Assembly (NCBI RefSeq): GCF_003363015.1
Contig: NZ_QRAP01000013.1
Span: 52,329-116,328, forward strand
Source of the DNA: Enterobacillus tribolii
GTDB lineage: Bacteria > Pseudomonadota > Gammaproteobacteria > Enterobacterales > Enterobacteriaceae
DNA length: 64,000 bases
Direction: 5' to 3'
Within the stretch, counting starts at the first letter, position 1. Every line of letters begins with the position of its first letter. Positions 1-64,000 of this stretch are shown piece by piece. The position numbers and the translations under genes were made by a program. The notes under the pieces were generated by a model that made no database searches, had not been told where the DNA came from, and saw only the letters and a program-made list of their open reading frames with translations.

Positions 1-1
1 T

Positions 2-101
2 GGAAAGCATGTTCTGGCTCCAGCATGAAGCCTCCCGGCGGCGTTTGTGGCGTAGCCGGGGAAGAAACAGGCTCAGGTTTGCTACTACAGGCGGACAATA
101 A
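2..101 (+). other. Possible 3' end of an upstream gene
   Basis: A frame open from the left edge (codons starting at base 3) reads about 32 Arg-rich residues (key stretch FWLQHEASRRRLWRSRG) and stops with TAA at 99-101. It may be the C-terminus of a gene that begins outside the window. A second frame stays open to about 234 but has no start signal and no recognisable content. With so little sequence neither can be confirmed. Confidence 0.2.
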
Positions 102-387
102 AACTAATAACGGCAGGAGTGCGAATGAACGACGCATCAGATATCCATATAATATGCAAAAAACAATAATCACTATGGTAGCGCGTCAGCGGGAATGGAC
201 AAGTAAGAATCATGGCAAGATGTGCTTAAATTAACCGGGAGAATTTTGTCTGGCATACCGTGCGCCCGGATATTTACCGGCGAACCTGACCTGATAACCT
301 GCTGAAAAGATTGTTCTCGCCGGGTAATTTAATTAAAATCAGTGGGTAACGGATTTAAACTCACATTTCTGAACAGAGGGATTTGCT
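102..387. other. Intergenic region upstream of outS
   Basis: About 290 bases with no convincing gene. An imperfect inverted repeat (TTACCGGCGAA near 276 against TTCTCGCCGGGTAA near 318) lies in the middle. A purine-rich AGAGGG about 7 bases before the ATG at 388 is the outS ribosome-binding site. I see no strong sigma70 promoter. Confidence 0.4.
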
Positions 388-753
388 ATGCGCGGGGCGA
401 TAAAATCAACGTTGGTCATTCTTCCCCTGCTGCTCGGCGCCTGCCAGCAACGTGCCCCGCAAACCACGCCGGCAACACAGGAAGCGCAGTCCCACCAAAT
501 CGCCGCGCTGATCGCCGGCACCCGTTACCTGAAAACCCAGTGCGCCTACCCCGGCCTGCCCTCTGACGGGCAGATCGAGCAAGCGGCCTACGGCGCCGCC
601 CATCAGCGCGGCTGGACGTTGCCCGGCGGGCTTGGCGATCGCAGCGAAAACCTGTATCAGCAACTGCTGCGCGACAAAACGCCGCAGGCGACCCAATGCG
701 AAGAATTCCGCCAACTGTTGCAACCGTTTATCACCACGTTGCCGCGGGCGTAA
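388..753 (+). CDS. outS: T2SS pilotin lipoprotein OutS (PulS/OutS family)
   Basis: A small lipoprotein of 121 residues. The signal peptide is followed by lipobox LGAC with the lipidated Cys at residue 19, and two further cysteines (near residues 52 and 103) could form the disulfide typical of PulS/OutS pilotins. The known family role is to bind the C-terminal tail of the secretin OutD and escort it to the outer membrane through the Lol pathway. The gene is convergent with outO and their 3' ends overlap by 23 bases, which ties it to the out cluster. Identity rests on lipobox, size, cysteines and context, because pilotin sequences diverge quickly. Confidence 0.8.
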   Translation: MRGAIKSTLVILPLLLGACQQRAPQTTPATQEAQSHQIAALIAGTRYLKTQCAYPGLPSDGQIEQAAYGAAHQRGWTLPGGLGDRSENLYQQLLRDKTPQATQCEEFRQLLQPFITTLPRA

Positions 754-1516
754 CAATCAGCCACCAGCCAACCGCCGCCAGGCACGGCCCGAAGGGGAAA
801 GCTTCGCCGCGCCCGGTTTTGCCCTTTAGCCGCAGCAGCATAATCAGGCCAATCCCCGCCAGCGATGCCCCCAGCACCAGCACCGGCAGGCGTTGCCAGC
901 CGCACCAGGCTCCCAGCGCCGCCAGCAGTTTGAAATCGCCGTAGCCCAGCCCTTCCCGTCCGGTCAGCAGCAGGAAGCCCCAATACACGCCCCACAGAGA
1001 CAAATAGCCGGCAACCGCGCCGATCACCGCGTCCGCCAACGGCGTGACCGCGCCGGAAAGATTCGCCAGCAGCCCCAACCATAGCAGCGGCAGCGTCAGG
1101 ACATCCGGCAGCAATAAATGGTCGAGATCGATACACAGCAAAGCGATCAAAATCCACGATGCCAACGCCAGCGCCAGCGCGGTTTCTCCGGGCGGCCAGC
1201 ACCACGCAACCCAGCCGCTGCATAACGCCGCCGCCAGTTCCGTCAACGGATAGCGCAGGCCGATAGACGCCCGGCAGCGATGGCAGCGCCCGCGCAGCAG
1301 CAGCCAGCTCAGCAGCGGCACGTTGTGGTAAAACGGGATGGTATGCAGGCATTGCGGGCAGCACGAACGCGGCAAGAACAGATTGAAACGCGCAGGCAAG
1401 CCGTCGTTCTCCGTTCTGTTCAGCATCAGCGGCAAACGCCAGATCACGCAGTTCAGCACGCTGCCCGCCAGCAGGCCAAGCAACGTCATCACGGCCACCC
1501 AGCCAACGTCAGTCAT
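731..1516 (-). CDS. outO: Prepilin peptidase OutO (GspO, type 4 prepilin leader peptidase/N-methyltransferase)
   Basis: A polytopic inner-membrane aspartic protease of 261 residues that cleaves and N-methylates the pseudopilins OutG to OutK. The zinc-type CxxC pairs of the cytoplasmic loop are present (Cys53/Cys56 and Cys78/Cys81). Both active-site aspartate motifs are seen: the IDLDHLLLPD segment near 129-138 and GYGDFK at 191-196. It is the last gene of the minus-strand out operon and overlaps the GspB-like gene by 4 bases. Length and motifs are normal for the family. Confidence 0.96.
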   Translation of the reverse strand: MTDVGWVAVMTLLGLLAGSVLNCVIWRLPLMLNRTENDGLPARFNLFLPRSCCPQCLHTIPFYHNVPLLSWLLLRGRCHRCRASIGLRYPLTELAAALCSGWVAWCWPPGETALALALASWILIALLCIDLDHLLLPDVLTLPLLWLGLLANLSGAVTPLADAVIGAVAGYLSLWGVYWGFLLLTGREGLGYGDFKLLAALGAWCGWQRLPVLVLGASLAGIGLIMLLRLKGKTGRGEAFPFGPCLAAVGWWLIVTPAATW

Positions 1517-1959
1517 CCCTCATCTCCCGTGTTTTCCGGCGGGCCGCCGGGCCAGTCCTCCAGCGCATCAAGCAGCACCGTCCGCCCGTCATAGCTCAGT
1601 ATCGTCAGCGCCTGTTGAATCTCTACGATTTCGCCGCCGCACGTCAGCGTATCGCCCTCGCGGTATTGCCGCCCGTTCAGGGTCACGCTGCGCCGCTGCG
1701 GTTCATCCGCATAAACGTGCGCGCTGTAACGCAGCGGCATCAGTTCCCCTTCAGCGCACGGCGGCGGTGTTTCCTGCTGCATCAGCGCGGCAGGAATCGT
1801 GATGACGGAGGCGAAGTCGGGTTTTGCGCTGCGCGGCTGCGTCTGATAGTCCGCCCATATTCCGGCGCCGAACCAACCCAGCGCGGTAAACAAAACGCCG
1901 TATATCGCCAGCAGCCAGGCCGGGATGCGGTATCCGCTCAGCGGCGGGGAAGTGCCCAT
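1513..1959 (-). CDS. GspB/OutB-like T2SS accessory protein
   Basis: 148 residues: a short cytoplasmic N-terminus, one membrane segment (about residues 13-33) and a periplasmic C-terminal domain. That domain contains VTLNGRQYREGDTL followed by IVEIQQALTILSYDGR, which resembles the T2SS GspB (PulB/OutB/ExeB) C-terminal domain, a HR-like beta domain. Family members assist secretin assembly or interact with GspC/D. In Dickeya outB lies beside outS next to outC. Here the gene sits between outN and outO, overlapping outN by 22 and outO by 4 bases, so it is translationally coupled into the operon. It is shorter than the OutB of Dickeya (about 220 residues). The assignment is by domain resemblance. 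Confidence 0.7.
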   Translation of the reverse strand: MGTSPPLSGYRIPAWLLAIYGVLFTALGWFGAGIWADYQTQPRSAKPDFASVITIPAALMQQETPPPCAEGELMPLRYSAHVYADEPQRRSVTLNGRQYREGDTLTCGGEIVEIQQALTILSYDGRTVLLDALEDWPGGPPENTGDEG

Positions 1960-2669
1960 GTTCCTGAGATCTCCGTGATACGTTGTCCGTTATCGCCCGG
2001 CCGGGTGGCGTTCTCCACCATCTGCCGCCACAGCGGCGGCAGTGCGTCCGGCAAACCGATACGTCCGCTGAACCGATAGCCGGCGGCGTCAAAGCTGCCC
2101 TGCCCGGTTAAAAGCGGCGCGTTCCGCATCTGCCGCAGTTCGAACGTCAGTTGCCGCAGTTGGCAGCCGAACTGCGCCCGGGGTTCGCCCAGCGCCACGC
2201 GCTGCTCTCCGGCAATCAGAGCAGCGCCCTGCCATGTCAGGGTCGCCGCCAGATCGCGGCATCCTCCGGCGTCAACGCGCATCCGATCCAGCGTTAACAC
2301 CAAATCACCGCCGCCCCCTACCGGCAGCGGCAACCCCGTCAGGTCCATCACGGCCTGCAACGGCGTCTGCCAGCGACCGTCGGACAAACGCCATGCGCCC
2401 GTCCATCCCAGCGTGACGCCGCCGCGCCCCGCGTCACCCTGCGCGGTTATCCTTATGCCGGGCCAGGCCCAGCGCCAGCTGACGTTGTTCAGGCTCAGCG
2501 TTTGCCAGCGCAACTGCCCTATATTGCCAGACCACACCGTACCGCTGACCGCCGTTACCTGAACCGGCGGCGGCAGAAAACGAACCAACAGCCGCGCCGG
2601 CAGGTTTATCACCAGCGCCGCGCCATACAGCAGCAGAAACCATGCGGCGTAACGCCACCCGCGCGTCAT
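1938..2669 (-). CDS. outN: T2SS protein OutN (GspN)
   Basis: 243 residues with an N-terminal membrane anchor (about 8-28) and a periplasmic beta-rich domain that contains the GspN signature around GTVWSGNIGQLRW (about residues 44-56). GspN is an accessory inner-membrane component whose loss is tolerated in several systems. The gene is immediately downstream of outM (1-base gap) and overlaps the GspB-like gene by 22 bases. Confidence 0.9.
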   Translation of the reverse strand: MTRGWRYAAWFLLLYGAALVINLPARLLVRFLPPPVQVTAVSGTVWSGNIGQLRWQTLSLNNVSWRWAWPGIRITAQGDAGRGGVTLGWTGAWRLSDGRWQTPLQAVMDLTGLPLPVGGGGDLVLTLDRMRVDAGGCRDLAATLTWQGAALIAGEQRVALGEPRAQFGCQLRQLTFELRQMRNAPLLTGQGSFDAAGYRFSGRIGLPDALPPLWRQMVENATRPGDNGQRITEISGTWALPRR

Positions 2670-2670
2670 C

Positions 2671-3111
2671 TTAGCGCTGCTCCAGCAACAGCGTTGCGGT
2701 CACCCGCCCGTCCGGCGGCGCAGCGGCACGCAGATCCATGTCCAGAACCCGCAGGCCATCCTGAGCCTCAAGCCGCATCAACCACGCCAGCAGCACATCA
2801 CCCTGCGTCATTGACGTCGTCAGCCGTACCCGTCCGTCCTGTTGTTCCTGCACGGATGCCAGCGCAATCGCCTCCGCCGCCGCCCGGGCGCGCAGCATTC
2901 CCGGCAGATCGGCAATGACCGGCATCTGCGGCGCCAGGCGCTGGAATTGATGTAACTGGCGCAACCGCTGTTGCTGTTCCTCAACCGCGTTTTGCAGCGG
3001 CACCCATCCCCCCTTCCACACGCCTGCAGCAACCAAAACGGCGCACAATAACAGCATCAGCCACCGTTCACTCACGCTGCGCTGCGACCAGGCATCCCAC
3101 AGTCGTTTCAT
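2671..3111 (-). CDS. outM: T2SS inner-membrane platform protein OutM (GspM)
   Basis: 146 residues: a short cytoplasmic N-terminus, a membrane helix at about 16-35 and a periplasmic coiled segment rich in Gln/Arg (about 43-58) followed by a ferredoxin-like domain. GspM forms the platform with OutL, OutF and OutC. It overlaps outL by 4 bases (ATGA), as usual in out/pul operons. Length is slightly below the typical 160 residues. Confidence 0.93.
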   Translation of the reverse strand: MKRLWDAWSQRSVSERWLMLLLCAVLVAAGVWKGGWVPLQNAVEEQQQRLRQLHQFQRLAPQMPVIADLPGMLRARAAAEAIALASVQEQQDGRVRLTTSMTQGDVLLAWLMRLEAQDGLRVLDMDLRAAAPPDGRVTATLLLEQR

Positions 3112-4223
3112 GGCTGCTCCTTCTTTTGCGTCAGCATCAGCGCGCCATCTTCTGCAGGCTGAACGACAAACGCCGCAGCAAGCGCCTGCCGCGCCCTGCC
3201 AACCTGCGCCGCCTCGCCGCGCAGGCGGAGCTGCAACTGCGGCGGCGCGGCGCCATAGCGGAGTTGTTCAATCGTTACGCTCTGCGGCAACGCCGGTAAC
3301 GCCGACAGCCAGGAACTCAGTTCACCGTGATTTCCCCGCCGTAGGGCATTGCGCCAGTCCGCCTCCGTTTTGCCGGGGAAACGCGGCTGAAGCTGTTGAT
3401 GCAATGCCTCTGCCTGATTCGCCAACTGCCGCCAGGTCACAACCTGCTGCGCGAATAATAAGACGAGAACCGCCACCGCAGCACTCAACGGCGCTCGCCA
3501 TGCAAAACGGCGCGGCGCAGCCGCCTGCGGCAATAAAGACAACGTCTGCCGCACCGCGCCATACGCCAGCAACGCCAGCGGGTCTGCTTCCGGTGAACTC
3601 CGCCACTGCGGCATATCCGCCGGCGGCTTGCCGTAACAGTTCACGTTCACGGCATCCGGGTGTTCGTTCTGCCAGGCGGCGTACCACAACGGCAGCCAGT
3701 CCGGCTCAACTTCCGCGCCCTGCCACTGCCCGGTACGCAGCAGCCAGCGATTGTCCCAGCGCAACGCGCTGATGCCGTCGCCGCTCAGCGGTAACGCCAG
3801 CGCGTCCGGAATCACCCGGCACAAAGCAACGCCTGCCGCGGTGAAAGGCGCCGTCCACTGCGCCAGCCGGGCGCTCGCCACGCCAGCGACCCAGACGTTC
3901 TCCCCGGCGGAAGCCAGCGGAACCAACGTCATACTGTCCGCCGCAACGGCCAGTTTCTCCTCAAGCAGCCACGGCAGCGCACGCATGCCCGCCGCATTAT
4001 GCCGTCCGGGCAGACGCACGCAGTGAATCGTCACATCGGCCATCGGCACCAGTAAGTGGAACGTATCGCCGGGAAAGCGCGCCGCCAGTTCTTCCGGCGA
4101 CGATTCCCCGCGCTGGCCGTCAGGTTCGCCGCGCGCATTGACCCGTATCCACGCCAGCGTCTGCGCAGACGCCGCACCGGCATGCAAAACCAGATGATGC
4201 CCTTCCCGGACGCCACGCTTCAT
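3108..4223 (-). CDS. outL: T2SS inner-membrane platform protein OutL (GspL)
   Basis: 371 residues. The N-terminal cytoplasmic part (about 1-240) is the actin-like GspL domain that binds the ATPase OutE. A single membrane segment follows at about 245-265 and then a periplasmic ferredoxin-like domain that pairs with OutM. It overlaps outK and outM by 4 bases each, indicating translational coupling. Confidence 0.95.
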   Translation of the reverse strand: MKRGVREGHHLVLHAGAASAQTLAWIRVNARGEPDGQRGESSPEELAARFPGDTFHLLVPMADVTIHCVRLPGRHNAAGMRALPWLLEEKLAVAADSMTLVPLASAGENVWVAGVASARLAQWTAPFTAAGVALCRVIPDALALPLSGDGISALRWDNRWLLRTGQWQGAEVEPDWLPLWYAAWQNEHPDAVNVNCYGKPPADMPQWRSSPEADPLALLAYGAVRQTLSLLPQAAAPRRFAWRAPLSAAVAVLVLLFAQQVVTWRQLANQAEALHQQLQPRFPGKTEADWRNALRRGNHGELSSWLSALPALPQSVTIEQLRYGAAPPQLQLRLRGEAAQVGRARQALAAAFVVQPAEDGALMLTQKKEQP

Positions 4224-5146
4224 TCTTCTTCCGCCTCCCAGTAACGCATCACCACGCTGACTTTCCCTCCTTTGCGCTGCAGCAGGCTCTCCTGCCGAAA
4301 CCCCGCATCCGCCATGCGCGCCGCAATACGCAAGCTGAAGTAATCGCTGTTAAGAACCAGATAACGCCGCTGACCGGCCAACGGTTTTAACCCGGCGAAC
4401 GCCTGTTCCAGCGTTTCCCAGCCCACTGCTGGGCGCTGCGCCAGCCAGTTGCGAATCTCCGTTTCGCTGGCGTCCTCCGCCAGCGCCGCCGCTAAAGTCC
4501 ACTGTTCTTCCGTCAGCGTATTAAGGTTGATGCTCAGGTTCTTTTCCGGCAGAACGCACGCCAGCGGGCGCAGCCGGGCCAGCACGGCGGGCGTCACGTC
4601 CCGGATCTGACGCAGTTCGCTAACGTGGCGCAACGGCTGGGCCGCGGTCAGATAAGGCGGATCGTAAGCCGCATATTCATTATCCTTCGCGCCGCCGGGG
4701 CTTGCTTCATCGCTGTCCGTCATCCAGTCAGTTACGGCGGCGCTGACGTTATGCGCCTGAGCCGGTTCGATCTCCTGCAATTCCAGCAGGCGGGTAAAAA
4801 TCTTTCGCGCGCCGTCATCGGCGGCCAGCGCATTCAGGTTGAAGCAGGCCTGAGCGTCGTTGATACGCACCTCCAGCTCCGCATCTTCAAGAGGAAAACG
4901 CGGCCCGGTGGTGGCCCAGCGCTGCGACAGGTGAGTATGCAGCCCATCATCAGCCGCATCCAGGCGCAGCAGGCCGGCGGCTACATTTTCCACGCCGATG
5001 GCGTACCATTTCCCCTGCAAACGCTGGTGCAGATGCAGGCTGTATTGAAAGCTGAAAAACCAGCGCTCCGTCACCACCGCGGCCAGGGCGACCATCACCG
5101 CCAGCAGCAACAGCACCGTCAACAACGCCATGCCGCGCTGCTTCAT
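4220..5146 (-). CDS. outK: Minor pseudopilin OutK (GspK)
   Basis: 308 residues, the large tip pseudopilin. The prepilin leader is MKQRG, cut before Met6, and is followed by a long hydrophobic helix. The +5 glutamate of other pseudopilins is absent (MALLT), which is normal for GspK. Downstream lies the alpha-domain insertion typical of GspK, with a calcium-type acidic stretch near residues 140-160 (DWMTDSDEASPGG). It works with OutI and OutJ as the tip complex of the pseudopilus. Confidence 0.95.
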   Translation of the reverse strand: MKQRGMALLTVLLLLAVMVALAAVVTERWFFSFQYSLHLHQRLQGKWYAIGVENVAAGLLRLDAADDGLHTHLSQRWATTGPRFPLEDAELEVRINDAQACFNLNALAADDGARKIFTRLLELQEIEPAQAHNVSAAVTDWMTDSDEASPGGAKDNEYAAYDPPYLTAAQPLRHVSELRQIRDVTPAVLARLRPLACVLPEKNLSINLNTLTEEQWTLAAALAEDASETEIRNWLAQRPAVGWETLEQAFAGLKPLAGQRRYLVLNSDYFSLRIAARMADAGFRQESLLQRKGGKVSVVMRYWEAEEE

Positions 5147-5739
5147 TTTCCCTCCGCCAGAAGAAAGCGGCGCATCACCGTTTTCCCCTCCGTCAGCGAC
5201 AGCGTAATTTCCACCGCCTGCGGCATGCCCTCATCCTCCTGCCACTGCCGCTGCCACTTTCCCTGATGCCAGTAACGCAGTTGCAGGCCCGTCACTTCGC
5301 GCAGCAGGCGCTGACGATGAACGCCGTTTTCCGTCGGCATGTCCGGGTAATCCAGGTATTCGCGGATCAACGCGCCGGATTCAAAACGATAACCCACCCG
5401 TTGCAGCGTCGATCGCGCCAGTTGTCCGCCGGGATTGAGCCAGCCCGCGTGGGTAAACACGATGCTGTCATTCCCGCTGCGCCCCTCGCTCACGCGCGGC
5501 GAAGCCCCCGCCAGCCTGCCCGGCGTTCGTACCGGGCGCGGCACCATCGCGGAAAAATCCCGCTCCATCAGCGTGAAAGCATGTTGGATCTGCGCCAGCC
5601 GCTGGGCATGACGGGCGGAAAACCGCTCCAGCGCCATACCCTGTTGCAGCAGACGATTCGCCATCACGCCCAGCAGGGCGAAAATCGCCAGCGCCAGCAC
5701 CATTTCCAGCAGGGTAAACCCCGCGATGCGCCGCTTCAC
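5143..5739 (-). CDS. outJ: Minor pseudopilin OutJ (GspJ)
   Basis: 198 residues. The leader MKRRIAG is cut before Phe8, with Glu at +5 (FTLLE) and a long hydrophobic helix, followed by the GspJ beta domain. It overlaps outI and outK by 4 bases each. It is a tip-complex component with OutI and OutK. Confidence 0.95.
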   Translation of the reverse strand: MKRRIAGFTLLEMVLALAIFALLGVMANRLLQQGMALERFSARHAQRLAQIQHAFTLMERDFSAMVPRPVRTPGRLAGASPRVSEGRSGNDSIVFTHAGWLNPGGQLARSTLQRVGYRFESGALIREYLDYPDMPTENGVHRQRLLREVTGLQLRYWHQGKWQRQWQEDEGMPQAVEITLSLTEGKTVMRRFLLAEGK

Positions 5740-6116
5740 CGGCGCACCACATAGGTGCGCAGCACGGTTACGGGCGCGCCTTCACGCCGCCGCGCCACTT
5801 CGATCTCCAGCATCCGCACGCCCGGGCGGGTGCTTTCCACCCCGCGCCAACGCCAATACCAGCGCTCCCCGGCCTGCTCGCTTTCGCCTGATGTCCAGGT
5901 CAGCGGCGGCCAAACGTTTTGCAGCGTCAGCTCCGCCATCTGATTCTCCGCTACCCAGTCAGCCCAGGTTTTGTCCGCCAGCCGCCCCGTACCGAGCGAG
6001 AGCTGCCCCAGGCTTTGCAACAATGCCAGCGCCGCCAGGGAAAAAATCGCCAGCGCGACCAGCACTTCCAGCAGCGTCATGCCGCTAAGGCGTTTCATCC
6101 TGCCCGTCCGTCGCAT
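5736..6116 (-). CDS. outI: Minor pseudopilin OutI (GspI)
   Basis: 126 residues from the upstream ATG, or 120 from the internal ATG at 6098. Both give a prepilin leader ending SG before MTLLE, with Glu at +5. The 6116 ATG has a GGGG tract 6 bases upstream, while the 6098 ATG follows an AGG too closely, so I kept 6116. The gene overlaps outH. OutI nucleates the pseudopilus tip. Confidence 0.94.
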   Translation of the reverse strand: MRRTGRMKRLSGMTLLEVLVALAIFSLAALALLQSLGQLSLGTGRLADKTWADWVAENQMAELTLQNVWPPLTWTSGESEQAGERWYWRWRGVESTRPGVRMLEIEVARRREGAPVTVLRTYVVRR

Positions 6117-6594
6117 GGATAACCCCGTCTTCGTCCGGCGCGATTTCCGCCATCAGCCGATCGTTGTAAACATAGCGCAGCCGGAACGGCGTTATCTCGC
6201 CGCCCGGCAACAGCAACACCTGCGGCGCATTACCCGCAGCCTCCGCGCCGGGCGCGATCAGCCGCAGACGCCAGCCGTCAGGCAGCGTCTGCCCGGCACC
6301 GGCGCCGGGCAGCGTTAAGTCCTGCCACCCCTGCGCCCGCCACACCTTTAGCTGCCAGCGATCGGCGCCGACCCGCAGCCCGTAAGCGTTACCGCTGAGC
6401 GCGGCCTGCCGGTTAAGCCCGTTCAGGCGTTCCGCCAGCCGCTGCCCCTCCTGACCGGCGCGATACTGCGCGCCCGGCCAGTTCGCCACGACCATCATGG
6501 CGCCGAGGCTCAGCAGCAACAGCACCAGCATCATTTCCAGCAGGGTGAAGCCGTACGTCTCAGCCGTTTTGATCCCAGTTGCCAATATCGTCAT
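6085..6594 (-). CDS. outH: Minor pseudopilin OutH (GspH)
   Basis: 169 residues from the ATG at 6594; a GTG at 6609 is an alternative. The cleavage site is ETYG before FTLLEMM. The leader of about 15 residues is longer than the 6-7 usual for GspH because the start lies inside the 3' end of outG, giving a 35-base overlap. A TTG within this stretch could give a shorter leader. OutH is the minor pseudopilin that links the tip to the OutG shaft. Confidence 0.92.
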   Translation of the reverse strand: MTILATGIKTAETYGFTLLEMMLVLLLLSLGAMMVVANWPGAQYRAGQEGQRLAERLNGLNRQAALSGNAYGLRVGADRWQLKVWRAQGWQDLTLPGAGAGQTLPDGWRLRLIAPGAEAAGNAPQVLLLPGGEITPFRLRYVYNDRLMAEIAPDEDGVIHATDGQDETP

Positions 6595-7000
6595 CCGTTC
6601 CGTTTTCACCGTCGGCGCCCGCCGAGAAAATATCTACCGCGCTATGCTCGCCCGGCTGACGCATCTGATAGGCATTCCCCCAGGGATCTTTCGGCAGGCG
6701 GCGGATATATCCGCCTTCCGGATAGCTGCGCGGCTGCGGCGCGACAACCGGCTTCGTCACCAGCGCCTCCAGCCCCTGCTCGGTGGTGGGATAACGGCTG
6801 TTATCCAGCCGGTACATATCCATCGCGCTTTCCAGCGCCGCGATATCGCTGACGACTTTCTGGCGATCCGCCTTGTCTTTGTTGCCCATCAGATTCGGCA
6901 CCACCAGGCTCGCCAAAATGCCGAGTATCACAATCACCACCATCACTTCCAGCAGGGTAAACCCCGCCTGGGACGGCGCTTTGGCCGCAGTACGTTGCAT
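6560..7000 (-). CDS. outG: Major pseudopilin OutG (GspG)
   Basis: 146 residues. ATG 7000 is chosen because GGAGG lies 8 bases upstream; a GTG at 7009 overlaps that Shine-Dalgarno. The leader ends QAG before FTLLEVMVVIVILG, with Glu at +5. The C-terminus carries the calcium-binding loop typical of GspG (GADGENGTDDDIGNW). OutG is the main subunit of the pseudopilus. Length and motifs are typical. Confidence 0.97.
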   Translation of the reverse strand: MQRTAAKAPSQAGFTLLEVMVVIVILGILASLVVPNLMGNKDKADRQKVVSDIAALESAMDMYRLDNSRYPTTEQGLEALVTKPVVAPQPRSYPEGGYIRRLPKDPWGNAYQMRQPGEHSAVDIFSAGADGENGTDDDIGNWDQNG

Positions 7001-7019
7001 GATCTTCACCTCCGTGCGC

Positions 7020-8222
7020 TCACAGCGTCATCATGTTATTGAGTTGCAAAATGGGTTGCAGAATCGCCAGTACGATAAACAGCACCACCGCGGCCATCGC
7101 CACCACCAGCAGCGGCTCGAACAGGCTGAAAAACAGGGTGATACGCGCGCCGAAGGCGCTTTCCTGATTGTCCGCCGCGCGCAGCAGCATATCGCCCAGT
7201 TCGCCGCTACGTTCACCTGAAGCGATCATGTGGCGCATCATCGGCGGAAACAGCGCGGTCCGCTCCAGCGCCTGTTGCAGGCTGACGCCCTCACGTACGC
7301 GCTCTTCCGCCTCACGCAGCAACTGCGCGATACGCATGTTGCTGAGCACCTGCGCGCCGATGTGCATCGCCTGCAACAACGGCACGCCGCTGTTATAGAG
7401 AATGCTGAGCGCGCGGGCGTAACGGGCGGTGTTCAGCTCGCGGATCAAACGACCGCCCAGCGGCAGCCGCAGCAGATGACGGTGCCAGGCCAACCGCCGC
7501 GCCGGATCGCGCAGCAGCCGCAGCGCCGCCAGCGTCAGGCACAACAGCGCCAGCAACACCCACGGCCCCGCGCCGCGCACGCCGTCGCTCAGGGCCATCA
7601 GCAAACGCGTGCTCCACGGCAGCGTCTGCTTCATATGAATGAACTGCTCCACCACCTTGGGCACCACGGCGCTGAGCAGGGTGGAGATTACGCCGATGGC
7701 GACCAGCGTCAGCAACAGCGGATACACCAGCGCCTGCGTCAGCTTGCTTTTCATCTGCTGGCGCTGCTCCGCGTAGTCCGCCAGCCGCAGCAGTACCCCG
7801 TCGAGCTGGCCGGAAGCCTCTCCCGCCTCCACCAACGCGCAGTAAAGATCGCCGAACGCGCGCGGATGTTCGCGCAGCGCGTCCGCCAGGGAAAACCCCT
7901 CCACCACCCGCGCCCGCACGGCCTGTAAGATGGCCCTGACCCGTTTTTCTTCGCTTTGCTGCGCCGCAACGAGCAGCGATTCGTCGAGCGGCAACCCGGC
8001 GCCCGTCAGCGTCGCCAACTGACGCATCATCAACGCAAGCGACGCGCCGGAAATAGCGCGTGCCGGGAAACGTACGGCGCGGGGAGCGACCGGCGACAAC
8101 GCCGTCACCAGCAGCCCCTGCTCCCGCAGGGCCAGCCCGGCCATCCGTTCGCCGTCCGCCGTAACGCGTCCGCGCCGGGTTTTCCCCTTCATGTCCCTGG
8201 CCTGGTAGCGGAATTCAGCCAT
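7020..8222 (-). CDS. outF: T2SS inner-membrane platform protein OutF (GspF)
   Basis: 400 residues with two GspF cytoplasmic helical repeats (about 65-190 and 265-390) and three membrane segments (about 165-195, 220-240 and 370-395). It is the central polytopic platform protein contacted by the ATPase OutE. It is separated from outE by one base and from outG by about 20 bases that hold the outG ribosome site. Confidence 0.96.
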
Positions 8223-8223
8223 G

Positions 8224-9672
8224 TCAGGCGCTCCGGGTGACGCGGGTGACTTCCTCCAGCGACGTCACGCCCGCCAGCACGCGCTCCAGGCCGCTCTGGT
8301 ACAGGGTTACGCCGCGCAGGCGCTGCGTCAGTTCAGCCTCATCGCCGCCGCGCTGGATAATGCTGCGCAGAACATCATCAACCGGCAGCAATTCATGGAT
8401 CGCGGTACGCCCGCGGTAGCCGGTAAAGTTACAGGCCGGGCAGCCAACCGCGCGGAAAACCCGGCTGCCGGCGGGCAGCGGCCCGTCTTCACCGGCGTTG
8501 TATGGGCGGCGGCATTCCGGGCACAGCACCCGCACCAAGCGTTGCGCCATCACGCCCAGCAGCGACGTCGCCAGCAAAAACGGCTCGACGCCCATGTCAC
8601 GCAGACGCGTCACCGCGCCCGCCGCGCTGTTGGTATGCAGGGTGGAAAGCACCAGATGGCCGGTCAGCGAAGCCTGTACCGCAATCGAGGCGGTTTCGCC
8701 GTCGCGGATTTCCCCCACCATCACCACGTCAGGGTCCTGACGTAAAATAGCGCGCAGGCCGCGCGCAAAGGTCATGTCGACCTTGCCGTTCACCTGGGTC
8801 TGCCCGATGCCGGGCAGATCGTATTCGACCGGATCTTCGACCGTCAGAATGTTGCGCTCTTTGCTGTTGAGCTGGCTCAGTGCCGCATACAACGTGGTAC
8901 TTTTCCCCGAACCGGTCGGCCCGGTGACCAGAATGATGCCGTGCGGCTGCGCCAGCAGCACCTCGGTTTGTTCACGCAGCGCCGGCGTCATTCCCAGTGC
9001 GGCCAGATCCAGCCGCACGCTGTTCTTGTCCAGCAGACGCAGCACCACCCGTTCGCCATGATTGGCGGGCAGCGTGGACACGCGCACATCAATGGCGCGC
9101 CCGCCGATACGCAGGGCGATGCGGCCGTCCTGCGGGATGCGTTTTTCCGCGATATCCAGCCGGGCCATGACCTTAATGCGCGAAACCAGCAGCGCAGCCA
9201 GGCGGCGCTGCGGTTGCAGAATTTCGCGCAGCACGCCGTCAATGCGGAAACGAATGCTGAGATGGCGCTCGAATGTTTCGATATGGACATCGGACGCCCC
9301 TTCTTTGATCGCCTCGCCCAGCATGGCGTTGATCAGGCGGATAATCGGCGCGCCGTCATCGCTCTCCAGCAGGTCATTCTGCTCCGGCAACTCTTCCGCC
9401 AGCGCGTAGAAATCCATTTCATTGCCCAGCTCCGCCATTACGCGCCGTACCTGGCCATTTCCCGCCTGATAGCCGTCAACCAGATGCCGCTCAAAGTCGT
9501 CGTTTTCCACCACCTGAACCCGCAACGGCGCGGCGGCCACGCGCCGGGCCTCCTGCAACGCCGCCGCCGTAACGCCGGCGCGGCACAGCAACAGTGCGCC
9601 GCCCTCTTCGTTTTGCGTCAGCAACACGCCGTGGCGACGGGCGAAGGCGGCGCTCAGCAACGGTTCCGTCAT
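8224..9672 (-). CDS. outE: T2SS secretion ATPase OutE (GspE)
   Basis: 482 residues. The N1/N2 domains precede the RecA-like domain with Walker [10 protein letters not shown] at 251-259, an Asp box and Walker B around [13 protein letters not shown] zinc tetracysteine motif follows (CPEC about 30 residues before CPAC). It powers pseudopilus assembly from the cytoplasmic face through OutL and OutF. It overlaps outD by 4 bases. Confidence 0.97.
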
Positions 9673-11630
9673 CGCTTCGCCCCCGTCTGCGTGGCGTAAA
9701 ACAGGGCGATGGCGCTGCGCACGTTATTGAACCCCTGGCCCGTGCCCAGTTCCGGCAGATCAAGACGCTCCCCGCCATTGCTGCGCCACAGTGCATCTTC
9801 CGGCGTGTTTACATCATCACGCTGAAACTGCTGATATTTTCCGGATGAGGCGCGATCGTAGTGTTGCTGATCGCGGATGATAGTCGGCCGGATGAACAGC
9901 ATCAGGTTGCGCTTTTCCCGGCTTTTGCTTTTGGAGCGGAACAGGTTGCCCACCACCGGAATATCGCCCAGCAGCGGCACCTTGCTGGTGGTTTCCCGGC
10001 TGCTGTGATCCAGCAAACCGCCCACCACCACCGTAGCGCCGCTGGACACCAGCACCGCGTTGCTCACGCTGCGCGTGTTGAACGTCGCGCCCAGATCGCT
10101 GGTACTGCTGCTGACGCCTTCCGCCACGCTGGACACCTCTTGTTCAATCTCCAGCAACACCGAGTCGCCTTCGTTGATCTGCGGTTTCACCCGCAGCTTG
10201 ATCCCTACCGTTTTGCGCTCCACGGTGTTGAAAATGTTATCGCCGGAGGTGGTCTGAGAGCCGCTCAGTACCGGCACTTCCTGCCCGACGTTGAACGTGG
10301 CTTCTTTGTTGTCGAGCGTCACCACGCTGGGCGTCGCCAGGATGTCGTTCTGGCTGTCGCTGGACAGCGCGGTTAGCAGCATCGCCCAATTGCCGGAATA
10401 AAATCCGGCGGCGATGCCGTTGAACGCCGCCAGCGCCCCCGCCAGCGTGGTCGGCACCGTGCCGTCTTTACGGTATTGATCGACGCCGGGCACCACGGAA
10501 CTGATCGGCAGCCCGGTATTGGTGAACTGCGTCATGCCCGCGTATTTATGGCCCCACTGAATGCCCAGGTTCAGGCCATCGGCGTTCTGTACTTCAGCGA
10601 TAATCGCCTCCACCAGCACCTGAGGACGGCGGATATCCACGCTGGCGATCACCTGCTCCAGCTCGTTCATGATGTCCGGCGTGGCGTTGATAATCAGGGA
10701 GTTCGTTTGCGGATCGGCTTTAACCACCGTGTCTTTGGTCAGTGCGACGCCGCTTTTGGCGCCCTGCGAATCGCTTTCCAGGCTGCCGCTGAGGCCGGTG
10801 AGCACTTCAACCAGCTTTTCCGCGTTCGCGTATTTCAGATAGATCACCCGCGTATTGCCACGGCTGACCTGCGGTTTATCTAACTGGCGCACCATCGTGG
10901 CCAGCCTGGCGCGCGCCTGATCGTCGCCACTGATCATCACCGTATTTGTGCGCTCATCGGCCACGATACGACCCGGCGGCGCGGCGTTTTTGTTGCCGTC
11001 CTGCGCCATTTGCGTCACCAGGCGCGCCACCTCCGCCGCCGACGCATGCTTCAGCGGCAACGTCTGCACCGTTTGCCCGCCGGCGCGATCGACACGTTCA
11101 ATAATCTGCATCAGCCGGTTGATGACCGCCGCCCGCCCGGTGAGCAACAGCACGTTGGAGGGATCGTAATGCACCACGTTACCGACGCCGGCGTTGTCGT
11201 TCAACTGGCGCAGCAGCGGGGCCAGGTCGCGCGCGGTAACGTTATGCAGCGGCGCTACGCGCGTCACCACCTCGTCGCCGCGCGCCGCGCTGCTGTCGTC
11301 CACCACCGGCACCGACGCGCTTTTGGCGTCTTTGGCTTTAACCACTTTCAGCACGCCGTTCTCCATCGGCACTACCGCAAAGCCGTACACGTCCAGCACG
11401 CTGAGGAAAAACTGGTAATACTGCTCCTCGTTGAGCATGTCGTAGCTGCGCACGGTAATGGTGCCGCGCACGCCGGGATCGATAATCACCGTTTTGTTGA
11501 GATTCTTGCTGACGGTGTTGATGAATTCATGCACATCAACGCCCTTGAAGCTGGCGGAAAACTCCGCGGCGCGCAGAGGCAGCGCCAGGCAAAGCCCAAG
11601 TATCAACCAACGGCAAAATCGTCCCATCAC
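9669..11630 (-). CDS. outD: T2SS secretin OutD (GspD)
   Basis: 653 residues with a Sec signal peptide (mature start near AEFSASF). Periplasmic N0, N1, N2 and N3 domains follow, then the secretin beta-barrel with [12 protein letters not shown], and a C-terminal S-domain tail after about residue 600 that would bind the pilotin OutS. It forms the outer-membrane channel and contacts OutC through N0. It overlaps outC and outE by 4 bases. Confidence 0.97.
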
Positions 11631-12406
11631 GATCCCTCGTCCAGTGAAACTGAAATGTCATAACGTTGCCCATCGCGTTCCACGGAAACGGTAAGCGTCC
11701 GTAGCTGGGGCAACTGCAACAAAATTTGCTGGGCCTGTTGGTTATCGCTCAGATCCGCACCGTTGATCGACACGGCCAAATCCCCCGGCTCAAAACCCAG
11801 CTTGCTGAACAGATCCGGCTTACGTCCCGGATTGATGCGATAACCCCGCAGTTCGCCGCCTTCACGCACCGGCGCCACGGTCAGGTAGTCGGCGATCTCG
11901 GCAGGGCGCTGCGTCAGCTGGCGCTTGAGATCGCCCGGAACCGGTTTCCCCTGCTGCGCCGCAGCGCGGGAATAGCGCAACATCGTGGTTCCCGCGCCCT
12001 CCGTCAGCACTACGCCCTCAGGCGTAATCTGCCGTATACGCGCGCCTCCTGCGGGCAGCGTATCTCCCGTCGCATAGCTGGCCTGCTTCCCCTGATACTG
12101 AATCACAGCCAGCGCCAGCCGCGCATCGCTGCTGGCAACCAGCCCGGTCAACGTCAGCGGCAGCGTCGTCGGCGACAGCGCCGGGGAAACCGGCGTTTCT
12201 TCCGTCGTTGCGGCGGCGCCAAACAGCCCGCGGGAAAGCGCCGGCGGCGGCGCCGTCTTTCCGGCAGGGGACGGAACCGCTACGCTCTCCGGCGGAAAAA
12301 TCAGTTGCCAGCTAATCTGGGCCGACAGCCATGCTGCCCACGCCAGTAAAACCCCGGTTAATACCCTGAGCAGCGGCGGAATAAGCGCAGATAATTCCTG
12401 TTTCAA
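11627..12406 (-). CDS. outC: T2SS protein OutC (GspC), first gene of the out operon
   Basis: 259 residues: a short cytoplasmic N-terminus, one membrane helix (about 12-36), a Pro/Ala linker, the HR domain (about 80-145) and a C-terminal PDZ domain (about 165-258, with the loop LGFEPGDLAVSINGADL). OutC connects the inner-membrane platform to the secretin and helps select substrates. The operon promoter is expected in the AT-rich gap upstream, which contains a CRP palindrome 185-200 bases from this start. Confidence 0.96.
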   Translation of the reverse strand: MKQELSALIPPLLRVLTGVLLAWAAWLSAQISWQLIFPPESVAVPSPAGKTAPPPALSRGLFGAAATTEETPVSPALSPTTLPLTLTGLVASSDARLALAVIQYQGKQASYATGDTLPAGGARIRQITPEGVVLTEGAGTTMLRYSRAAAQQGKPVPGDLKRQLTQRPAEIADYLTVAPVREGGELRGYRINPGRKPDLFSKLGFEPGDLAVSINGADLSDNQQAQQILLQLPQLRTLTVSVERDGQRYDISVSLDEGS

Positions 12407-12790
12407 CGTTATCGCGTCATTAGGAAATGATAAATAAGGTTTATTTTACGATTAAAAATTATTGAATTCATTTATCCCCCGACATTTCAATCCTGAGATC
12501 CAATATTCTTAGAACTCAATCAGTTCCATTATTTCGCAGGTTATCTTTTACCGAGTTCTATTTGAAAAATATAATAATAAATGATCAATGTGTGAATATA
12601 GTCACAAATCGTCAATGCATTTATTTCATAGATCGAAAAAAAAGTGACATAATTGAAAAAAACACAAGAAAACACATAATTATTTGTTTTTACTATAAAA
12701 ATCATAGACACCTGTTTTTATACAACACCATTTAACATCGCAATAATTGCCTTAGCTTTCTATTTCCCTCTGTAAAAATGGAGATGTCAT
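12407..12790. promoter_or_regulatory. AT-rich divergent control region between outC and the GH3 gene
   Basis: 384 bases, strikingly AT-rich compared with the neighbours, with many A/T tracts and several possible -10 elements on both strands. It must hold the promoters of the out operon and of the GH3 gene. AT-rich curved DNA of this kind is often an H-NS target (inference). I searched by eye for a KdgR operator, known to control out genes in Dickeya, and found only weak half-matches. Confidence 0.6.
12591..12606. promoter_or_regulatory. CRP-cAMP binding site
   Basis: TGTGAATATAGTCACA is a perfect TGTGA-N6-TCACA palindrome. Its centre is about 192 bases from both the outC and the GH3 start codons, so it can serve either or both divergent promoters. 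CRP control of extracellular enzyme and out genes is known in soft-rot bacteria. Confidence 0.75.
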
Positions 12791-14827
12791 ATGATATTTA
12801 AAAGGAAATCGGTCCTTATATTCAGTGGCCTTTTGATTTCAGGTTTAACGGGGTGCGATGACGGCCGCGAGTTTTATCCTGACAACAGCACGAAACAGGC
12901 TGACCTGGAGGTCCGTAATATTTCGCTGTTAACCGTCGACGGGCTCAAATTCAAGGATCTGAATAAGAATGGTCAGCTTGAACCGTATGAAGACTGGCGT
13001 CTCGACAGCGTAACCCGCGCGAAAGATCTCACCTCACGCATGACCGTGGAAGAAAAAGCCGGGGCGATGATGCATGGCACCATCACGCTGGACAGCGCCG
13101 GGCGCGTCGATTTCACCGCCACGGACGAAGACATCAATCAGCGCCTCGCCAACACGTTCATCACGCGCATGGCGGGCAACCCTCAGCATATTTCTGCGGA
13201 TAACAACAAGTTACAGGAAATGGCAGAGAATACCCGTCTGGGCATTCCCATCACCATCAGTACCGACCCGCGCAACCATTTCGTCAACGATCCCAACGCC
13301 ACCAGCGTAGCGGCAGGCAGCTTCTCCCAGTGGCCGGAAACCCTGGGCATGGCGGCAATTGACGACGCGGCGCTGGTGAAAACCTTCGGCGATATCGCAC
13401 GCCAGGAGTACCGCGCGGTCGGCATCCACATGGCGTTGTCGCCGCAGGCGGACCTTGCCACCGAACCCCGCTGGGGCCGGATCAACGGCACCTTCGGCGA
13501 GGACAATCAGGTCGCCAAGCGGCTGGTACAGGCCTACATCGAAGGCTTCCAGAACGGCGCGGGCGGGCTGAACACGGACAGCGTGATCACCGTGGTGAAA
13601 CACTTCGCCGGCGGCGGGCCGCAGATGAAAGGACTGGATGCGCATAACGCCTACGGTAAAGAGCAGGTCTATCCCGGCGAGAATCTGGAATACCATCTGG
13701 TGCCGTTTGAAGGCGCTTTCGCCGCCAACGTAGCGTCAGTGATGCCCTACTATGGCCAGCCCATCAACCTGTGGTACAAAGATCAGTTGATTGAGGAAGT
13801 CGGTTTCGGCTTCAGCAAGCAGGTGCTGACCGACATGCTGCGCGGTCGCTTCGCGTTCAAAGGCGTGATCCTGAGCGACTGGGGGATCCTGGAAACCTGC
13901 GTCGGGAAATGCGCCAACGGCCTGAGCGATGAAGAAGTCGCCGCAGGCGTTTCTCCGTGGACAGCCGGCATCGGCATGCCGTGGGGCGTGGAAAACCTGA
14001 CCCGCCAGGAACGCGTGGTTAAGGCGGTTGAAGCAGGGATCGATCAATTCGGCGGCACCACTGACTCCAGCGACCTGATCGCTGCCATCAATCAGCAGCA
14101 GCTTGCCACCGGGCTTATCGATGCTTCCGTCACGCGCATTTTACAGCAGAAATTCGAGCTGGGATTGTTTGAAAAACCGTTCGTGGATGAAACCAAAGCG
14201 GTGAGCATCGTCGGCAACAGCACTTTCCAGCAGAAAGCCGACGACGCGCAGCGCCGTTCGCAGGTTCTGCTGCAAAACAACAACGGATTGCTGCCGTTGG
14301 CGCTGAGCGGCAAGAAAGTCTTCCTGCATAACGTGAACGCCATCGTCGCCGCACGCTACGGCCTGCAGGTGGTAGACAGCCCGGATCAGGCGGAAATCGC
14401 CATCCTGCGCGTAGACACCCCGCACCAGAATGAGCCGCACTACCCCTTCGGTATGGTGAACTTCGGCCAGCTCGGCTTCGCTGATGCCGCCGACGTGGTG
14501 CTGGATGAAAAATCCGGAACTTACACCGGCAGCGAAGATTATCAGCTTATCAAGCAGGTGAAGGCGCTGAACATTCCTACCGTGATTTCGGTTTACGTCG
14601 ATCGCCCGGTCATCCTGACCAATATCGTAGACAAAACCGATGTTCTGCTGGCTAACTTCGGCGCTTCCGACGAAGCAGTGCTGGACGTGATCACCGGTAA
14701 GAGCAAGGCGCAGGGTAAAATGCCCTTCGAACTGCCCTCCAGCTGGCAGGCGGTGCTGGATCAGAAAGAGGACGTACCGCACGACTCCGTTGATCCGCTG
14801 TTCCCGATCGGCGCGGGAATTCTGTAA
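12791..14827 (+). CDS. Glycoside hydrolase family 3 lipoprotein (beta-glucosidase/xylosidase-like)
   Basis: 678 residues. The lipobox is LTGC with Cys22 and Asp at +2, the classic inner-membrane retention signal in Enterobacterales, so the enzyme is probably tethered in the periplasm facing outward from the inner membrane. An EF-hand-like DLNKNGQLEPYED lies at 56-68. GH3 signatures are VVKHFAGGG (268-276) and the nucleophile motif ILSDWG with Asp363; a second alpha/beta domain follows from about 480. The likely role is cleavage of beta-linked oligosaccharides from plant cell walls; substrate cannot be read from sequence. It is divergent from the out operon with a shared CRP site and is followed by a terminator. 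Confidence 0.88.
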   Translation: MIFKRKSVLIFSGLLISGLTGCDDGREFYPDNSTKQADLEVRNISLLTVDGLKFKDLNKNGQLEPYEDWRLDSVTRAKDLTSRMTVEEKAGAMMHGTITLDSAGRVDFTATDEDINQRLANTFITRMAGNPQHISADNNKLQEMAENTRLGIPITISTDPRNHFVNDPNATSVAAGSFSQWPETLGMAAIDDAALVKTFGDIARQEYRAVGIHMALSPQADLATEPRWGRINGTFGEDNQVAKRLVQAYIEGFQNGAGGLNTDSVITVVKHFAGGGPQMKGLDAHNAYGKEQVYPGENLEYHLVPFEGAFAANVASVMPYYGQPINLWYKDQLIEEVGFGFSKQVLTDMLRGRFAFKGVILSDWGILETCVGKCANGLSDEEVAAGVSPWTAGIGMPWGVENLTRQERVVKAVEAGIDQFGGTTDSSDLIAAINQQQLATGLIDASVTRILQQKFELGLFEKPFVDETKAVSIVGNSTFQQKADDAQRRSQVLLQNNNGLLPLALSGKKVFLHNVNAIVAARYGLQVVDSPDQAEIAILRVDTPHQNEPHYPFGMVNFGQLGFADAADVVLDEKSGTYTGSEDYQLIKQVKALNIPTVISVYVDRPVILTNIVDKTDVLLANFGASDEAVLDVITGKSKAQGKMPFELPSSWQAVLDQKEDVPHDSVDPLFPIGAGIL

Positions 14828-14834
14828 GCTTTTG

Positions 14835-14858
14835 AGCGGGTCCGTCCGGACCCGCTTT
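14835..14858 (+). terminator. Rho-independent terminator of the GH3 gene
   Basis: Perfect 9-bp stem (AGCGGGTCC / GGACCCGCT) with a GTCC loop, 8 bases after the stop codon, followed by a short TT tract. Confidence 0.7.
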
Positions 14859-14884
14859 CCCCGGAATGCATTGTTCCACCCCTG

Positions 14885-15028
14885 ATGGCGGGTTTCATCC
14901 AGGTCGATAATATCGGCGTGAGCATCAACATCCACGGAGTTAATCATGGTGCTAATGACGTGGGACAATCCGGCCCGGGTTCCGTCATAAACGCCCTGAA
15001 TGACGCCAACACCGGAATGCTTAATTAA
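14885..15028 (+). other. Possible small ORF or gene remnant (47 codons)
   Basis: ATG 14885 to TAA 15026-15028 reads a Gly/Asn-rich peptide (middle part NIHGVNHGANDVGQSG), convergent with and overlapping the regulator gene by 4 bases. There is no Shine-Dalgarno, and the open frame extends a little upstream of the ATG without one. The composition looks protein-like, so it could be the tail of a lost gene. I recognise no family. Confidence 0.25.
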
Positions 15029-17367
15029 TAAACCCGATACAGCTCATAAAACATAAGTGCATTGATATCCAGTTTGTTCACCGTCACCCACTCCTGCGCA
15101 ATATGTTCATCAACGACGCTAAGCGTCGGTACTGTATTGCGGTTAATCGTCTCGACGATTTCATCGTCCCACCAGTAGCAGGTCGACGTTTGCTCCAACT
15201 GCCAGAAAAGCGCCCCATGCTGTTGGTCGAACTGCCAGCGTTTTATACGGTAGAGGCCAGGCTGAAAGTTCATAACTTTTAGCGTAATTTGCTTCTTAAA
15301 ACAGCTAAACAGATCTTCTTCCGCCGTTAGCTGCGGATCGAACGTGATGGTGTTACTCAAGACCAACTGATAGCCGAAGTCTGTCATGGTAACGAGATAA
15401 TTACTGCCGCAGGTCAATACCTCTCCCTTTAAGCGCTCACGCAGCCGGATCGCGTGGAACACCGGACGCGGTATATTAAAGACGTGAAACAGCGCCAGGC
15501 TGCCTATCTCGCTGGGGATATCCTGTAAAGCCCAACGCTGGCTTTCCAAATTCAGCCACACGTTTACGGCGCAGACCTGCGCGGGCAACGTCATCAGCGT
15601 ATTAAATATCAGCGCGCCGCGAAAAAAACTGCCGTTAGTTCGATAGGAGCTTCCCGTAAGGGTATTCCACTCCACTAAACAAAGCGGCGTCAACAGGCCC
15701 AGGGTTCTCAACTCCCGGCTCAGCGCTTCGGTCACCCGGCTGATATGCATTTCGCTTTGGGTGAACACGTAGTGAGAAGCCAGGCGCCGCTCGTTGGGCA
15801 GGTTGGCATTCGCGCAATAACCGATGAAATCGGCCTGTTTCAGGCTGTCGTGCCGGTGTGTCAGGTATGCTGAAAAATCCGTTATCTCATCCGGCAGTGA
15901 AAGAAACACGCCCAACTTCGCAGCCCCCAGCCAACGGTTAATCAATTGGCTGATGTGCCGAAAATGCTCTGCATCGTCTTGCGGTTTGGCGCAGGCGGCC
16001 GGATAAACGATAAAACGCCACCTTTGCAGCCACTCCCGGCTAAACGCATTGACGCAATAACGCAAAAAACCGTCGAGAACCGCGAGCGTCACATCCTGTC
16101 CGATACGCACGACCAGGGGGATATCCATAGTGTTCAAATAGGCCAGCGCCCGTTCGGTTTCACTATAACAAACGGTGTGAAAGGTCTTGGGGGGTAAAGC
16201 GTAGATATCCGGCACCGGCCGGCTAAAAATCGAATCGTAGCAGTCCAGATAGTATGCGCCAATCTGTTCCTTAACGGAGCGCAACTGCCGCTGTATGCTA
16301 TCTTTCAGCACCTCCTCCAGTCCGCCTATCGTGACGATATAAGCCAGCGGTTCCTTCGGTGCATGGCCTTTCCCCCTGGCCGGCACGATCACCCGCTGTT
16401 CTTCATTGTGCATATAGGGCGCAAGCGTATCGCGGCACTGCGGGTTGGTGCCGGCCGTTAATAAGGGAAACGCGTCTACCAAATCGACCGGCCCGAAGCG
16501 ATTTCCCTTTGCAGGCGGTACATGGGCTGTCTGTGCCGAAGGCAGTGCCGCTACGCCAGTCTTGTAGTCGCGTCGTATCTGTACCGGCGTTTTTCCATAA
16601 TGCCGTTTACACAACAACGTCAGCTGGCGCACGTTGGTGAACCCCTGCTGCAGAGCGATCCGGCTGATTGTGTCGTTTCCCGTCGCAATCTCATGCAGGC
16701 AATGCTGAAAACGCAGTTGGCGCAAATAGTCGGAAAAATTAATACCCACTTCTTTGATAAACAGACGTGAAAGATAAGAGAAAGAGACAAACGCCCGGTC
16801 TGCCGCTTCGGTAAGACTAATAGGGCGCCGATAATTATCCGTCATCCAGGCAATAACCTGCTCGATTCGCTTGCTGTAACGCACCGAAAACGGCGCGCAC
16901 TCCTTTCTTGGGGAGTTAAAATAACGCACCAGAGTCAGCATAATCTCCGACAGGCAGCGGCTCATTTCCAACACATGGCCGTTTTGCCCGGTCCGGATGC
17001 TGGCTATCGCCATGCTGGCAAGCTTAACCCGCATTTGTTCAATCATTACCCGCGCATAGTTGGAGCACTCTTCGTCTGGCAGAGTAAATTTTGTCGAATA
17101 AAAGTCGCGATACTGCTGAAAAAAGTAGTCGCACGCGATTTCCAGCACGACAGCCATATTTTTCTCTTCATGCCAAAAGCGGGCCTGGTCGCCTTTATTA
17201 ATGACAACCACCCGCCCCGCATGCAGTTCGCTCTGTTTTCCATTCAGCGTCAGGCGCACGCTACCCGCGAGCAGATACACCAGGGTCACAAATTTTTCCG
17301 AATCGGGATAAAACTCAATGAAATTAACCAGCTTAATCTGACTATCCATATAACTGACATTTCTCAT
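15025..17367 (-). CDS. AraC-family regulator fused to a GH39-like (TIM-barrel) domain
   Basis: 780 residues, far longer than ordinary AraC proteins (about 300). Residues 10-90 form a cupin-like sensor segment, and 165-268 hold the double helix-turn-helix AraC/XylS DNA-binding domain. From about 295 to the end runs a large domain resembling GH39 beta-xylosidases, with VEWN in the position of the GH39 nucleophile motif. I do not see the NEP motif of the acid/base residue, so this domain probably senses a sugar or glycoside rather than cleaving it (inference). The gene is divergent from the M20 amidohydrolase and MFS genes, which it probably controls. Confidence 0.75.
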   Translation of the reverse strand: MRNVSYMDSQIKLVNFIEFYPDSEKFVTLVYLLAGSVRLTLNGKQSELHAGRVVVINKGDQARFWHEEKNMAVVLEIACDYFFQQYRDFYSTKFTLPDEECSNYARVMIEQMRVKLASMAIASIRTGQNGHVLEMSRCLSEIMLTLVRYFNSPRKECAPFSVRYSKRIEQVIAWMTDNYRRPISLTEAADRAFVSFSYLSRLFIKEVGINFSDYLRQLRFQHCLHEIATGNDTISRIALQQGFTNVRQLTLLCKRHYGKTPVQIRRDYKTGVAALPSAQTAHVPPAKGNRFGPVDLVDAFPLLTAGTNPQCRDTLAPYMHNEEQRVIVPARGKGHAPKEPLAYIVTIGGLEEVLKDSIQRQLRSVKEQIGAYYLDCYDSIFSRPVPDIYALPPKTFHTVCYSETERALAYLNTMDIPLVVRIGQDVTLAVLDGFLRYCVNAFSREWLQRWRFIVYPAACAKPQDDAEHFRHISQLINRWLGAAKLGVFLSLPDEITDFSAYLTHRHDSLKQADFIGYCANANLPNERRLASHYVFTQSEMHISRVTEALSRELRTLGLLTPLCLVEWNTLTGSSYRTNGSFFRGALIFNTLMTLPAQVCAVNVWLNLESQRWALQDIPSEIGSLALFHVFNIPRPVFHAIRLRERLKGEVLTCGSNYLVTMTDFGYQLVLSNTITFDPQLTAEEDLFSCFKKQITLKVMNFQPGLYRIKRWQFDQQHGALFWQLEQTSTCYWWDDEIVETINRNTVPTLSVVDEHIAQEWVTVNKLDINALMFYELYRVY

Positions 17368-17579
17368 ATTTTATCCCTGGGTTCGGTATTCGTTACCCGA
17401 TACGCCATATGTGACGAATACATACATCAAAAAAATGACGCTTTTTTTTGTTTTCTGCCGATATATCAATGGCAGAACGGTCAATTAAAACCCCTCTTTG
17501 CCGGACAACCAGCATACTGCCCTTTGAGTATTTCTTTTACAGTTTTCGCATCGATTCCTAAACAGAGAAGGTGATGACG
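17368..17579. promoter_or_regulatory. Divergent promoter region with inverted repeat
   Basis: About 210 AT-rich bases between the regulator and the M20 gene. A 7-bp perfect inverted repeat, TTCTGCC at 17453-17459 and GGCAGAA at 17471-17477, is a plausible operator for the adjacent regulator, although AraC proteins more often use direct repeats. A Shine-Dalgarno (GAGAAGG) lies 8 bases before ATG 17580. Confidence 0.4.
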
Positions 17580-18752
17580 ATGACAAGTAAAATACTTGAC
17601 GAACTCAATAAAAACAAAGATGTATGGATAGCTTTGCGCCAAAAGCTGCATCAGTACCCTGAGTTAGGTTTTGAAGAGCATCACACCAGCGACATCGTCG
17701 CAGAAAAGCTAAAGTCCTGGGGCTATGACGTACACCGTGGGTTTGCCAAAACCGGCGTAGTGGGCACGCTTAAAGTCGGCGACGGTCAGTTGCGTATGGG
17801 AATACGGGCAGATATGGATGCCCTGCCGATTCAGGAGCAAAACGATAAAAGCTGGATCAGCACCATTCCGGGTAAATTTCACGGCTGCGGCCACGACGGT
17901 CATACCACCATCCTGCTGTGCGCTGCGGAATATCTGGCCCGGACCAAAAACTTCAACGGCACGCTGCACGTTATTTTCCAACCGGCGGAAGAGCTGCTTT
18001 ACGGCGGCAAAGTGATGATGGACGACGGCCTCTTTACCCACTTTCCGTGCGATATTATTTTCGCCCTGCACAATATGCCCGGGATGAAAACGGGTGAATT
18101 CTACTTTCGTAAAGGCGCAATGATGGCGTCTTCCGATACGGTACATATCGAGATCCGGGGCGTCGGCGGCCACGGCGCCATTCCTGAAAAAACCATCGAT
18201 GCCGGGCTTGTTGCCTGTTACATCGCCATTGCGCTGCAAAGCATCGTTTCGCGCAATGTGTCGCCACAGCAGGCTGCCGTGATTACCGTCGGATGCATTC
18301 AGTCCGGCAGCGCGCCCAACGTCATCAATGATTTCGCTCTGCTGAAACTGACGGTACGCGCCCTGAACCCCGCAGTGCGCCAGCTTTTGCTCAGGCGCAT
18401 TACCGATCTTGCCCACGCGCAGGCCGCCAGCTTTGGCGCAACCGCCGAGATAAAGCATGTGAACGGCAGCCCGGTGCTCATCAACGATGCAACTGCAACC
18501 GATTTCGCCATCTCCGTGGCCAACAAGTTCTTCGGCTCCGAGCGGGTGCATACCGATACGGCTCCGCTGATGGGCAGCGAAGACTTTGCCTTTATGCTGG
18601 AACAACACCCCCGCGGGTGCTACCTGATCGTCGGCGATGGCGACAAGCCCGATTGCAGCATGGTACACAGCCCCGACTATATCTTTGACGACAGCATCAT
18701 CGCCCCTGCTGCGGCCTATTGGTGCCATCTGACCGAAAGCTATCTCAAATAA
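17580..18752 (+). CDS. M20-family amidohydrolase (hippurate/IAA-amino acid/N-acyl-amino acid hydrolase type)
   Basis: 390 residues. ATG 17580 is preferred over GTG 17571 and ATG 17574 because GAGAAGG lies 8 bases before it. Metal-site motifs are GIRADMDALPI, FHGCGHDGHTT, FQPAEE and MGSEDFAFM, with the dimerisation (lid) domain between about 185 and 300. The family hydrolyses amide bonds of N-acylated amino acids, such as plant auxin conjugates, hippurate or N-acetyl-diaminopimelate; the substrate here is unknown. A terminator-like hairpin separates it from the downstream MFS gene. Confidence 0.88.
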   Translation: MTSKILDELNKNKDVWIALRQKLHQYPELGFEEHHTSDIVAEKLKSWGYDVHRGFAKTGVVGTLKVGDGQLRMGIRADMDALPIQEQNDKSWISTIPGKFHGCGHDGHTTILLCAAEYLARTKNFNGTLHVIFQPAEELLYGGKVMMDDGLFTHFPCDIIFALHNMPGMKTGEFYFRKGAMMASSDTVHIEIRGVGGHGAIPEKTIDAGLVACYIAIALQSIVSRNVSPQQAAVITVGCIQSGSAPNVINDFALLKLTVRALNPAVRQLLLRRITDLAHAQAASFGATAEIKHVNGSPVLINDATATDFAISVANKFFGSERVHTDTAPLMGSEDFAFMLEQHPRGCYLIVGDGDKPDCSMVHSPDYIFDDSIIAPAAAYWCHLTESYLK

Positions 18753-18777
18753 CCGCATTCAACGACTTACTCGCTTT

Positions 18778-18816
18778 CCCGGATAGTGCTCCCCCTTAAG
18801 CTATCCGGGCTTTTTA
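18778..18816 (+). terminator. Terminator/attenuator between the M20 and MFS genes
   Basis: Stem CCCGGATAG / CTATCCGGG (9 bp) with a 14-base loop, followed by C and TTTTT. As it lies only 40 bases before the MFS gene, it may end the M20 transcript or lower the expression of the exporter. Confidence 0.75.
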
Positions 18817-18855
18817 TTCGCATCGCGATCTGACTACTGTCGAAGAGAAAATTCT

Positions 18856-20268
18856 ATGTCTGCGCAACAAAATGCTATCACTCAACCGTCATACCACGGC
18901 AACGCCCGCCTGACGCTCGGTATTGTGCTGGGGGTATTAACCTTCTGGCTGTTTGCCCAGTCGATGGTCAATATCGTGCCGGCGATTCGCTCCGATGTCG
19001 ATATTCCGTCCAGCGCGTTAAATTTCGCCATTAGCCTCACTGCGCTGCTTTCCGGCTGCTTTATCGTCGTCGCAGGCGGCCTGGCAGATAAATTTGGCCG
19101 GGTCCGGGTCACCTATATAGGCTTTATTCTCAGCATTATCGGCTGCCTGCTGGTGATAGCCGCCAAAGAAGAAATACTGTTTTCCCTTGGACGGGCGGTT
19201 CAGGGAATTTCGGCCGCGTGTATCATGCCGTCGACCCTGGCGCTGATGAAAACCTATTACCAGGACAAAGAGCGGCAAAAGGCGCTGAGCTTTTGGTCTA
19301 TCGGCTCATGGGGAGGCTCAGGACTCTGTTCGCTGGTTAGCGGAACCATCGCCACATGGGCCAACTGGCGCTGGATTTTTGTTCTTTCTATCGTTTTAGC
19401 GCTGATCGGTATGCTGTTGCTCAAAGGCACGCCGGAAAGCAAAAGCAGTGATAAAACATCCCACCGCTTTGACGTCAGCGGCCTGATCACCTTTATCATC
19501 GCCCTGATTTCTCTTAATCTGCTGATCACCAAAGGCAGCGCCTGGGGATGGCAAAGCCTGCCGACCACCGGCTCGCTGATTATCTTCGTGCTGTTTTTCT
19601 GGCTATTTGTTAAAACCGAGCGGCAAAAAAAGAGCAAAGGCTTTATCGACTTTTCACTGTTTGCAAATCGGTTATACAGCACGGCGTCATTTTCCAACTT
19701 TATGCTCAACGCCGCCGGCGGAACGCTCATCATCTCCAGCCTTTACGTACAACAAGGACGCGGATTTACCGCCTTTCAGGCCGGCGCGCTGACCCTCGGC
19801 TATCTTGTCGCGGTGCTGTTAAGCATCCGTGTCGGAGAAAAGCTTCAGCAAAGAATCGGCGCCAAGAAACCGATGATGTTTGGTGCCCTGACCGCCGGCA
19901 TCGGCATCGCGCTAATGAGTTTGACCTTCTTGCCGAATCAGGGTTATACCATCAGCGTTTTCATCGGCTACATTTTATTCGGCATCGGACTGGGTATTTA
20001 CGCCACACCGTCCACCGATACCGCGGTAGATAGCGCGCCAGCAGATAAAGCAGGGGTCGCCTCCGGCATTTACAAAATGGCCAGTTCGCTGGGCGCCGCC
20101 TTCGGTCTGGCTATTTCCGGGTCGGTCTATAGCCTGCTCCAGCCTTACGACCCTGCCATAGCGGCCACGTCGGGACTGCTGGTTAATGTGTTGCTATGCC
20201 TCATTTCATTGTTGTCCATTGCCGTAATGTTGCCTGGCGCCCGTGACAATCCACAACCAGCCCTATAG
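18856..20268 (+). CDS. MFS transporter, DHA2-like drug/metabolite exporter (about 14 TM)
   Basis: 470 residues with roughly 14 hydrophobic segments, the motif-A-like GGLADKFGRVR loop (about residues 75-85) and a motif-C-like region in TM5. The length and helix count fit the 14-TM DHA2 proton-antiport group (QacA/EmrB/YebQ relatives). It follows the M20 gene, so the product or substrate of that enzyme may be what it moves (inference). An alternative is a simple multidrug pump. Confidence 0.8.
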   Translation: MSAQQNAITQPSYHGNARLTLGIVLGVLTFWLFAQSMVNIVPAIRSDVDIPSSALNFAISLTALLSGCFIVVAGGLADKFGRVRVTYIGFILSIIGCLLVIAAKEEILFSLGRAVQGISAACIMPSTLALMKTYYQDKERQKALSFWSIGSWGGSGLCSLVSGTIATWANWRWIFVLSIVLALIGMLLLKGTPESKSSDKTSHRFDVSGLITFIIALISLNLLITKGSAWGWQSLPTTGSLIIFVLFFWLFVKTERQKKSKGFIDFSLFANRLYSTASFSNFMLNAAGGTLIISSLYVQQGRGFTAFQAGALTLGYLVAVLLSIRVGEKLQQRIGAKKPMMFGALTAGIGIALMSLTFLPNQGYTISVFIGYILFGIGLGIYATPSTDTAVDSAPADKAGVASGIYKMASSLGAAFGLAISGSVYSLLQPYDPAIAATSGLLVNVLLCLISLLSIAVMLPGARDNPQPAL

Positions 20269-20732
20269 CTGGCCGGTTAATCAAGCAGGCAGGGCCAGCC
20301 CATTCAGCTCAGTTGCGGGGCTGCGCCCTTTATTCCTGACTGACCCCACCGCCTGCAACTTCACCCGGTCCGTTGCACGTGCATTTTGCGAAAAGCTCCC
20401 AGATTTTACCTGTGTCAGTTTTCCGGCTGCTGGGCTAGTATAACGACGGATAAGGTCTTACCCCGTGGTATCCTGTATAGCCGGCCATTTCCTGCCGATC
20501 GGCATATCGGTTATACATGCGCCATTCTCATGACCAACCAACTGATTTACTTGATGCTTTACTCCAGGGAATGTAGGTTGTGTGCGTTGCCGTGCCGCCC
20601 TGAATGGCAACCCGCGTTTCAACCTACGCCAACGCGTCGGATTCGATGCATTCATTAATGACTATGTGGCGCATAACGAGAACAACAGAGATCACAACTC
20701 ACTTATATTCAATGGATTAAAAGACTAAGCGC
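20269..20732. other. Intergenic region between the MFS gene and mutS
   Basis: 464 bases with no convincing gene; the short open frames here lack ribosome sites and family features. The region contains the palindromic repeat listed at 20573 and the mutS promoter. It is the junction between the accessory block and the conserved mutS-rpoS segment. Confidence 0.6.
20573..20627. repeat. REP-like nested palindrome
   Basis: Outer arms GTAGGTTG (20573-20580) and CAACCTAC (20620-20627) enclose inner arms GTTGCC (20586-20591) and GGCAAC (20606-20611), giving a cruciform or hairpin of about 55 bases. GTAGGTTG...CAACCTAC arms are typical of dispersed intergenic palindromes in Proteobacteria. Whether it is multicopy cannot be told from one window. 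Confidence 0.5.
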
Positions 20733-23294
20733 ATGACCAACAACGCCAACCTTGACGCCCACACCCCGATGATGCAGCAGTACCTTCGCCTTAAGGCGCA
20801 ACATCCGGAAATCTTACTGTTTTACCGCATGGGCGACTTCTACGAGCTGTTTTACGACGACGCCAAGCGCGCTTCACAGTTGCTGGATATTTCGCTGACC
20901 AAGCGCGGCGCCTCAGCCGGGGAGCCGATTCCCATGGCCGGCGTTCCCCACCACGCGGTGGAAAACTATCTGGCGAAGCTGGTGCAGCTCGGCGAATCCG
21001 TCGCGATTTGCGAACAGATCGGCGACCCGGCGACCAGCAAGGGGCCGGTGGAGCGTAAGGTGGTGCGCATCGTCACGCCGGGTACGGTCAGCGATGAAGC
21101 GCTGTTGCAGGAGCGTCAGGATAACCTGCTGGCGGCAATCTGGCAGGATGCGCGCGGCTTCGGCTATGCCACGCTCGACATCAGCTCCGGTCGTTTTCGC
21201 GTGACCCAACCAGAAGATGCGGAAGGCATGTCCGCCGAATTACAGCGAACCAATCCGGCGGAGCTGCTGTATCCGGAAGATTTCACCGCGATGAACCTGA
21301 TTGAACAGCGTCATGGCCTGCGTCGCCGCCCCCTGTGGGAGTTTGAGCTGGAAACCGCCCGTCAGCAATTGAATATGCAGTTCGGCACCCGCGACCTCAA
21401 CGGGTTCGGCGTCGAGCAGGCCACACAGGCGCTGCGCGCGGCAGGGTGCCTGCTGCAATACGTGAAAGACACTCAGCGCACAGCCCTGCCCCACATTCGC
21501 GGCATTACCATCGACCGGCAACAGGACGGCATCGTCATGGACGCCGCCACCCGCCGTAATCTTGAGCTGACGCAGAACCTGGCGGGCGGCGTGGAAAATA
21601 CTCTCGCCGCGGTCCTCGACCATACCGTTACCCCGATGGGCAGCCGGATGCTTAAACGCTGGCTGCACATGCCGGTACGCGATTTCACCCTGTTGCGTAA
21701 CCGCCAGCAGGCCATTACGACGTTGCAGCCCTTAACGCCGGAGTTACAGCCCCTGCTGCGCCATATCGGCGATCTTGAGCGCATATTAGCGCGTCTGGCG
21801 CTGCGTACCGCCCGCCCGCGCGACCTGGCCCGCATGCGCTTTGCCTTCCAGCAACTGCCGGATATTCAGGCGCTGCTGGCCGGAAGCCACTGCGAATATA
21901 TCACCCGTCTGGCGGAACAAAGCGGTGAGTTTGACGAACTGCGCGACCTGCTGGAGCGGGCTATCATCGAAACCCCGCCGGTGCTGGTGCGCGATGGCGG
22001 CGTTATCGCCCCCGGCTACAACGCCGAGCTGGATGAATGGCGTTCACTGGCCGACGGCGCGACCGACTACCTGGATCGGCTGGAAATCCGCGAGCGGGAA
22101 AAGCTGGGTATCGACACCCTGAAAGTGGGTTTCAACGCGGTGCACGGCTACTACATTCAGGTCAGCCGCGGCCAGAGTCATATGGTGCCGATTCACTATG
22201 TGCGCCGTCAGACGCTGAAAAATGCCGAACGTTACATTATTCCGGAGCTGAAAGAGTACGAAGACAAAGTGCTGACCTCCAAAGGGAAAGCGCTGGCGCT
22301 GGAAAAGGCGCTGTATGACGAACTGTTTGACCTGCTGCTGCCGCACCTGGCGGCGTTGCAGATCAGCGCAGCGTCCCTGGCGGAGCTTGACGTTCTGAGC
22401 AATCTGGCCGAGCGGGCCGAAACCCTGAACTATGTTTGCCCTGAACTCAGCGAACGCCCGGGGATCCAAATCAGCGGCGGCCGTCACCCGGTCGTGGAAC
22501 AGGTATTGAAAGAACCGTTTATCGCCAACCCGCTCTCCCTCTCTCCGCAGCGGCGGATGCTGATCGTCACCGGGCCGAACATGGGCGGGAAAAGTACCTA
22601 TATGCGACAGGCGGCGCTGATCGTGCTGCTGGCGCACATCGGCAGCTTCGTTCCGGCAGAGAAGGCGGTAATCGGTCCGGTTGACCGCATATTTACCCGT
22701 ATCGGCGCCTCGGACGACCTGGCCTCCGGGCGCTCCACCTTCATGGTAGAGATGACGGAAACCGCCAACATCCTGCACAACGCGACGGAGCACAGCCTGG
22801 TGCTGATGGACGAAATCGGGCGCGGAACCTCCACCTATGACGGCCTTTCGCTGGCATGGGCCTGTGCGGAAAACCTCGCCACCCGAATCAAAGCGATGAC
22901 TCTGTTCGCCACCCACTATTTCGAGCTGACGACCTTGCCGGAGCAGTTGGAAGGGGTATACAACATTCACCTGGACGCGATGGAGCACGGCGACACCATC
23001 GCCTTCATGCACAGCGTTCAGGATGGCGCGGCCAGCAAAAGCTACGGGCTGGCCGTCGCGTCCCTGGCCGGCGTTCCGCGTGAGGTGATCAAACGCGCGC
23101 GGCAGAAACTGAAAGAGCTGGAAGCTATCTCCAGCCAAACCAGCGGCAGCCAGATCGACGGCTCCCAGCTGCAGTTGCTAGCTCAGGATGAGCCCTCTCC
23201 GGCAGTGGAAGCGCTGGAAGCGCTCAACCCGGATACCCTCACCCCGCGTCAGGCGCTGGACTGGATTTACCGGCTGAAAGGCATGGTGTCCTGA
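20733..23294 (+). CDS. mutS: DNA mismatch repair protein MutS
   Basis: 853 residues, the same length as E. coli MutS. The mismatch-reading FYELF motif is near residue 36, and the ATPase domain has Walker [10 protein letters not shown] (about 614-622) and the conserved [12 protein letters not shown]. The C-terminal tetramerisation tail is present. It recognises mismatches and recruits MutL, which then activates MutH, also encoded in this window. It is convergent with rpoS over a 143-base gap, compact compared with the variable mutS-rpoS interval of E. coli. Confidence 0.99.
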
Positions 23295-23377
23295 CGCCCG
23301 TTACCGCCTGCGCGATGCGGGCCGGGAACGCCGGAGATGCCCTCCGGCATTTCCGGCGGCGCGAAAAGCACGCAAAC

Positions 23378-23412
23378 AAAAACGGTAAGGCTCATCACCT
23401 TACCGTTTTTTA
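23378..23412. terminator. Bidirectional terminator between mutS and rpoS
   Basis: AAAAACGGTAAGG / CCTTACCGTTTTT, a 13-bp perfect stem with a 7-base loop and A/T tracts on both flanks. It can end both converging transcripts. Confidence 0.85.
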
Positions 23413-23437
23413 TTCAACGTCTGTCAGCCCTGAAACC

Positions 23438-24430
23438 TTATTCGCGGAACAAAGCCTCAATGCTCAGCCCCTGAGACTGCAGAATCTCACGCAGACGACG
23501 CAGACCTTCAACCTGAATCTGACGCACGCGTTCACGCGTCAAACCGATTTCCCGGCCCACATCTTCCAGCGTTGCCGCTTCGTAGCCTAACAGCCCGAAA
23601 CGACGTGCCAGAACTTCACGCTGCTTGGCATTCAGCTCAAACAACCACTTAACGATACTGTGCTTCATATCGTCATTTTGCGTGGTATCTTCCGGGCCAG
23701 ATTCATTTTCATCGGTCAGGATGTCCAACAGCGCCTTCTCTGAATCACCACCCAGCGGCGTATCCACCGAGGTGATCCGCTCATTCAGGCGCAGCATGCG
23801 GCTGACGTCATGCACCGGGCGATCCAGCTGCTCGGCGATCTCTTCAGCGCTCGGCTCGTGATCCAGCTTATGCGACAGCTCACGCGCGGTGCGCAGATAA
23901 ACGTTCAGTTCCTTTACGATATGAATCGGCAAGCGAATCGTCCGGGTTTGGTTCATAATTGCCCGCTCAATGGTCTGCCGGATCCACCAGGTTGCGTAGG
24001 TGGAAAAACGGAATCCGCGCTCCGGATCGAATTTTTCCACTGCGCGAATCAGACCAAGATTACCCTCTTCAATTAAATCCAGCAGAGCCAATCCGCGGTT
24101 TCCGTAGCGCCGGGCGATTTTCACCACCAGCCGCAGGTTACTTTCGATCATCCTGCGGCGCGACGCCTCGTCTCCGCGCAAAGCCCGGCGGGCAAAAAAG
24201 ACTTCTTCCTCTGCGGTCAGAAGCGGCGAAAATCCAATTTCTCCCAGGTAGAGCTGGGTTGCATCCAAAACGCGCTGTGACACGCTGCCCTGAGACAAAA
24301 CCTCATCATCCAGAGCTTCTGTGTCCACGGGCTCCTCAACGAGTACCTTCTCGTCAAACGCTTCTTCTCCGCCTTCGTCGAAGTCGACATCCTCATTTAA
24401 CTCGTTAACTTTCAGCGTATTCTGGCTCAT
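23438..24430 (-). CDS. rpoS: RNA polymerase sigma factor RpoS (sigma38)
   Basis: 330 residues, identical in length to E. coli RpoS, with regions 1.2, 2 ([22 protein letters not shown]), 3 and 4 ([18 protein letters not shown]). It is the master regulator of stationary phase and general stress. It lies 52 bases downstream of nlpD; in E. coli the main rpoS promoter is inside nlpD and the long leader is the target of Hfq-dependent sRNAs. BarA and RelA, encoded further on, both feed into its control. Confidence 0.99.
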
Positions 24431-24482
24431 AGCTGTATCCTACCCGTGTTTTTGTGAGAGCAGGATTCACGTCCCGCTCAGA

Positions 24483-25496
24483 CTATCGCTGCGGCAAATA
24501 ACGCAGCGGGTTTACGGATTTCCCCTTATAACGAATTTCAAAGTGCAAGCGAACTGAACTGGTACCGGTGCTTCCCATGGTTGCGATTTTCTGTCCCGCC
24601 TTCACTTCTTGTTGTTCCCGGACCAGCATTGTGTCGTTGTGGGCGTAGGCGCTCAGGTAATCGTCATTGTGCTTGATGATGATCAGATTACCGTAACCAC
24701 GCAGCGCGTTACCGGCATAAACCACACGGCCGTTAGCCGTAGCCTGGACCGCCTGCCCGCGTGAGCCCGCGATATCGATACCTTTATTGCCGCCTTCCGC
24801 TGACGAGAAGTTGTCGATGATCTTGCCATCAGTGGGCCAACGCCACGTTCCCACGGGGGCCTCACTGCCTGACGAGCTAGGTGTTGTCGCTGCCGCAGTG
24901 GCGGTGGTCGCCGTCGCTGCCGTAGCGCCAGATGAAGGCAACATTTTGCCAACATTCTGTTTACCCGAATTATCAGAATACGCGCTGGTTGGCTGAGAAG
25001 CAACACTCGTCGTTTGAATCTGATTTCCTGAAGGCGGTCTCGGCACGCCGTTGGTTCCGTCACTGGCGGCCAACATACCGCCGCTGGCCGCGCCGTTGCC
25101 GCCCAGCTTGATGACCTGGCCCACGTTCAGGCTGTAAGGCGCAGGAATATCGTTTTTGGCCGCCAGATCGCGGAAGTCATTACCGGTAATCCAGGCGACG
25201 TAAAACAGCGTATCGCCACGTTTGACCGTGTACGTGTCGCCGTTGTAACTCCCTTTCGGGATATTCTGGTAAGCGCGGTTATAAACGATGCGCCCGTCGG
25301 CGTCGGTTTGTACCCCACCGCCGCCGCTGCTGCTGGCAGGCAGCATTTTTCCGCCGCCGCCGTCTGCGCCGCCTCCGTTCACCGAACTGATCGGCGCAGA
25401 AGTATTCTCGCCCCCTGTACATCCTGCCAGCCATAATGTAACCAAGGTGCACGCCGCCATCCGGCGCCACTTAATCATCGGGCTTCCCGCGTTCAT
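24483..25496 (-). CDS. nlpD: NlpD, LysM/LytM lipoprotein activator of cell-wall amidase
   Basis: 337 residues. Lipobox LAGC follows the signal peptide, a LysM domain lies at about 85-135 ([24 protein letters not shown]), then an Ala/Thr/Ser-rich linker and a C-terminal LytM (M23-like, degenerate) domain (WRWPTDGKI to LRYLPQR). It activates AmiC at the septum. The start MNAGSP matches the E. coli start MSAGSP. The linker has an Ala-Thr low-complexity repeat and the N-terminal linker is Gly-rich. Confidence 0.97.
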
Positions 25497-25596
25497 GCTT
25501 CCCCCATGATAGCAATATCAATCAGCGATAAATCCAGACCGGTTCCCGTGTCGCCTTATGGCGATCCGGAGCCGGAATAACATAACCGGCAAAACA

Positions 25597-25611
25597 GCGG
25601 AGGCTCTCCGC
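25597..25611 (-). terminator. Possible pcm terminator in the pcm-nlpD gap
   Basis: A short 6-bp stem (GCGGAG / CTCCGC) with a 3-base loop, followed on the minus strand by TGTTTTG. It is weak, and the remaining part of this roughly 200-base gap shows nothing else. Confidence 0.35.
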
Positions 25612-25703
25612 CGTATCGGCACACGGCCTAACGTAATGAATTGGACACCAAAAAGATATAGTGGGTCAAATAAGAATAATTCAGCAATATACATTCCCTC
25701 ACT

Positions 25704-26336
25704 TTAGGCCAATTCTCCCTTAATGAGGGGCACGAAGCGTACCGGTTCGACGTTTTCCACGAATATGTCCTGCCCGCGGCGCTGTACGCATTGTAAATAC
25801 TGGGTTTTTTCCTGTTCGCCAACCGGCAGAACCAGGCGCCCCCCGTCCGCCAGCTGGCTCAGCAACGCGGCGGGAATTTCCGGCGCCGCCGCGGTGACGA
25901 TGATGGCGTCAAACGGCCCGCGTGATGCCCAACCCTGCCAGCCGTCGCCGTGGCGCGTCGAAACGTTGTGTAAATCCAGCTGCTTCAGGCGGCGTTTCGC
26001 CTGCCATTGCAGGCTTTTAATCCGCTCCACGGAGCAAACGTGACCAACCAGATACGCCAGCACCGCCGTTTGATAACCGGATCCCGTACCGATCTCCAGC
26101 ACGCGGGAGTCGGCACGCAGCTTCAGCAGCTCCGTCATCCTGGCCACCATATAAGGCTGGGAAATCGTCTGGCCGGAACCGATAGGCAGCGCGGTATTGT
26201 CATAGGCCTTATGCGACATCGCCTCGTCGATGAAACGGTCGCGCGGCACTCTGGACAAGGCCTCCAGTACCCTTTCGTCCTGAATGCCCAGCTGGTGCAG
26301 AGAGTGCAACAAAGTCTGTATACGCTTGTCTACCAT
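25704..26336 (-). CDS. pcm: Protein-L-isoaspartate O-methyltransferase
   Basis: 210 residues from ATG 26336 (MVDKRIQ). An upstream in-frame extension to 26366 lies inside surE and is not needed. The SAM-binding motif I is [15 protein letters not shown], and the family motif [13 protein letters not shown] precedes it. It repairs isoaspartyl residues in aged proteins. It overlaps surE by 7 bases, as in E. coli. Confidence 0.97.
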
Positions 26337-27091
26337 ATTTCGCTGATCTCCGCCTGGTCCAGCCACGCAGAAAGCCGCTCCTGCGCGCCGTACGCCGTCA
26401 GGTCTACCTGCAACGGCGTCACGGAAACATAACCCTGTTCAATCGCGGCAAAGTCGGTGTCCGGCCCGGCGTCCTGTTTTTCGCCGGGCGGGCCGATCCA
26501 GTAAAGCTGCCGGCCACGGGGATCCTGCTGCGCGATAACCTGCTCCGCCGGATGGCGGCTGCCGCAGCGCGTCACCCGGATGCCTTTGATTTCTCCGGGC
26601 GGAAGATCCGGAACGTTGACGTTCAGAATCCGTCCGGTTCGCAGAGGATATTGGCTTAACGCCTTGAGTAAACGGCAGGCCACCGACGCCGCCGTGGCGA
26701 AATGGCGGGTACCGTTAAGGGAGATCGCCAGCGCGGGAAAACCGAGATGCCGCCCCTCCATTGCCGCCGCCACCGTCCCGGAATAAATAACGTCGTCACC
26801 CAGATTAGGGCCGGCGTTGATGCCGGACACCACGATGTCCGGACGCGGGCGCATCAGGGCGTTAACGCCGAGATAAACGCAGTCTGTCGGCGTACCGTCA
26901 ATCACGCTGATATCTCCGTTCTCCAGCGTTTGCGTACGCAGCGGGGTTTCCAGCGTCAGCGCGTTGGATGACCCGCTGCGGTTGCGATCGGGCGCCACCA
27001 CCTGAACCTGGGCAAACTGACGCAGCGCGTCGCCCAGCACGCGAATGCCGGGTGCGTTTACGCCATCATCGTTACTCAGCAATATGCGCAT
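26330..27091 (-). CDS. surE: 5'/3'-nucleotidase SurE
   Basis: 253 residues from ATG 27091 ([15 protein letters not shown]). The frame is open further upstream to 27250 only because it overlaps truD. The metal site residues NDDG are at the N-terminus. It is a survival-related nucleotide phosphatase. It overlaps truD by 20 bases and pcm by 7, a tightly packed operon. Confidence 0.97.
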
Positions 27092-28133
27092 CGCTATCGT
27101 CCCGTAAAAGCAACTCACGCACCACGCTGGTAGCGAAACTGCCGGCCGGCAGCGCAAACTCCAGCTCCAGCGTCGCATCGTCCCACCACGACCAGCGCAT
27201 TGCCTGCGGCAGCAACAGGCAGGCGCGCCGCGCCGGCTCAACGCGTTCACGCCGCAGCAGCGTTAACAGATCGTCCGCGCCATTGAGAGCCTGTAACTCA
27301 AACGCCAACCCTTGATCGCGGGTGCCCGGTTCACCATCGCCGGGCAGAGGCGCGGTAATATGCAGCTCGCCGCGCTCAAGGCGCTGCTGCGCATCGGCCA
27401 GTTCTTCGTCGCTGACGACGAACCAGCTGCCGCGCCCGGCCAGTTGCAGGGCGTCGCCGGGCAACGCCGTGGCTTGCAACCCCTGTTTCAGGCGCTCGCT
27501 GACGATGTGGTTAAACAGGGCGCTGCGGGCGGCGGAAAGATAAAAGCCGCGCTTGGCGCGCTCTTTCACCCTGATTTCATCGCGCGCCCAGCGCAATGCC
27601 TGAACGACGTTGTTGCCGCCGTGGCCGAAACGTTGCTCGCCGAAATAGTTCGGCACCCCGCCGGCGCTCACGGCCTGCAGACGTTGCTCTACGTCATCAC
27701 GCTCGCTGATATGGCGCAACACCAGGCGGAAATGGTTCCCCTTCAGCGTACCAATCCGCAGCTTGCGGCGATGGCGCGCGTAACGCAGCACTTCACAGCC
27801 TTCCAGCAGGAAGCGGCTGAAGTCGGGATCGTCTTTCCCCGGCATATGCAGGCAGAACCACTGCTCGGTAACCGCATGACGATCTTTCAGCCCGGCATAA
27901 CTCACCGCGCGGGCGGGAATATGGCAAAAACGGGCCAGATTGTCCGCGACAAACTGAGTGTTACATCCCTCTTTGCGGATTCTGACCAGAAGATGTTCGC
28001 CGTCGCCGTCCGGTTCAAATCCCAAATCTTCGGAAACAAAGAAATCTTCGGGAAACGCTTTCACCACGCCGTGCGCGCAAGGCTGCCCGTGCAGAAAGGT
28101 AAGCTGATTCAACTCCGTCGCGTCAAACCCCAT
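27072..28133 (-). CDS. truD: tRNA pseudouridine(13) synthase TruD
   Basis: 353 residues with the catalytic aspartate in [14 protein letters not shown] (near residue 80) and the TruD insertion domain. The C-terminus ends ...DSDAHIAE, like E. coli TruD. It modifies U13 of tRNA-Glu. It is 4 bases from ispF. Confidence 0.97.
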
Positions 28134-28137
28134 CCGC

Positions 28138-28611
28138 TTACTCCTTAATCAACAGCGCGACTGCTTCGCAGGCAATGCCTTCGCCGCGGCCGGTGAAACC
28201 CAGTTTTTCCGTAGTCGTGGCTTTGACGTTAACATCGTCCATGTGGCACAGCAGGTCTTCAGCCAGGTTTACCCGCATTTGCGGGATATGCGGCGCCATT
28301 TTCGGCGCCTGCGCAATAATCGTGACGTCCAGGTTGCCCAGGCGATAGCCTTTTTCACGGATGCGCCGCCAGGCTTCGCGCAGCAGCTCCCGGCTGTCGG
28401 CGCCGCGAAAGGCGGGATCGGTGTCCGGAAACAGTTTACCGATATCCCCCAGCGCCGCCGCGCCCAACAACGCATCAGTCACCGCGTGCAGGGCGACATC
28501 GCCGTCGGAATGCGCAATCAATCCCATGTCATAAGGAATGCGCACGCCGCCGATGATCAAAGGGCCTTCTCCGCCCAGTTTATGCACGTCGAAACCGTGA
28601 CCGATTCGCAT
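28138..28611 (-). CDS. ispF: 2-C-methyl-D-erythritol 2,4-cyclodiphosphate synthase
   Basis: 157 residues from ATG 28611 ([12 protein letters not shown]). Metal ligands are in DVH near residue 8-10 and [10 protein letters not shown] near 42. It catalyses the fifth step of the MEP isoprenoid pathway. Its start overlaps the ispD stop by one base. Confidence 0.97.
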
Positions 28612-29348
28612 CAGGCATTCTCCTGTGAATAACGTTGCCATTGTGTGAATTGAGACAGATAAAACCCGGCCAGGGCCAGATCTTCCGGACGGGTAACCTT
28701 AATATTATCAGAACGTCCGTGAACCAACAGGGGGTGATAACCGCAATGCTCCAGCGCCGATGCTTCGTCGGTCACGATGGCGTTTTCCCGCAGGGCACGC
28801 TCCAGGCACAAGGCGAGCAGTTCGGCTGGGAAAAATTGCGGCGTCAGGGCATGCCACAAATCTTCGCGGTCAACGGTATGCGAGATCGCCGTTTCCCCGG
28901 CTTCGGCGCGTTTCATGGTGTCGCGCACCGGCGCAGCCAGAATGCCGCCGACCCGCGAATGCGCGCGGATCGCCAGCAGGCGCTCTAAATCGTCGCGGTG
29001 CAGGCACGGACGCGCCGCGTCGTGCACCAGCACCCAATGCGTCCCCGGCGCGGCGCGCAAGGCCGCCATGACGGAATCGGCACGCTGCGCGCCGCCCACC
29101 ACCCGCTGAACGCGCGGATCGCGCGCCAGAGGCAGCGCGTCAAAATGTTGGTCACGGGGATTCAGCGCCACGACGACGCGGGAAACCGCCGGGTGGGAAA
29201 GCAATGCGCCGACGGCATGCTCCAGTATCGTTTTCCCTGCAATAGACAAATATTGCTTAGGAAGTTCGCTCTGCATACGGCTGCCCGTACCGGCGGCGGG
29301 AACGATGGCGACAATGTCGGAAACGGGGGAGATCGCTGGATTTATCAT
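28611..29348 (-). CDS. ispD: 2-C-methyl-D-erythritol 4-phosphate cytidylyltransferase
   Basis: 245 residues with the nucleotidyltransferase signature [18 protein letters not shown] and the VHDAARP motif. It catalyses the third step of the MEP pathway and is coupled to ispF. A gap of about 115 bases separates it from ftsB, longer than the tight E. coli spacing; no gene is seen there. Confidence 0.97.
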
Positions 29349-29463
29349 GCGTTATCGGCTTTTTATTTCAGGATCGCTTCTTTATAGGATCAACATTAAG
29401 TCAATGAACGCCGTATTCAACAACGAAACGGGGATACCCGAACGGGAAAACGGCGAAATATCA

Positions 29464-29808
29464 TCAGTTACGGGCGGAATTCGAAGAGTATAGCCGGTTG
29501 TTCGCCGCCGGTTGCGGAGCGCTGCTGCGCCGGCTCTGCTCCGGCACCAGGCGATAAAAAGTCTCGCCGGGCTTAATCATGCCCAGTTCATTGCGTGCGC
29601 GTTCCTCGATAGCCTCCTGGCCACCGTTAAGATCGTCTATTTCAGCAAAAAGCTGATCGTTGCGCGCTTTCAGCTTGGCGTTATTGCCTTGTTGGGCCGT
29701 CACGTCTTCTTTAACGCGCACGTAATCATGAATGCCGTTTTTACCCAGCCAAAGCGAATACTGAAGCCACCCTAACAGCGCCAACAGCAACAGCGTTAAT
29801 TTACCCAT
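29464..29808 (-). CDS. ftsB: Cell division protein FtsB
   Basis: 114 residues: one membrane helix (about 3-20), then a periplasmic coiled coil (about 30-72) and the [14 protein letters not shown] segment. It forms the FtsQBL complex at the septum. The Ser/Asn-rich C-terminal tail is about 10 residues longer than in E. coli. It is the first gene of the ftsB-ispD-ispF run, and here it lies downstream of ptsP. Confidence 0.95.
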
Positions 29809-29953
29809 CCACGCCCCCTGAAAATCCGAGCAATCATCCCATAACTTTTAGCCGGACTCCACACCGTGGGCCAAATTCACCGCCTTTTCGCCCCGCTCCG
29901 GATAACTTTCAGCCAATTCTTTTTGTTATGCCGGAAAAATGTATCGGTATTGA

Positions 29954-32200
29954 CTACTTTCCGCCCCGGATCAGGCCGCCCAGACCGCGTCGTTCCATAA
30001 AAGCCGCCGTCAAATGGCGCACCTCGGTCGACATCTGGGTTTCCAGCACCCGCTCTGCCAGCGAGCGGGCCTCATCCAGCGTGATATTACGCAACAGGTA
30101 TTTGATGCGCGGAATACTGTGACCGTTCATGCTCAGGTTGCAGTAGCCCATGCCCACCAGCAGCAACGCGCACATGGGGATCCCCGCCATCTCGCCGCAA
30201 ATACTGACCGGTAACTCCAGGCGCCGGCACTCGGTGGCGATATAGTGCAGCACGCGCAGCATGGCCGGATGCAGGCTGTCGTAGAGCGACGCCACGCGCG
30301 TGTTGTTGCGATCGACGGCCAGCAGGTACTGGGTTAAATCATTGGTGCCGACGGAGATAAAATCCACCCGCCCGGCCAGATACGGCAGCAGAAACGCCAG
30401 CGCAGGCACTTCCAGCATCACGCCGATGCGCGGCTTGGGCAGCGCGTAGCCAATCATCTCCTCCACCTCGCGGCCGGCGCGTTCTATCAGGCGCCGGGCT
30501 TCATCGACTTCGTCCAGCGTGGTGATCATCGGCAGCAGGATATTAAGATTGCCGCTGGCGGCGTTGGCGCGCAGCATCGCCCGCACCTGCACCAGAAAAA
30601 TTTCCGGCTGATCGAGGGTGACGCGGATGCCGCGCCAGCCGAGACTGGGGTTCTCTTCGTTAATCGGCAGATAAGGCAGTTGTTTATCCGCCCCGATGTC
30701 CAGCGTACGCAACGTTACCGGCTTTTGCGGATTCAGCTGCAGCATGCCCTGGTACTGCGCCACCTGCTCCTCTTCCGAGGGAAAACCGCTTTGCAGCATG
30801 AAGGGAATTTCCGTGCGGTACAGGCCGACGCCGTCGATGCGTTTGTCCAGGCGCTGTTCGTGCTCCGCGCTCAGGCCGGCATTGAGCATCACCAGAATGC
30901 GTTCGCCGCTTTTCAGGTAAGCCGGGCTTTCTACATCATCTTCCGCACGTTTGCTCAGCTCGCTTTCTTCGCTCAGCAGGCGCTGATACTCCTGAATCAG
31001 CACCGGTTCAGGATCGACTACCACCTCACCACGGTAACCGTCCACAATCAGCAAACGCTGATGCAGCAGGGAGGTCTGAATGTCCGCCCCCATCACCGTC
31101 GGCACGCCCATCGCACGCACCAGGATCGCCGCGTGGGAGTTAGCCGCGCCATCGCGCACCACCACCGCGGCCAGCCGTTCCGGCGGCACCTCGGCCAGAA
31201 TGGTGGCTGTCAGTTCGTCGGCCACCAGCACGAAACGCGGCGGCCACTGATTCGGGCTGGAAATATCGTCATCGAGATGAAACAGCAGGCGCTGACCCAG
31301 CGCGCGCAGATCGCCCGCCCGCTCGCGCATGTAGGGGTCCTGCAAACTGGCGAACTGGGCGGCAAAATGTTCGATCACCTGTTTGACCGCCCATTCAGCG
31401 ACGGCGCCGCCGTCAATCTCCTTCATCAACTCGCCCTTGAGCCGGGCGTCATTCAGCAGGTGGGAATAAAGATCGAAAATCGCCGCGCTCTCTTTTTGGG
31501 AGCCGGCGGTAAAACGTTTACTGAAGCGGCGGAATTCATTGCTGGCCTCTTCCAGCGCGATCGTCAAGCGCTCGCGCTCGCTCTCAGGGTCCAGCGAAGA
31601 AGCCCGGTACACCTGATCAAGCGAGGGTTGGCTGATATCGACCCAGCCTTCGGCCACCGCGATGCCCGGCGACGCCGCAATGGCCCGGATGCGGCTGTGG
31701 CGCAACCGCCCGAACACGCCGTTGAGTTGGGCGGAGGAGAGAATGCCGGCCAACTGCGTCGCCAGCGTCACCAAAAATGACTCTTCGCTCTCATCGAACT
31801 GGCGCGGTTCACGCTGCTGCACCGCCAGTACGCCCAGCAACTGGCGGCGATAGATGATTGGCGCGCCAAGAAAAGCGCGGAAACGCTCTTCCTTCACCTG
31901 GGGGACGTATTTGAAGCTGGGGTGGCTGGGCGCGTCAGCCAGGTTGATCGGTTCGGCCAGGCGGCCGACCAGGCCGACGATCCCTTCGTCGAACGCCAGC
32001 GTAATCACGCGGCCGCGCGGCTTTTTCAGCCCGCGCGTCGCCATCAGGTAGTAGCACTGGCGGTCATTGTCAGCCAGATAGACGGAGCACACCTCCGTAT
32101 CCATCGCCAGACAGGTTTCATTGATAAGCACTTCCAGTGCCTCATCCAGGCCGGGGGCCGCAGCCACCTTCTCCACGATTTCCCGCAAGCGCGTGAGCAT
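29954..32200 (-). CDS. ptsP: Phosphoenolpyruvate-protein phosphotransferase PtsP (EI-Ntr)
   Basis: 748 residues: an N-terminal GAF sensor domain (about 1-160), the EI N-domain with the phospho-histidine in SHAAILVRAMGVPTV, and the PEP-binding TIM barrel (LNAGL, DIGADKQ, SVGTNDLTQY, CGEMAG). It is the first step of the nitrogen PTS (EI-Ntr to NPr to EIIA-Ntr). It is 8 bases downstream of rppH, as in E. coli, but lgt-thyA do not follow; ftsB does. Confidence 0.98.
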   Translation of the reverse strand: MLTRLREIVEKVAAAPGLDEALEVLINETCLAMDTEVCSVYLADNDRQCYYLMATRGLKKPRGRVITLAFDEGIVGLVGRLAEPINLADAPSHPSFKYVPQVKEERFRAFLGAPIIYRRQLLGVLAVQQREPRQFDESEESFLVTLATQLAGILSSAQLNGVFGRLRHSRIRAIAASPGIAVAEGWVDISQPSLDQVYRASSLDPESERERLTIALEEASNEFRRFSKRFTAGSQKESAAIFDLYSHLLNDARLKGELMKEIDGGAVAEWAVKQVIEHFAAQFASLQDPYMRERAGDLRALGQRLLFHLDDDISSPNQWPPRFVLVADELTATILAEVPPERLAAVVVRDGAANSHAAILVRAMGVPTVMGADIQTSLLHQRLLIVDGYRGEVVVDPEPVLIQEYQRLLSEESELSKRAEDDVESPAYLKSGERILVMLNAGLSAEHEQRLDKRIDGVGLYRTEIPFMLQSGFPSEEEQVAQYQGMLQLNPQKPVTLRTLDIGADKQLPYLPINEENPSLGWRGIRVTLDQPEIFLVQVRAMLRANAASGNLNILLPMITTLDEVDEARRLIERAGREVEEMIGYALPKPRIGVMLEVPALAFLLPYLAGRVDFISVGTNDLTQYLLAVDRNNTRVASLYDSLHPAMLRVLHYIATECRRLELPVSICGEMAGIPMCALLLVGMGYCNLSMNGHSIPRIKYLLRNITLDEARSLAERVLETQMSTEVRHLTAAFMERRGLGGLIRGGK

Positions 32201-32208
32201 TTTGCCCG

Positions 32209-32742
32209 TTAACCTCTCCGACGACGATGAGCAGGCGCATTGCGGCCGGACGGCGGCACGCTCTCCTGCAACGGCAGAACCACCGGCGCGAACTCTTTCA
32301 TCACCCGGCGGTAAACATCTCGTTTAAAAGATACAACCTGTCGCACCGGATACCAAAAACTTACCCAGCGCCACCCGTCAAACTCGGGCGTACTGCTTTG
32401 CTGCACGTCAATCGCAGCATCGCCGCTCTGCAATTGCAGCAAGAACCACTTCTGTTTCTGGCCGATGCAAACCGGTTTTGTATCCCAACGCACCAAACGT
32501 TTCGGTAATTTATAGCGCAACCAATTGCGGGTTGAGGCCAATACTTTTACGTCCTTGCGCCCCAGCCCCACTTCTTCAAACAGTTCACGGTACATCGCCT
32601 GCTCAGCCGTTTCGCCGGGATTTATTCCGCCCTGAGGAAACTGCCAGGAGTGCTGACCGTAACGACGGGCCCATACTACCTGCCCCTGCCGATTACAGAT
32701 TACGATACCAACATTCGGGCGGTAGCCATCATCATCGATCAC
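32209..32742 (-). CDS. rppH: RNA pyrophosphohydrolase RppH
   Basis: 177 residues with a full Nudix box ([23 protein letters not shown] region, about 38-60; the key residues are the REx2EE glutamates). It removes pyrophosphate from 5' triphosphate mRNA ends to trigger RNase E decay. It is the first gene of rppH-ptsP, and its upstream region holds the DARS2-like locus. Confidence 0.97.
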
Positions 32743-32841
32743 CGGACTACCTCAATAACGCAAATCGCAAGATACGATGATTGTTTCACACTCCCCGGTG
32801 GCGGTAAACCACTGGTTCACAGGAGTTAGCGCTGGACGACA

Positions 32842-33121
32842 TCTGGATAACTCAGATCGGCCACCCGAGTTATGAACAGCCCGATGGCGGGAAATGCGGT
32901 TTTATTCACTTTTTCTGTGGATATATTTGTGCAGAACTTAAGGGAAAAGCCGGTAAAACTTCGGATAACCTTACGGAGGGGAAAAGAATAAAGTTATTTT
33001 ACTTTTTATTATTCAAATAAATAGTGATTTCCCCACAGCATGGAAACGTATAAAAATGTGATATTCAGCAACTCTATGCATTGCTGTGGCGAAAGATCAA
33101 TCAACGCCTTTTTTATCCACA
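32842..33121. promoter_or_regulatory. Outlying DnaA boxes and IHF-like site of the rppH-mutH gap
   Basis: DnaA boxes lie outside the core. TCTGGATAA at 32842-32850 and TGTGGATAT at 32916-32924 each have one mismatch on the minus strand, and there is a perfect TTATCCACA at 33113-33121. Just before the perfect box, AATCAACGCCTTT (33099-33111) is an IHF-like match with one mismatch. The stretch 32980-33060 is very AT-rich. Confidence 0.65.
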
Positions 33122-33187
33122 GATTGATTGTCAAAGTTGTGTGCAGAGGCGTCAATTTCGCAAAAAACCGCCCCAGTCAAGCCTGTA

Positions 33188-33240
33188 AATCAAACCAGTG
33201 ATTGGATAACCTGGCCGTTATCCCAAAAATCTGTGGATAA
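33188..33240. promoter_or_regulatory. DARS2-like DnaA-reactivating locus, core
   Basis: Three tightly spaced DnaA boxes: TTATCCAAT (minus, 33201-33209), TTATCCCAA (plus, 33218-33226) and a perfect TTATCCACA (minus, 33232-33240). An IHF-like AATCAA-N4-GTG lies at 33188-33200. E. coli DARS2, which promotes ADP-to-ATP exchange on DnaA and needs IHF and Fis, is in the same mutH-rppH intergenic space and has a three-box core. Position plus box cluster makes this its likely counterpart. The 750 bases between rppH and mutH hold no gene. Confidence 0.8.
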
Positions 33241-33498
33241 CTTAGTGTAAGATCCTGTTCATTGTCAGTGTCTATCCGTGCACAATAGAAAATCGCCGCT
33301 CACTTACGCACACAACGAAAAATAAAACTGTTTGTTAATCATGGTATTATTGATAACTTCGTGGTGATGGCGATAACGCGGCAGTAAAAGCGATTATTTC
33401 AGCTCATTTTTTAACCACTCCGCATTCACTCTTTCAACGTTAGGGTTGCCAATGAAGAACGCTCTCCGACAACAATGTTGCAGGATGAAAATCCGCCG

Positions 33499-34185
33499 AT
33501 GAACGGCCCTTCGGTTTCTCAGACCCCGCCTTCCAGCCCGGCTCAGCTGTTGGAACGCGCCCGCGCGCTGGCGGGTTACAGCCTGGGTGAGCTTGCCACG
33601 CTGGCCGGCGTGGCGATTCCGCGCGATCTGCGGCGTGACAAGGGTTGGGTCGGCATGTTGCTGGAACTGTACCTGGGCGCCAGCGCGGGCAGCAAACCGG
33701 AGCAGGACTTCCCCGATCTCGGCATCGAGCTGAAAACGATTCCGATCGACGCGGCGGGAAAACCGCTGGAAACCACCTTCGTCTGCGTCGCGCCGCTGAC
33801 CGGCAACAGCGGCATTACCTGGGAATCCAGCCACGTACGGCATAAGCTCCAGTGCGTGTTGTGGGTGCCGGTTGAAGGCGAACGGGCCATTCCGCTCGCC
33901 GAACGCCGCGTGGGCGCGCCGCTGCTGTGGCGGCCGGATGAGGAAGAAGAGGAGCGCCTGCGCCGCGACTGGGAAGAACTGATGGATATGATCGTGCTCG
34001 GTAAGGTGGAACGCATCACCGCCCGTCATGGCGAAGTGATGCAGATCCGCCCCAAAGCGGCCAACAGCCGCGCCCTGACGGAAGCGGTAGGCGAACGGGG
34101 CGAGCCGATCATGACGCTGCCGCGCGGCTTTTACCTGAAGAAGAACTTCACCGCCGCCATCCTGGCACGCCACTTCCTGATATAA
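33499..34185 (+). CDS. mutH: DNA mismatch repair endonuclease MutH
   Basis: 228 residues from ATG 33499. An ATG at 33475 gives 8 more residues, but the E. coli alignment and the CAGGA upstream favour 33499. The catalytic D-x6-E-x-K is in [11 protein letters not shown]. It nicks the unmethylated strand at hemimethylated GATC after activation by MutS-MutL. It is divergent from rppH across the DARS2-like region and 74 bases from ygdR. Confidence 0.97.
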
Positions 34186-34259
34186 ACCCGACTTTTTCAC
34201 CCCGTTTGCTACGCTTAATGCTACGGGCGGGTTGCGTCCGTTTATATCAGGAGGATTCC

Positions 34260-34472
34260 ATGCACAAACATCTGTTCACCGCGTTGGCTATCGCCATCGT
34301 GCTCAGCGGTTGCTCCAGTGACTACGTGATGTCGACCAAAAGCGGTCAGATGATCGTTACTCAAGGCAAGCCTAAAATCGATAAACAAACGGGCATGACC
34401 AGCTATATCGATCAAGACGGCAACGCCCGTCAGATCAATACCGATGAAGTTTCAGAAATGGTTGAGAAATAA
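34260..34472 (+). CDS. ygdR: YgdI/YgdR-family small lipoprotein (DUF903)
   Basis: 70 residues from ATG 34260, which has GGAGG 5 bases upstream. Lipobox LSGC is followed by a compact DUF903 SH3-like domain (SDYVMSTKSGQMIVTQGKPK). Function is unknown in the family. Location after mutH matches E. coli ygdR, although ygdQ is missing between them. Confidence 0.9.
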   Translation: MHKHLFTALAIAIVLSGCSSDYVMSTKSGQMIVTQGKPKIDKQTGMTSYIDQDGNARQINTDEVSEMVEK

Positions 34473-34478
34473 CGCGGA

Positions 34479-35348
34479 TTACCCCGTCGGCGGGAGCATC
34501 TGTGTTGCGAAAACCGGGCAATCCCCTTTATCAAAGACAAAGACGCTCTCCGCCTGCCCCTGATGGTAAACCAGCATCACCTTCATATTGAACTCCTTCA
34601 CGCCGCGCTCCGCGCAATGAGGAGAAAACGCCTTGCGGGCAAGTACGGACAAATGAGACTCATCCATCATGACATCCCCGGCAATGCGATAGACAAACAC
34701 CAGCGTTTTGTTCTCCAGACGCACCTTTTTCAGCTCAATCTCTTTGGAACTGAGCCCGGCGTCGGGGCGGTTATCAATGTAGCGCTCAACCATCGTGCGC
34801 CGGTATTCCACCCATTGCAGCGGGTTATCCTTCTTCGCCTGCGCCCAGCGTAGCAGATAACCGCTGCTGCACAATGAAAGCAGCACCGCCAGCAGCAGCA
34901 GCGTCAGCACCTCGCGGTACCGTTTCCCCGCCAGCCACAACGGCTTTCCGCTGAGCAACCGGCGACTCCCGCTCGCCGCCACGGCGCCAAACAGATAAAA
35001 ACAGGTGAAAAGGACGGTGATAACCAGGTTAAACAACACCCCCTGGCTGTACAGATACAGTATCCCCCCGGAGAAACTCCCCAGCAGCAACCAGGCACAG
35101 ACACGCGGAAATTTCACCATTCCCAGCAACAGCAACAGCGTTACCGGGCCGGCGATTATAAAGGCAACGAGCAACGGGGGAGAATCAAAGTCCTCGACAT
35201 CAAGCAGATAGAGCAGCACCGAAACCAATGCTGAGATGACGGCGGCAATAATGCCGCACAATTGATAAAAACGTAAATGTTCCGGCAAGTCCGTTTGTGC
35301 TGGTGATATTTCAGGCTCCGCTGAATATATCGGTTCACGGGGTCTCAT
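34479..35348 (-). CDS. Uncharacterised membrane protein, about 5 TM plus C-terminal soluble domain
   Basis: 289 residues, not recognised. Five hydrophobic segments are visible (about 29-49, 57-78, 83-101, 104-124 and 146-166). A hydrophilic C-terminal domain of about 120 residues follows, with two cysteines (SPHCAERG, KGDCPVF) and the pattern VFVYRIAGDVMMDES. It is convergent with ygdR (6-base gap) and transcribed away from phoA's 3' end by its own AT-rich promoter at 35349-35420. It has no counterpart between ygdR and tas in E. coli. Confidence 0.7.
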   Translation of the reverse strand: MRPREPIYSAEPEISPAQTDLPEHLRFYQLCGIIAAVISALVSVLLYLLDVEDFDSPPLLVAFIIAGPVTLLLLLGMVKFPRVCAWLLLGSFSGGILYLYSQGVLFNLVITVLFTCFYLFGAVAASGSRRLLSGKPLWLAGKRYREVLTLLLLAVLLSLCSSGYLLRWAQAKKDNPLQWVEYRRTMVERYIDNRPDAGLSSKEIELKKVRLENKTLVFVYRIAGDVMMDESHLSVLARKAFSPHCAERGVKEFNMKVMLVYHQGQAESVFVFDKGDCPVFATQMLPPTG

Positions 35349-35524
35349 TTCAGAAACTGTACAACGTTATAATCGGGATAATATACAGTTAACAAACATA
35401 TCATTATAATTATAAATAACGTAGTGAAACTTTCTGTCCGCACTTTCCCCTTCACCTGCAGCGAAGAGTCATACTGTCCGGGTCAGCGTTAGCTTCCCCG
35501 GCAACAGATTGATCACTCAGCGAA

Positions 35525-36940
35525 TTATTTCAGATTCAATGCATCACGAATGATAAAGAACAGATCGGTTTGATCGAGCAATCCGCTGACGTTCGCCGCG
35601 CGCGGGCCGTAAGCGGCTACCCGCAGTTGCGTGCCGGTATGGCCCTGGGAGTCCCCTTCAGCGTTACCGTAACTGATCGCCATCAGCGCTCCGTCGCGGG
35701 TTTTCAGCAGCTGCGTCAACCCCGGCGCCTTCGCGTTGGCGGCAATAATCTGGCTGGAGTGGGCGTGGTCTGCCGTAACGATGACCAGCGTATTACCGTC
35801 TGCTTCGGCAAACGCCAGCGCTGCCTGTACTGCCTCATCTAAATCGACGGTTTCGCCAAACTGCCCGCAGGGGTTGGCGTCGTGATCCTGCTTGTCAATC
35901 GAGGCGCCCTCAACCTGCAGGAAGAAGCCTTTGTCGTTTACCTTCAGCAAATCAATCGCTTTTTCAGTCATCTGCGCCAGCGTCGGCTGACCCGGATTGC
36001 GCTTCGGGTTATCGGCGCACACCACGGGCTGATCCGTCAGGTTGCCGTGATAGCTCGCCTTCGGCCCCAGCCAGCGCACCGGCATATTGCCGTCGGCAAA
36101 CAGTCCGAGCACCGGTTTTTGCTGATTGGCCTGCGTCAGCCCGTTCAGCGCCGTCAGGTTATCCACCAGTTGATAACCGCGTTCCTGCGCCTGCTGAAGC
36201 AGGGTTTTGCCCTGCCATTTTCCGGCATTAGCCACTTCGGCGAAGGTTTTCATTCCGCCGCCGAGCGTCACGTCCGCGCGGGCGTTCAGGAGCTGTTCCG
36301 TTATCGATCCCAGGCCGCCGTTTTCCAGCGCATCCGTCGGGCAGACTTCGCTGGTGGCCTTCGGGCCGTAGCACTTGCGCGCCGTCACGTGCGCCACTAA
36401 CGCCGCCGGCGTGGCGTCCTGCAACTCCGCGGTGGAGACATTACCCGTCGCCTTACCTGCCGCCTTCGCCATTTCCAGCAGCGTAGTATGTGCTTTGCCG
36501 TACACGTCCACGGCCAGCGCGCCGTTATAGGTTTTCACCCCGGTGCTCCAGGCGGAAGCGGACGCGGCGGAATCCGTCACATAGTCAGGCTTATGGCTTT
36601 TCTTATCCAGCGCATAGTGCGTGTACTGTCCGGTCCACGGCAACGCATCAATGCCTTTAAAATAGCCGCCCGCGCCTTCCGCGTAGTTACGCGCGGCGGT
36701 GATCTCTGAATCGCCCATGCCGTCGCCGATAAGCAGAATCACGTTTCTGGCCGGGCGATCGTTCAGCAACCCACGCAGCGCCGCGGTTTGATCCCCGCTC
36801 AGACGGCGCGCGCCGCCGAAATGGGTGATATCGCCCTGCGCCGCTCTGGCGGCCGGCAGCGCTTCATTCGCCGCTCCGGTTTGCGGAACTGCGGCAAGCA
36901 GGCTCAGTGCAGACAGGGAAAGGAAAGCCACTTTTTTCAC
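35525..36940 (-). CDS. phoA: Alkaline phosphatase PhoA
   Basis: 471 residues from GTG 36940, which is preceded by AAGGAGATA and gives a standard signal peptide ([16 protein letters not shown]). An ATG at 36979 would add residues and spoil the leader. The catalytic serine is in [10 protein letters not shown], metal ligands are in IGDGMGDSE and TADHAH, and two cysteine pairs fit the periplasmic disulfides. It releases phosphate in the periplasm. A Pho box lies about 95 bases upstream. Confidence 0.96.
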
Positions 36941-37032
36941 CGAACTATCTCCTTGTAGAAAAATACGCTTAAATATCAAAATCGGGTGTTATGCAGAACG
37001 CATCCTACTGAGCGCGAGTATAGGCAGCTTGA

Positions 37033-37050
37033 GTGACGTTTTTGTGACAC
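37033..37050 (-). promoter_or_regulatory. Pho box (PhoB site) for phoA
   Basis: On the plus strand GTGACGTTTTTGTGACAC. Read toward phoA it is GTGTCACAAAAACGTCAC, 13 of 18 matches to the PhoB consensus, with both TGTCA/CGTCA half repeats spaced 11 bases apart. It lies 93-110 bases upstream of the phoA GTG. Confidence 0.6.
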
Positions 37051-37104
37051 ACTGGCAGTACAACGATAATTCAGCAAACACCACCACCCACGAGGAAATC
37101 GGCC

Positions 37105-38145
37105 ATGTACTATCACCGTATCCCCCACAGTACGCTGGAAGTCAGCGAGCTGGGTCTCGGTACCATGACGTTCGGAGAGCAAAACAGCGAAGCCGATGCC
37201 CACGCACAACTGGATTTGGCTGTCGCCGCCGGCATTAACCTGATTGACGCCGCGGAAATCTATCCGGTGCCGCCACGTCCGGAAACACAAGGCAGAACGG
37301 AAGAATTTATCGGCTCCTGGCTGAAGAAGCGCGGTGCGCGCGATAAAGTGGTGCTGGCGACAAAGATCGCCGGCCCCGTGCGCGGCTCGGATGCGGAAGT
37401 TCGCCCGCAGCAGGCGCTGGATCGGAAGAACATCCGCGCAGCGCTGGATGCCAGCCTGCAACGCCTTAACACCGACTATATCGATCTCTATCAGTTGCAC
37501 TGGCCGCAGCGTTCGACCAACTGCTTCGGCCGCCTCGGTTATACCTATAGCGACGCGAAACCCGTGGTAACGCTGCTGGAGACGCTGGAAGCGCTGACCG
37601 AGCAGGTACGGGCAGGGAAAATCCGCTACATCGGCGTGTCGAACGAAACGCCGTGGGGCGTGATGCGCTACCTGCAACTGGCGGAAAAGCATGAACTGCC
37701 GCGCATCGTTACGATCCAAAACCCGTACAGCCTGCTCAACCGCAGCTTTGAAATCGGGCTGGCGGAAATCAGCCAGCACGAAGGCGTGGAATTGCTGGCG
37801 TACTCGGCGCTGGGCTTCGGCACCCTGACCGGCAAGTACCTCAACGGGGCGAAACCGGCGAATGCCCGCAATACCCTGTTCAGCCGTTTTACCCGTTATT
37901 CATCGCCGCAAACGGAGCAGGCCGTGGCCGCATACGTCGCTCTGGCGCGCAAACACGGGCTGGACCCGGCCCAGATGGCGCTGGCATTTGTGCGTCAGCA
38001 GCCGTTCGTCGCCAGCACGCTGGTGGGCGCAACGACGCTGGAGCAACTGAAGACCAATATCGCCAGCCGGGAACTGGTGCTGGATGAGGACGTGATGCAG
38101 GCGTTGGAGGATATTCACCGGCAGTATACGATCCCGGCACCCTGA
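37105..38145 (+). CDS. tas: Tas, NADP(H)-dependent aldo-keto reductase
   Basis: 346 residues, equal to E. coli Tas. Catalytic Asp and Tyr are in NLIDAAEIYP, and the AKR barrel motif IRYIGVSNETPWGV is present. Tas suppresses some tyrosine auxotrophies in E. coli; its true substrate is unknown. It is divergent from phoA, whereas in E. coli it follows ygdR. Confidence 0.95.
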   Translation: MYYHRIPHSTLEVSELGLGTMTFGEQNSEADAHAQLDLAVAAGINLIDAAEIYPVPPRPETQGRTEEFIGSWLKKRGARDKVVLATKIAGPVRGSDAEVRPQQALDRKNIRAALDASLQRLNTDYIDLYQLHWPQRSTNCFGRLGYTYSDAKPVVTLLETLEALTEQVRAGKIRYIGVSNETPWGVMRYLQLAEKHELPRIVTIQNPYSLLNRSFEIGLAEISQHEGVELLAYSALGFGTLTGKYLNGAKPANARNTLFSRFTRYSSPQTEQAVAAYVALARKHGLDPAQMALAFVRQQPFVASTLVGATTLEQLKTNIASRELVLDEDVMQALEDIHRQYTIPAP

Positions 38146-38216
38146 GCAAACAGATTAACAAAACTTATCATTACCAGGTAAAAACTAAAACATCATCTAT
38201 AATCTCACTCTGAATC

Positions 38217-38246
38217 ATCAGCGTACCCCGACGGGATTACGCTGAT
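38217..38246. terminator. Hairpin downstream of tas
   Basis: Perfect 9-bp stem ATCAGCGTA / TACGCTGAT with an inner CCC/GGG. No T tract follows, so intrinsic termination is uncertain. Confidence 0.4.
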
Positions 38247-38346
38247 GTTCGCACAGCAAAAGTCATTGTAAAACCCATGAAATTTTCCGGTCAGGAGAAC
38301 ATTCTCTTTCGGCCATACAATGCATATTCTTCTCAGGGCATTTATT

Positions 38347-39555
38347 ATGTCTACATCCACAGCAAGAATTTCCTTCGGTAAAACATTCGCTTTTCTGATT
38401 GCCGCCATTGCACCGAATGCCGGTCATGCGGACAGCGCCAAATTTCCCGTAGTAACCGTACCTGCGCAAGCGGGAGCCGTTAACGGCAGGAGCGAAAATT
38501 CAGATGCCTTTATGTGGCACGTGTTTACGCAAACCGTGACACCGGCGCCCGGCAACCCAGCCCTGGTGGAGTTTGAAACCTGGGCCTCCGACGAAGACAC
38601 CTTCACGCTTAAACCGGCCTGGCCGGCGGCCGGCGCAGCGAAAAAGCTGCACCAAAGCCTGCTGCTGACCGTCAATAACCCGCATACCCCGCCGGCGCTC
38701 AACTGCAGCCCGCCGGGGAATCCGGGCGTGGGCGGATTTCCGCTGACCGGAACGCCTGCGCCCTGTATTGCGGAGGAAACCCGGCGCAACCGCCCGCAGT
38801 TTGACTACATCGTCAAACACGATCTGTATACGCAAAACGGCCTGCTTCAGGCCTACGGCAACAAATTCAAGGTGGATATGCCGGTTTCATCCGTGTCGGT
38901 TAAGGCAGACTGGGTCCCCGCACAAACCCTGGTGCAATGGCTTCCGCAACTCAAAAACGCAGATGGCGTGAAAAGCCAGTATTACACAGCGACAGTCGTC
39001 GAAAACGGCCAAACCACGACCTACGGCCTGGTTTCGATGCACATCAGCAGCAAGCAAAACCCCAAGTGGGTCTGGGCTACGTTTGAGCATCAGTTGAATC
39101 CGGGACGCTGCGACAGTATCGGCTGCTATGACAGCTTCGGCGCGCAGAAACCGGTTGTTCCGCCCGATCGTTCCCAGGCCAATACCCAGTATGGCGCCTG
39201 CGCCAAAACGGATGCGCTGACGTCGGAAATGAAAAACGCCAATCTTGCGCCTGTTTGGGCGAATTATTGCCTGAAGTCGACGCAGGTGGATTACACATCT
39301 GCAGACGGTACGCCAAACGTACTGGCGAACTCGGTCATTGAGGGGATTACAGCGAATGTGAACGTGGCCTCGGCATCCTGTATTGCCTGCCACGCCTATG
39401 CTTCTTTCGGCCCGGGCGGCATCCCCCGCCCGCAGGCCAAGGCCATGATTTCCTACAACCCTAACGGTAAGCCGATTCCCGGAATTTTATCCGGTTCACA
39501 GCAGTTCGACTTTATGTGGGGCGTACTGATCGCCCCACTGGGCCCAAGGCAATAA
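38347..39555 (+). CDS. Secreted protein with a single CxxCH haem-binding motif
   Basis: 402 residues from ATG 38347, which has CAGGG about 8 bases upstream; an ATG at 38320 has no usable ribosome site. A Sec signal peptide ends near GHA-DSA, so the mature protein is periplasmic or exported. CIACH sits at about residues 345-349, close to the C-terminus, and is the c-type haem attachment motif. At least seven other cysteines lie in the mature chain. The remaining part resembles no domain I can name. It has no conserved neighbours and sits between tas and relA. It may be a cytochrome c-like electron carrier or a haem-containing enzyme. Confidence 0.65.
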   Translation: MSTSTARISFGKTFAFLIAAIAPNAGHADSAKFPVVTVPAQAGAVNGRSENSDAFMWHVFTQTVTPAPGNPALVEFETWASDEDTFTLKPAWPAAGAAKKLHQSLLLTVNNPHTPPALNCSPPGNPGVGGFPLTGTPAPCIAEETRRNRPQFDYIVKHDLYTQNGLLQAYGNKFKVDMPVSSVSVKADWVPAQTLVQWLPQLKNADGVKSQYYTATVVENGQTTTYGLVSMHISSKQNPKWVWATFEHQLNPGRCDSIGCYDSFGAQKPVVPPDRSQANTQYGACAKTDALTSEMKNANLAPVWANYCLKSTQVDYTSADGTPNVLANSVIEGITANVNVASASCIACHAYASFGPGGIPRPQAKAMISYNPNGKPIPGILSGSQQFDFMWGVLIAPLGPRQ

Positions 39556-39564
39556 CAGAAACCA

Positions 39565-39593
39565 ACGGGTTCCCGCGCTACGCGGGAACCCGT
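39565..39593. terminator. Bidirectional terminator downstream of relA and the CxxCH gene
   Basis: Perfect 13-bp stem ACGGGTTCCCGCG / CGCGGGAACCCGT with a CTA loop, followed by ATTATTT. It separates two converging genes. Confidence 0.8.
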
Positions 39594-39594
39594 A

Positions 39595-41832
39595 TTATTT
39601 CCCGCCGTGCAGCCGCCGCGCGTCAATCACGTCCGGCAACTGATTCAGCTTCGCCAGTACCCGCCCCAGCACCTGCAGGTTATAAATCTCGATCTCCATG
39701 TCGATCATCGCCACCTGCTTTTTGGTGTCGCTACGGCTGGCGACCCCAAGTACATTAACCTTCTCGTTCGCCAGGATCGTGGTGATATCGCGCAGCAAAC
39801 CGCTGCGATCGTTCGCCATTACGCGCACAACCAGCGAATAGCCGCTTGAGTAGCTCTCTCCCCACACCGCGTCCACGATGCGCTCCGGCGCATGATTACG
39901 CAGCTCTTCCAGCTGATCGCAGTCCGCCCGGTGAATGGAGATCCCCCTGCCCTGGGTAATAAAACCAACGATTTCATCACCCGGAATCGGCTGGCAGCAA
40001 CGCGCAATGTGGTGCATCAGGTTACCAACGCCTTCCACCACGATGCGGCCACTCCCCTGATCGGTCCGCGACGCCGACTGCGCCTGACCTTTTTGGGTAA
40101 GCTGCTTGAGCGCCTCGCGATCCGCTTCTTCCGCGCTGGGCTTGTTAATTTTCCCTTGCAGGAAGTTCACCATCTGATTGAGGCGGATATCGCCCCCGCC
40201 GATCGCCGCCAGCACTTCATCCAGCGAGTTCACGTTATAACGCGGGACCAGCAGTTTTTCCGCTTCTTTCAGGCTGATGCCCAGCCGTTCCAGTTCGTCG
40301 TCGAGGATCTGACGCCCGGCGGCGATGTTCTTGTCACGATCCTGCTTGCGGAACCAGTTATGAATCTTGGCGCGCCCGCGGCTGGTCGTGACGTAGCCCA
40401 GGTTAGGGTTGAGCCAGTCGCGGCTGGGGTTGGGCTGTTTCTGGGTGATGATCTCTACCTGATCGCCCATCTGGAGCTGGTAGGTGAACGGCACGATGCG
40501 CCCGCCGATTTTCGCCCCGATGCAGCGGTGCCCCACGTCGCTGTGGATGTGGTAAGCAAAGTCCAGTGGCGTAGAACCGGCCGGCAAATCGATCACGTCC
40601 CCTTTCGGGGTAAAGACGTAAACCCGGTCGTCGAATACCTGGCTGCGTACTTCGTCCAGCATTTCACCGGAGTCCGCCATCTCTTCCTGCCAGGCGACCA
40701 GTTTGCGCAGCCAGGCAATGCGCTCTTCATAGCCGGAACGGCCGCCGGACTGCGCGCCTTCCTTATATTTCCAGTGCGCCGCCACGCCCAGTTCGGCGTC
40801 TTCATGCATCTGGCGGGTACGAATCTGAATTTCCAGCGTTTTGCCGCGCGGCCCCAGCACCACGGTATGAATCGACTGATAGCCGTTGGGCTTCGGGTTG
40901 GCGACATAGTCGTCGAACTCGTTGGGCAGATGGCGGTAATGGGTATGTACGATCCCCAGCGCCGCATAGCAATCCTGCAAACGTTCCACGACAATACGCA
41001 CCGCGCGTACGTCGTACAGCTCGTCAAACGCCAGTGATTTTTTCTGCATCTTGCGCCAGATGCTGTAAATATGCTTCGGACGTCCGTAGATATCCGCCTT
41101 AATGTTCTCTACCGCCATCGCATCGCGCAGCGTCTTCACGAAACTATCAATGTATTGCTCGCGATCGATGCGGCGTTCGTGCAACAGCTTCGCGATGCGC
41201 TTGTATTCGTCCGGATGCAGGTAACGGAAGCAGTAATCTTCCAGTTCCCACTTCAGTTGGCCGATGCCCAGGCGGTTAGCCAGCGGCGCATAAATATTGG
41301 AACACTCCTTCGCCGCCAGTACGCGCTCATCCTCAGGGGCATCCTTCACTTCACGTAAATGCGCGATGCGCTCCGCCAGCTTAATGACCACGCAGCGGAA
41401 GTCTTCCACCATCGCCAGCAGCATACGCCGCACGTTGTCCACCTGCTCCGCGGCCGCAGAGTCATTTTGCGTGGCCTTCAGTTGGCGGATGGCGTCCATC
41501 TCCAGCACGCCATGCACCAAATTGGTGATGCCGCTGCCGAAATCCGTCTCGCAGGCTTCGCGATCCATCCGCTTCGCTTCCACCAGCGGAAACAGCAGCG
41601 CCGCCTGCAGGCTGTCGATGTCCATACTGAGCGTGGAGAGAATCTCCACCATCTCTACCCCACGCCATAACAACAGCCCGGCGTCATCATGACCCCGCAC
41701 CTTTTGTTCGCAATAACGCCAGGTTGCAGCTAACTTGTCACACGACTGGGCGGACAGGTTCAGGCTCGCTATCCACTCCTCAAGCGCAAAGTCCTCCGCT
41801 TTATTCAAATGTGCACTTCTTACCGCAACCAT
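39595..41832 (-). CDS. relA: GTP pyrophosphokinase RelA
   Basis: 745 residues. The N-terminal hydrolase domain is degenerate (FPLVEAK in place of HDxxED), as in all RelA. The (p)ppGpp synthetase domain has PNGYQSIHTVV, followed by TGS, zinc-finger (ARCCQPIPGD) and ACT domains. It makes ppGpp on stalled ribosomes. Upstream is rlmD at 31 bases, same strand, as in E. coli. Confidence 0.98.
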   Translation of the reverse strand: MVAVRSAHLNKAEDFALEEWIASLNLSAQSCDKLAATWRYCEQKVRGHDDAGLLLWRGVEMVEILSTLSMDIDSLQAALLFPLVEAKRMDREACETDFGSGITNLVHGVLEMDAIRQLKATQNDSAAAEQVDNVRRMLLAMVEDFRCVVIKLAERIAHLREVKDAPEDERVLAAKECSNIYAPLANRLGIGQLKWELEDYCFRYLHPDEYKRIAKLLHERRIDREQYIDSFVKTLRDAMAVENIKADIYGRPKHIYSIWRKMQKKSLAFDELYDVRAVRIVVERLQDCYAALGIVHTHYRHLPNEFDDYVANPKPNGYQSIHTVVLGPRGKTLEIQIRTRQMHEDAELGVAAHWKYKEGAQSGGRSGYEERIAWLRKLVAWQEEMADSGEMLDEVRSQVFDDRVYVFTPKGDVIDLPAGSTPLDFAYHIHSDVGHRCIGAKIGGRIVPFTYQLQMGDQVEIITQKQPNPSRDWLNPNLGYVTTSRGRAKIHNWFRKQDRDKNIAAGRQILDDELERLGISLKEAEKLLVPRYNVNSLDEVLAAIGGGDIRLNQMVNFLQGKINKPSAEEADREALKQLTQKGQAQSASRTDQGSGRIVVEGVGNLMHHIARCCQPIPGDEIVGFITQGRGISIHRADCDQLEELRNHAPERIVDAVWGESYSSGYSLVVRVMANDRSGLLRDITTILANEKVNVLGVASRSDTKKQVAMIDMEIEIYNLQVLGRVLAKLNQLPDVIDARRLHGGK

Positions 41833-41863
41833 ATACCACCTCTCCCTTGCTCAGTTCGAGAAA

Positions 41864-43183
41864 TCATGAAACCAACGTAAATAACGCCATAGACTCCAGG
41901 TGCCCGGTATGGGGAAACATGTCCAGCATCCGCACCCGCTCCAGACGGTATCCTGCCGCCAGCAATACTTTGCTGTCGCGCGCCAGCGTGGTCGGGTTGC
42001 AGGACACGTAAACCACGCGTTTCGGCGCCAGCTTGGCAATCTGCGCCATAACGCCGGCCGCGCCGGCGCGCGCGGGGTCCAGCAGAACCTTCTCAAATCC
42101 GCGTTGCGCCCAGGGTTGCCGGGTGACGTCCTCTTCCAGATTATGGTGAAAAAATTCCGCGTTATTCAACGTATTACTTTGCGCATTATACTGCCCTTGC
42201 GCCACCAGCGAAGCAACGCCTTCCACGCCCGTTACCTGTTTAGCACGCCGGGCCAGCGGCAGGGTGAAATTCCCCATTCCGCAAAACAGATCCAGCACGC
42301 GCTCATCCGGCTGAACGTCCAGCCACTCCAGCGCCTGCGCGACCATTTGTCGGTTTACCGCATCGTTTACCTGAATAAAATCCTGCGGACTGAATGCCAA
42401 GCGTAGATCATCCACCTGATAATACGGTGCCTCACCGCACAACTTAATCAATCGATCGCTATCGGGTGCAAGATAAATCGTCAAACCTGCTTTTGCACCA
42501 AAATTGTGCAAAAGCGCCGTATCGCCCTCATTCAGGGCGTCAAGATGGCGCAACACCAGCACCGGCCCGTTATCGGCCAACACCAACTCCGCATGCCCCA
42601 GGCGGCGCACCGCCTTCAGGCTGTTCAGGCAGATACGCAAGGGTTGCAAGAGCGATGCCAGCTCCGGCGCCAGCACCGGGCAAACCTGAATATCGACCAG
42701 CTCGGCGGATGCCGCTTTGCGAAACCCCATCGCCAGCTTTTGCTGCCTGGGTAAAAATTGCAGGCCGAGCCGCGCGCGCCGGCGGTATCCGTATTCCGGC
42801 CCGGCGATCACCGCCTCAGGCGCTACGTCCTGGCCGGTTTCACGCGCTATCATCCGTTGCAGCGCCGCCGATTTGCTGCGCTGTTGCAGGGCGCCGGAGG
42901 CATGCTGCTGCTGGCAGCCGCCGCACACGCCAAAATGGGGGCAACGCGCGTCAACCCGTTCAGGAGACGTCGTCAGCAGGCGCTTCACACGGGCGCGGGA
43001 AAACTGTTTTTTCTCCTCCGTGATCTGCACTTCCGCCTGTTCGCCGGGCAGCGCGCCTTCAATAAATATCGCTTTACCGTTATGACGGGCGACGCCCTGA
43101 CCAAACGGGTCAAGATCGTTAATCGTCACAGTTATGATCTGGCGGGTCGCCACGCGACGGCCGGGAGAGTAGAATAGCGCCAT
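41864..43183 (-). CDS. rlmD: 23S rRNA (uracil1939-C5)-methyltransferase RlmD
   Basis: 439 residues: an N-terminal TRAM domain, four cysteines of the Fe-S cluster ([11 protein letters not shown]... and a distal CPVLAPEL), and the SAM site [13 protein letters not shown]. The catalytic cysteine is in [13 protein letters not shown]. The gene is divergent from barA, the same arrangement as in E. coli. Confidence 0.97.
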
Positions 43184-43243
43184 AATGTCGATTGATTTAC
43201 TCTAATGTATTGAACGGCGCTAATTCTCCCACATTGGAACCCC

Positions 43244-45988
43244 ATGACCAAATACAGCCTGCGCGCGCGCATGATGGTACTGATCCTGGCCCCTACGTTA
43301 TTGATCGGGTTGTTGCTCAGTACCTTCTTTGTGGTGCACCGTTACAATGAGCTTCAGGAGCAGTTGGTAAATTCAGGAGCCAGCATCATCGAGCCGCTGG
43401 CGGTCGCCAGTGAATACGGCATGACGTTCCGCAGCCGGGAAGCGGTACGTCAGCTGATTGGTTTGCTGCACCGGCGGCATTCCGACATCGTTCGCTCCAT
43501 CGCCGTTTTCGACGCGCAGAACAACCTGTTTGTTACCTCTAACTATCATCACAACTATACCCTGCTGCAGCTGCCCAAAGGCATGGCGATGCCGACCGAT
43601 TTAATGCTCGCCAAGCGGGGCGATTCGCTGATCCTGCGTACGCCGATCATTTCAGAGAATCATTTTTCAGATAACGACACCAACCCCAACCTGAACCAGC
43701 AGTTGGGCTATATCGCCATTGAGCTGGACCTAAGCTCGGTGCGCCTGCAGCAATATAAAGAAGTGTTCGTCGCCACCTTATTGCTGGTGATTTGTCTGTG
43801 TATCGCCATGTTGTTCGCCTACCGCCTGATGCGCGACGTGACCGGGCCGATCCGCAACATGGTGAATACCGTAGACCGTATCCGCCGCGGCCAGCTCGAC
43901 AGCCGGGTGGAGGGCTACATGCTCGGCGAGCTTGATATGCTCAAAAACGGTATCAACTCGATGGCGATGTCGCTGACCGCCTATCATGAAGAGATGCAGC
44001 AGAACATCGACCAGGCGACGTCCGACCTGCGCGAAACGCTGGAGCAGATGGAGATTCAGAACGTTGAGCTGGATCTGGCGAAAAAACGCGCGCAGGAAGC
44101 GGCGCGCATCAAGTCCGAGTTCCTGGCTAATATGTCGCACGAGCTGCGCACGCCGCTGAACGGGGTAATCGGCTTTACCCGCCAGATGCTGAAAACGCCC
44201 CTGACGCCGACCCAGACCGATTACCTGCAAACCATCGAACGCTCGGCCAACAATCTGCTGACCATCATTAACGACGTGCTCGACTTCTCCAAGCTGGAAG
44301 CCGGCAAGCTGGTTCTGGAGCATATTCCGTTCCCGCTGCGCGAAACGCTGGACGAAGTGACCATATTACTGGCGCCGAGCGCCCATGAGAAAGGGCTGGA
44401 GCTAACGCTCAACATCCGGCGCGATGTGCCCGACTACGTTGTCGGCGACCCGATGCGCATCCAGCAAGTGCTTACCAACCTGCTGGGCAACGCCATCAAA
44501 TTCACCGAAAAAGGCAACATCGATGTCCGCGTGGAACTGCGCAGCAGCACCTATCAGCATATTGAGCTGGAGGTCCAGGTGCACGATACCGGTATCGGCA
44601 TCTCCGAACGCCAGCAGTCACAGCTTTTCCAGGCGTTCCGCCAGGCCGACGCCAGTATTTCCCGCCGCCACGGCGGTACGGGGCTGGGGCTGGTCATCAC
44701 CCAGAAACTGGTTAAGGAGATGGGCGGCGACATCAACTTCCACAGCCAGCCGCATAAAGGTTCTACCTTCTGGTTCCATATTCAGCTGGAGCTGAATCAC
44801 AACGCGCCGGATCGTCACTATGCGATGGAGCACCTGGCGTCGCTGCGTATGCTTTATATTGAGGGCAACCCGACCGCGGCACAGTGCACCATGGACATGC
44901 TGCAAAGCACGCCGCTGGAGGTTGTTTATCACGCCTCGCTGTTGCAGGTGCCGCCGGATGCCCACTACGACATCGTGCTGGGCGGCGTTCCGGTCACTTT
45001 TGACATCAACAACCAGGTTGACTACGAGAGAATCAATACCCTGGTGGGTTTCGGAGATCGTACGCTGCTCGCCATGCCCAGCCATATCATGATTGAAATG
45101 GACAGAATCAAGGCGCTCGGCGTGGAAAGCTGCATCGCCAAGCCGCTGAGCAGCAACCGCCTGTTCCCGATCCTGGTGGAAAGCCCGGTGCCGCAGGCTA
45201 AATCTTTGCCGCAGGCCGCGGAGGAACGGCTCCCGCTGACGGTTATGGCGGTTGACGATAACCCCGCCAACCTCAAACTGATCGGCGCCCTGCTGGAAGA
45301 GCTGGTGGAAACCACACTGCTGTGCCACAGCGGCGAAGAGGCCATCGCCAAAGCGCGCGATAACGATCTGGATATTATCCTGATGGACATACAGATGCCG
45401 GAAATGGACGGCATCCGCACCAGCGAGTTTATCCGTAAACAGCCGCGCCATGCGGACACGCCCATCATCGCGGTCACCGCCCACGCGCTGAACGGCGAAC
45501 GCGATCGCCTGCTGCGCGCCGGTATGGATGACTATCTGGCTAAGCCTATTGATGAAAGCATGCTGCGCCAGTTGCTGGCGCGTTATCACCATGACGTGCT
45601 GCCGATAGAAACCAGCGCCCCACCCCAGATGACGCACAGCGACAAAAACCTCTCCCTCGACTGGGAGCTGGCGCTGCGTCAGGCGGCGAACAAAGAGGAG
45701 CTGGCGCGCGACCTGCTGGAAATGCTGATCGAGTTTTTACCGCAGGTGCGCGAACGGGTACAGAAAATCATTGATGGCGCCGACGATGCGACCATCCTTG
45801 ATTTGATCCACAAACTGCACGGCAGTTGCAGCTACAGCGGCGTACCGCGCCTGAAACAGCTTTGCCACTACATCGAACAGCAACTGAGGCAGGACATACC
45901 GGTGCCGGATCTTGAGCCGGAATGGATGGAGCTGGTGGATGAGATCGATAACGTGGAAGCCGCGGCCACCGCAAAGCTGAAGGGATAA
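43244..45988 (+). CDS. barA: Hybrid sensor histidine kinase BarA
   Basis: 914 residues: two membrane helices around a periplasmic domain, a HAMP domain (about 195-250), HisKA with the phospho-His in [12 protein letters not shown], HATPase, receiver domain with [10 protein letters not shown] and a C-terminal HPt domain with HKLHGSC. With UvrY (GacA) it drives csrB/csrC transcription and so controls carbon flow and, in plant pathogens, extracellular enzymes such as those exported by Out. The region between HATPase and receiver (about 530-660) is a degenerate receiver, as in E. coli. Confidence 0.98.
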
Positions 45989-46027
45989 ACGCAGGCAGAG
46001 ATTGAACCTATCTGAACGCGACTAATT

Positions 46028-46056
46028 AAAAAAGCCGGCAATATCGCCGGCTTTTG
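46028..46056. terminator. Bidirectional terminator between barA and lplT
   Basis: AAAAAAGCCGGC / GCCGGCTTTT with loop AATATC; A and T tracts on both sides suit both converging transcripts. Confidence 0.8.
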
Positions 46057-46060
46057 TTTT

Positions 46061-47284
46061 TTATCTGGCTGACGCTTTTTTCATCCGCTTCGTGCGAACG
46101 ATTTGCCAGGCCCATACGCCGACTATCGCCAGCGCAAAGAGGGCGCCGAACCCCACGCCAATGGCAATAACCGGCGCACCCAGTTTCACCACCAGCGAAT
46201 AAAGCCCCAGCATCAGCAGCATCGCGGCGTTTTCACCCAGGTTCTGAACCGCAATCGCATTGCCTGCGCCCACGGTTTCCCGGCCGCGCTCCTGCAATAG
46301 CGCATTGAGCGGTACGACGAAAAAGCCGCCGAAAATCCCCACCAGCACCAACAGCAGATAGGAGAACGTCATGCTGCTTTGCAGGGCGAAAATAACAACC
46401 GTTACGCCAATCAACACGCCCGCCGGCAGGCAGCGCTTCACCGTTTGCAAGGTAATAAAGCGCGCCGCAGCGCCGGCACCGGCGACGATCCCCACCGCCA
46501 CCATCGCGTTCAGCATGGTCGGCGTGGCGTTATCCGCAATGCCCAATGCCACCGGCACCCACAGCACCAGCAGAAAACGCAGCGTAACCCCGGCGCCCCA
46601 AAACAGGCTGGTGCCCACCAGGGAGAAACGGGCATCATCGTTATTCCATAACGTACGGCAGGCGCCGGTAAACGTGCTGAACATCCGCCCCGGACGCCAG
46701 GACGCTGCACGGTGCGCTGCCTGAAGACGCGGGATAAACCAGTTAGCCACTACCGCCGCGCCATACACCACCACGCACAGCCCCAGCGCCGCCAGAATGT
46801 GCCAGTCAGCCAGCACGCCGCCCGCAACGGAACCGATCAGGATCGCGGCAATGGTCGATGCTTCCATCAATCCGTTAGCTTTCACCAACTGATCGCCACG
46901 GGTAATTTCGCCCAGAATGCCGTACTTGGCCGGTGAGTAAGCCGCGGCCCCCACGCCAACCAGGGTATACCCCAGGAACGGATTGAACCCGAAACAGATA
47001 ACCAGCGCGCCAAGCAGTTTCAGCGAGTTAGCGACCATCATCACCCGCCCCTTGGAGAAGCTGTCGGCGATCTGCCCAACGAACGGCGCCAGCAGAATGT
47101 AGGTCGCAACGAACGCCATCTGCAACACCGGCTGGCTCCAGTCCGGATAAAGTTGCTGCTTAATCACCGCCAGCGTGGCGAACAACAGCGCGTTGTCGCC
47201 GAACGCGGAAAAAAACTGAGCCAGAATCACCGCCAGCATACTGCGGTTCAGCAGCGGCTCCGCAGTCTGGGTTGAATCATGCAT
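46061..47284 (-). CDS. lplT: Lysophospholipid transporter LplT
   Basis: 407 residues from ATG 47284 ([12 protein letters not shown]); a longer open frame upstream lies within aas. It has about 12 membrane segments and the MFS motif [12 protein letters not shown]. It flips lysophospholipids into the inner leaflet for re-acylation by Aas. It overlaps aas by 8 bases. Confidence 0.95.
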
Positions 47285-49439
47285 TGGCTTCCTCCGCGGA
47301 TTGTTCCGCCATCTGACGCAGGGTAACGAAATCAGGTTTGCCGCTGCCCAGCAGCGGTAATGCTTTGATATAGCGGATATCACGCGGAACCGCCAGTTCC
47401 GGCGTGCCGGCCGCGCGCGCCTGGGCAAGCAGTGCATCGCGCTTCAGGTTGGTATCTGTGGTAAACAGCACCAGCGCTTCCCCTTTGCTGCTGTCGGCAC
47501 GGGAAGTCGCGGCATGCTGGGCATCCGGCGAGGCGCGCAGCGCCAGTTGCTCGACGCTTTCCAGCGACACCATTTCTCCGGCCAGCTTGGCGAAGCGTTT
47601 TACACGCCCCTGAATGGTGCAATAGTTCATGTCGTCCAGCGTGACGATATCCCCGGTGTCGTACCACCCTTCTTCTTTCACGCCCTGCGCATTCTCCGCC
47701 GACGGCGCTTCCAGCACGCCCGGATTCTCCACCCGCAGATAGCCCTTCATGATGTTCGGCCCCCGCAGCTGCAAGCGCCCGCCCTGCGAAATGCCGTTCA
47801 CCGTGATCAGGCGCGCCTCCATTGAGGGTAAGATACGCCCTACGCTGCCCAGTTTCGTCGCCATCGGCACGTTGATGGACACCACCGGCGCACACTCGGT
47901 CACCCCATACCCTTCCAGGATGCGGATACCGAATTTTTCCTGCCAGATTTTCTGCGTCGTGGAGGAAAGTTTCTCTGCGCCCGCCACCACGTAGCGCAGA
48001 CGGGCGAAGTCGTAAGGATGAGCGAAACGGGCATAGTTGCCGAGGAAGGTCGACGTCCCGAACAGCACCGTGCAGTTCAGGTCATACACCAGCTCCGGCA
48101 CCACGCGATAGTGCAGCGGGCTGGGATAGAGAAACACCCGGCTGCCGGTCATCAGCGGCGTCAACAGCCCTGCCGTCAGGCCAAAGGCGTGGAACAGCGG
48201 CAGAGCGGACATGAAGCGATCGCGCGGCGTGAAATCCGCCACCGTGCGGATCTGTTCGACGTTCGCCATCAAACTGGCATGTGAATGCACCACGCCCTTG
48301 GGATACCCTTCCGAGCCGGACGTAAACAGAATGACCGCATTGTCCTGCGGCTGTTGCGGCAGCATGGCGCGCGCCGGGAACAGCAGATGGCGCAGCACCC
48401 ACAGTTTGTCATCGCGCGTTATCGTGTCTTTCAGATCTTCCAGGTAAACCCAGTTCGCTTCGGTCACCTGCTGCGGCAGGTGAGTCAGGTTGCCTTTCTC
48501 CAGAAACTGGCGCGATGTCACGATCGTCTTGATATTCGCCGCCAGCATGGCGTTTTTAATGCCGTTAACGCCGGACGTATAGTTCAGCATCGCGGGCACC
48601 CGGTTGCGCATGGTGGCGCCGAAGATGGCCGCGGCCGCGACGGTGGCATTGGGCAGCAGCACGCCGACGTGCTCTTTCTCCGCCGTAAAGCGTTCAAGAA
48701 TGCGGCTGACGCCGAGGATCTTTTTCAGCAGCGACCGGTAGCTGTCTTCCTTGAAATTGACATCGTCAATGATCGCTTTACCCGCGCCGTAGCGCTTCAT
48801 CGCCGCCAGCAATGCCTGATACAGCGTATGCTGAGGCTGAGACGCCATACGCGCAGCCATCATTATGTCATGCAGATGTTCGCCGGCCCGCGCCCGGCGC
48901 TCACGCGCCCTTGGCGCATCCGGCATAGGGATCTGCGTGGGCGGCAGCACGTTAATGGTGATTTGCGGAAACAGGCGGATGCGAAACAGACCGCGCACCC
49001 GGCTAAACGGCGAGAACTCCGCGCCTTCAAGGCGTACGGGGATCACCGTGGCGCCGGTTTTCGCCGCCACGAAGGCCGCGCCGTCATAAATTTTCATCAG
49101 GGAGCCGGTCGTTGTAATCCGCCCTTCCGGGAAAATCACGATCGGCCGCCCCATCTCCACCTGACGAATCAGATGCTTGATAGCCATCGGCTTGGTGGGG
49201 TCCAGCGGCACTACGTCAATAAAACGACGGACAAACTTCATCGTGCGGGTGTCCGCCACGGAGGTGTACACCGCAAATACCGGACGCACCGGCAGGAACA
49301 GCGCAATCAGCGCTCCATCAAGAAAAGAGAGGTGGTTCGGGGTAATGATAATCTTCGGGTAGTCGAAGGAACGTTCAGCGCCAGTCACGCGGATACGGTA
49401 TAAGAACTGAAATAAGGCACGGAAAAAACGGTAAAACAT
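47277..49439 (-). CDS. aas: Bifunctional acyl-ACP synthetase / 2-acyl-GPE acyltransferase Aas
   Basis: 720 residues from ATG 49439, which has GGGAG 6-7 bases upstream and aligns with the E. coli start; longer in-frame starts to 49496 are not needed. The N-terminal PlsC domain has NHLSFLDG and [14 protein letters not shown]; the C-terminal AMP-binding domain has [14 protein letters not shown] and the YDTGDIV motif. It re-acylates lysophospholipids brought in by LplT. Confidence 0.97.
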
Positions 49440-49557
49440 GCACATCTCCCTATGTTTAGGCGAACGGTCCGGACAGACCTTACCCGATGAGCACAAATAC
49501 TATAGCAGTCATGGAAAATACGATAGCGTGGGTGAGATAACTGTGTAGAATTCAGGC

Positions 49558-49669
49558 AAAAAAAAACCTACGCATCCGCGTAGGTTGGTGTAATGTGTTG
49601 GTTGCGACAGGCATATCAGAATCAGTTTCCGGCATACCTACCGAACAATCACCAATCAATACCTCTGGG
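49558..49669 (-). ncRNA. OmrA/OmrB-type Hfq-dependent small RNA
   Basis: Read on the minus strand the RNA begins CCCAGAGGTATTGATTGG, the conserved Omr seed, and ends ACCAACCTACGCGGATGCG then a hairpin tail with nine U (A run 49558-49566). The location between aas and galR, opposite to galR, is that of omrA and omrB in E. coli. It is about 112 nt against 82-88 nt in E. coli, with a longer middle section. Omr RNAs are OmpR-activated and repress outer-membrane receptors. I find only one copy here. Confidence 0.88.
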
Positions 49670-50008
49670 ACTTCTTACTTTAGAGAAGGGGACGGTGGAT
49701 CACTATGCGGAAATGGCAAGATTCGCATTCCAAATGCAACCATCTGTAAAATGTGTGGACCCCCTGCAACAATGCGGTGAAAAAAACAGCTCAAACATTC
49801 ATCAAAAACATGTACTTTGCTAATTAATTATTTCCCCCTAAGCAAACCGTCAGGCAAAAACGCCCCCCAGAACGTGTAAGCGCTGATGATTTTTCGCCAT
49901 GAAGATACCTGAAGATAAACAGTGTGACGTGAAAGGTTGCAGCGTCCGGTAATTTCCGCAACACTGGAGCGATGTAACCGTTTACCCTTCTTCATTCCGG
50001 ATATTCAC
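49670..50008. promoter_or_regulatory. Control region between omr and galR
   Basis: 340 bases with no gene. It should hold the omr promoter (weak -10 TAAAGT at about 8-13 bases before the RNA start) and the galR promoter with its operators. No second sRNA seed is present. Confidence 0.5.
49972..49987. promoter_or_regulatory. GalR/GalS-type operator upstream of galR
   Basis: ATGTAACCGTTTACCC matches the GalR operator GTGNAANCGNTTNCAC at 10 of 12 fixed positions and lies 22 bases before the start codon, so autorepression is likely. A further half-site, GTGTAAGCGC at 49874-49883, is 98 bases upstream, a spacing that could allow looping. Confidence 0.6.
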
Positions 50009-51013
50009 ATGGCTACCATAAAGGATGTTGCCAGGCTTGCGGGCGTATCTGTAGCCACGGTCTCCCGCGTTATTAACAATTCACCGAAAGCCAGCGACAG
50101 CTCGCGCACAGCGGTGCTTGACGCCATGGAGCAACTGCAATATCACCCCAATGCCAACGCCAGAGCCCTGGCTCAGCAGTCTACTGAAACGATTGGCCTG
50201 ATCGTCTCCGACGTCTCCGATCCTTTTTTCGGCGCGATGGTTAAAGCCGTCGAGCAGGTCGCTTACGCAACCGGCAATTTCTTATTGATCGGCAACGGCT
50301 ATCACGACGATCACAAAGAACGTCAGGCCATTGAACAACTTATCCGCCACCGCTGCGCGGCGCTGGTGGTACATGCCAAAATGATCCCCGATCAGGAACT
50401 GACGCAGCTGATGCGGCAGATTCCCGGCATGGTGTTGATTAACCGCACGCTGCCGGAATTCGCCAATCGCTGCGTGGCGCTGGACGATCGCTACGGCGGC
50501 TGGCTGGCGACGCGCCACCTGATTCAGCAAGGGCACCGGCGCATTGGCTACATCTGCTCGACCCACCCGATCTCCGACGCCAGCGATCGCCTGCAGGGCT
50601 ACCTTGACGCCATGAAAGAACACGATATTCCGGTGGATGAGCGGATGATTGCCTACGGCAGCCCGGATGAAGTCGGCGGGGAGCTGGCAATGACCGAGCT
50701 GCTCGGACGCGGCAAAAACCTGACCGCCGTCGCCTGCTATAACGACCCGATGGCGGCGGGCGCCCTCTCCGTGCTGAGTGACAACAGCATTGACGTACCG
50801 GGGCAGGTTTCCCTGATTGGCTTCGATGACGTATTGATTTCCCGTTACCTGCGCCCGCGCCTGACCACCATCCGTTACCCGGTGGTCGCCATGGCGACGC
50901 AGGCTGCCGAGCTGGCGCTGGCATTAGCCGCACAGCAACCGCTGCCGGACATTACCAATATGTTCAGCCCGACGCTGGTCTGCCGGCATTCGGTGACGCC
51001 GCCGAGAGGATAA
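50009..51013 (+). CDS. galR: Galactose operon repressor GalR
   Basis: 334 residues from ATG 50009 (MATIKDVARLAGVSVATVSRVI), which starts directly with the LacI-type helix-turn-helix; the longer frame from 49937 runs over the promoter. A PBP-like sugar-binding domain follows (IVSDVSDPFFGAMV, IGFDDVLISRYLRP). It represses galactose uptake and utilisation genes. GalS is a close paralogue, but the position after aas/omr supports galR. Confidence 0.93.
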   Translation: MATIKDVARLAGVSVATVSRVINNSPKASDSSRTAVLDAMEQLQYHPNANARALAQQSTETIGLIVSDVSDPFFGAMVKAVEQVAYATGNFLLIGNGYHDDHKERQAIEQLIRHRCAALVVHAKMIPDQELTQLMRQIPGMVLINRTLPEFANRCVALDDRYGGWLATRHLIQQGHRRIGYICSTHPISDASDRLQGYLDAMKEHDIPVDERMIAYGSPDEVGGELAMTELLGRGKNLTAVACYNDPMAAGALSVLSDNSIDVPGQVSLIGFDDVLISRYLRPRLTTIRYPVVAMATQAAELALALAAQQPLPDITNMFSPTLVCRHSVTPPRG

Positions 51014-51021
51014 TGCAGAAG

Positions 51022-51054
51022 AAAAAACGCCGGTAAACAGACCGGCGTTTTTTT
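51022..51054. terminator. Bidirectional terminator between galR and hypE
   Basis: AACGCCGGT / ACCGGCGTT stem with loop AAACAG and A6/T7 flanks; ends both galR and the hyp operon. Confidence 0.85.
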
Positions 51055-51072
51055 AAGAGATTGAAGAGACGA

Positions 51073-52101
51073 TCAGCAGATCCGCGGCAACGGCTCGCTG
51101 TGCGGTAAATCCAGCAAACGCGAGGTGCCGAAGATCCCGTTCAGCCTTACGGAGGCCCGCTCAGTGACGCTGCCAATCGTGACCGCATCCCGCCCCAGCG
51201 GATGAGAATGCAGGCTGTCGAGCACCGCCTGTTCCGCTTCCGGCGCAACGGCAATCACCAGCTTACCTTCATTCGCAAAGTTCAGCGGTTCCAGCCCCAG
51301 CAATTCACAGACGCCGCGCACCACCTCTTTCACCGGCAATGATTGCTCTGAAATTTCCACACCAAAACCGCTGCCCTGCGCAAACTCATGCAGAATCGCC
51401 GTAACGCCGCCGCGCGTCGCGTCACGCAACGCCCTGACGCCCGGAATGTCTCTCAGCGGCGCGATCAGCGGCGTCAGTACGGCGCAGTCGCTGCTCAGCC
51501 CGGCTTCAAGCCCCAGCTGTTCACGCAGGTTGAGGATGGTGGCGCCATGGTCGCCCAGCGTACCGCTGACAATCAGACGATCGCCGGGACGGATCTGGCT
51601 GACGCCCCACGCCAGGCCGGCCGGAATAGCGCCAATACCCGCGGTGTTGATGAACACTTTGTCCGCCGCGCCGCGCTGCACCACCTTGGTGTCTCCGGTA
51701 ACGATCTGCACCCCGGCGGCACGGGCTGTTTCCGCCATGCTGCGCACGATGCGTTCCAAATCGGTCAGCGGCAGCCCCTCTTCCAGAATAAAGCCGCATG
51801 ACAGGTACAGCGGCTGCGCCCCGCCGACCGCGACGTCGTTCACGGTGCCGCATACCGCCAGTTTGCCGATATCGCCGCCGGGGAAGAAAATGGGATCAAT
51901 CACGTAGCTGTCAGTGCTGAAAGCCAGGCGATCGCCGGCCCGCGCCAGTGTCTCAACCGGAAGACGCGCCTGATCTTCACGCTCATCCAGCGCCGGGTTG
52001 CTGAACAACGGCAGAAACAGCGAATCCAGCAGCTCCTGCATCGCCCTCCCGCCGCTGCCGTGCGCCATGGTAATCACCGCTTCATTCATCGCATTACTCA
52101 T
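51073..52101 (-). CDS. hypE: Hydrogenase maturation protein HypE
   Basis: 342 residues ending PRIC. The C-terminal cysteine carries the thiocyanate made from HypF-delivered carbamoyl, which becomes the cyanide ligand of the NiFe centre. PurM/ThiL-like ATP-binding motifs include AHGSGG, FSTDSYV and GDTKVV. It overlaps hypD in ATGA fashion. Confidence 0.97.
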   Translation of the reverse strand: MSNAMNEAVITMAHGSGGRAMQELLDSLFLPLFSNPALDEREDQARLPVETLARAGDRLAFSTDSYVIDPIFFPGGDIGKLAVCGTVNDVAVGGAQPLYLSCGFILEEGLPLTDLERIVRSMAETARAAGVQIVTGDTKVVQRGAADKVFINTAGIGAIPAGLAWGVSQIRPGDRLIVSGTLGDHGATILNLREQLGLEAGLSSDCAVLTPLIAPLRDIPGVRALRDATRGGVTAILHEFAQGSGFGVEISEQSLPVKEVVRGVCELLGLEPLNFANEGKLVIAVAPEAEQAVLDSLHSHPLGRDAVTIGSVTERASVRLNGIFGTSRLLDLPHSEPLPRIC

Positions 52102-53216
52102 GCATTCATTCCCCGCCGGTATTGATAGAACGCCGCACAGGCTCCTTCGGATGACACCATCAGGGCGCCGAAGGCATTCTGCGGATTACAGCCCGCATCG
52201 AATAAGGGGCAATCCGCCGGTTTGCAGCGGCCGGTCAGTACCTCGCCGCAGCGCGCGCGCGGATCGTCAGCCACTTTTTGCGCCTGCGGGTTAAAACGCA
52301 GCTCAGCATCAAACCCGGCGTAAGCCGGAGCCAGCGCCACGCCGGAATGCGCAATCTCTCCCAGCCCCCGCCACTCACTGCTGTCGCGGGTAACGAAAAC
52401 CTCCGCCAACGCCTTCTGGGCCAGACGGTTGCCTTCATCCGGCACGATGCGCCGGTACTGGTTTTCGACCTCGCAGCGCCCTTCGGCGAGCTGCGCAATC
52501 AGCATGTCGAGCGCCAGGAGGATATCCAGCGGTTCGAAACCGGTAATCACCAGCGGCTTATGGAACTCGTCGCAAATAAAGCGGTAGGGTTCAGCGCCAA
52601 TCACCATGCTGACGTGTCCCGGCGCCAGAAAACCATCGATACGTACATCCGGCTGCTCCAGCAGGCTGCGCAGCGTCGGCGTAATGGTAATGTGCTGGCA
52701 GAACACGCTGAAGTTTTCCACGTTCAGCGCCTTGGCCTGCTGAAGCGTCACGGCGGTGCTGGGCATGGTGGTTTCAAACCCCAGGCCAAAAAACACCACC
52801 TGTTTATCCGGCGTCTGGCGCGCCAGCGTCAGGGCATCCATCGGCGAATACACGATACGCACGTCCGCGCCCGTGCGTTTGGCATCGAGCAGGGAACCAT
52901 TGCGACCCGGCACCCGCATGGCGTCGCCGAATGTACAAAAAATGACGTCCTGATGGCGGGCGATTTCAGTACAGGCGTCAATACGGCCCATCGGCAGTAC
53001 GCATACCGGGCAACCCGGACCGTGTACGAACTCAATTTCCGGCGGCAGCAGTTGATCGATACCGAATTTAAAAATCGCGTGGGTATGCCCGCCACACACT
53101 TCCATCAGTTGCAGGGGCAAACGCCGCCCTTCCGGCAGGCTTTTTACTCTGGCATGAATACGTTTAACCAACGCCCTGGCCAGCGCCGGGTCGCGGAACT
53201 CATCAACGTACTGCAT
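52098..53216 (-). CDS. hypD: Hydrogenase maturation protein HypD
   Basis: 372 residues from ATG 53216 ([10 protein letters not shown]). Conserved cysteines for the 4Fe-4S cluster and thiol site are visible ([19 protein letters not shown], and the C-terminal cluster around [17 protein letters not shown]). With HypC it builds the Fe(CN)2CO unit. It overlaps hypC by 14 bases. Confidence 0.97.
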
Positions 53217-53493
53217 CACCGTCGCTCCCGCCGCGCAAAAACGCCTGCACGTCTTCTTCAACCTCGCCCATCGCCGTCAGCGCCGCCATCGTTTCCTGCG
53301 CCTCCTCCTCGCTCAGGATGCTCATCGCAAAACCGACATGCACCAGAACCCATTTGCCCAGCATGTCTTTGGTTTCGCCCTCGCAGATCAGGGCAATATT
53401 CACATCACGCCGTACACCGCAGACGTCAACCTGCGCCATCTGATGAATGTCGTCGCCGACCTGAACCACTTTTCCCGGTACGCCTAAGCACAT
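53203..53493 (-). CDS. hypC: Hydrogenase maturation chaperone HypC
   Basis: 96 residues from ATG 53493, starting [10 protein letters not shown] with the essential Cys2 that coordinates iron. It escorts the Fe(CN)2CO group from HypD to the hydrogenase large subunit. It overlaps hypB by 10 bases. Confidence 0.96.
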
Positions 53494-54539
53494 AATTCCG
53501 ACTCCAACCACGACAGCCACGCGTCCATGCCTTCGCCGCCGGTAGCGGAAAGACGGATCACCTTGATCTGCGGGTTAATGCGCTGCGCGTTGGCGATACA
53601 GGCATCCACGTCAAAATTCAGATAAGGCAGCAAATCAATCTTGTTAATGATCATCAGCGAAGAAGCCGCAAACATATGCGGATACTTCAGGGGCTTATCT
53701 TCCCCTTCCGTCACCGACAGTACGGCAATCTTGTGACGTTCGCCCAGGTCAAACCCCGCGGGGCAAACCAGGTTGCCCACGTTTTCGATAAACAGCAGGC
53801 TGTTGTCCTGCGGTGCGAGGCGGTGCATGGCATCATGTACCATCTGGGCGTCCAGGTGGCAGCCTTTACCGGTATTCACCTGAATGGCGGGCACGCCGGT
53901 CGCGCGGATACGTTCCGCATCGTTGGTGGTTTGCTGGTCGCCTTCAATCACCGCACAGGCATGTTTGGCGGAAATACGTTTCAGCGTTTCGGTCAGCAGC
54001 GTGGTTTTGCCCGAACCCGGGCTGGAGACCAGATTCAGCGCCAGAATATGCTGCTTTTCGAAGTGCTCGCGGTTATGCGCCGCAATCTGGTTGTTCTTGC
54101 TCAGCACGTCCTGTTCAATCTGCACCATGCGGCGCTGCGTCATACCGGGCGCGTGCCCACCCGCTTCGCCCTGGCCGTAGTCCAGGTCGTTATTCCGGCG
54201 CTGCGGCGCAAAAATAACTTTAGGGCGAAATTCGTGCCCGTGCTGATGATCGTGGCTGTGATGATGCCCGTGCTCATGAGAATGCTCATGCCCATGATGA
54301 TGTGCGTGGGAATGCCCGGCTTCTTCGCGTTCCGCCTCAGGCGCGCCATGATAGTGATGATGATGCACGTCGCCACTGTGGTGGTAGTGGTGATGAACAA
54401 CGATCGTTTGCGGTTGCCCGTGATGATGTTCATGAGGGTGCGCATGCGGATGATCGTGATGATGAGAATGGGCGTGATCGTGATGATCGTCGCCTTCAAT
54501 GCGCTGTTCCCCGGCCGCGCAGCCACAGGTTGTACACAT
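53484..54539 (-). CDS. hypB: Hydrogenase nickel incorporation GTPase HypB with extended His-rich region
   Basis: 351 residues. The N-terminus is MCTTCGC, the high-affinity nickel CxxCGC motif. A histidine-rich stretch of about 85 residues (roughly 17-105) has some 40 histidines and would store or bind nickel, more than in E. coli HypB (290 residues). The GTPase domain follows with P-loop [11 protein letters not shown] and NKIDLLPY. It inserts nickel with HypA. Confidence 0.96.
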
Positions 54540-54561
54540 AATTCGACTCCCGGGTGAATGG

Positions 54562-54903
54562 TTACTCTATTTCTATTTGTTTAATCTGCATGTCATCACC
54601 GCCATCGACACGCAGATTACGGCTGCCGCAGTTCGGGCAGCCCGCATCATGGCGTTCAACGGAGATCGCCGAGCTGCAATCCCAGCACCAGGCTCTGGCC
54701 GGTATCGTGCTGATATGCAACCGGCAACCCTCAGCCAGCGTATCGCGGCAGACAATATCAAAACTGAAGCTCAGTGCATCAGCCTCAATACAGGACAACG
54801 CGCCGATTTCCAGCCAGACCGCGGTCACGCGCCGCGCGCGATTCTCACGGGCATAACGCTCGATGATTTCCAGCGCGCTTTGACACAATGAGATTTCATG
54901 CAT
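54562..54903 (-). CDS. hypA: Hydrogenase nickel incorporation protein HypA
   Basis: 113 residues starting MHEISLC, with the nickel-binding Met-His-Glu N-terminus and a zinc site formed by CWDC and CPNC. It delivers nickel together with HypB. The 53-base gap to hypF suggests co-transcription with hydN-hypF. Confidence 0.96.
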
Positions 54904-54956
54904 GTTTGGTTTCCTGTGGTAGCGCCGGTCACGGCATTACCCGTAAAAAAAGTGAG

Positions 54957-57296
54957 CTAACTTGTACCATTATCGGCGCTATCTTGTATCGGCGACGCGC
55001 CGTCTTTGCGATCCTTCTCGCACTCAATCCAGCGCGCCGCCGCGATTACCGCCTGCCCCAGCGCCAACCCGCCGTCGCCGGCCGGTAAAGCGCAGGGGAA
55101 AAGCAGGGTGAAATCCGCCAATTCCCGCTGCAACCGGCAACGCAGCAAGCGGTTATGCCAGACGCCGCCGGACAACACCACCGTACGCTCATGCGCCGCG
55201 GCGTGAAAGCGGATCAGCGCGGCAATGCCCGCCGCCAGCGCGTGATGGAAAGCCCGCGCCCGGCGCGCCGGCGCGGCGCGAAAATCCAGCCATTGCCGCC
55301 AGAACATCGCCATTTCCAGCGCCCCTTCCCCGTTCACGCTCATCGTGACGGGAAATTCTTCATCACCGCTTTGCCAGGCCAGCGCCTCCAGGCCGCAGGC
55401 GGCCTCGCCTTCCCAGCTTTGCCGCTGCGCGCTGATCCCCAGCGCCGCGGCAACCGCATCGAACAAACGCCCGGCGGAAGAAATCTGCGGGCTGTTAATC
55501 CCCCGCTCCACCGCTTTCGCCAGCGGTTGCCACGTATTCTGCAAAATGGAAAATGCCTCCGGGCGCTGCTGCCAGTCAGGTACGAAGCGCAGCATCTGCG
55601 CCAACAGGTTGCGCCACGGCTGACGCGCCGCGGCGTCTGCGCCGGGCAGAGCCACAGCCGGTAAACCGCCGAGGCGCCGGACGCTGCGGTAGTCCGCACG
55701 CAGGCATTCGCCGCCCCACAGCTCTCCGTTTTCGCCATAGCCGATGCCGTCCAGCGCCATGCCCAGCACGGGCGGCGCATCCAAAGGAATGCCGTACTCC
55801 GCCATGCAGGCCGCCAGATGCGCGTGATGGTGCAGGACGGTGTGACAGGGAACGCCTTCGCGGCGCGCACGCTCCTGCGTCAACCGGTGAGTCACATAAC
55901 CGGGATGCGCATCGCACACCCATTGTTCCGGCGTGAAATCATAAATCTGACGGAACAGCGCCCAGGTGGCGTCGTACTGCCGTAACACCCGTTCATCGGC
56001 GACATCGCCCAAATGCTGGCTCAGCACGGCGCGGTTTCCGCGCAGCAGGCAAAACGTATTTTTCAAATCTCCGCCGGCGGCGGCGATAGCCGGCAGGTTG
56101 TTAAAACCGGGGGGAAGATCGATGGCGTCCGGAACGTAGCCCCGCGCACGCCGCAACACTTCGGCCCCGTCAGGCAGGCAGCGCACCACGGAATCATCGG
56201 CACGCTGCAAGATCTCGCGGTTATGCAGCAGCCAGAGATCGGCAATCTCACGCAGATCCGCCAGCGCCTGCTCGTCGCTGAGCGCCGGCGGCAGTCCGCT
56301 GGTGTTGCCCGAGGTCATAACCAGCGGACGTTGCATCTTTTGCACCAGCAAATGATGCAGGGGGTTGGAAGGCAGCATTACGCCGACTTCGTCCAACCCC
56401 GGCGCTAACCCGGCCGGCACCTGCTCTGAAGCGGCGATCAGCACCACCGGCGCCGCCGGGCTTTTCAGTAACGCCACGATGTCCGGCGTGACCGGCGCTC
56501 TGGCGTAAACGGCAAGCCAGCGCTCATCCGGCAGCAAAACAGCCAGCGGCTTCGCGGGGCGGTGTTTGCGCTCGCGTAAGCGACTTACCGTATCCGGATT
56601 CTGGGCATCGCAAACAAGATGAAAACCGCCAATCCCTTTCACCGCAACAATTCCGCCGCCCAGCAACGTTTCAACAATCTGCGCCCAGGCAGCTTCCCCA
56701 TAGGCTGCGTCTTCTCCGTCCCGCCGGCAGCTCATAATCTGCGGACCACAGTCCGGGCAGGCGACCGGCTGGGCATGGAAGCGACGGTCCGCCGGATCGC
56801 GGTACTCCCGCGCACAGCGCTCACACAAGGGAAATACCGACATTGAAGTGAAAGGGCGGTCATAAGGCATAGCGCGAATAATGGTGAAACGCGGCCCACA
56901 GTGCGTACAGTTGATAAAAGGATAAGCATAGCGGCGGTCGCTGCGCGTCGCCATTTCTTGCAGGCAGGCCGGACAGGTCGCCGCGTCCGGCACGATTTGG
57001 GTGTCCATTTTACCCTGGCCGCTGTGGACGATAAGAAAATCATCCGGCAGTTCACCACCGTGCCAGAGCTGTTCATCAATACTGTCGATCCGGGCCAGCG
57101 GCGGGCACTCATGCCGCAGCAATGCGCAAAAGGCGCTTACGTCCGCGGGCAGGCGCAACGCCACCAGCACGCCTTGCGCATCATTGCTGACTTCCCCCTG
57201 CAACCCCAGGCGCCGGGCCAATTGCCAGACGAAGGGACGAAACCCTACGCCCTGCACCTTGCCCTTAATCCGCAGTGCAATTGCCTGATGCCCCAA
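54957..57296 (-). CDS. hypF: Carbamoyltransferase HypF
   Basis: 779 residues if translation starts at TTG 57296, which has AGGAG 7 bases upstream; the frame is open without a good start to 57431. Domains in order: acylphosphatase ([19 protein letters not shown]), zinc fingers (CPAC, CTHC, CERC, CPDC), YrdC-like ATP domain, and the Kae1-like carbamoyl transfer domain ([14 protein letters not shown]). It makes carbamoyl adenylate for HypE. Confidence 0.93.
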
Positions 57297-57436
57297 AGAT
57301 AACTCCTGAACCAAAACGACAGATGGCACCAGCCGGCGCCCGTTATGGTAATTATTATCGGAAATTTTCCGGGCCGTAACTTTGACGTGAGGCAGAATGT
57401 CGGTCAAATAACGACAAATGCCCTGAAGCATGCGGA

Positions 57437-57450
57437 TTGATGTGAATCAC
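57437..57450. promoter_or_regulatory. FNR-like site between hydN and hypF
   Basis: TTGATGTGAATCAC matches TTGAT-N4-ATCAA in 9 of 10 positions. It is 140 bases before the hypF start and could give anaerobic hyp expression independent of FhlA, as the internal FNR promoter does in E. coli hypA. Confidence 0.45.
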
Positions 57451-57478
57451 AAACGACTCACATCAACCGGCAAAAGGA

Positions 57479-58021
57479 TCAGAACAACAGATCCGCGGCG
57501 GTGTCCAGCGCGGCGCGGCGGCGTTTCTCCTGAATCATGCTCTGCATCGCGCGCGGGTCAACGCAGCGCAGGGCTTCCGTCGGGCACACCTCGACGCAGG
57601 CGGGACCGCCGTCGCGGGTATGGCACAGGTCGCATTTATTGGCCTCCGCTTTGGTGGCCGACACCGCCAGCGCGCCGTCTCCACGGGGCAATGCCCGGTT
57701 AACCACTTCCATCGTGCCGTACGGGCAGGCCACCACACAGGTTTTGCAGCCGATGCATTTTTCCTGCGAAACATAAATGAAGTCATCCCGGCGGCTGATG
57801 GCGCCGTTAGGGCAGACGTTGGCGCAAGGCGCGTCTTCACACTGCCGGCAAACCACGGCGGTGCTGACGTTGTACCCCTTTATCACATGAATGCGCGGCG
57901 AGAAATTGCCCACGTCCAGCGAATCAAGATCGCCGTCGGGATGGTGGGCCATAACGCATGCGACTTCGCAGGTACGGCAGCCTATACATTTCTTCGGATC
58001 CGCGATGATGAACCGGTTCAT
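57479..58021 (-). CDS. hydN: HydN, 4Fe-4S ferredoxin-like electron carrier
   Basis: 180 residues from ATG 58021 (AGGAG 7 bases upstream); the ATG three bases earlier is too close. Four cysteine clusters are seen: CIGCRTCEVAC, CRQCEDAPCANVC, CIGCKTCVVAC and CDLC with CVEVC, for about four 4Fe-4S centres. It is linked to formate dehydrogenase H and hydrogenase-3 activity. It heads the hydN-hypF-hypABCDE run, under a sigma54 promoter. Confidence 0.96.
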   Translation of the reverse strand: MNRFIIADPKKCIGCRTCEVACVMAHHPDGDLDSLDVGNFSPRIHVIKGYNVSTAVVCRQCEDAPCANVCPNGAISRRDDFIYVSQEKCIGCKTCVVACPYGTMEVVNRALPRGDGALAVSATKAEANKCDLCHTRDGGPACVEVCPTEALRCVDPRAMQSMIQEKRRRAALDTAADLLF

Positions 58022-58137
58022 CATTTCACTCCTGATTCTTTATTATTAACAGATCAAGCCAAGCCTGATCTTCGCTCACATTGTTTGGTAATATTGCTTG
58101 GTCATTTTCTGGCTATAACGCTGTCTGTAAAACATAA

Positions 58138-58153
58138 AGCACACTTTGTGCCA
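58138..58153 (-). promoter_or_regulatory. Sigma54 promoter of hydN
   Basis: On the minus strand TGGCACAAAGTGTGCT gives a consensus -24 TGGCAC and the invariant GG-N10-GC spacing; only the first T of the -12 TTGC is changed to G. The transcript would start near 58127, about 105 bases before the hydN ATG. Confidence 0.75.
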
Positions 58154-58229
58154 GTTTTAGCTGTTCGCTGTAAATCCGGGAGTTCGCCCCTTCCCGTGCC
58201 ATGCCCGTCTCCGCTGACGCTGCTCATAT

Positions 58230-58255
58230 CGACAGTTTCGACACTAATGACGACA
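58230..58255 (-). promoter_or_regulatory. Candidate FhlA upstream activator repeats
   Basis: Three CGACA (TGTCG on the minus strand) elements at 58230-58234, 58239-58243 and 58251-58255, about 77-117 bases upstream of the sigma54 promoter, the usual distance for an enhancer. FhlA sites in E. coli contain TGTCG-type half-sites, but this assignment is from memory of the motif. Confidence 0.45.
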
Positions 58256-58494
58256 CGGATGCCTTGCTTTACGTCGTTAAAATTCTACCCGCCCCCTGCC
58301 GGACGCGTTTTGATCGGGACGCGGTTAACTCACATTAACCGCCGGACGTCGCAAAATGATACTGGCGTGATAAAGAAAAACAGGACGTTGCCATAGGGCT
58401 TTTGCCCATAAATTGACGTGACAAGAATCGGAAACACCGGTTCAGATCAAATTTCACCAGTTGATTTATATTATCCTGACCAGGATGTATTACT

Positions 58495-60489
58495 ATGCAG
58501 GCAAATTTCAGGCCGCAGTACGCTACGATGACGTTACCCAATCTTTCGCCCGATATCAGTAACGAGAATATCAGCCAGGATCTGCTGATACAGGCTGCCG
58601 CTTCCCTGCAACGGCAACCCGACATCCCGTCGCTGCTGTCCGCACTTGCCGCCTTTTTCCCCCCGCTTTCTCCGTGCCATAGCATTGAGATGCATCTGCC
58701 CGGTCATGGCATATGGCGCTATGACCGCCAAAACGGCCAAAGCCACTTCGGCGACTATGCAGACATCACGCCCGGCAACGGACACGTTGTTTCGCTGACG
58801 GCGGTGATTCAGGGGAAGTTGTATTTTATCCATGACCATGGCAGCAGATTCACCGCGTGGGAGCACCATTTTTTAGACGCGATTTCCCAACTGGCCGACG
58901 GCGTACTGACGCAACTTCTCCGGCAGCAGGCGCTGCGCCATCAGCGCGATCATTTCCGCATTCTGGTTGATGTCACAAACTCCGTTTTGTCTCATCTGGA
59001 AATGGATGCCCTGGTCGCCGAAGTCGCCAAAGAGATTCACCGTTTTTTCGGTATTCATTACATCAGCATGGCCCTACGTAACCGCGGCAAGCAGCCGGAT
59101 TTCGACGTCTACGCCAGCTACTATGCGCCGGGCGAAGCAGCACGCCATGAGCAGAAAAAACTGCCGCTGAAAGGCTCCGCGGTCGAACAAACGCTCAACG
59201 ATAATCAGCCCATGCTGCTTAACCTTTCCGGAGATACCGGTGCGCCTGAATTCCTGTGTGGTGAGCTGAAAGATAAAAGCCTGAGCGCCGTCTGCCTGCT
59301 GCCGCTGGCGTTCAACCACAAGCCGATCGGCGTCCTGATTCTGGCTCACGAGCGGGATGCGCCCTTTCAGGGCGATAACCTCCCCCTGCTGCGCCAAATC
59401 GCGGCACGTATCGGGATTGCGGTGGACAACGCCGATGCTTACGGCCAGATCACCCGCCTGAAAGACAGCCTGAAGCATGAAAATATTTGGTTGAACGCGC
59501 AAATCCAGAACAACGGCAACCTCAGCGATATCCTCTGCCAAAGCGAGGCGATGCGCACGGTACTGGAGCAGGTAGAAATGGTCGCCGCCAGCGACAGTAC
59601 GGTGCTGATCCTCGGTGAAACCGGCACCGGTAAAGAGCTGATCGCCAGGGCGATCCATAAACTCAGCCCACGCGGTAAAGGCCCGATGATCAAAATGAAC
59701 TGCGCCGCCGTACCTTCGGGCCTGTTGGAAAGCGATCTGTTCGGGCACGACAAAGGCGCATTCACCGGCGCGACCACCGCCCATGCCGGACGTTTCGAAA
59801 TGGCCGAAGGCGGCTCGTTGTTCCTGGACGAAATCGGCGATATGCCGCTGGAACTGCAACCTAAGCTGCTGCGCGTTTTGCAGGAGCGGGAAATCGAACG
59901 TCTGGGCAGCAACACCGTCATCCCGGTAGACGTACGCCTGATCGCCGCCACCAACCGCGATCTGAAGCAAATGGCCGCAGACCGCGAATTCCGCAGCGAT
60001 CTTTACTACCGGCTGAATGTTTTCCCCATTCTGATCCCGCCGCTGCGCGAGCGGCCGGAAGACATTCCGCTGCTGGCAAAATTCTTCACCCAGAAAATCG
60101 CCCGCCGGATGAACCGCACGATCGACAGCATTCCCAGCGCTGCCCTGCGTCAGCTAAGCCAATACCCCTGGCCGGGCAACGTGCGGGAGTTGGAAAACGT
60201 CATCGAACGCGCCGTTATTCTGACACGTGGTTCGACGCTGAATATTCAGTTGCATGAGCTGCAATCCGCCGCTCCCGTAGCGGAGCCGGAAATCGTTGCT
60301 GAGAAGAAAAGCCATGAACTGCCGCCACCGGAAACCGACGACGAGGAACGGCAGCGTATCATTCAGGCGTTGCGCGAAACGAACGGTATCGTGGCGGGGC
60401 CGCGCGGCGCAGCGGTGAAGCTGGGGCTGAAGCGGACGACGCTGTTGTCAAGAATGCAGCGGTTGGGGATTTCTGTCCGGGAGTTGTGA
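58495..60489 (+). CDS. fhlA: Formate hydrogenlyase transcriptional activator FhlA
   Basis: 664 residues: an N-terminal GAF pair (second GAF at about 165-320, formate sensing), an AAA+ sigma54 activator domain with Walker A GETGTGKE and the sigma54-contact loop KGAFTGA, and a C-terminal Fis-type helix-turn-helix (GAAVKLGLKRTTLLSRM). The AAA+ and DNA-binding parts are close to E. coli FhlA; the N-terminus is shorter and divergent, so the formate response may differ. It faces hydN across 470 bases and would drive that promoter. Confidence 0.94.
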   Translation: MQANFRPQYATMTLPNLSPDISNENISQDLLIQAAASLQRQPDIPSLLSALAAFFPPLSPCHSIEMHLPGHGIWRYDRQNGQSHFGDYADITPGNGHVVSLTAVIQGKLYFIHDHGSRFTAWEHHFLDAISQLADGVLTQLLRQQALRHQRDHFRILVDVTNSVLSHLEMDALVAEVAKEIHRFFGIHYISMALRNRGKQPDFDVYASYYAPGEAARHEQKKLPLKGSAVEQTLNDNQPMLLNLSGDTGAPEFLCGELKDKSLSAVCLLPLAFNHKPIGVLILAHERDAPFQGDNLPLLRQIAARIGIAVDNADAYGQITRLKDSLKHENIWLNAQIQNNGNLSDILCQSEAMRTVLEQVEMVAASDSTVLILGETGTGKELIARAIHKLSPRGKGPMIKMNCAAVPSGLLESDLFGHDKGAFTGATTAHAGRFEMAEGGSLFLDEIGDMPLELQPKLLRVLQEREIERLGSNTVIPVDVRLIAATNRDLKQMAADREFRSDLYYRLNVFPILIPPLRERPEDIPLLAKFFTQKIARRMNRTIDSIPSAALRQLSQYPWPGNVRELENVIERAVILTRGSTLNIQLHELQSAAPVAEPEIVAEKKSHELPPPETDDEERQRIIQALRETNGIVAGPRGAAVKLGLKRTTLLSRMQRLGISVREL

Positions 60490-60619
60490 GGGGAAGTTGG
60501 CGGGCTGTACCGGGGAGCCGGTTGCTGTGGACGCCAGGCATGAGGGATGGGGGAATATAGAATTACGGGCTGGCTCCTCAGGGAACATTCTCAGTATGGT
60601 GGAAGATCTCTAAAAGTGA
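60490..60619. other. Spacer between fhlA and the accessory island
   Basis: 130 bases of G-rich DNA without a gene or clear terminator. It marks the change from conserved hyp genes to accessory genes. Confidence 0.4.
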
Positions 60620-61066
60620 ATGGTTCGGTTTCGTGGGGTACTTACATTTACACATGTCCTGTTTAAAGAGGGGAGGTCAGCCACAACACTGAACAGAAAA
60701 TATGAAGCTCTATTGGGTGGAGGTCAGTGGCTGAAGGGCTACCCGGCAGACTGGTTGTCACGGAGGGGCGTTATAGAGATAAGCTACCGCCATGATGCGG
60801 ATTTTCCGGAGCTGAAGTTACGCGGCTCGCAGCTGGCGCAGAACGGCTTTGTGGCAGGAACGCCGGTTAAGATCCAGCTAGCACATCAGATGATTTGGGT
60901 AACATCGGTTCCCGATGAGCAGCTATGACTGGAACTTTGCCACAGCGAAGATCTGGCGCTGGCTGTTGACGCAGTTCGTGACGACGGCGCGCTGTATCTG
61001 GCCGGCACGTGGCTAGCTGCTGCACCGGGGATGATCCGGGTCCGTTTGGCTGAAGGCTGGCATTAA
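60620..61066 (+). pseudogene. SymE-like toxin gene, interrupted by TGA
   Basis: The frame from ATG 60620 stops at TGA 60926-60928 after 102 residues. Residues about 51-98 (VIEISYRHDADFPELKLRGSQL..., NGFVAGTPVKI) resemble the AbrB-like core of SymE type I toxins. After the TGA the same frame stays open for 45 more codons to TAA 61064, with normal composition (DLALAVDAVRDDGALYLAG). This suggests a nonsense mutation in a longer gene or an unrelated fused remnant. SymE-like genes are often found next to CDI loci. The N-terminal 50 residues match nothing I know. Confidence 0.5.
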
Positions 61067-61103
61067 CGGACAGAAGTTCGGTTATTCTGACCGAGCTGTT
61101 TAG

Positions 61104-61439
61104 TTAAGTCCACTCCAGAGAGCCATCCTCAAGCACCCAGACGGCCCCGCCGGGACATTCCTCATCAAAGAACCAGATACCGTCTTCCATCTCGGCTTCC
61201 GTTTTGGGGAACGTCTGCCGGAAGCGTTCTAACTGTTCATCCACGCTTCCTTCAAGGAACTTGCCATGTTTGGCGAGTCTGATACGTCCCTCTTTCAAAA
61301 GACGTTCAAGCAGCCAAAAAAAGTATTTAGTCCTAGCATCATATTCATTTACGAAAGTCTCTGTTGACCACCAACCAACTTGAAGATTGCGCCCCTCCAA
61401 GGCCTCGCATAAATCGTCAAAGTTATCCTCATTCAACAT
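61104..61439 (-). CDS. Probable CDI immunity protein (DUF596-like)
   Basis: 111 residues, acidic, with a C-terminal part typical of DUF596 proteins (EMEDGIWFFDEECPGGAVWV ... EDGSLEW). It starts only 3 bases after the CdiA-like stop codon and is on the same strand, the standard place for a CdiI that neutralises the preceding toxin tip. Its base composition is more AT-rich than the haemagglutinin body, as expected for an exchanged toxin-immunity cassette. Immunity function is inferred from position. Confidence 0.65.
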   Translation of the reverse strand: MLNEDNFDDLCEALEGRNLQVGWWSTETFVNEYDARTKYFFWLLERLLKEGRIRLAKHGKFLEGSVDEQLERFRQTFPKTEAEMEDGIWFFDEECPGGAVWVLEDGSLEWT

Positions 61440-61442
61440 AAG

Positions 61443-64000
61443 TCACCTAAACTTAATTTCCACGCCAGTCTTATACTTGTTAGCTACATCACCTAATTGA
61501 TTATTACCTTTGATATCAACAGTCCACCTCGCTCCTGTTTGAACTTCTGAAGTTGAAACACTACGTAATGTCACTGTTGTTCCGTCACCAAGTTTAGCGG
61601 TGTAAATACCTGGCCTCACCTGCTGAAGCGGCGTATTACCCGTTAACTCCTGCACATAGTTATAAATCTGCTTGTCAGTTAGGTTCTGGCTCTCAAAGAT
61701 CTTTGTCGTGCCGTAACGACTGGCACCCTCGCCTTGACGGATTGTCTGCCCATCGATCGTCAATTCCTGAGCTGAATGCCCCTTGTCATAGATCTTTGTC
61801 AGTTCATTAAATCGATTCTGCTGCTGATACTCGGCCAGTTCCTTATTTCTGGCGTTTTGTTCATCATCAGGCTCCCAATCCGGCGGCGTTGAGTTTGTTC
61901 CGCCATCGCCGGCAATTTCCTTCGCGGTTTCATCCTGACCGAGATTCGGATTATGCGTGTTTTCTTCCCGTGATTTAGTGGGATCCGAACCGTCATCCGT
62001 ATCCCAGGCTTCATTACCTCCTGCCCCATTTACACCGGTATTAGAACCCGCTACCGGTGGTGGAACAGGAATTGGGATAACAACTGCGTTATTGCTCGCC
62101 GCATTATTTCCTGCCTGCGCTCCGGCCACCACATTCGCCGTACTGTTTCCGGCTACCCCCCCGGCCAGCCCGCCAGCTATTGTCGCCAGCCCGACGATCG
62201 TCTGCTTCTCCCTCTCCGTCAACATCTCTGCCGTCTTGCCCGGATAGTACGCCTTCATGATCGCCAGTGCGGCCAGCTCACCGCCGACCGCACCTGCGGC
62301 TCCGGATGCAGTACGATTGCCCTGCAGTTCGGCGATGATCCCACCGACCACCGCATGCGCCATCGCGCTCGCCGCCGGGTTATCGTTCCCCAGTTGTTTC
62401 TTGATTTCCGCCGCCAGATAAGGCGCACTGGCACCGGCCAACACTTTACCAATATCCCCACCGGCAAGGCCCGTCAGGATACCGGTCACCGCCTGCGCCG
62501 CCTTTTGTAGATCGCTGCCGGTGCCATACTGCTGCATTACCGTAGCATTAACCTGGTCTGATATTTGCTTCGGCGTTGGGTCTTTAATTCCTTGCGAGAC
62601 CAGCAGATCTTTCGCGGCCTGTTGCGCTTTCGGATCATTCTGCGCTTTGCTGGCCGCTATCTCACCCTGCGTGCGAATCACATCCCCAACCTGCGCCCCT
62701 ATCTCCCCGATTAGCTGAATCTCCTTCAGCCGGTTCTGCTCCTTCTCTTTATCAAAGATAGGCGCAATGCTGCCGTTCGCATTCTCCGGGTCTCGGCTCA
62801 GGTCCGCGATGTCCTGCTTCTGATTCGCTTCATCACGAATCACCACGCTACCGCCAGACACCGCCGACTGCGTGGTGCCTGAGGCATGCCCTTCATTGTT
62901 CCCGCCAATCGACGCCAGGTTGCCCGCGTTGCCAAGCGCACTACCTAAAATACCGCTACCGGTGCTAAAACTGCCGCCCTGGTGCTCCGTCTTGAAGTCC
63001 GCCTGGTTATGGATGTTATCAAAACCCAGCGTACCGGTATCCAGCCGGTTCTTACTCTCATCCGCCGTGCTCGCTATCACCGCGCCGTCAAGCTGGGTAT
63101 GCTTGCCGACCGTGATATCAAAACCGCCCTCGCCGGCGTAAATCCCCGTCTGCTCCTGCACCGAGTCATAGTTGCTGTGCAGTTTGTCACGGCTGCCCGA
63201 CAGTTGCAGACCACCACCTAGCCCCGACCCTATCGGCACCGAGACACCACCCGACACACTGCTCTGCGTCGAGTCATAGTAATCGCTGTCCTGCTGGCTG
63301 GAAAGCGTCAGGTCACGGCCGACGTCCGCCACCACCTTCTCGCCGCTCACCTGCGCGCCGGCCAGCGTCGTGTCGCGCCCGCTGATGATGCTCACCGTCT
63401 TGCCGCTGTCGACCGTCGTCTCCGTCCACTGCGTACCGTTGCCCTTCTCCGAGCCTTTGCTCTTGTTGGCGTTGGCTGATACCGCAACGTTGGTTTCCTG
63501 TCCGAAGGAAACATCCACCCCCACGCCGAAGCCGCTGCTGCTGTTCTTGCCCGTCGTCTCCTGCGTATTCGCCGCGCCCGCCAGCAGCACGTCGCGCTCT
63601 GCGCTAAGCGTGGTGTCGCCGTCGGCTTTCAGCTGACTGCCGCCAATCAGGATATCCCCGTTAGTGGCGCCGCTGCCTTTGCCCGTCGCGGTCACGGAGA
63701 GGTTATTCCCCGCCGACAGCGTCGAACCGCTCACCGTATCTGACTGATGATGCGACTCCGACGACGACTTCTGGCTGCCCAGCGACGCGCCAATGCCCAC
63801 CGTGCTCTTTAAATCTTCGCCTTTCGCATCCGCCAGCGCCACCGCCTGCCCCGCCTGCACGCCCGAGAGCGCCGCCTTGGTGCCGGTCAGCGCCGCCAGA
63901 CGCCCGTCGCTCTGCTTCTTCGCATCCTGCTCCGTGCTCACCGCCGTGTTCAGCGCACTGCCCGCCGCACCCGACAACGCGACCGTCAGCCCGGAGGTCT
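61443..64000 (-). CDS. cdiA: CdiA/filamentous haemagglutinin-type contact-dependent inhibition effector, C-terminal part
   Basis: The frame is open from the window edge for about 852 codons; the N-terminus lies outside. The first part is the Ser/Gly-rich, repetitive FHA/CDI stalk (SSSESHHQSDTVSGS..., ISGRDTTLAGAQVSG). A helical pretoxin region follows (AAQAVTGILTGLAGGDIGKV..., AGGLAGGVAGNSTANVVAGAQAG). The usual VENN motif after AQAG is replaced by NNAASNN, with a proline-rich PIPVPPPV linker. The last roughly 130 residues, from about FNELTKIYDKG, are the toxin tip (RYGTTKIF, TVTLRS, ARWTVDIKG), of no family I can name. Fast base-composition change at the tip supports a swapped module. Confidence 0.85.
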   Translation of the reverse strand, partial: TSGLTVALSGAAGSALNTAVSTEQDAKKQSDGRLAALTGTKAALSGVQAGQAVALADAKGEDLKSTVGIGASLGSQKSSSESHHQSDTVSGSTLSAGNNLSVTATGKGSGATNGDILIGGSQLKADGDTTLSAERDVLLAGAANTQETTGKNSSSGFGVGVDVSFGQETNVAVSANANKSKGSEKGNGTQWTETTVDSGKTVSIISGRDTTLAGAQVSGEKVVADVGRDLTLSSQQDSDYYDSTQSSVSGGVSVPIGSGLGGGLQLSGSRDKLHSNYDSVQEQTGIYAGEGGFDITVGKHTQLDGAVIASTADESKNRLDTGTLGFDNIHNQADFKTEHQGGSFSTGSGILGSALGNAGNLASIGGNNEGHASGTTQSAVSGGSVVIRDEANQKQDIADLSRDPENANGSIAPIFDKEKEQNRLKEIQLIGEIGAQVGDVIRTQGEIAASKAQNDPKAQQAAKDLLVSQGIKDPTPKQISDQVNATVMQQYGTGSDLQKAAQAVTGILTGLAGGDIGKVLAGASAPYLAAEIKKQLGNDNPAASAMAHAVVGGIIAELQGNRTASGAAGAVGGELAALAIMKAYYPGKTAEMLTEREKQTIVGLATIAGGLAGGVAGNSTANVVAGAQAGNNAASNNAVVIPIPVPPPVAGSNTGVNGAGGNEAWDTDDGSDPTKSREENTHNPNLGQDETAKEIAGDGGTNSTPPDWEPDDEQNARNKELAEYQQQNRFNELTKIYDKGHSAQELTIDGQTIRQGEGASRYGTTKIFESQNLTDKQIYNYVQELTGNTPLQQVRPGIYTAKLGDGTTVTLRSVSTSEVQTGARWTVDIKGNNQLGDVANKYKTGVEIKFR

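Follow-up and report, generated by a model that had tools for sequence, protein, structure and literature searches.

A second triad of DnaA boxes at a nearly fixed distance from the DARS2 core in Enterobacillus tribolii and its relatives

The gap between rppH and mutH in Enterobacillus tribolii, which is almost certainly an orthologue of E. coli DARS2, contains two triads of DnaA boxes with the same layout, and the distance between these triads is held nearly to the base pair in most of the related genomes examined. From the comparison of these sequences, we lean towards the view that the two triads, located 316 bp apart, dock DnaA together in one complex folded by IHF and Fis, in which DnaA-ADP would be recharged. 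A well-studied element appears to hold a conserved and metrically fixed half in many genera, yet this half proved dispensable in the plasmid test used and does not appear in a current drawing of the site.

Results and Discussion

Identification of the DARS2 orthologue and its core

The window, which is the whole stretch of 64,000 nucleotides that was analysed, forms the end of a 116-kb contig in a draft genome of 4.93 Mb and 39 contigs. The element is flanked by divergent rppH and mutH genes, which is the setting expected of DARS2, and the gap from the rppH start to the longest mutH frame measured 732 bp, instead of the 750 bases of the original prediction (Table 1). The gap was aligned to 5,374 of the 5,426 complete E. 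coli genomes, with 52% of its length covered at 69.7% identity in the five alignments shown, and the arrangement of rppH, mutH, and ptsP in E. coli is the same as in the window. The proposal that the gap corresponds to the interval of E. coli DARS2 was borne out by the interval itself, by a core with the DARS layout, and by the conserved block at box V. Since it has already been described in PMC8682772 that DARS2 is kept outside E. coli, including Erwinia carotovora atroseptica, Yersinia, Photorhabdus, and Rahnella, its presence in a new lineage was expected. The locus itself is ordinary and simply adds one lineage to a known site.

Both perfect TTATCCACA boxes that had been predicted were found at 33113 (plus strand) and 33232 (minus strand), together with the two predicted one-mismatch boxes at 32842 and 32916 (both on the minus strand). 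The genome contains 102 copies of TTATNCACA in 4.93 Mb, compared with 47 copies of the reversed pattern, and because the boxes are so few, the presence of two perfect ones 119 bp apart is unusual. The number of boxes with up to one mismatch in the whole window was 11, which is not unusual, as 13 of 100 shuffles reached the same number.

For the comparative analysis we used 107 distinct gaps, a set that is redundant at the genus level, with many from Enterobacter and Serratia. The duplicate of the own locus (L010) and one identical gap were left out, and the stretches fetched for L026, L029, and L039 contained no rppH-mutH pair.

The deletion of DARS2 boxes I-III in E. coli allowed us to locate the core, since the primers quoted in PMC4585315 end at positions 9135 and 9171 of the E. 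coli locus (L001) and enclose TTATTCACCTTTTCTGTGGATAGAGTTGTGAAGAA. The counterpart of this core in the window is 32902-32936, where 31 of the 35 bases are identical, box I faces box II, and boxes II and III are in line, with spacings of 5 and 3 nt. According to the review PMC5742627, this box spacing with an opposed box I is common to DARS1 and DARS2, and the DARS layout is thereby given independently of the right-hand boxes described below. The original prediction had placed a three-box core at 33201-33240, which is misplaced by about 300 bp, and because of this shift the fragment proposed for testing (33180-33260) contains neither the core nor the two activator-site positions. Although a perfect box and a facing partner are indeed present at 33201-33240, the E. 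coli core maps elsewhere, and the first box of the predicted triple falls where conservation is low (33201-33217, mean 0.54), so that we find it hardly credible that 33201-33240 is the DARS2 core of this lineage. The predicted triple failed as a core, but it overlaps a second triad at 33218-33252.

Table 1. Positions of the features in and around the rppH-mutH gap, numbered from the first letter of the window
Feature	Position	Strand	Remarks
rppH	32209..32742	-	
rppH-mutH intergenic gap, almost certain DARS2 orthologue	32743..33474	.	732 bp
Core box I, TTATTCACT	32902..32910	+	8/9
Core box II, ATATCCACA	32916..32924	-	8/9; faces box I at 5 nt
Core box III, TTCTGCACA	32928..32936	-	8/9; 3 nt from box II
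Position equivalent to the second IHF site of E. coli	33011..33023	+	109 bp from box I; 2-mismatch IHF match
Conserved block at the E. coli FBS2-3 position	33091..33112	.	mean 0.78; contains GATC 33095-33098
Box V, perfect TTATCCACA	33113..33121	+	211 bp after core box I, 105 bp before box I'
Conserved element GTCAAGnCTGTAAAT...	33176..33199	.	present in 92 of 100 gaps
Right triad box I', TTATCCCAA	33218..33226	+	7/9
Right triad box II', perfect TTATCCACA	33232..33240	-	faces box I' at 5 nt
Right triad box III', TCTTACACT	33244..33252	-	7/9; 3 nt from box II'
Conserved extension of the right triad	33253..33270	.	18 bp; mean 0.84
mutH, longest frame	33475..34185	+	

Properties of the second triad

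The second triad at 33218-33252, here called the right triad, shows the same DARS layout with a facing box I' and spacings of 5 and 3 nt, in which the facing pair is firm and the third box is weak. Boxes I' and III' match the consensus at 7/9 positions, whereas boxes I and III of the DARS1 and DARS2 cores of the same genome match at 8/9, and by this measure the right triad falls short of a second core. In some other families, boxes I' and III' are closer to the consensus. The mean conservation over the 107 gaps was 0.84 for the right triad and 0.86 for the core, compared with 0.47 and 0.50 for two spacer stretches. The GTCAAGnCTGTAAAT element is positioned 42 bp ahead of box I' in 91 of the 92 gaps in which it occurs, and no match to IHF or Fis was seen by eye within it (33176-33199).

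Triads were scored on the DnaA consensus alone, using a threshold of 21/27 that was chosen after the E. coli case had been seen. At this threshold at least two plus-strand triads were present in 103 of the 107 gaps, while shuffled gaps contained 0.001 on average. Among the 100 gaps with a strict core, the right position scored as a triad in 98 and box V in 15. Sixteen gaps contained three triads, the third of which mostly starts at box V (15 cases), so that layout counts alone overstate the matter. The triad layout test is not strand-specific, with the other strand also scoring in 46 of 100 gaps, chiefly through the facing pair read backwards with a third box of 4-7/9. When the gaps were reversed without being complemented, 14 of 107 scored on one strand and 1 of 107 on the other.

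Several smaller features were observed in the gap. GATC is found beside box V (33095-33098) and at box III' (33251-33254), and both copies are conserved, for which a link to Dam and SeqA is possible. The annotated ygdT gene of E. coli (L001 9331-9477, minus strand) runs through the right triad, and its start codon falls on the 3 nt that separate boxes II' and III'. At the corresponding position the window reads CTT and lacks that start, and ygdT may be an annotation artefact. Further conserved blocks are located near mutH (33323-33348 and 33402-33420) and near rppH (32776-32813), and these are perhaps promoters or leaders.

Fixed spacing between the two triads

Absence of the boxes from sister species had been named as one result that would speak against the predicted locus. 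Both triads were found with strict patterns in 100 of the 107 gaps, and the seven gaps without one or both were excluded from the spacing counts. Across these 100 gaps, the distance from the core to the right triad was 316 bp in 91, 315 bp in six, 314 bp in two, and 317 bp in one (SD 0.38). The distance from the core to box V was 211 bp in 95 gaps, and that from box V to the right triad was 105 bp in 90. The lengths of the flanks were far more variable, with SD values of 5.9 from the rppH start to the core and 8.9 from the right triad to mutH.

A two-triad pattern, which could detect spacings of 301-331 bp only, was matched in 235 of the 392 genomes and in 86 of the 154 genera of the family, and its reversed control was matched in none. 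Among the 150 matching places listed, the spacing was 316 bp in 132 and 313-315 bp in 17, and one place (G136) showed 301 bp. Many of the 157 genomes missed by the pattern are reduced genomes, and by eye about 32 of them are at least 3 Mb in size. Three of these larger missed genomes were examined, and two of them (G014 and G031) contain both triads 315 and 316 bp apart with an altered box II. In the third (G026, locus L245), about 2.8 kb is inserted between box V and the right triad, and a relative that is 97.8% identical there has box V and the right triad intact. The insertion covers L245 4731-7536 and contains a frame that is transposase-like by eye; it constitutes a natural allele that parts the two triads. 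A 401-bp query that covers both triads was recovered over at least 80% of its length in 5,373 of the 5,426 E. coli genomes.

We compared insertions and deletions in 2,500 random pairs out of 4,950, using segments that are 75-95% identical. The spacer contained 1.58 indels per 100 bp (397 pairs) and the two flanks 1.93 and 1.97 (724 and 125 pairs). Among the pairs with indels, the length was kept in 324 of 341 for the spacer, compared with 102 of 568 and 20 of 99 for the flanks, where neither the pair counts nor the gap counts are phylogenetically independent. Because equal length forces the indels to sum to zero, it is the similar indel rate that is informative here. The sequence of the spacer drifts while its length holds.

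Two-triad loci in other families of the order

When 62 loci representing 23 additional families of the order (numbered with the prefix f) were examined, 33 contained two or more triads, eight contained one, and ten contained none, and the remaining 11 were without a divergent rppH neighbour. At least one two-triad member was found in nine or ten of the 23 families, with the case of f2 (105 bp) being doubtful. Members of one family tended to show similar spacings. The spacing was 355 bp three times in f13 and 354 bp three times in f17, 340-341 bp in f12, 301-303 bp in f16, and 333-338 bp in f25, while four of the five f6 loci showed 334-336 bp and the fifth 298 bp. Split spacings were seen in f10 (301 and 318-319 bp) and f20 (315 and 347 bp); f5 showed 266 bp, and f11 has a second, lower-scoring set at 316 bp. 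In f12, f13, f16, and f17, three loci each repeat the spacing to within 2 bp. We also considered a rule by which the boxes would be on the same face of the helix, since 105, 211, and 316 bp are near 10, 20, and 30 turns, and rejected it, as the spacings of the other families mostly depart from multiples of 10.5. A core without a second triad was found in all five f21 loci and in the single f22 locus (L037, L213-L216, and L164), and these loci are natural comparisons for the role of the second triad.

Comparison with E. coli DARS2 and other DnaA binding sites

The gap in the window and E. coli K-12 DARS2 occupy the same interval and agree in the layout of the core, and in both of them box V is found at 211 bp and the right triad at 316 bp. 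They differ in four bases of the core and in the matches to the IHF and Fis consensus, which are weaker in the window, and E. coli DARS2, unlike the window, contains an additional box, TTTTTCACA, located ten bases ahead of box I'. In the published text covered, the right boxes of E. coli DARS2 are not treated as a second triad, and no earlier description of a second triad is found in the covered literature on DARS2, figures and the primary papers of 2009 and 2019 aside.

Three DnaA peaks within DARS2, with enrichment values of 78, 199, and 213, are given for E. coli ChIP-seq in a table of PMC11317965, which ties the first two peaks to the core double box and the third (213) to the right double box. 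When we mapped these peaks on NC_000913.3, they were positioned near the core, box V, and the right triad; version.2 is cited in the paper, although its numbers agree with version.3. Boxes II-III and II'-III' of E. coli both appear as double boxes in Table 1 of that paper, the second pair being shifted by one base and given a gap of 2 nt in place of the 3 nt used here.

In the plasmid test reported in PMC4245941, the right half of E. coli DARS2 was dispensable and the core was required for extra initiation, a core deletion being inactive on the plasmid. By arithmetic from the lengths stated there, the right triad would belong to the dispensable right half. A paper from 2026 draws DARS2 as 256 bp (PMC13036160), which is too short to reach the right triad. 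The plasmid test, this drawing, and the insertion allele described above show that the right triad is non-essential in those settings, and its retention is left unexplained by them. Boxes IV-VI had at first been called dispensable as well (PMC4245941), and a negative-feedback role of box V, exerted via weak neighbouring boxes, was demonstrated later (PMC8682772).

The right triad was also compared with other DnaA binding sites. DARS1, which is located upstream of uvrB and has its copy in the own genome at C8:76540, shows the same triad layout and differs in that each of the eight 3-kb loci examined contained one triad only. A third double-box match in the own genome (C11:4638) is located ahead of polA; this double box differs from the triads in being without a facing box I, and we rejected it as a DARS triad. 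The feedback cluster formed by box V and FBS2-5 in E. coli (PMC8682772) resembles the right triad in that a single perfect box is accompanied by weak ones. With its start 105 bp past box V, the right triad is taken here to be outside that cluster.

IHF and Fis sites and protein partners

The IHF-like sites that had been predicted beside the boxes did not stand out clearly from chance, as one match was found with up to one mismatch compared with 0.38 in shuffles, and five with up to two mismatches compared with 3.06. In E. coli, a pair of IHF sites 3 bp apart is positioned at 93 and 109 bp, and the window contains at 109 bp a two-mismatch match, which is not above chance. No match to the Fis consensus with up to one mismatch was found in the window, the conserved FBS2-3 block included. 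The protein partners of DARS2 are encoded in the genome: DnaA shares 91% identity with its E. coli counterpart and has the listed DARS-interaction residues unchanged, Fis is present, and there are four proteins of the IHF/HU family, which places IHF at the level of this family, as PF00216 does not tell IHF from HU.

Possible roles of the right triad

In E. coli, ADP-DnaA molecules bound to boxes I and II meet head to head and lose ADP, which requires IHF bound at IBS1-2 and Fis bound at FBS2-3, and ATP-DnaA around box V displaces Fis (PMC8682772, PMC4245941, PMC10380432). DARS2 of the window would likewise recharge ADP-DnaA to DnaA-ATP before the start of replication. We suggest that the right triad, with its perfect box and weak partners on both sides, may hold a DnaA assembly, and that bending by IHF and Fis would bring this assembly at a fixed distance to that of the core or of box V, where it would either supply ADP-DnaA or help to shut the site off. 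The fixed spacing points to a functional coupling of the right triad with the rest of DARS2, which we consider somewhat more probable than not, and the chances that the triad aids reactivation rather than shut-off appear about even. As a more tentative generalisation, DARS2 could be a two-station machine, in which a second triad, kept at a family-specific distance from the core in many families of the order, folds back as a working half via IHF and Fis bends to load or unload DnaA, and the distance would be part of the timing of replication. If the right triad works together with the core, it would provide a concrete part for the question of how the binding and release of IHF at DARS2 are timed, which is described as open in the 2023 review PMC10380432.

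A rather unlikely, if serious, alternative to joint docking is that the right triad serves as a landing or titration site for DnaA, or as an anchor for ATP-DnaA that switches DARS2 off together with box V, and releases no ADP. Its dispensability for extra initiation on the plasmid (PMC4245941) and the strongest DnaA ChIP peak of the DARS2 locus (PMC11317965) are consistent with this explanation. The history of box V, which turned from a dispensable box (PMC4245941) into a feedback site (PMC8682772), also fits, as does the likeness of the right triad to box V in its combination of one perfect box and weak neighbours. However, pure titration needs neither a spacing fixed to the base pair nor a box I' that faces box II'.

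The conservation of the right module might also be unrelated to DARS2, if the module were an operator or promoter of mutH or of an unannotated transcript. Its position upstream of mutH and its long conserved extension would agree with this, but no plus-strand sigma-70-like site was found in 32700-33550 and no match to Rfam was obtained up to E = 1, and we rejected both the promoter and the RNA readings. Moreover, the distance of the module to mutH varies while that to the core barely does (SD 8.9 and 0.38, as given above), and we regard an operator or promoter as improbable. That the fixed spacing is inert, either because few indels have arisen by chance in related genomes or because unseen intervening sites constrain it, seems very improbable to us. 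Related genomes do have a common ancestry, and in E. coli it is of consequence where the IHF and Fis sites are placed with respect to the core (PMC4245941). Against this, the indel rate of the spacer is close to that of the flanks and yet its indels cancel, the distance from box V to the right triad is fixed independently, and the four families f12, f13, f16, and f17 each repeat a spacing of their own.

Lineage and gene order

The locus had been assigned to Pectobacteriaceae, but it looks like one from Hafniaceae, judged by its MutH match and by the junction of ftsB and ptsP. The closest named MutH match is that of Hafnia alvei (85%), and among 80 named loci the ftsB-ptsP junction occurs only in Hafnia (L040) and Edwardsiella (L107), both of which belong to Hafniaceae. 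In 76 of the 80 loci lgt is beside ptsP, and two loci (L079 and L099) were unreadable. The idea that mutH, DARS2, and rppH move as a block gains slight support from the adjacency of rppH and mutH in all 80 named loci; the gene order itself looks like the outcome of one rearrangement with a breakpoint next to ptsP. No ygdQ match was found at 34186-34478, between mutH and a ygdR-like frame, whereas the Hafnia and Edwardsiella loci (L040 and L107) do have one.

The distance from dnaA to DARS2, computed from coordinates, was 0.19-0.23 of the chromosome in five other chromosomes, DARS2 being characteristically located about one fifth of the chromosome from the origin. The value for Edwardsiella was 0.18 when the scaffold was taken as the whole circle, which suggests that the rearrangement of gene order left the DARS2 distance of Edwardsiella near the common value.
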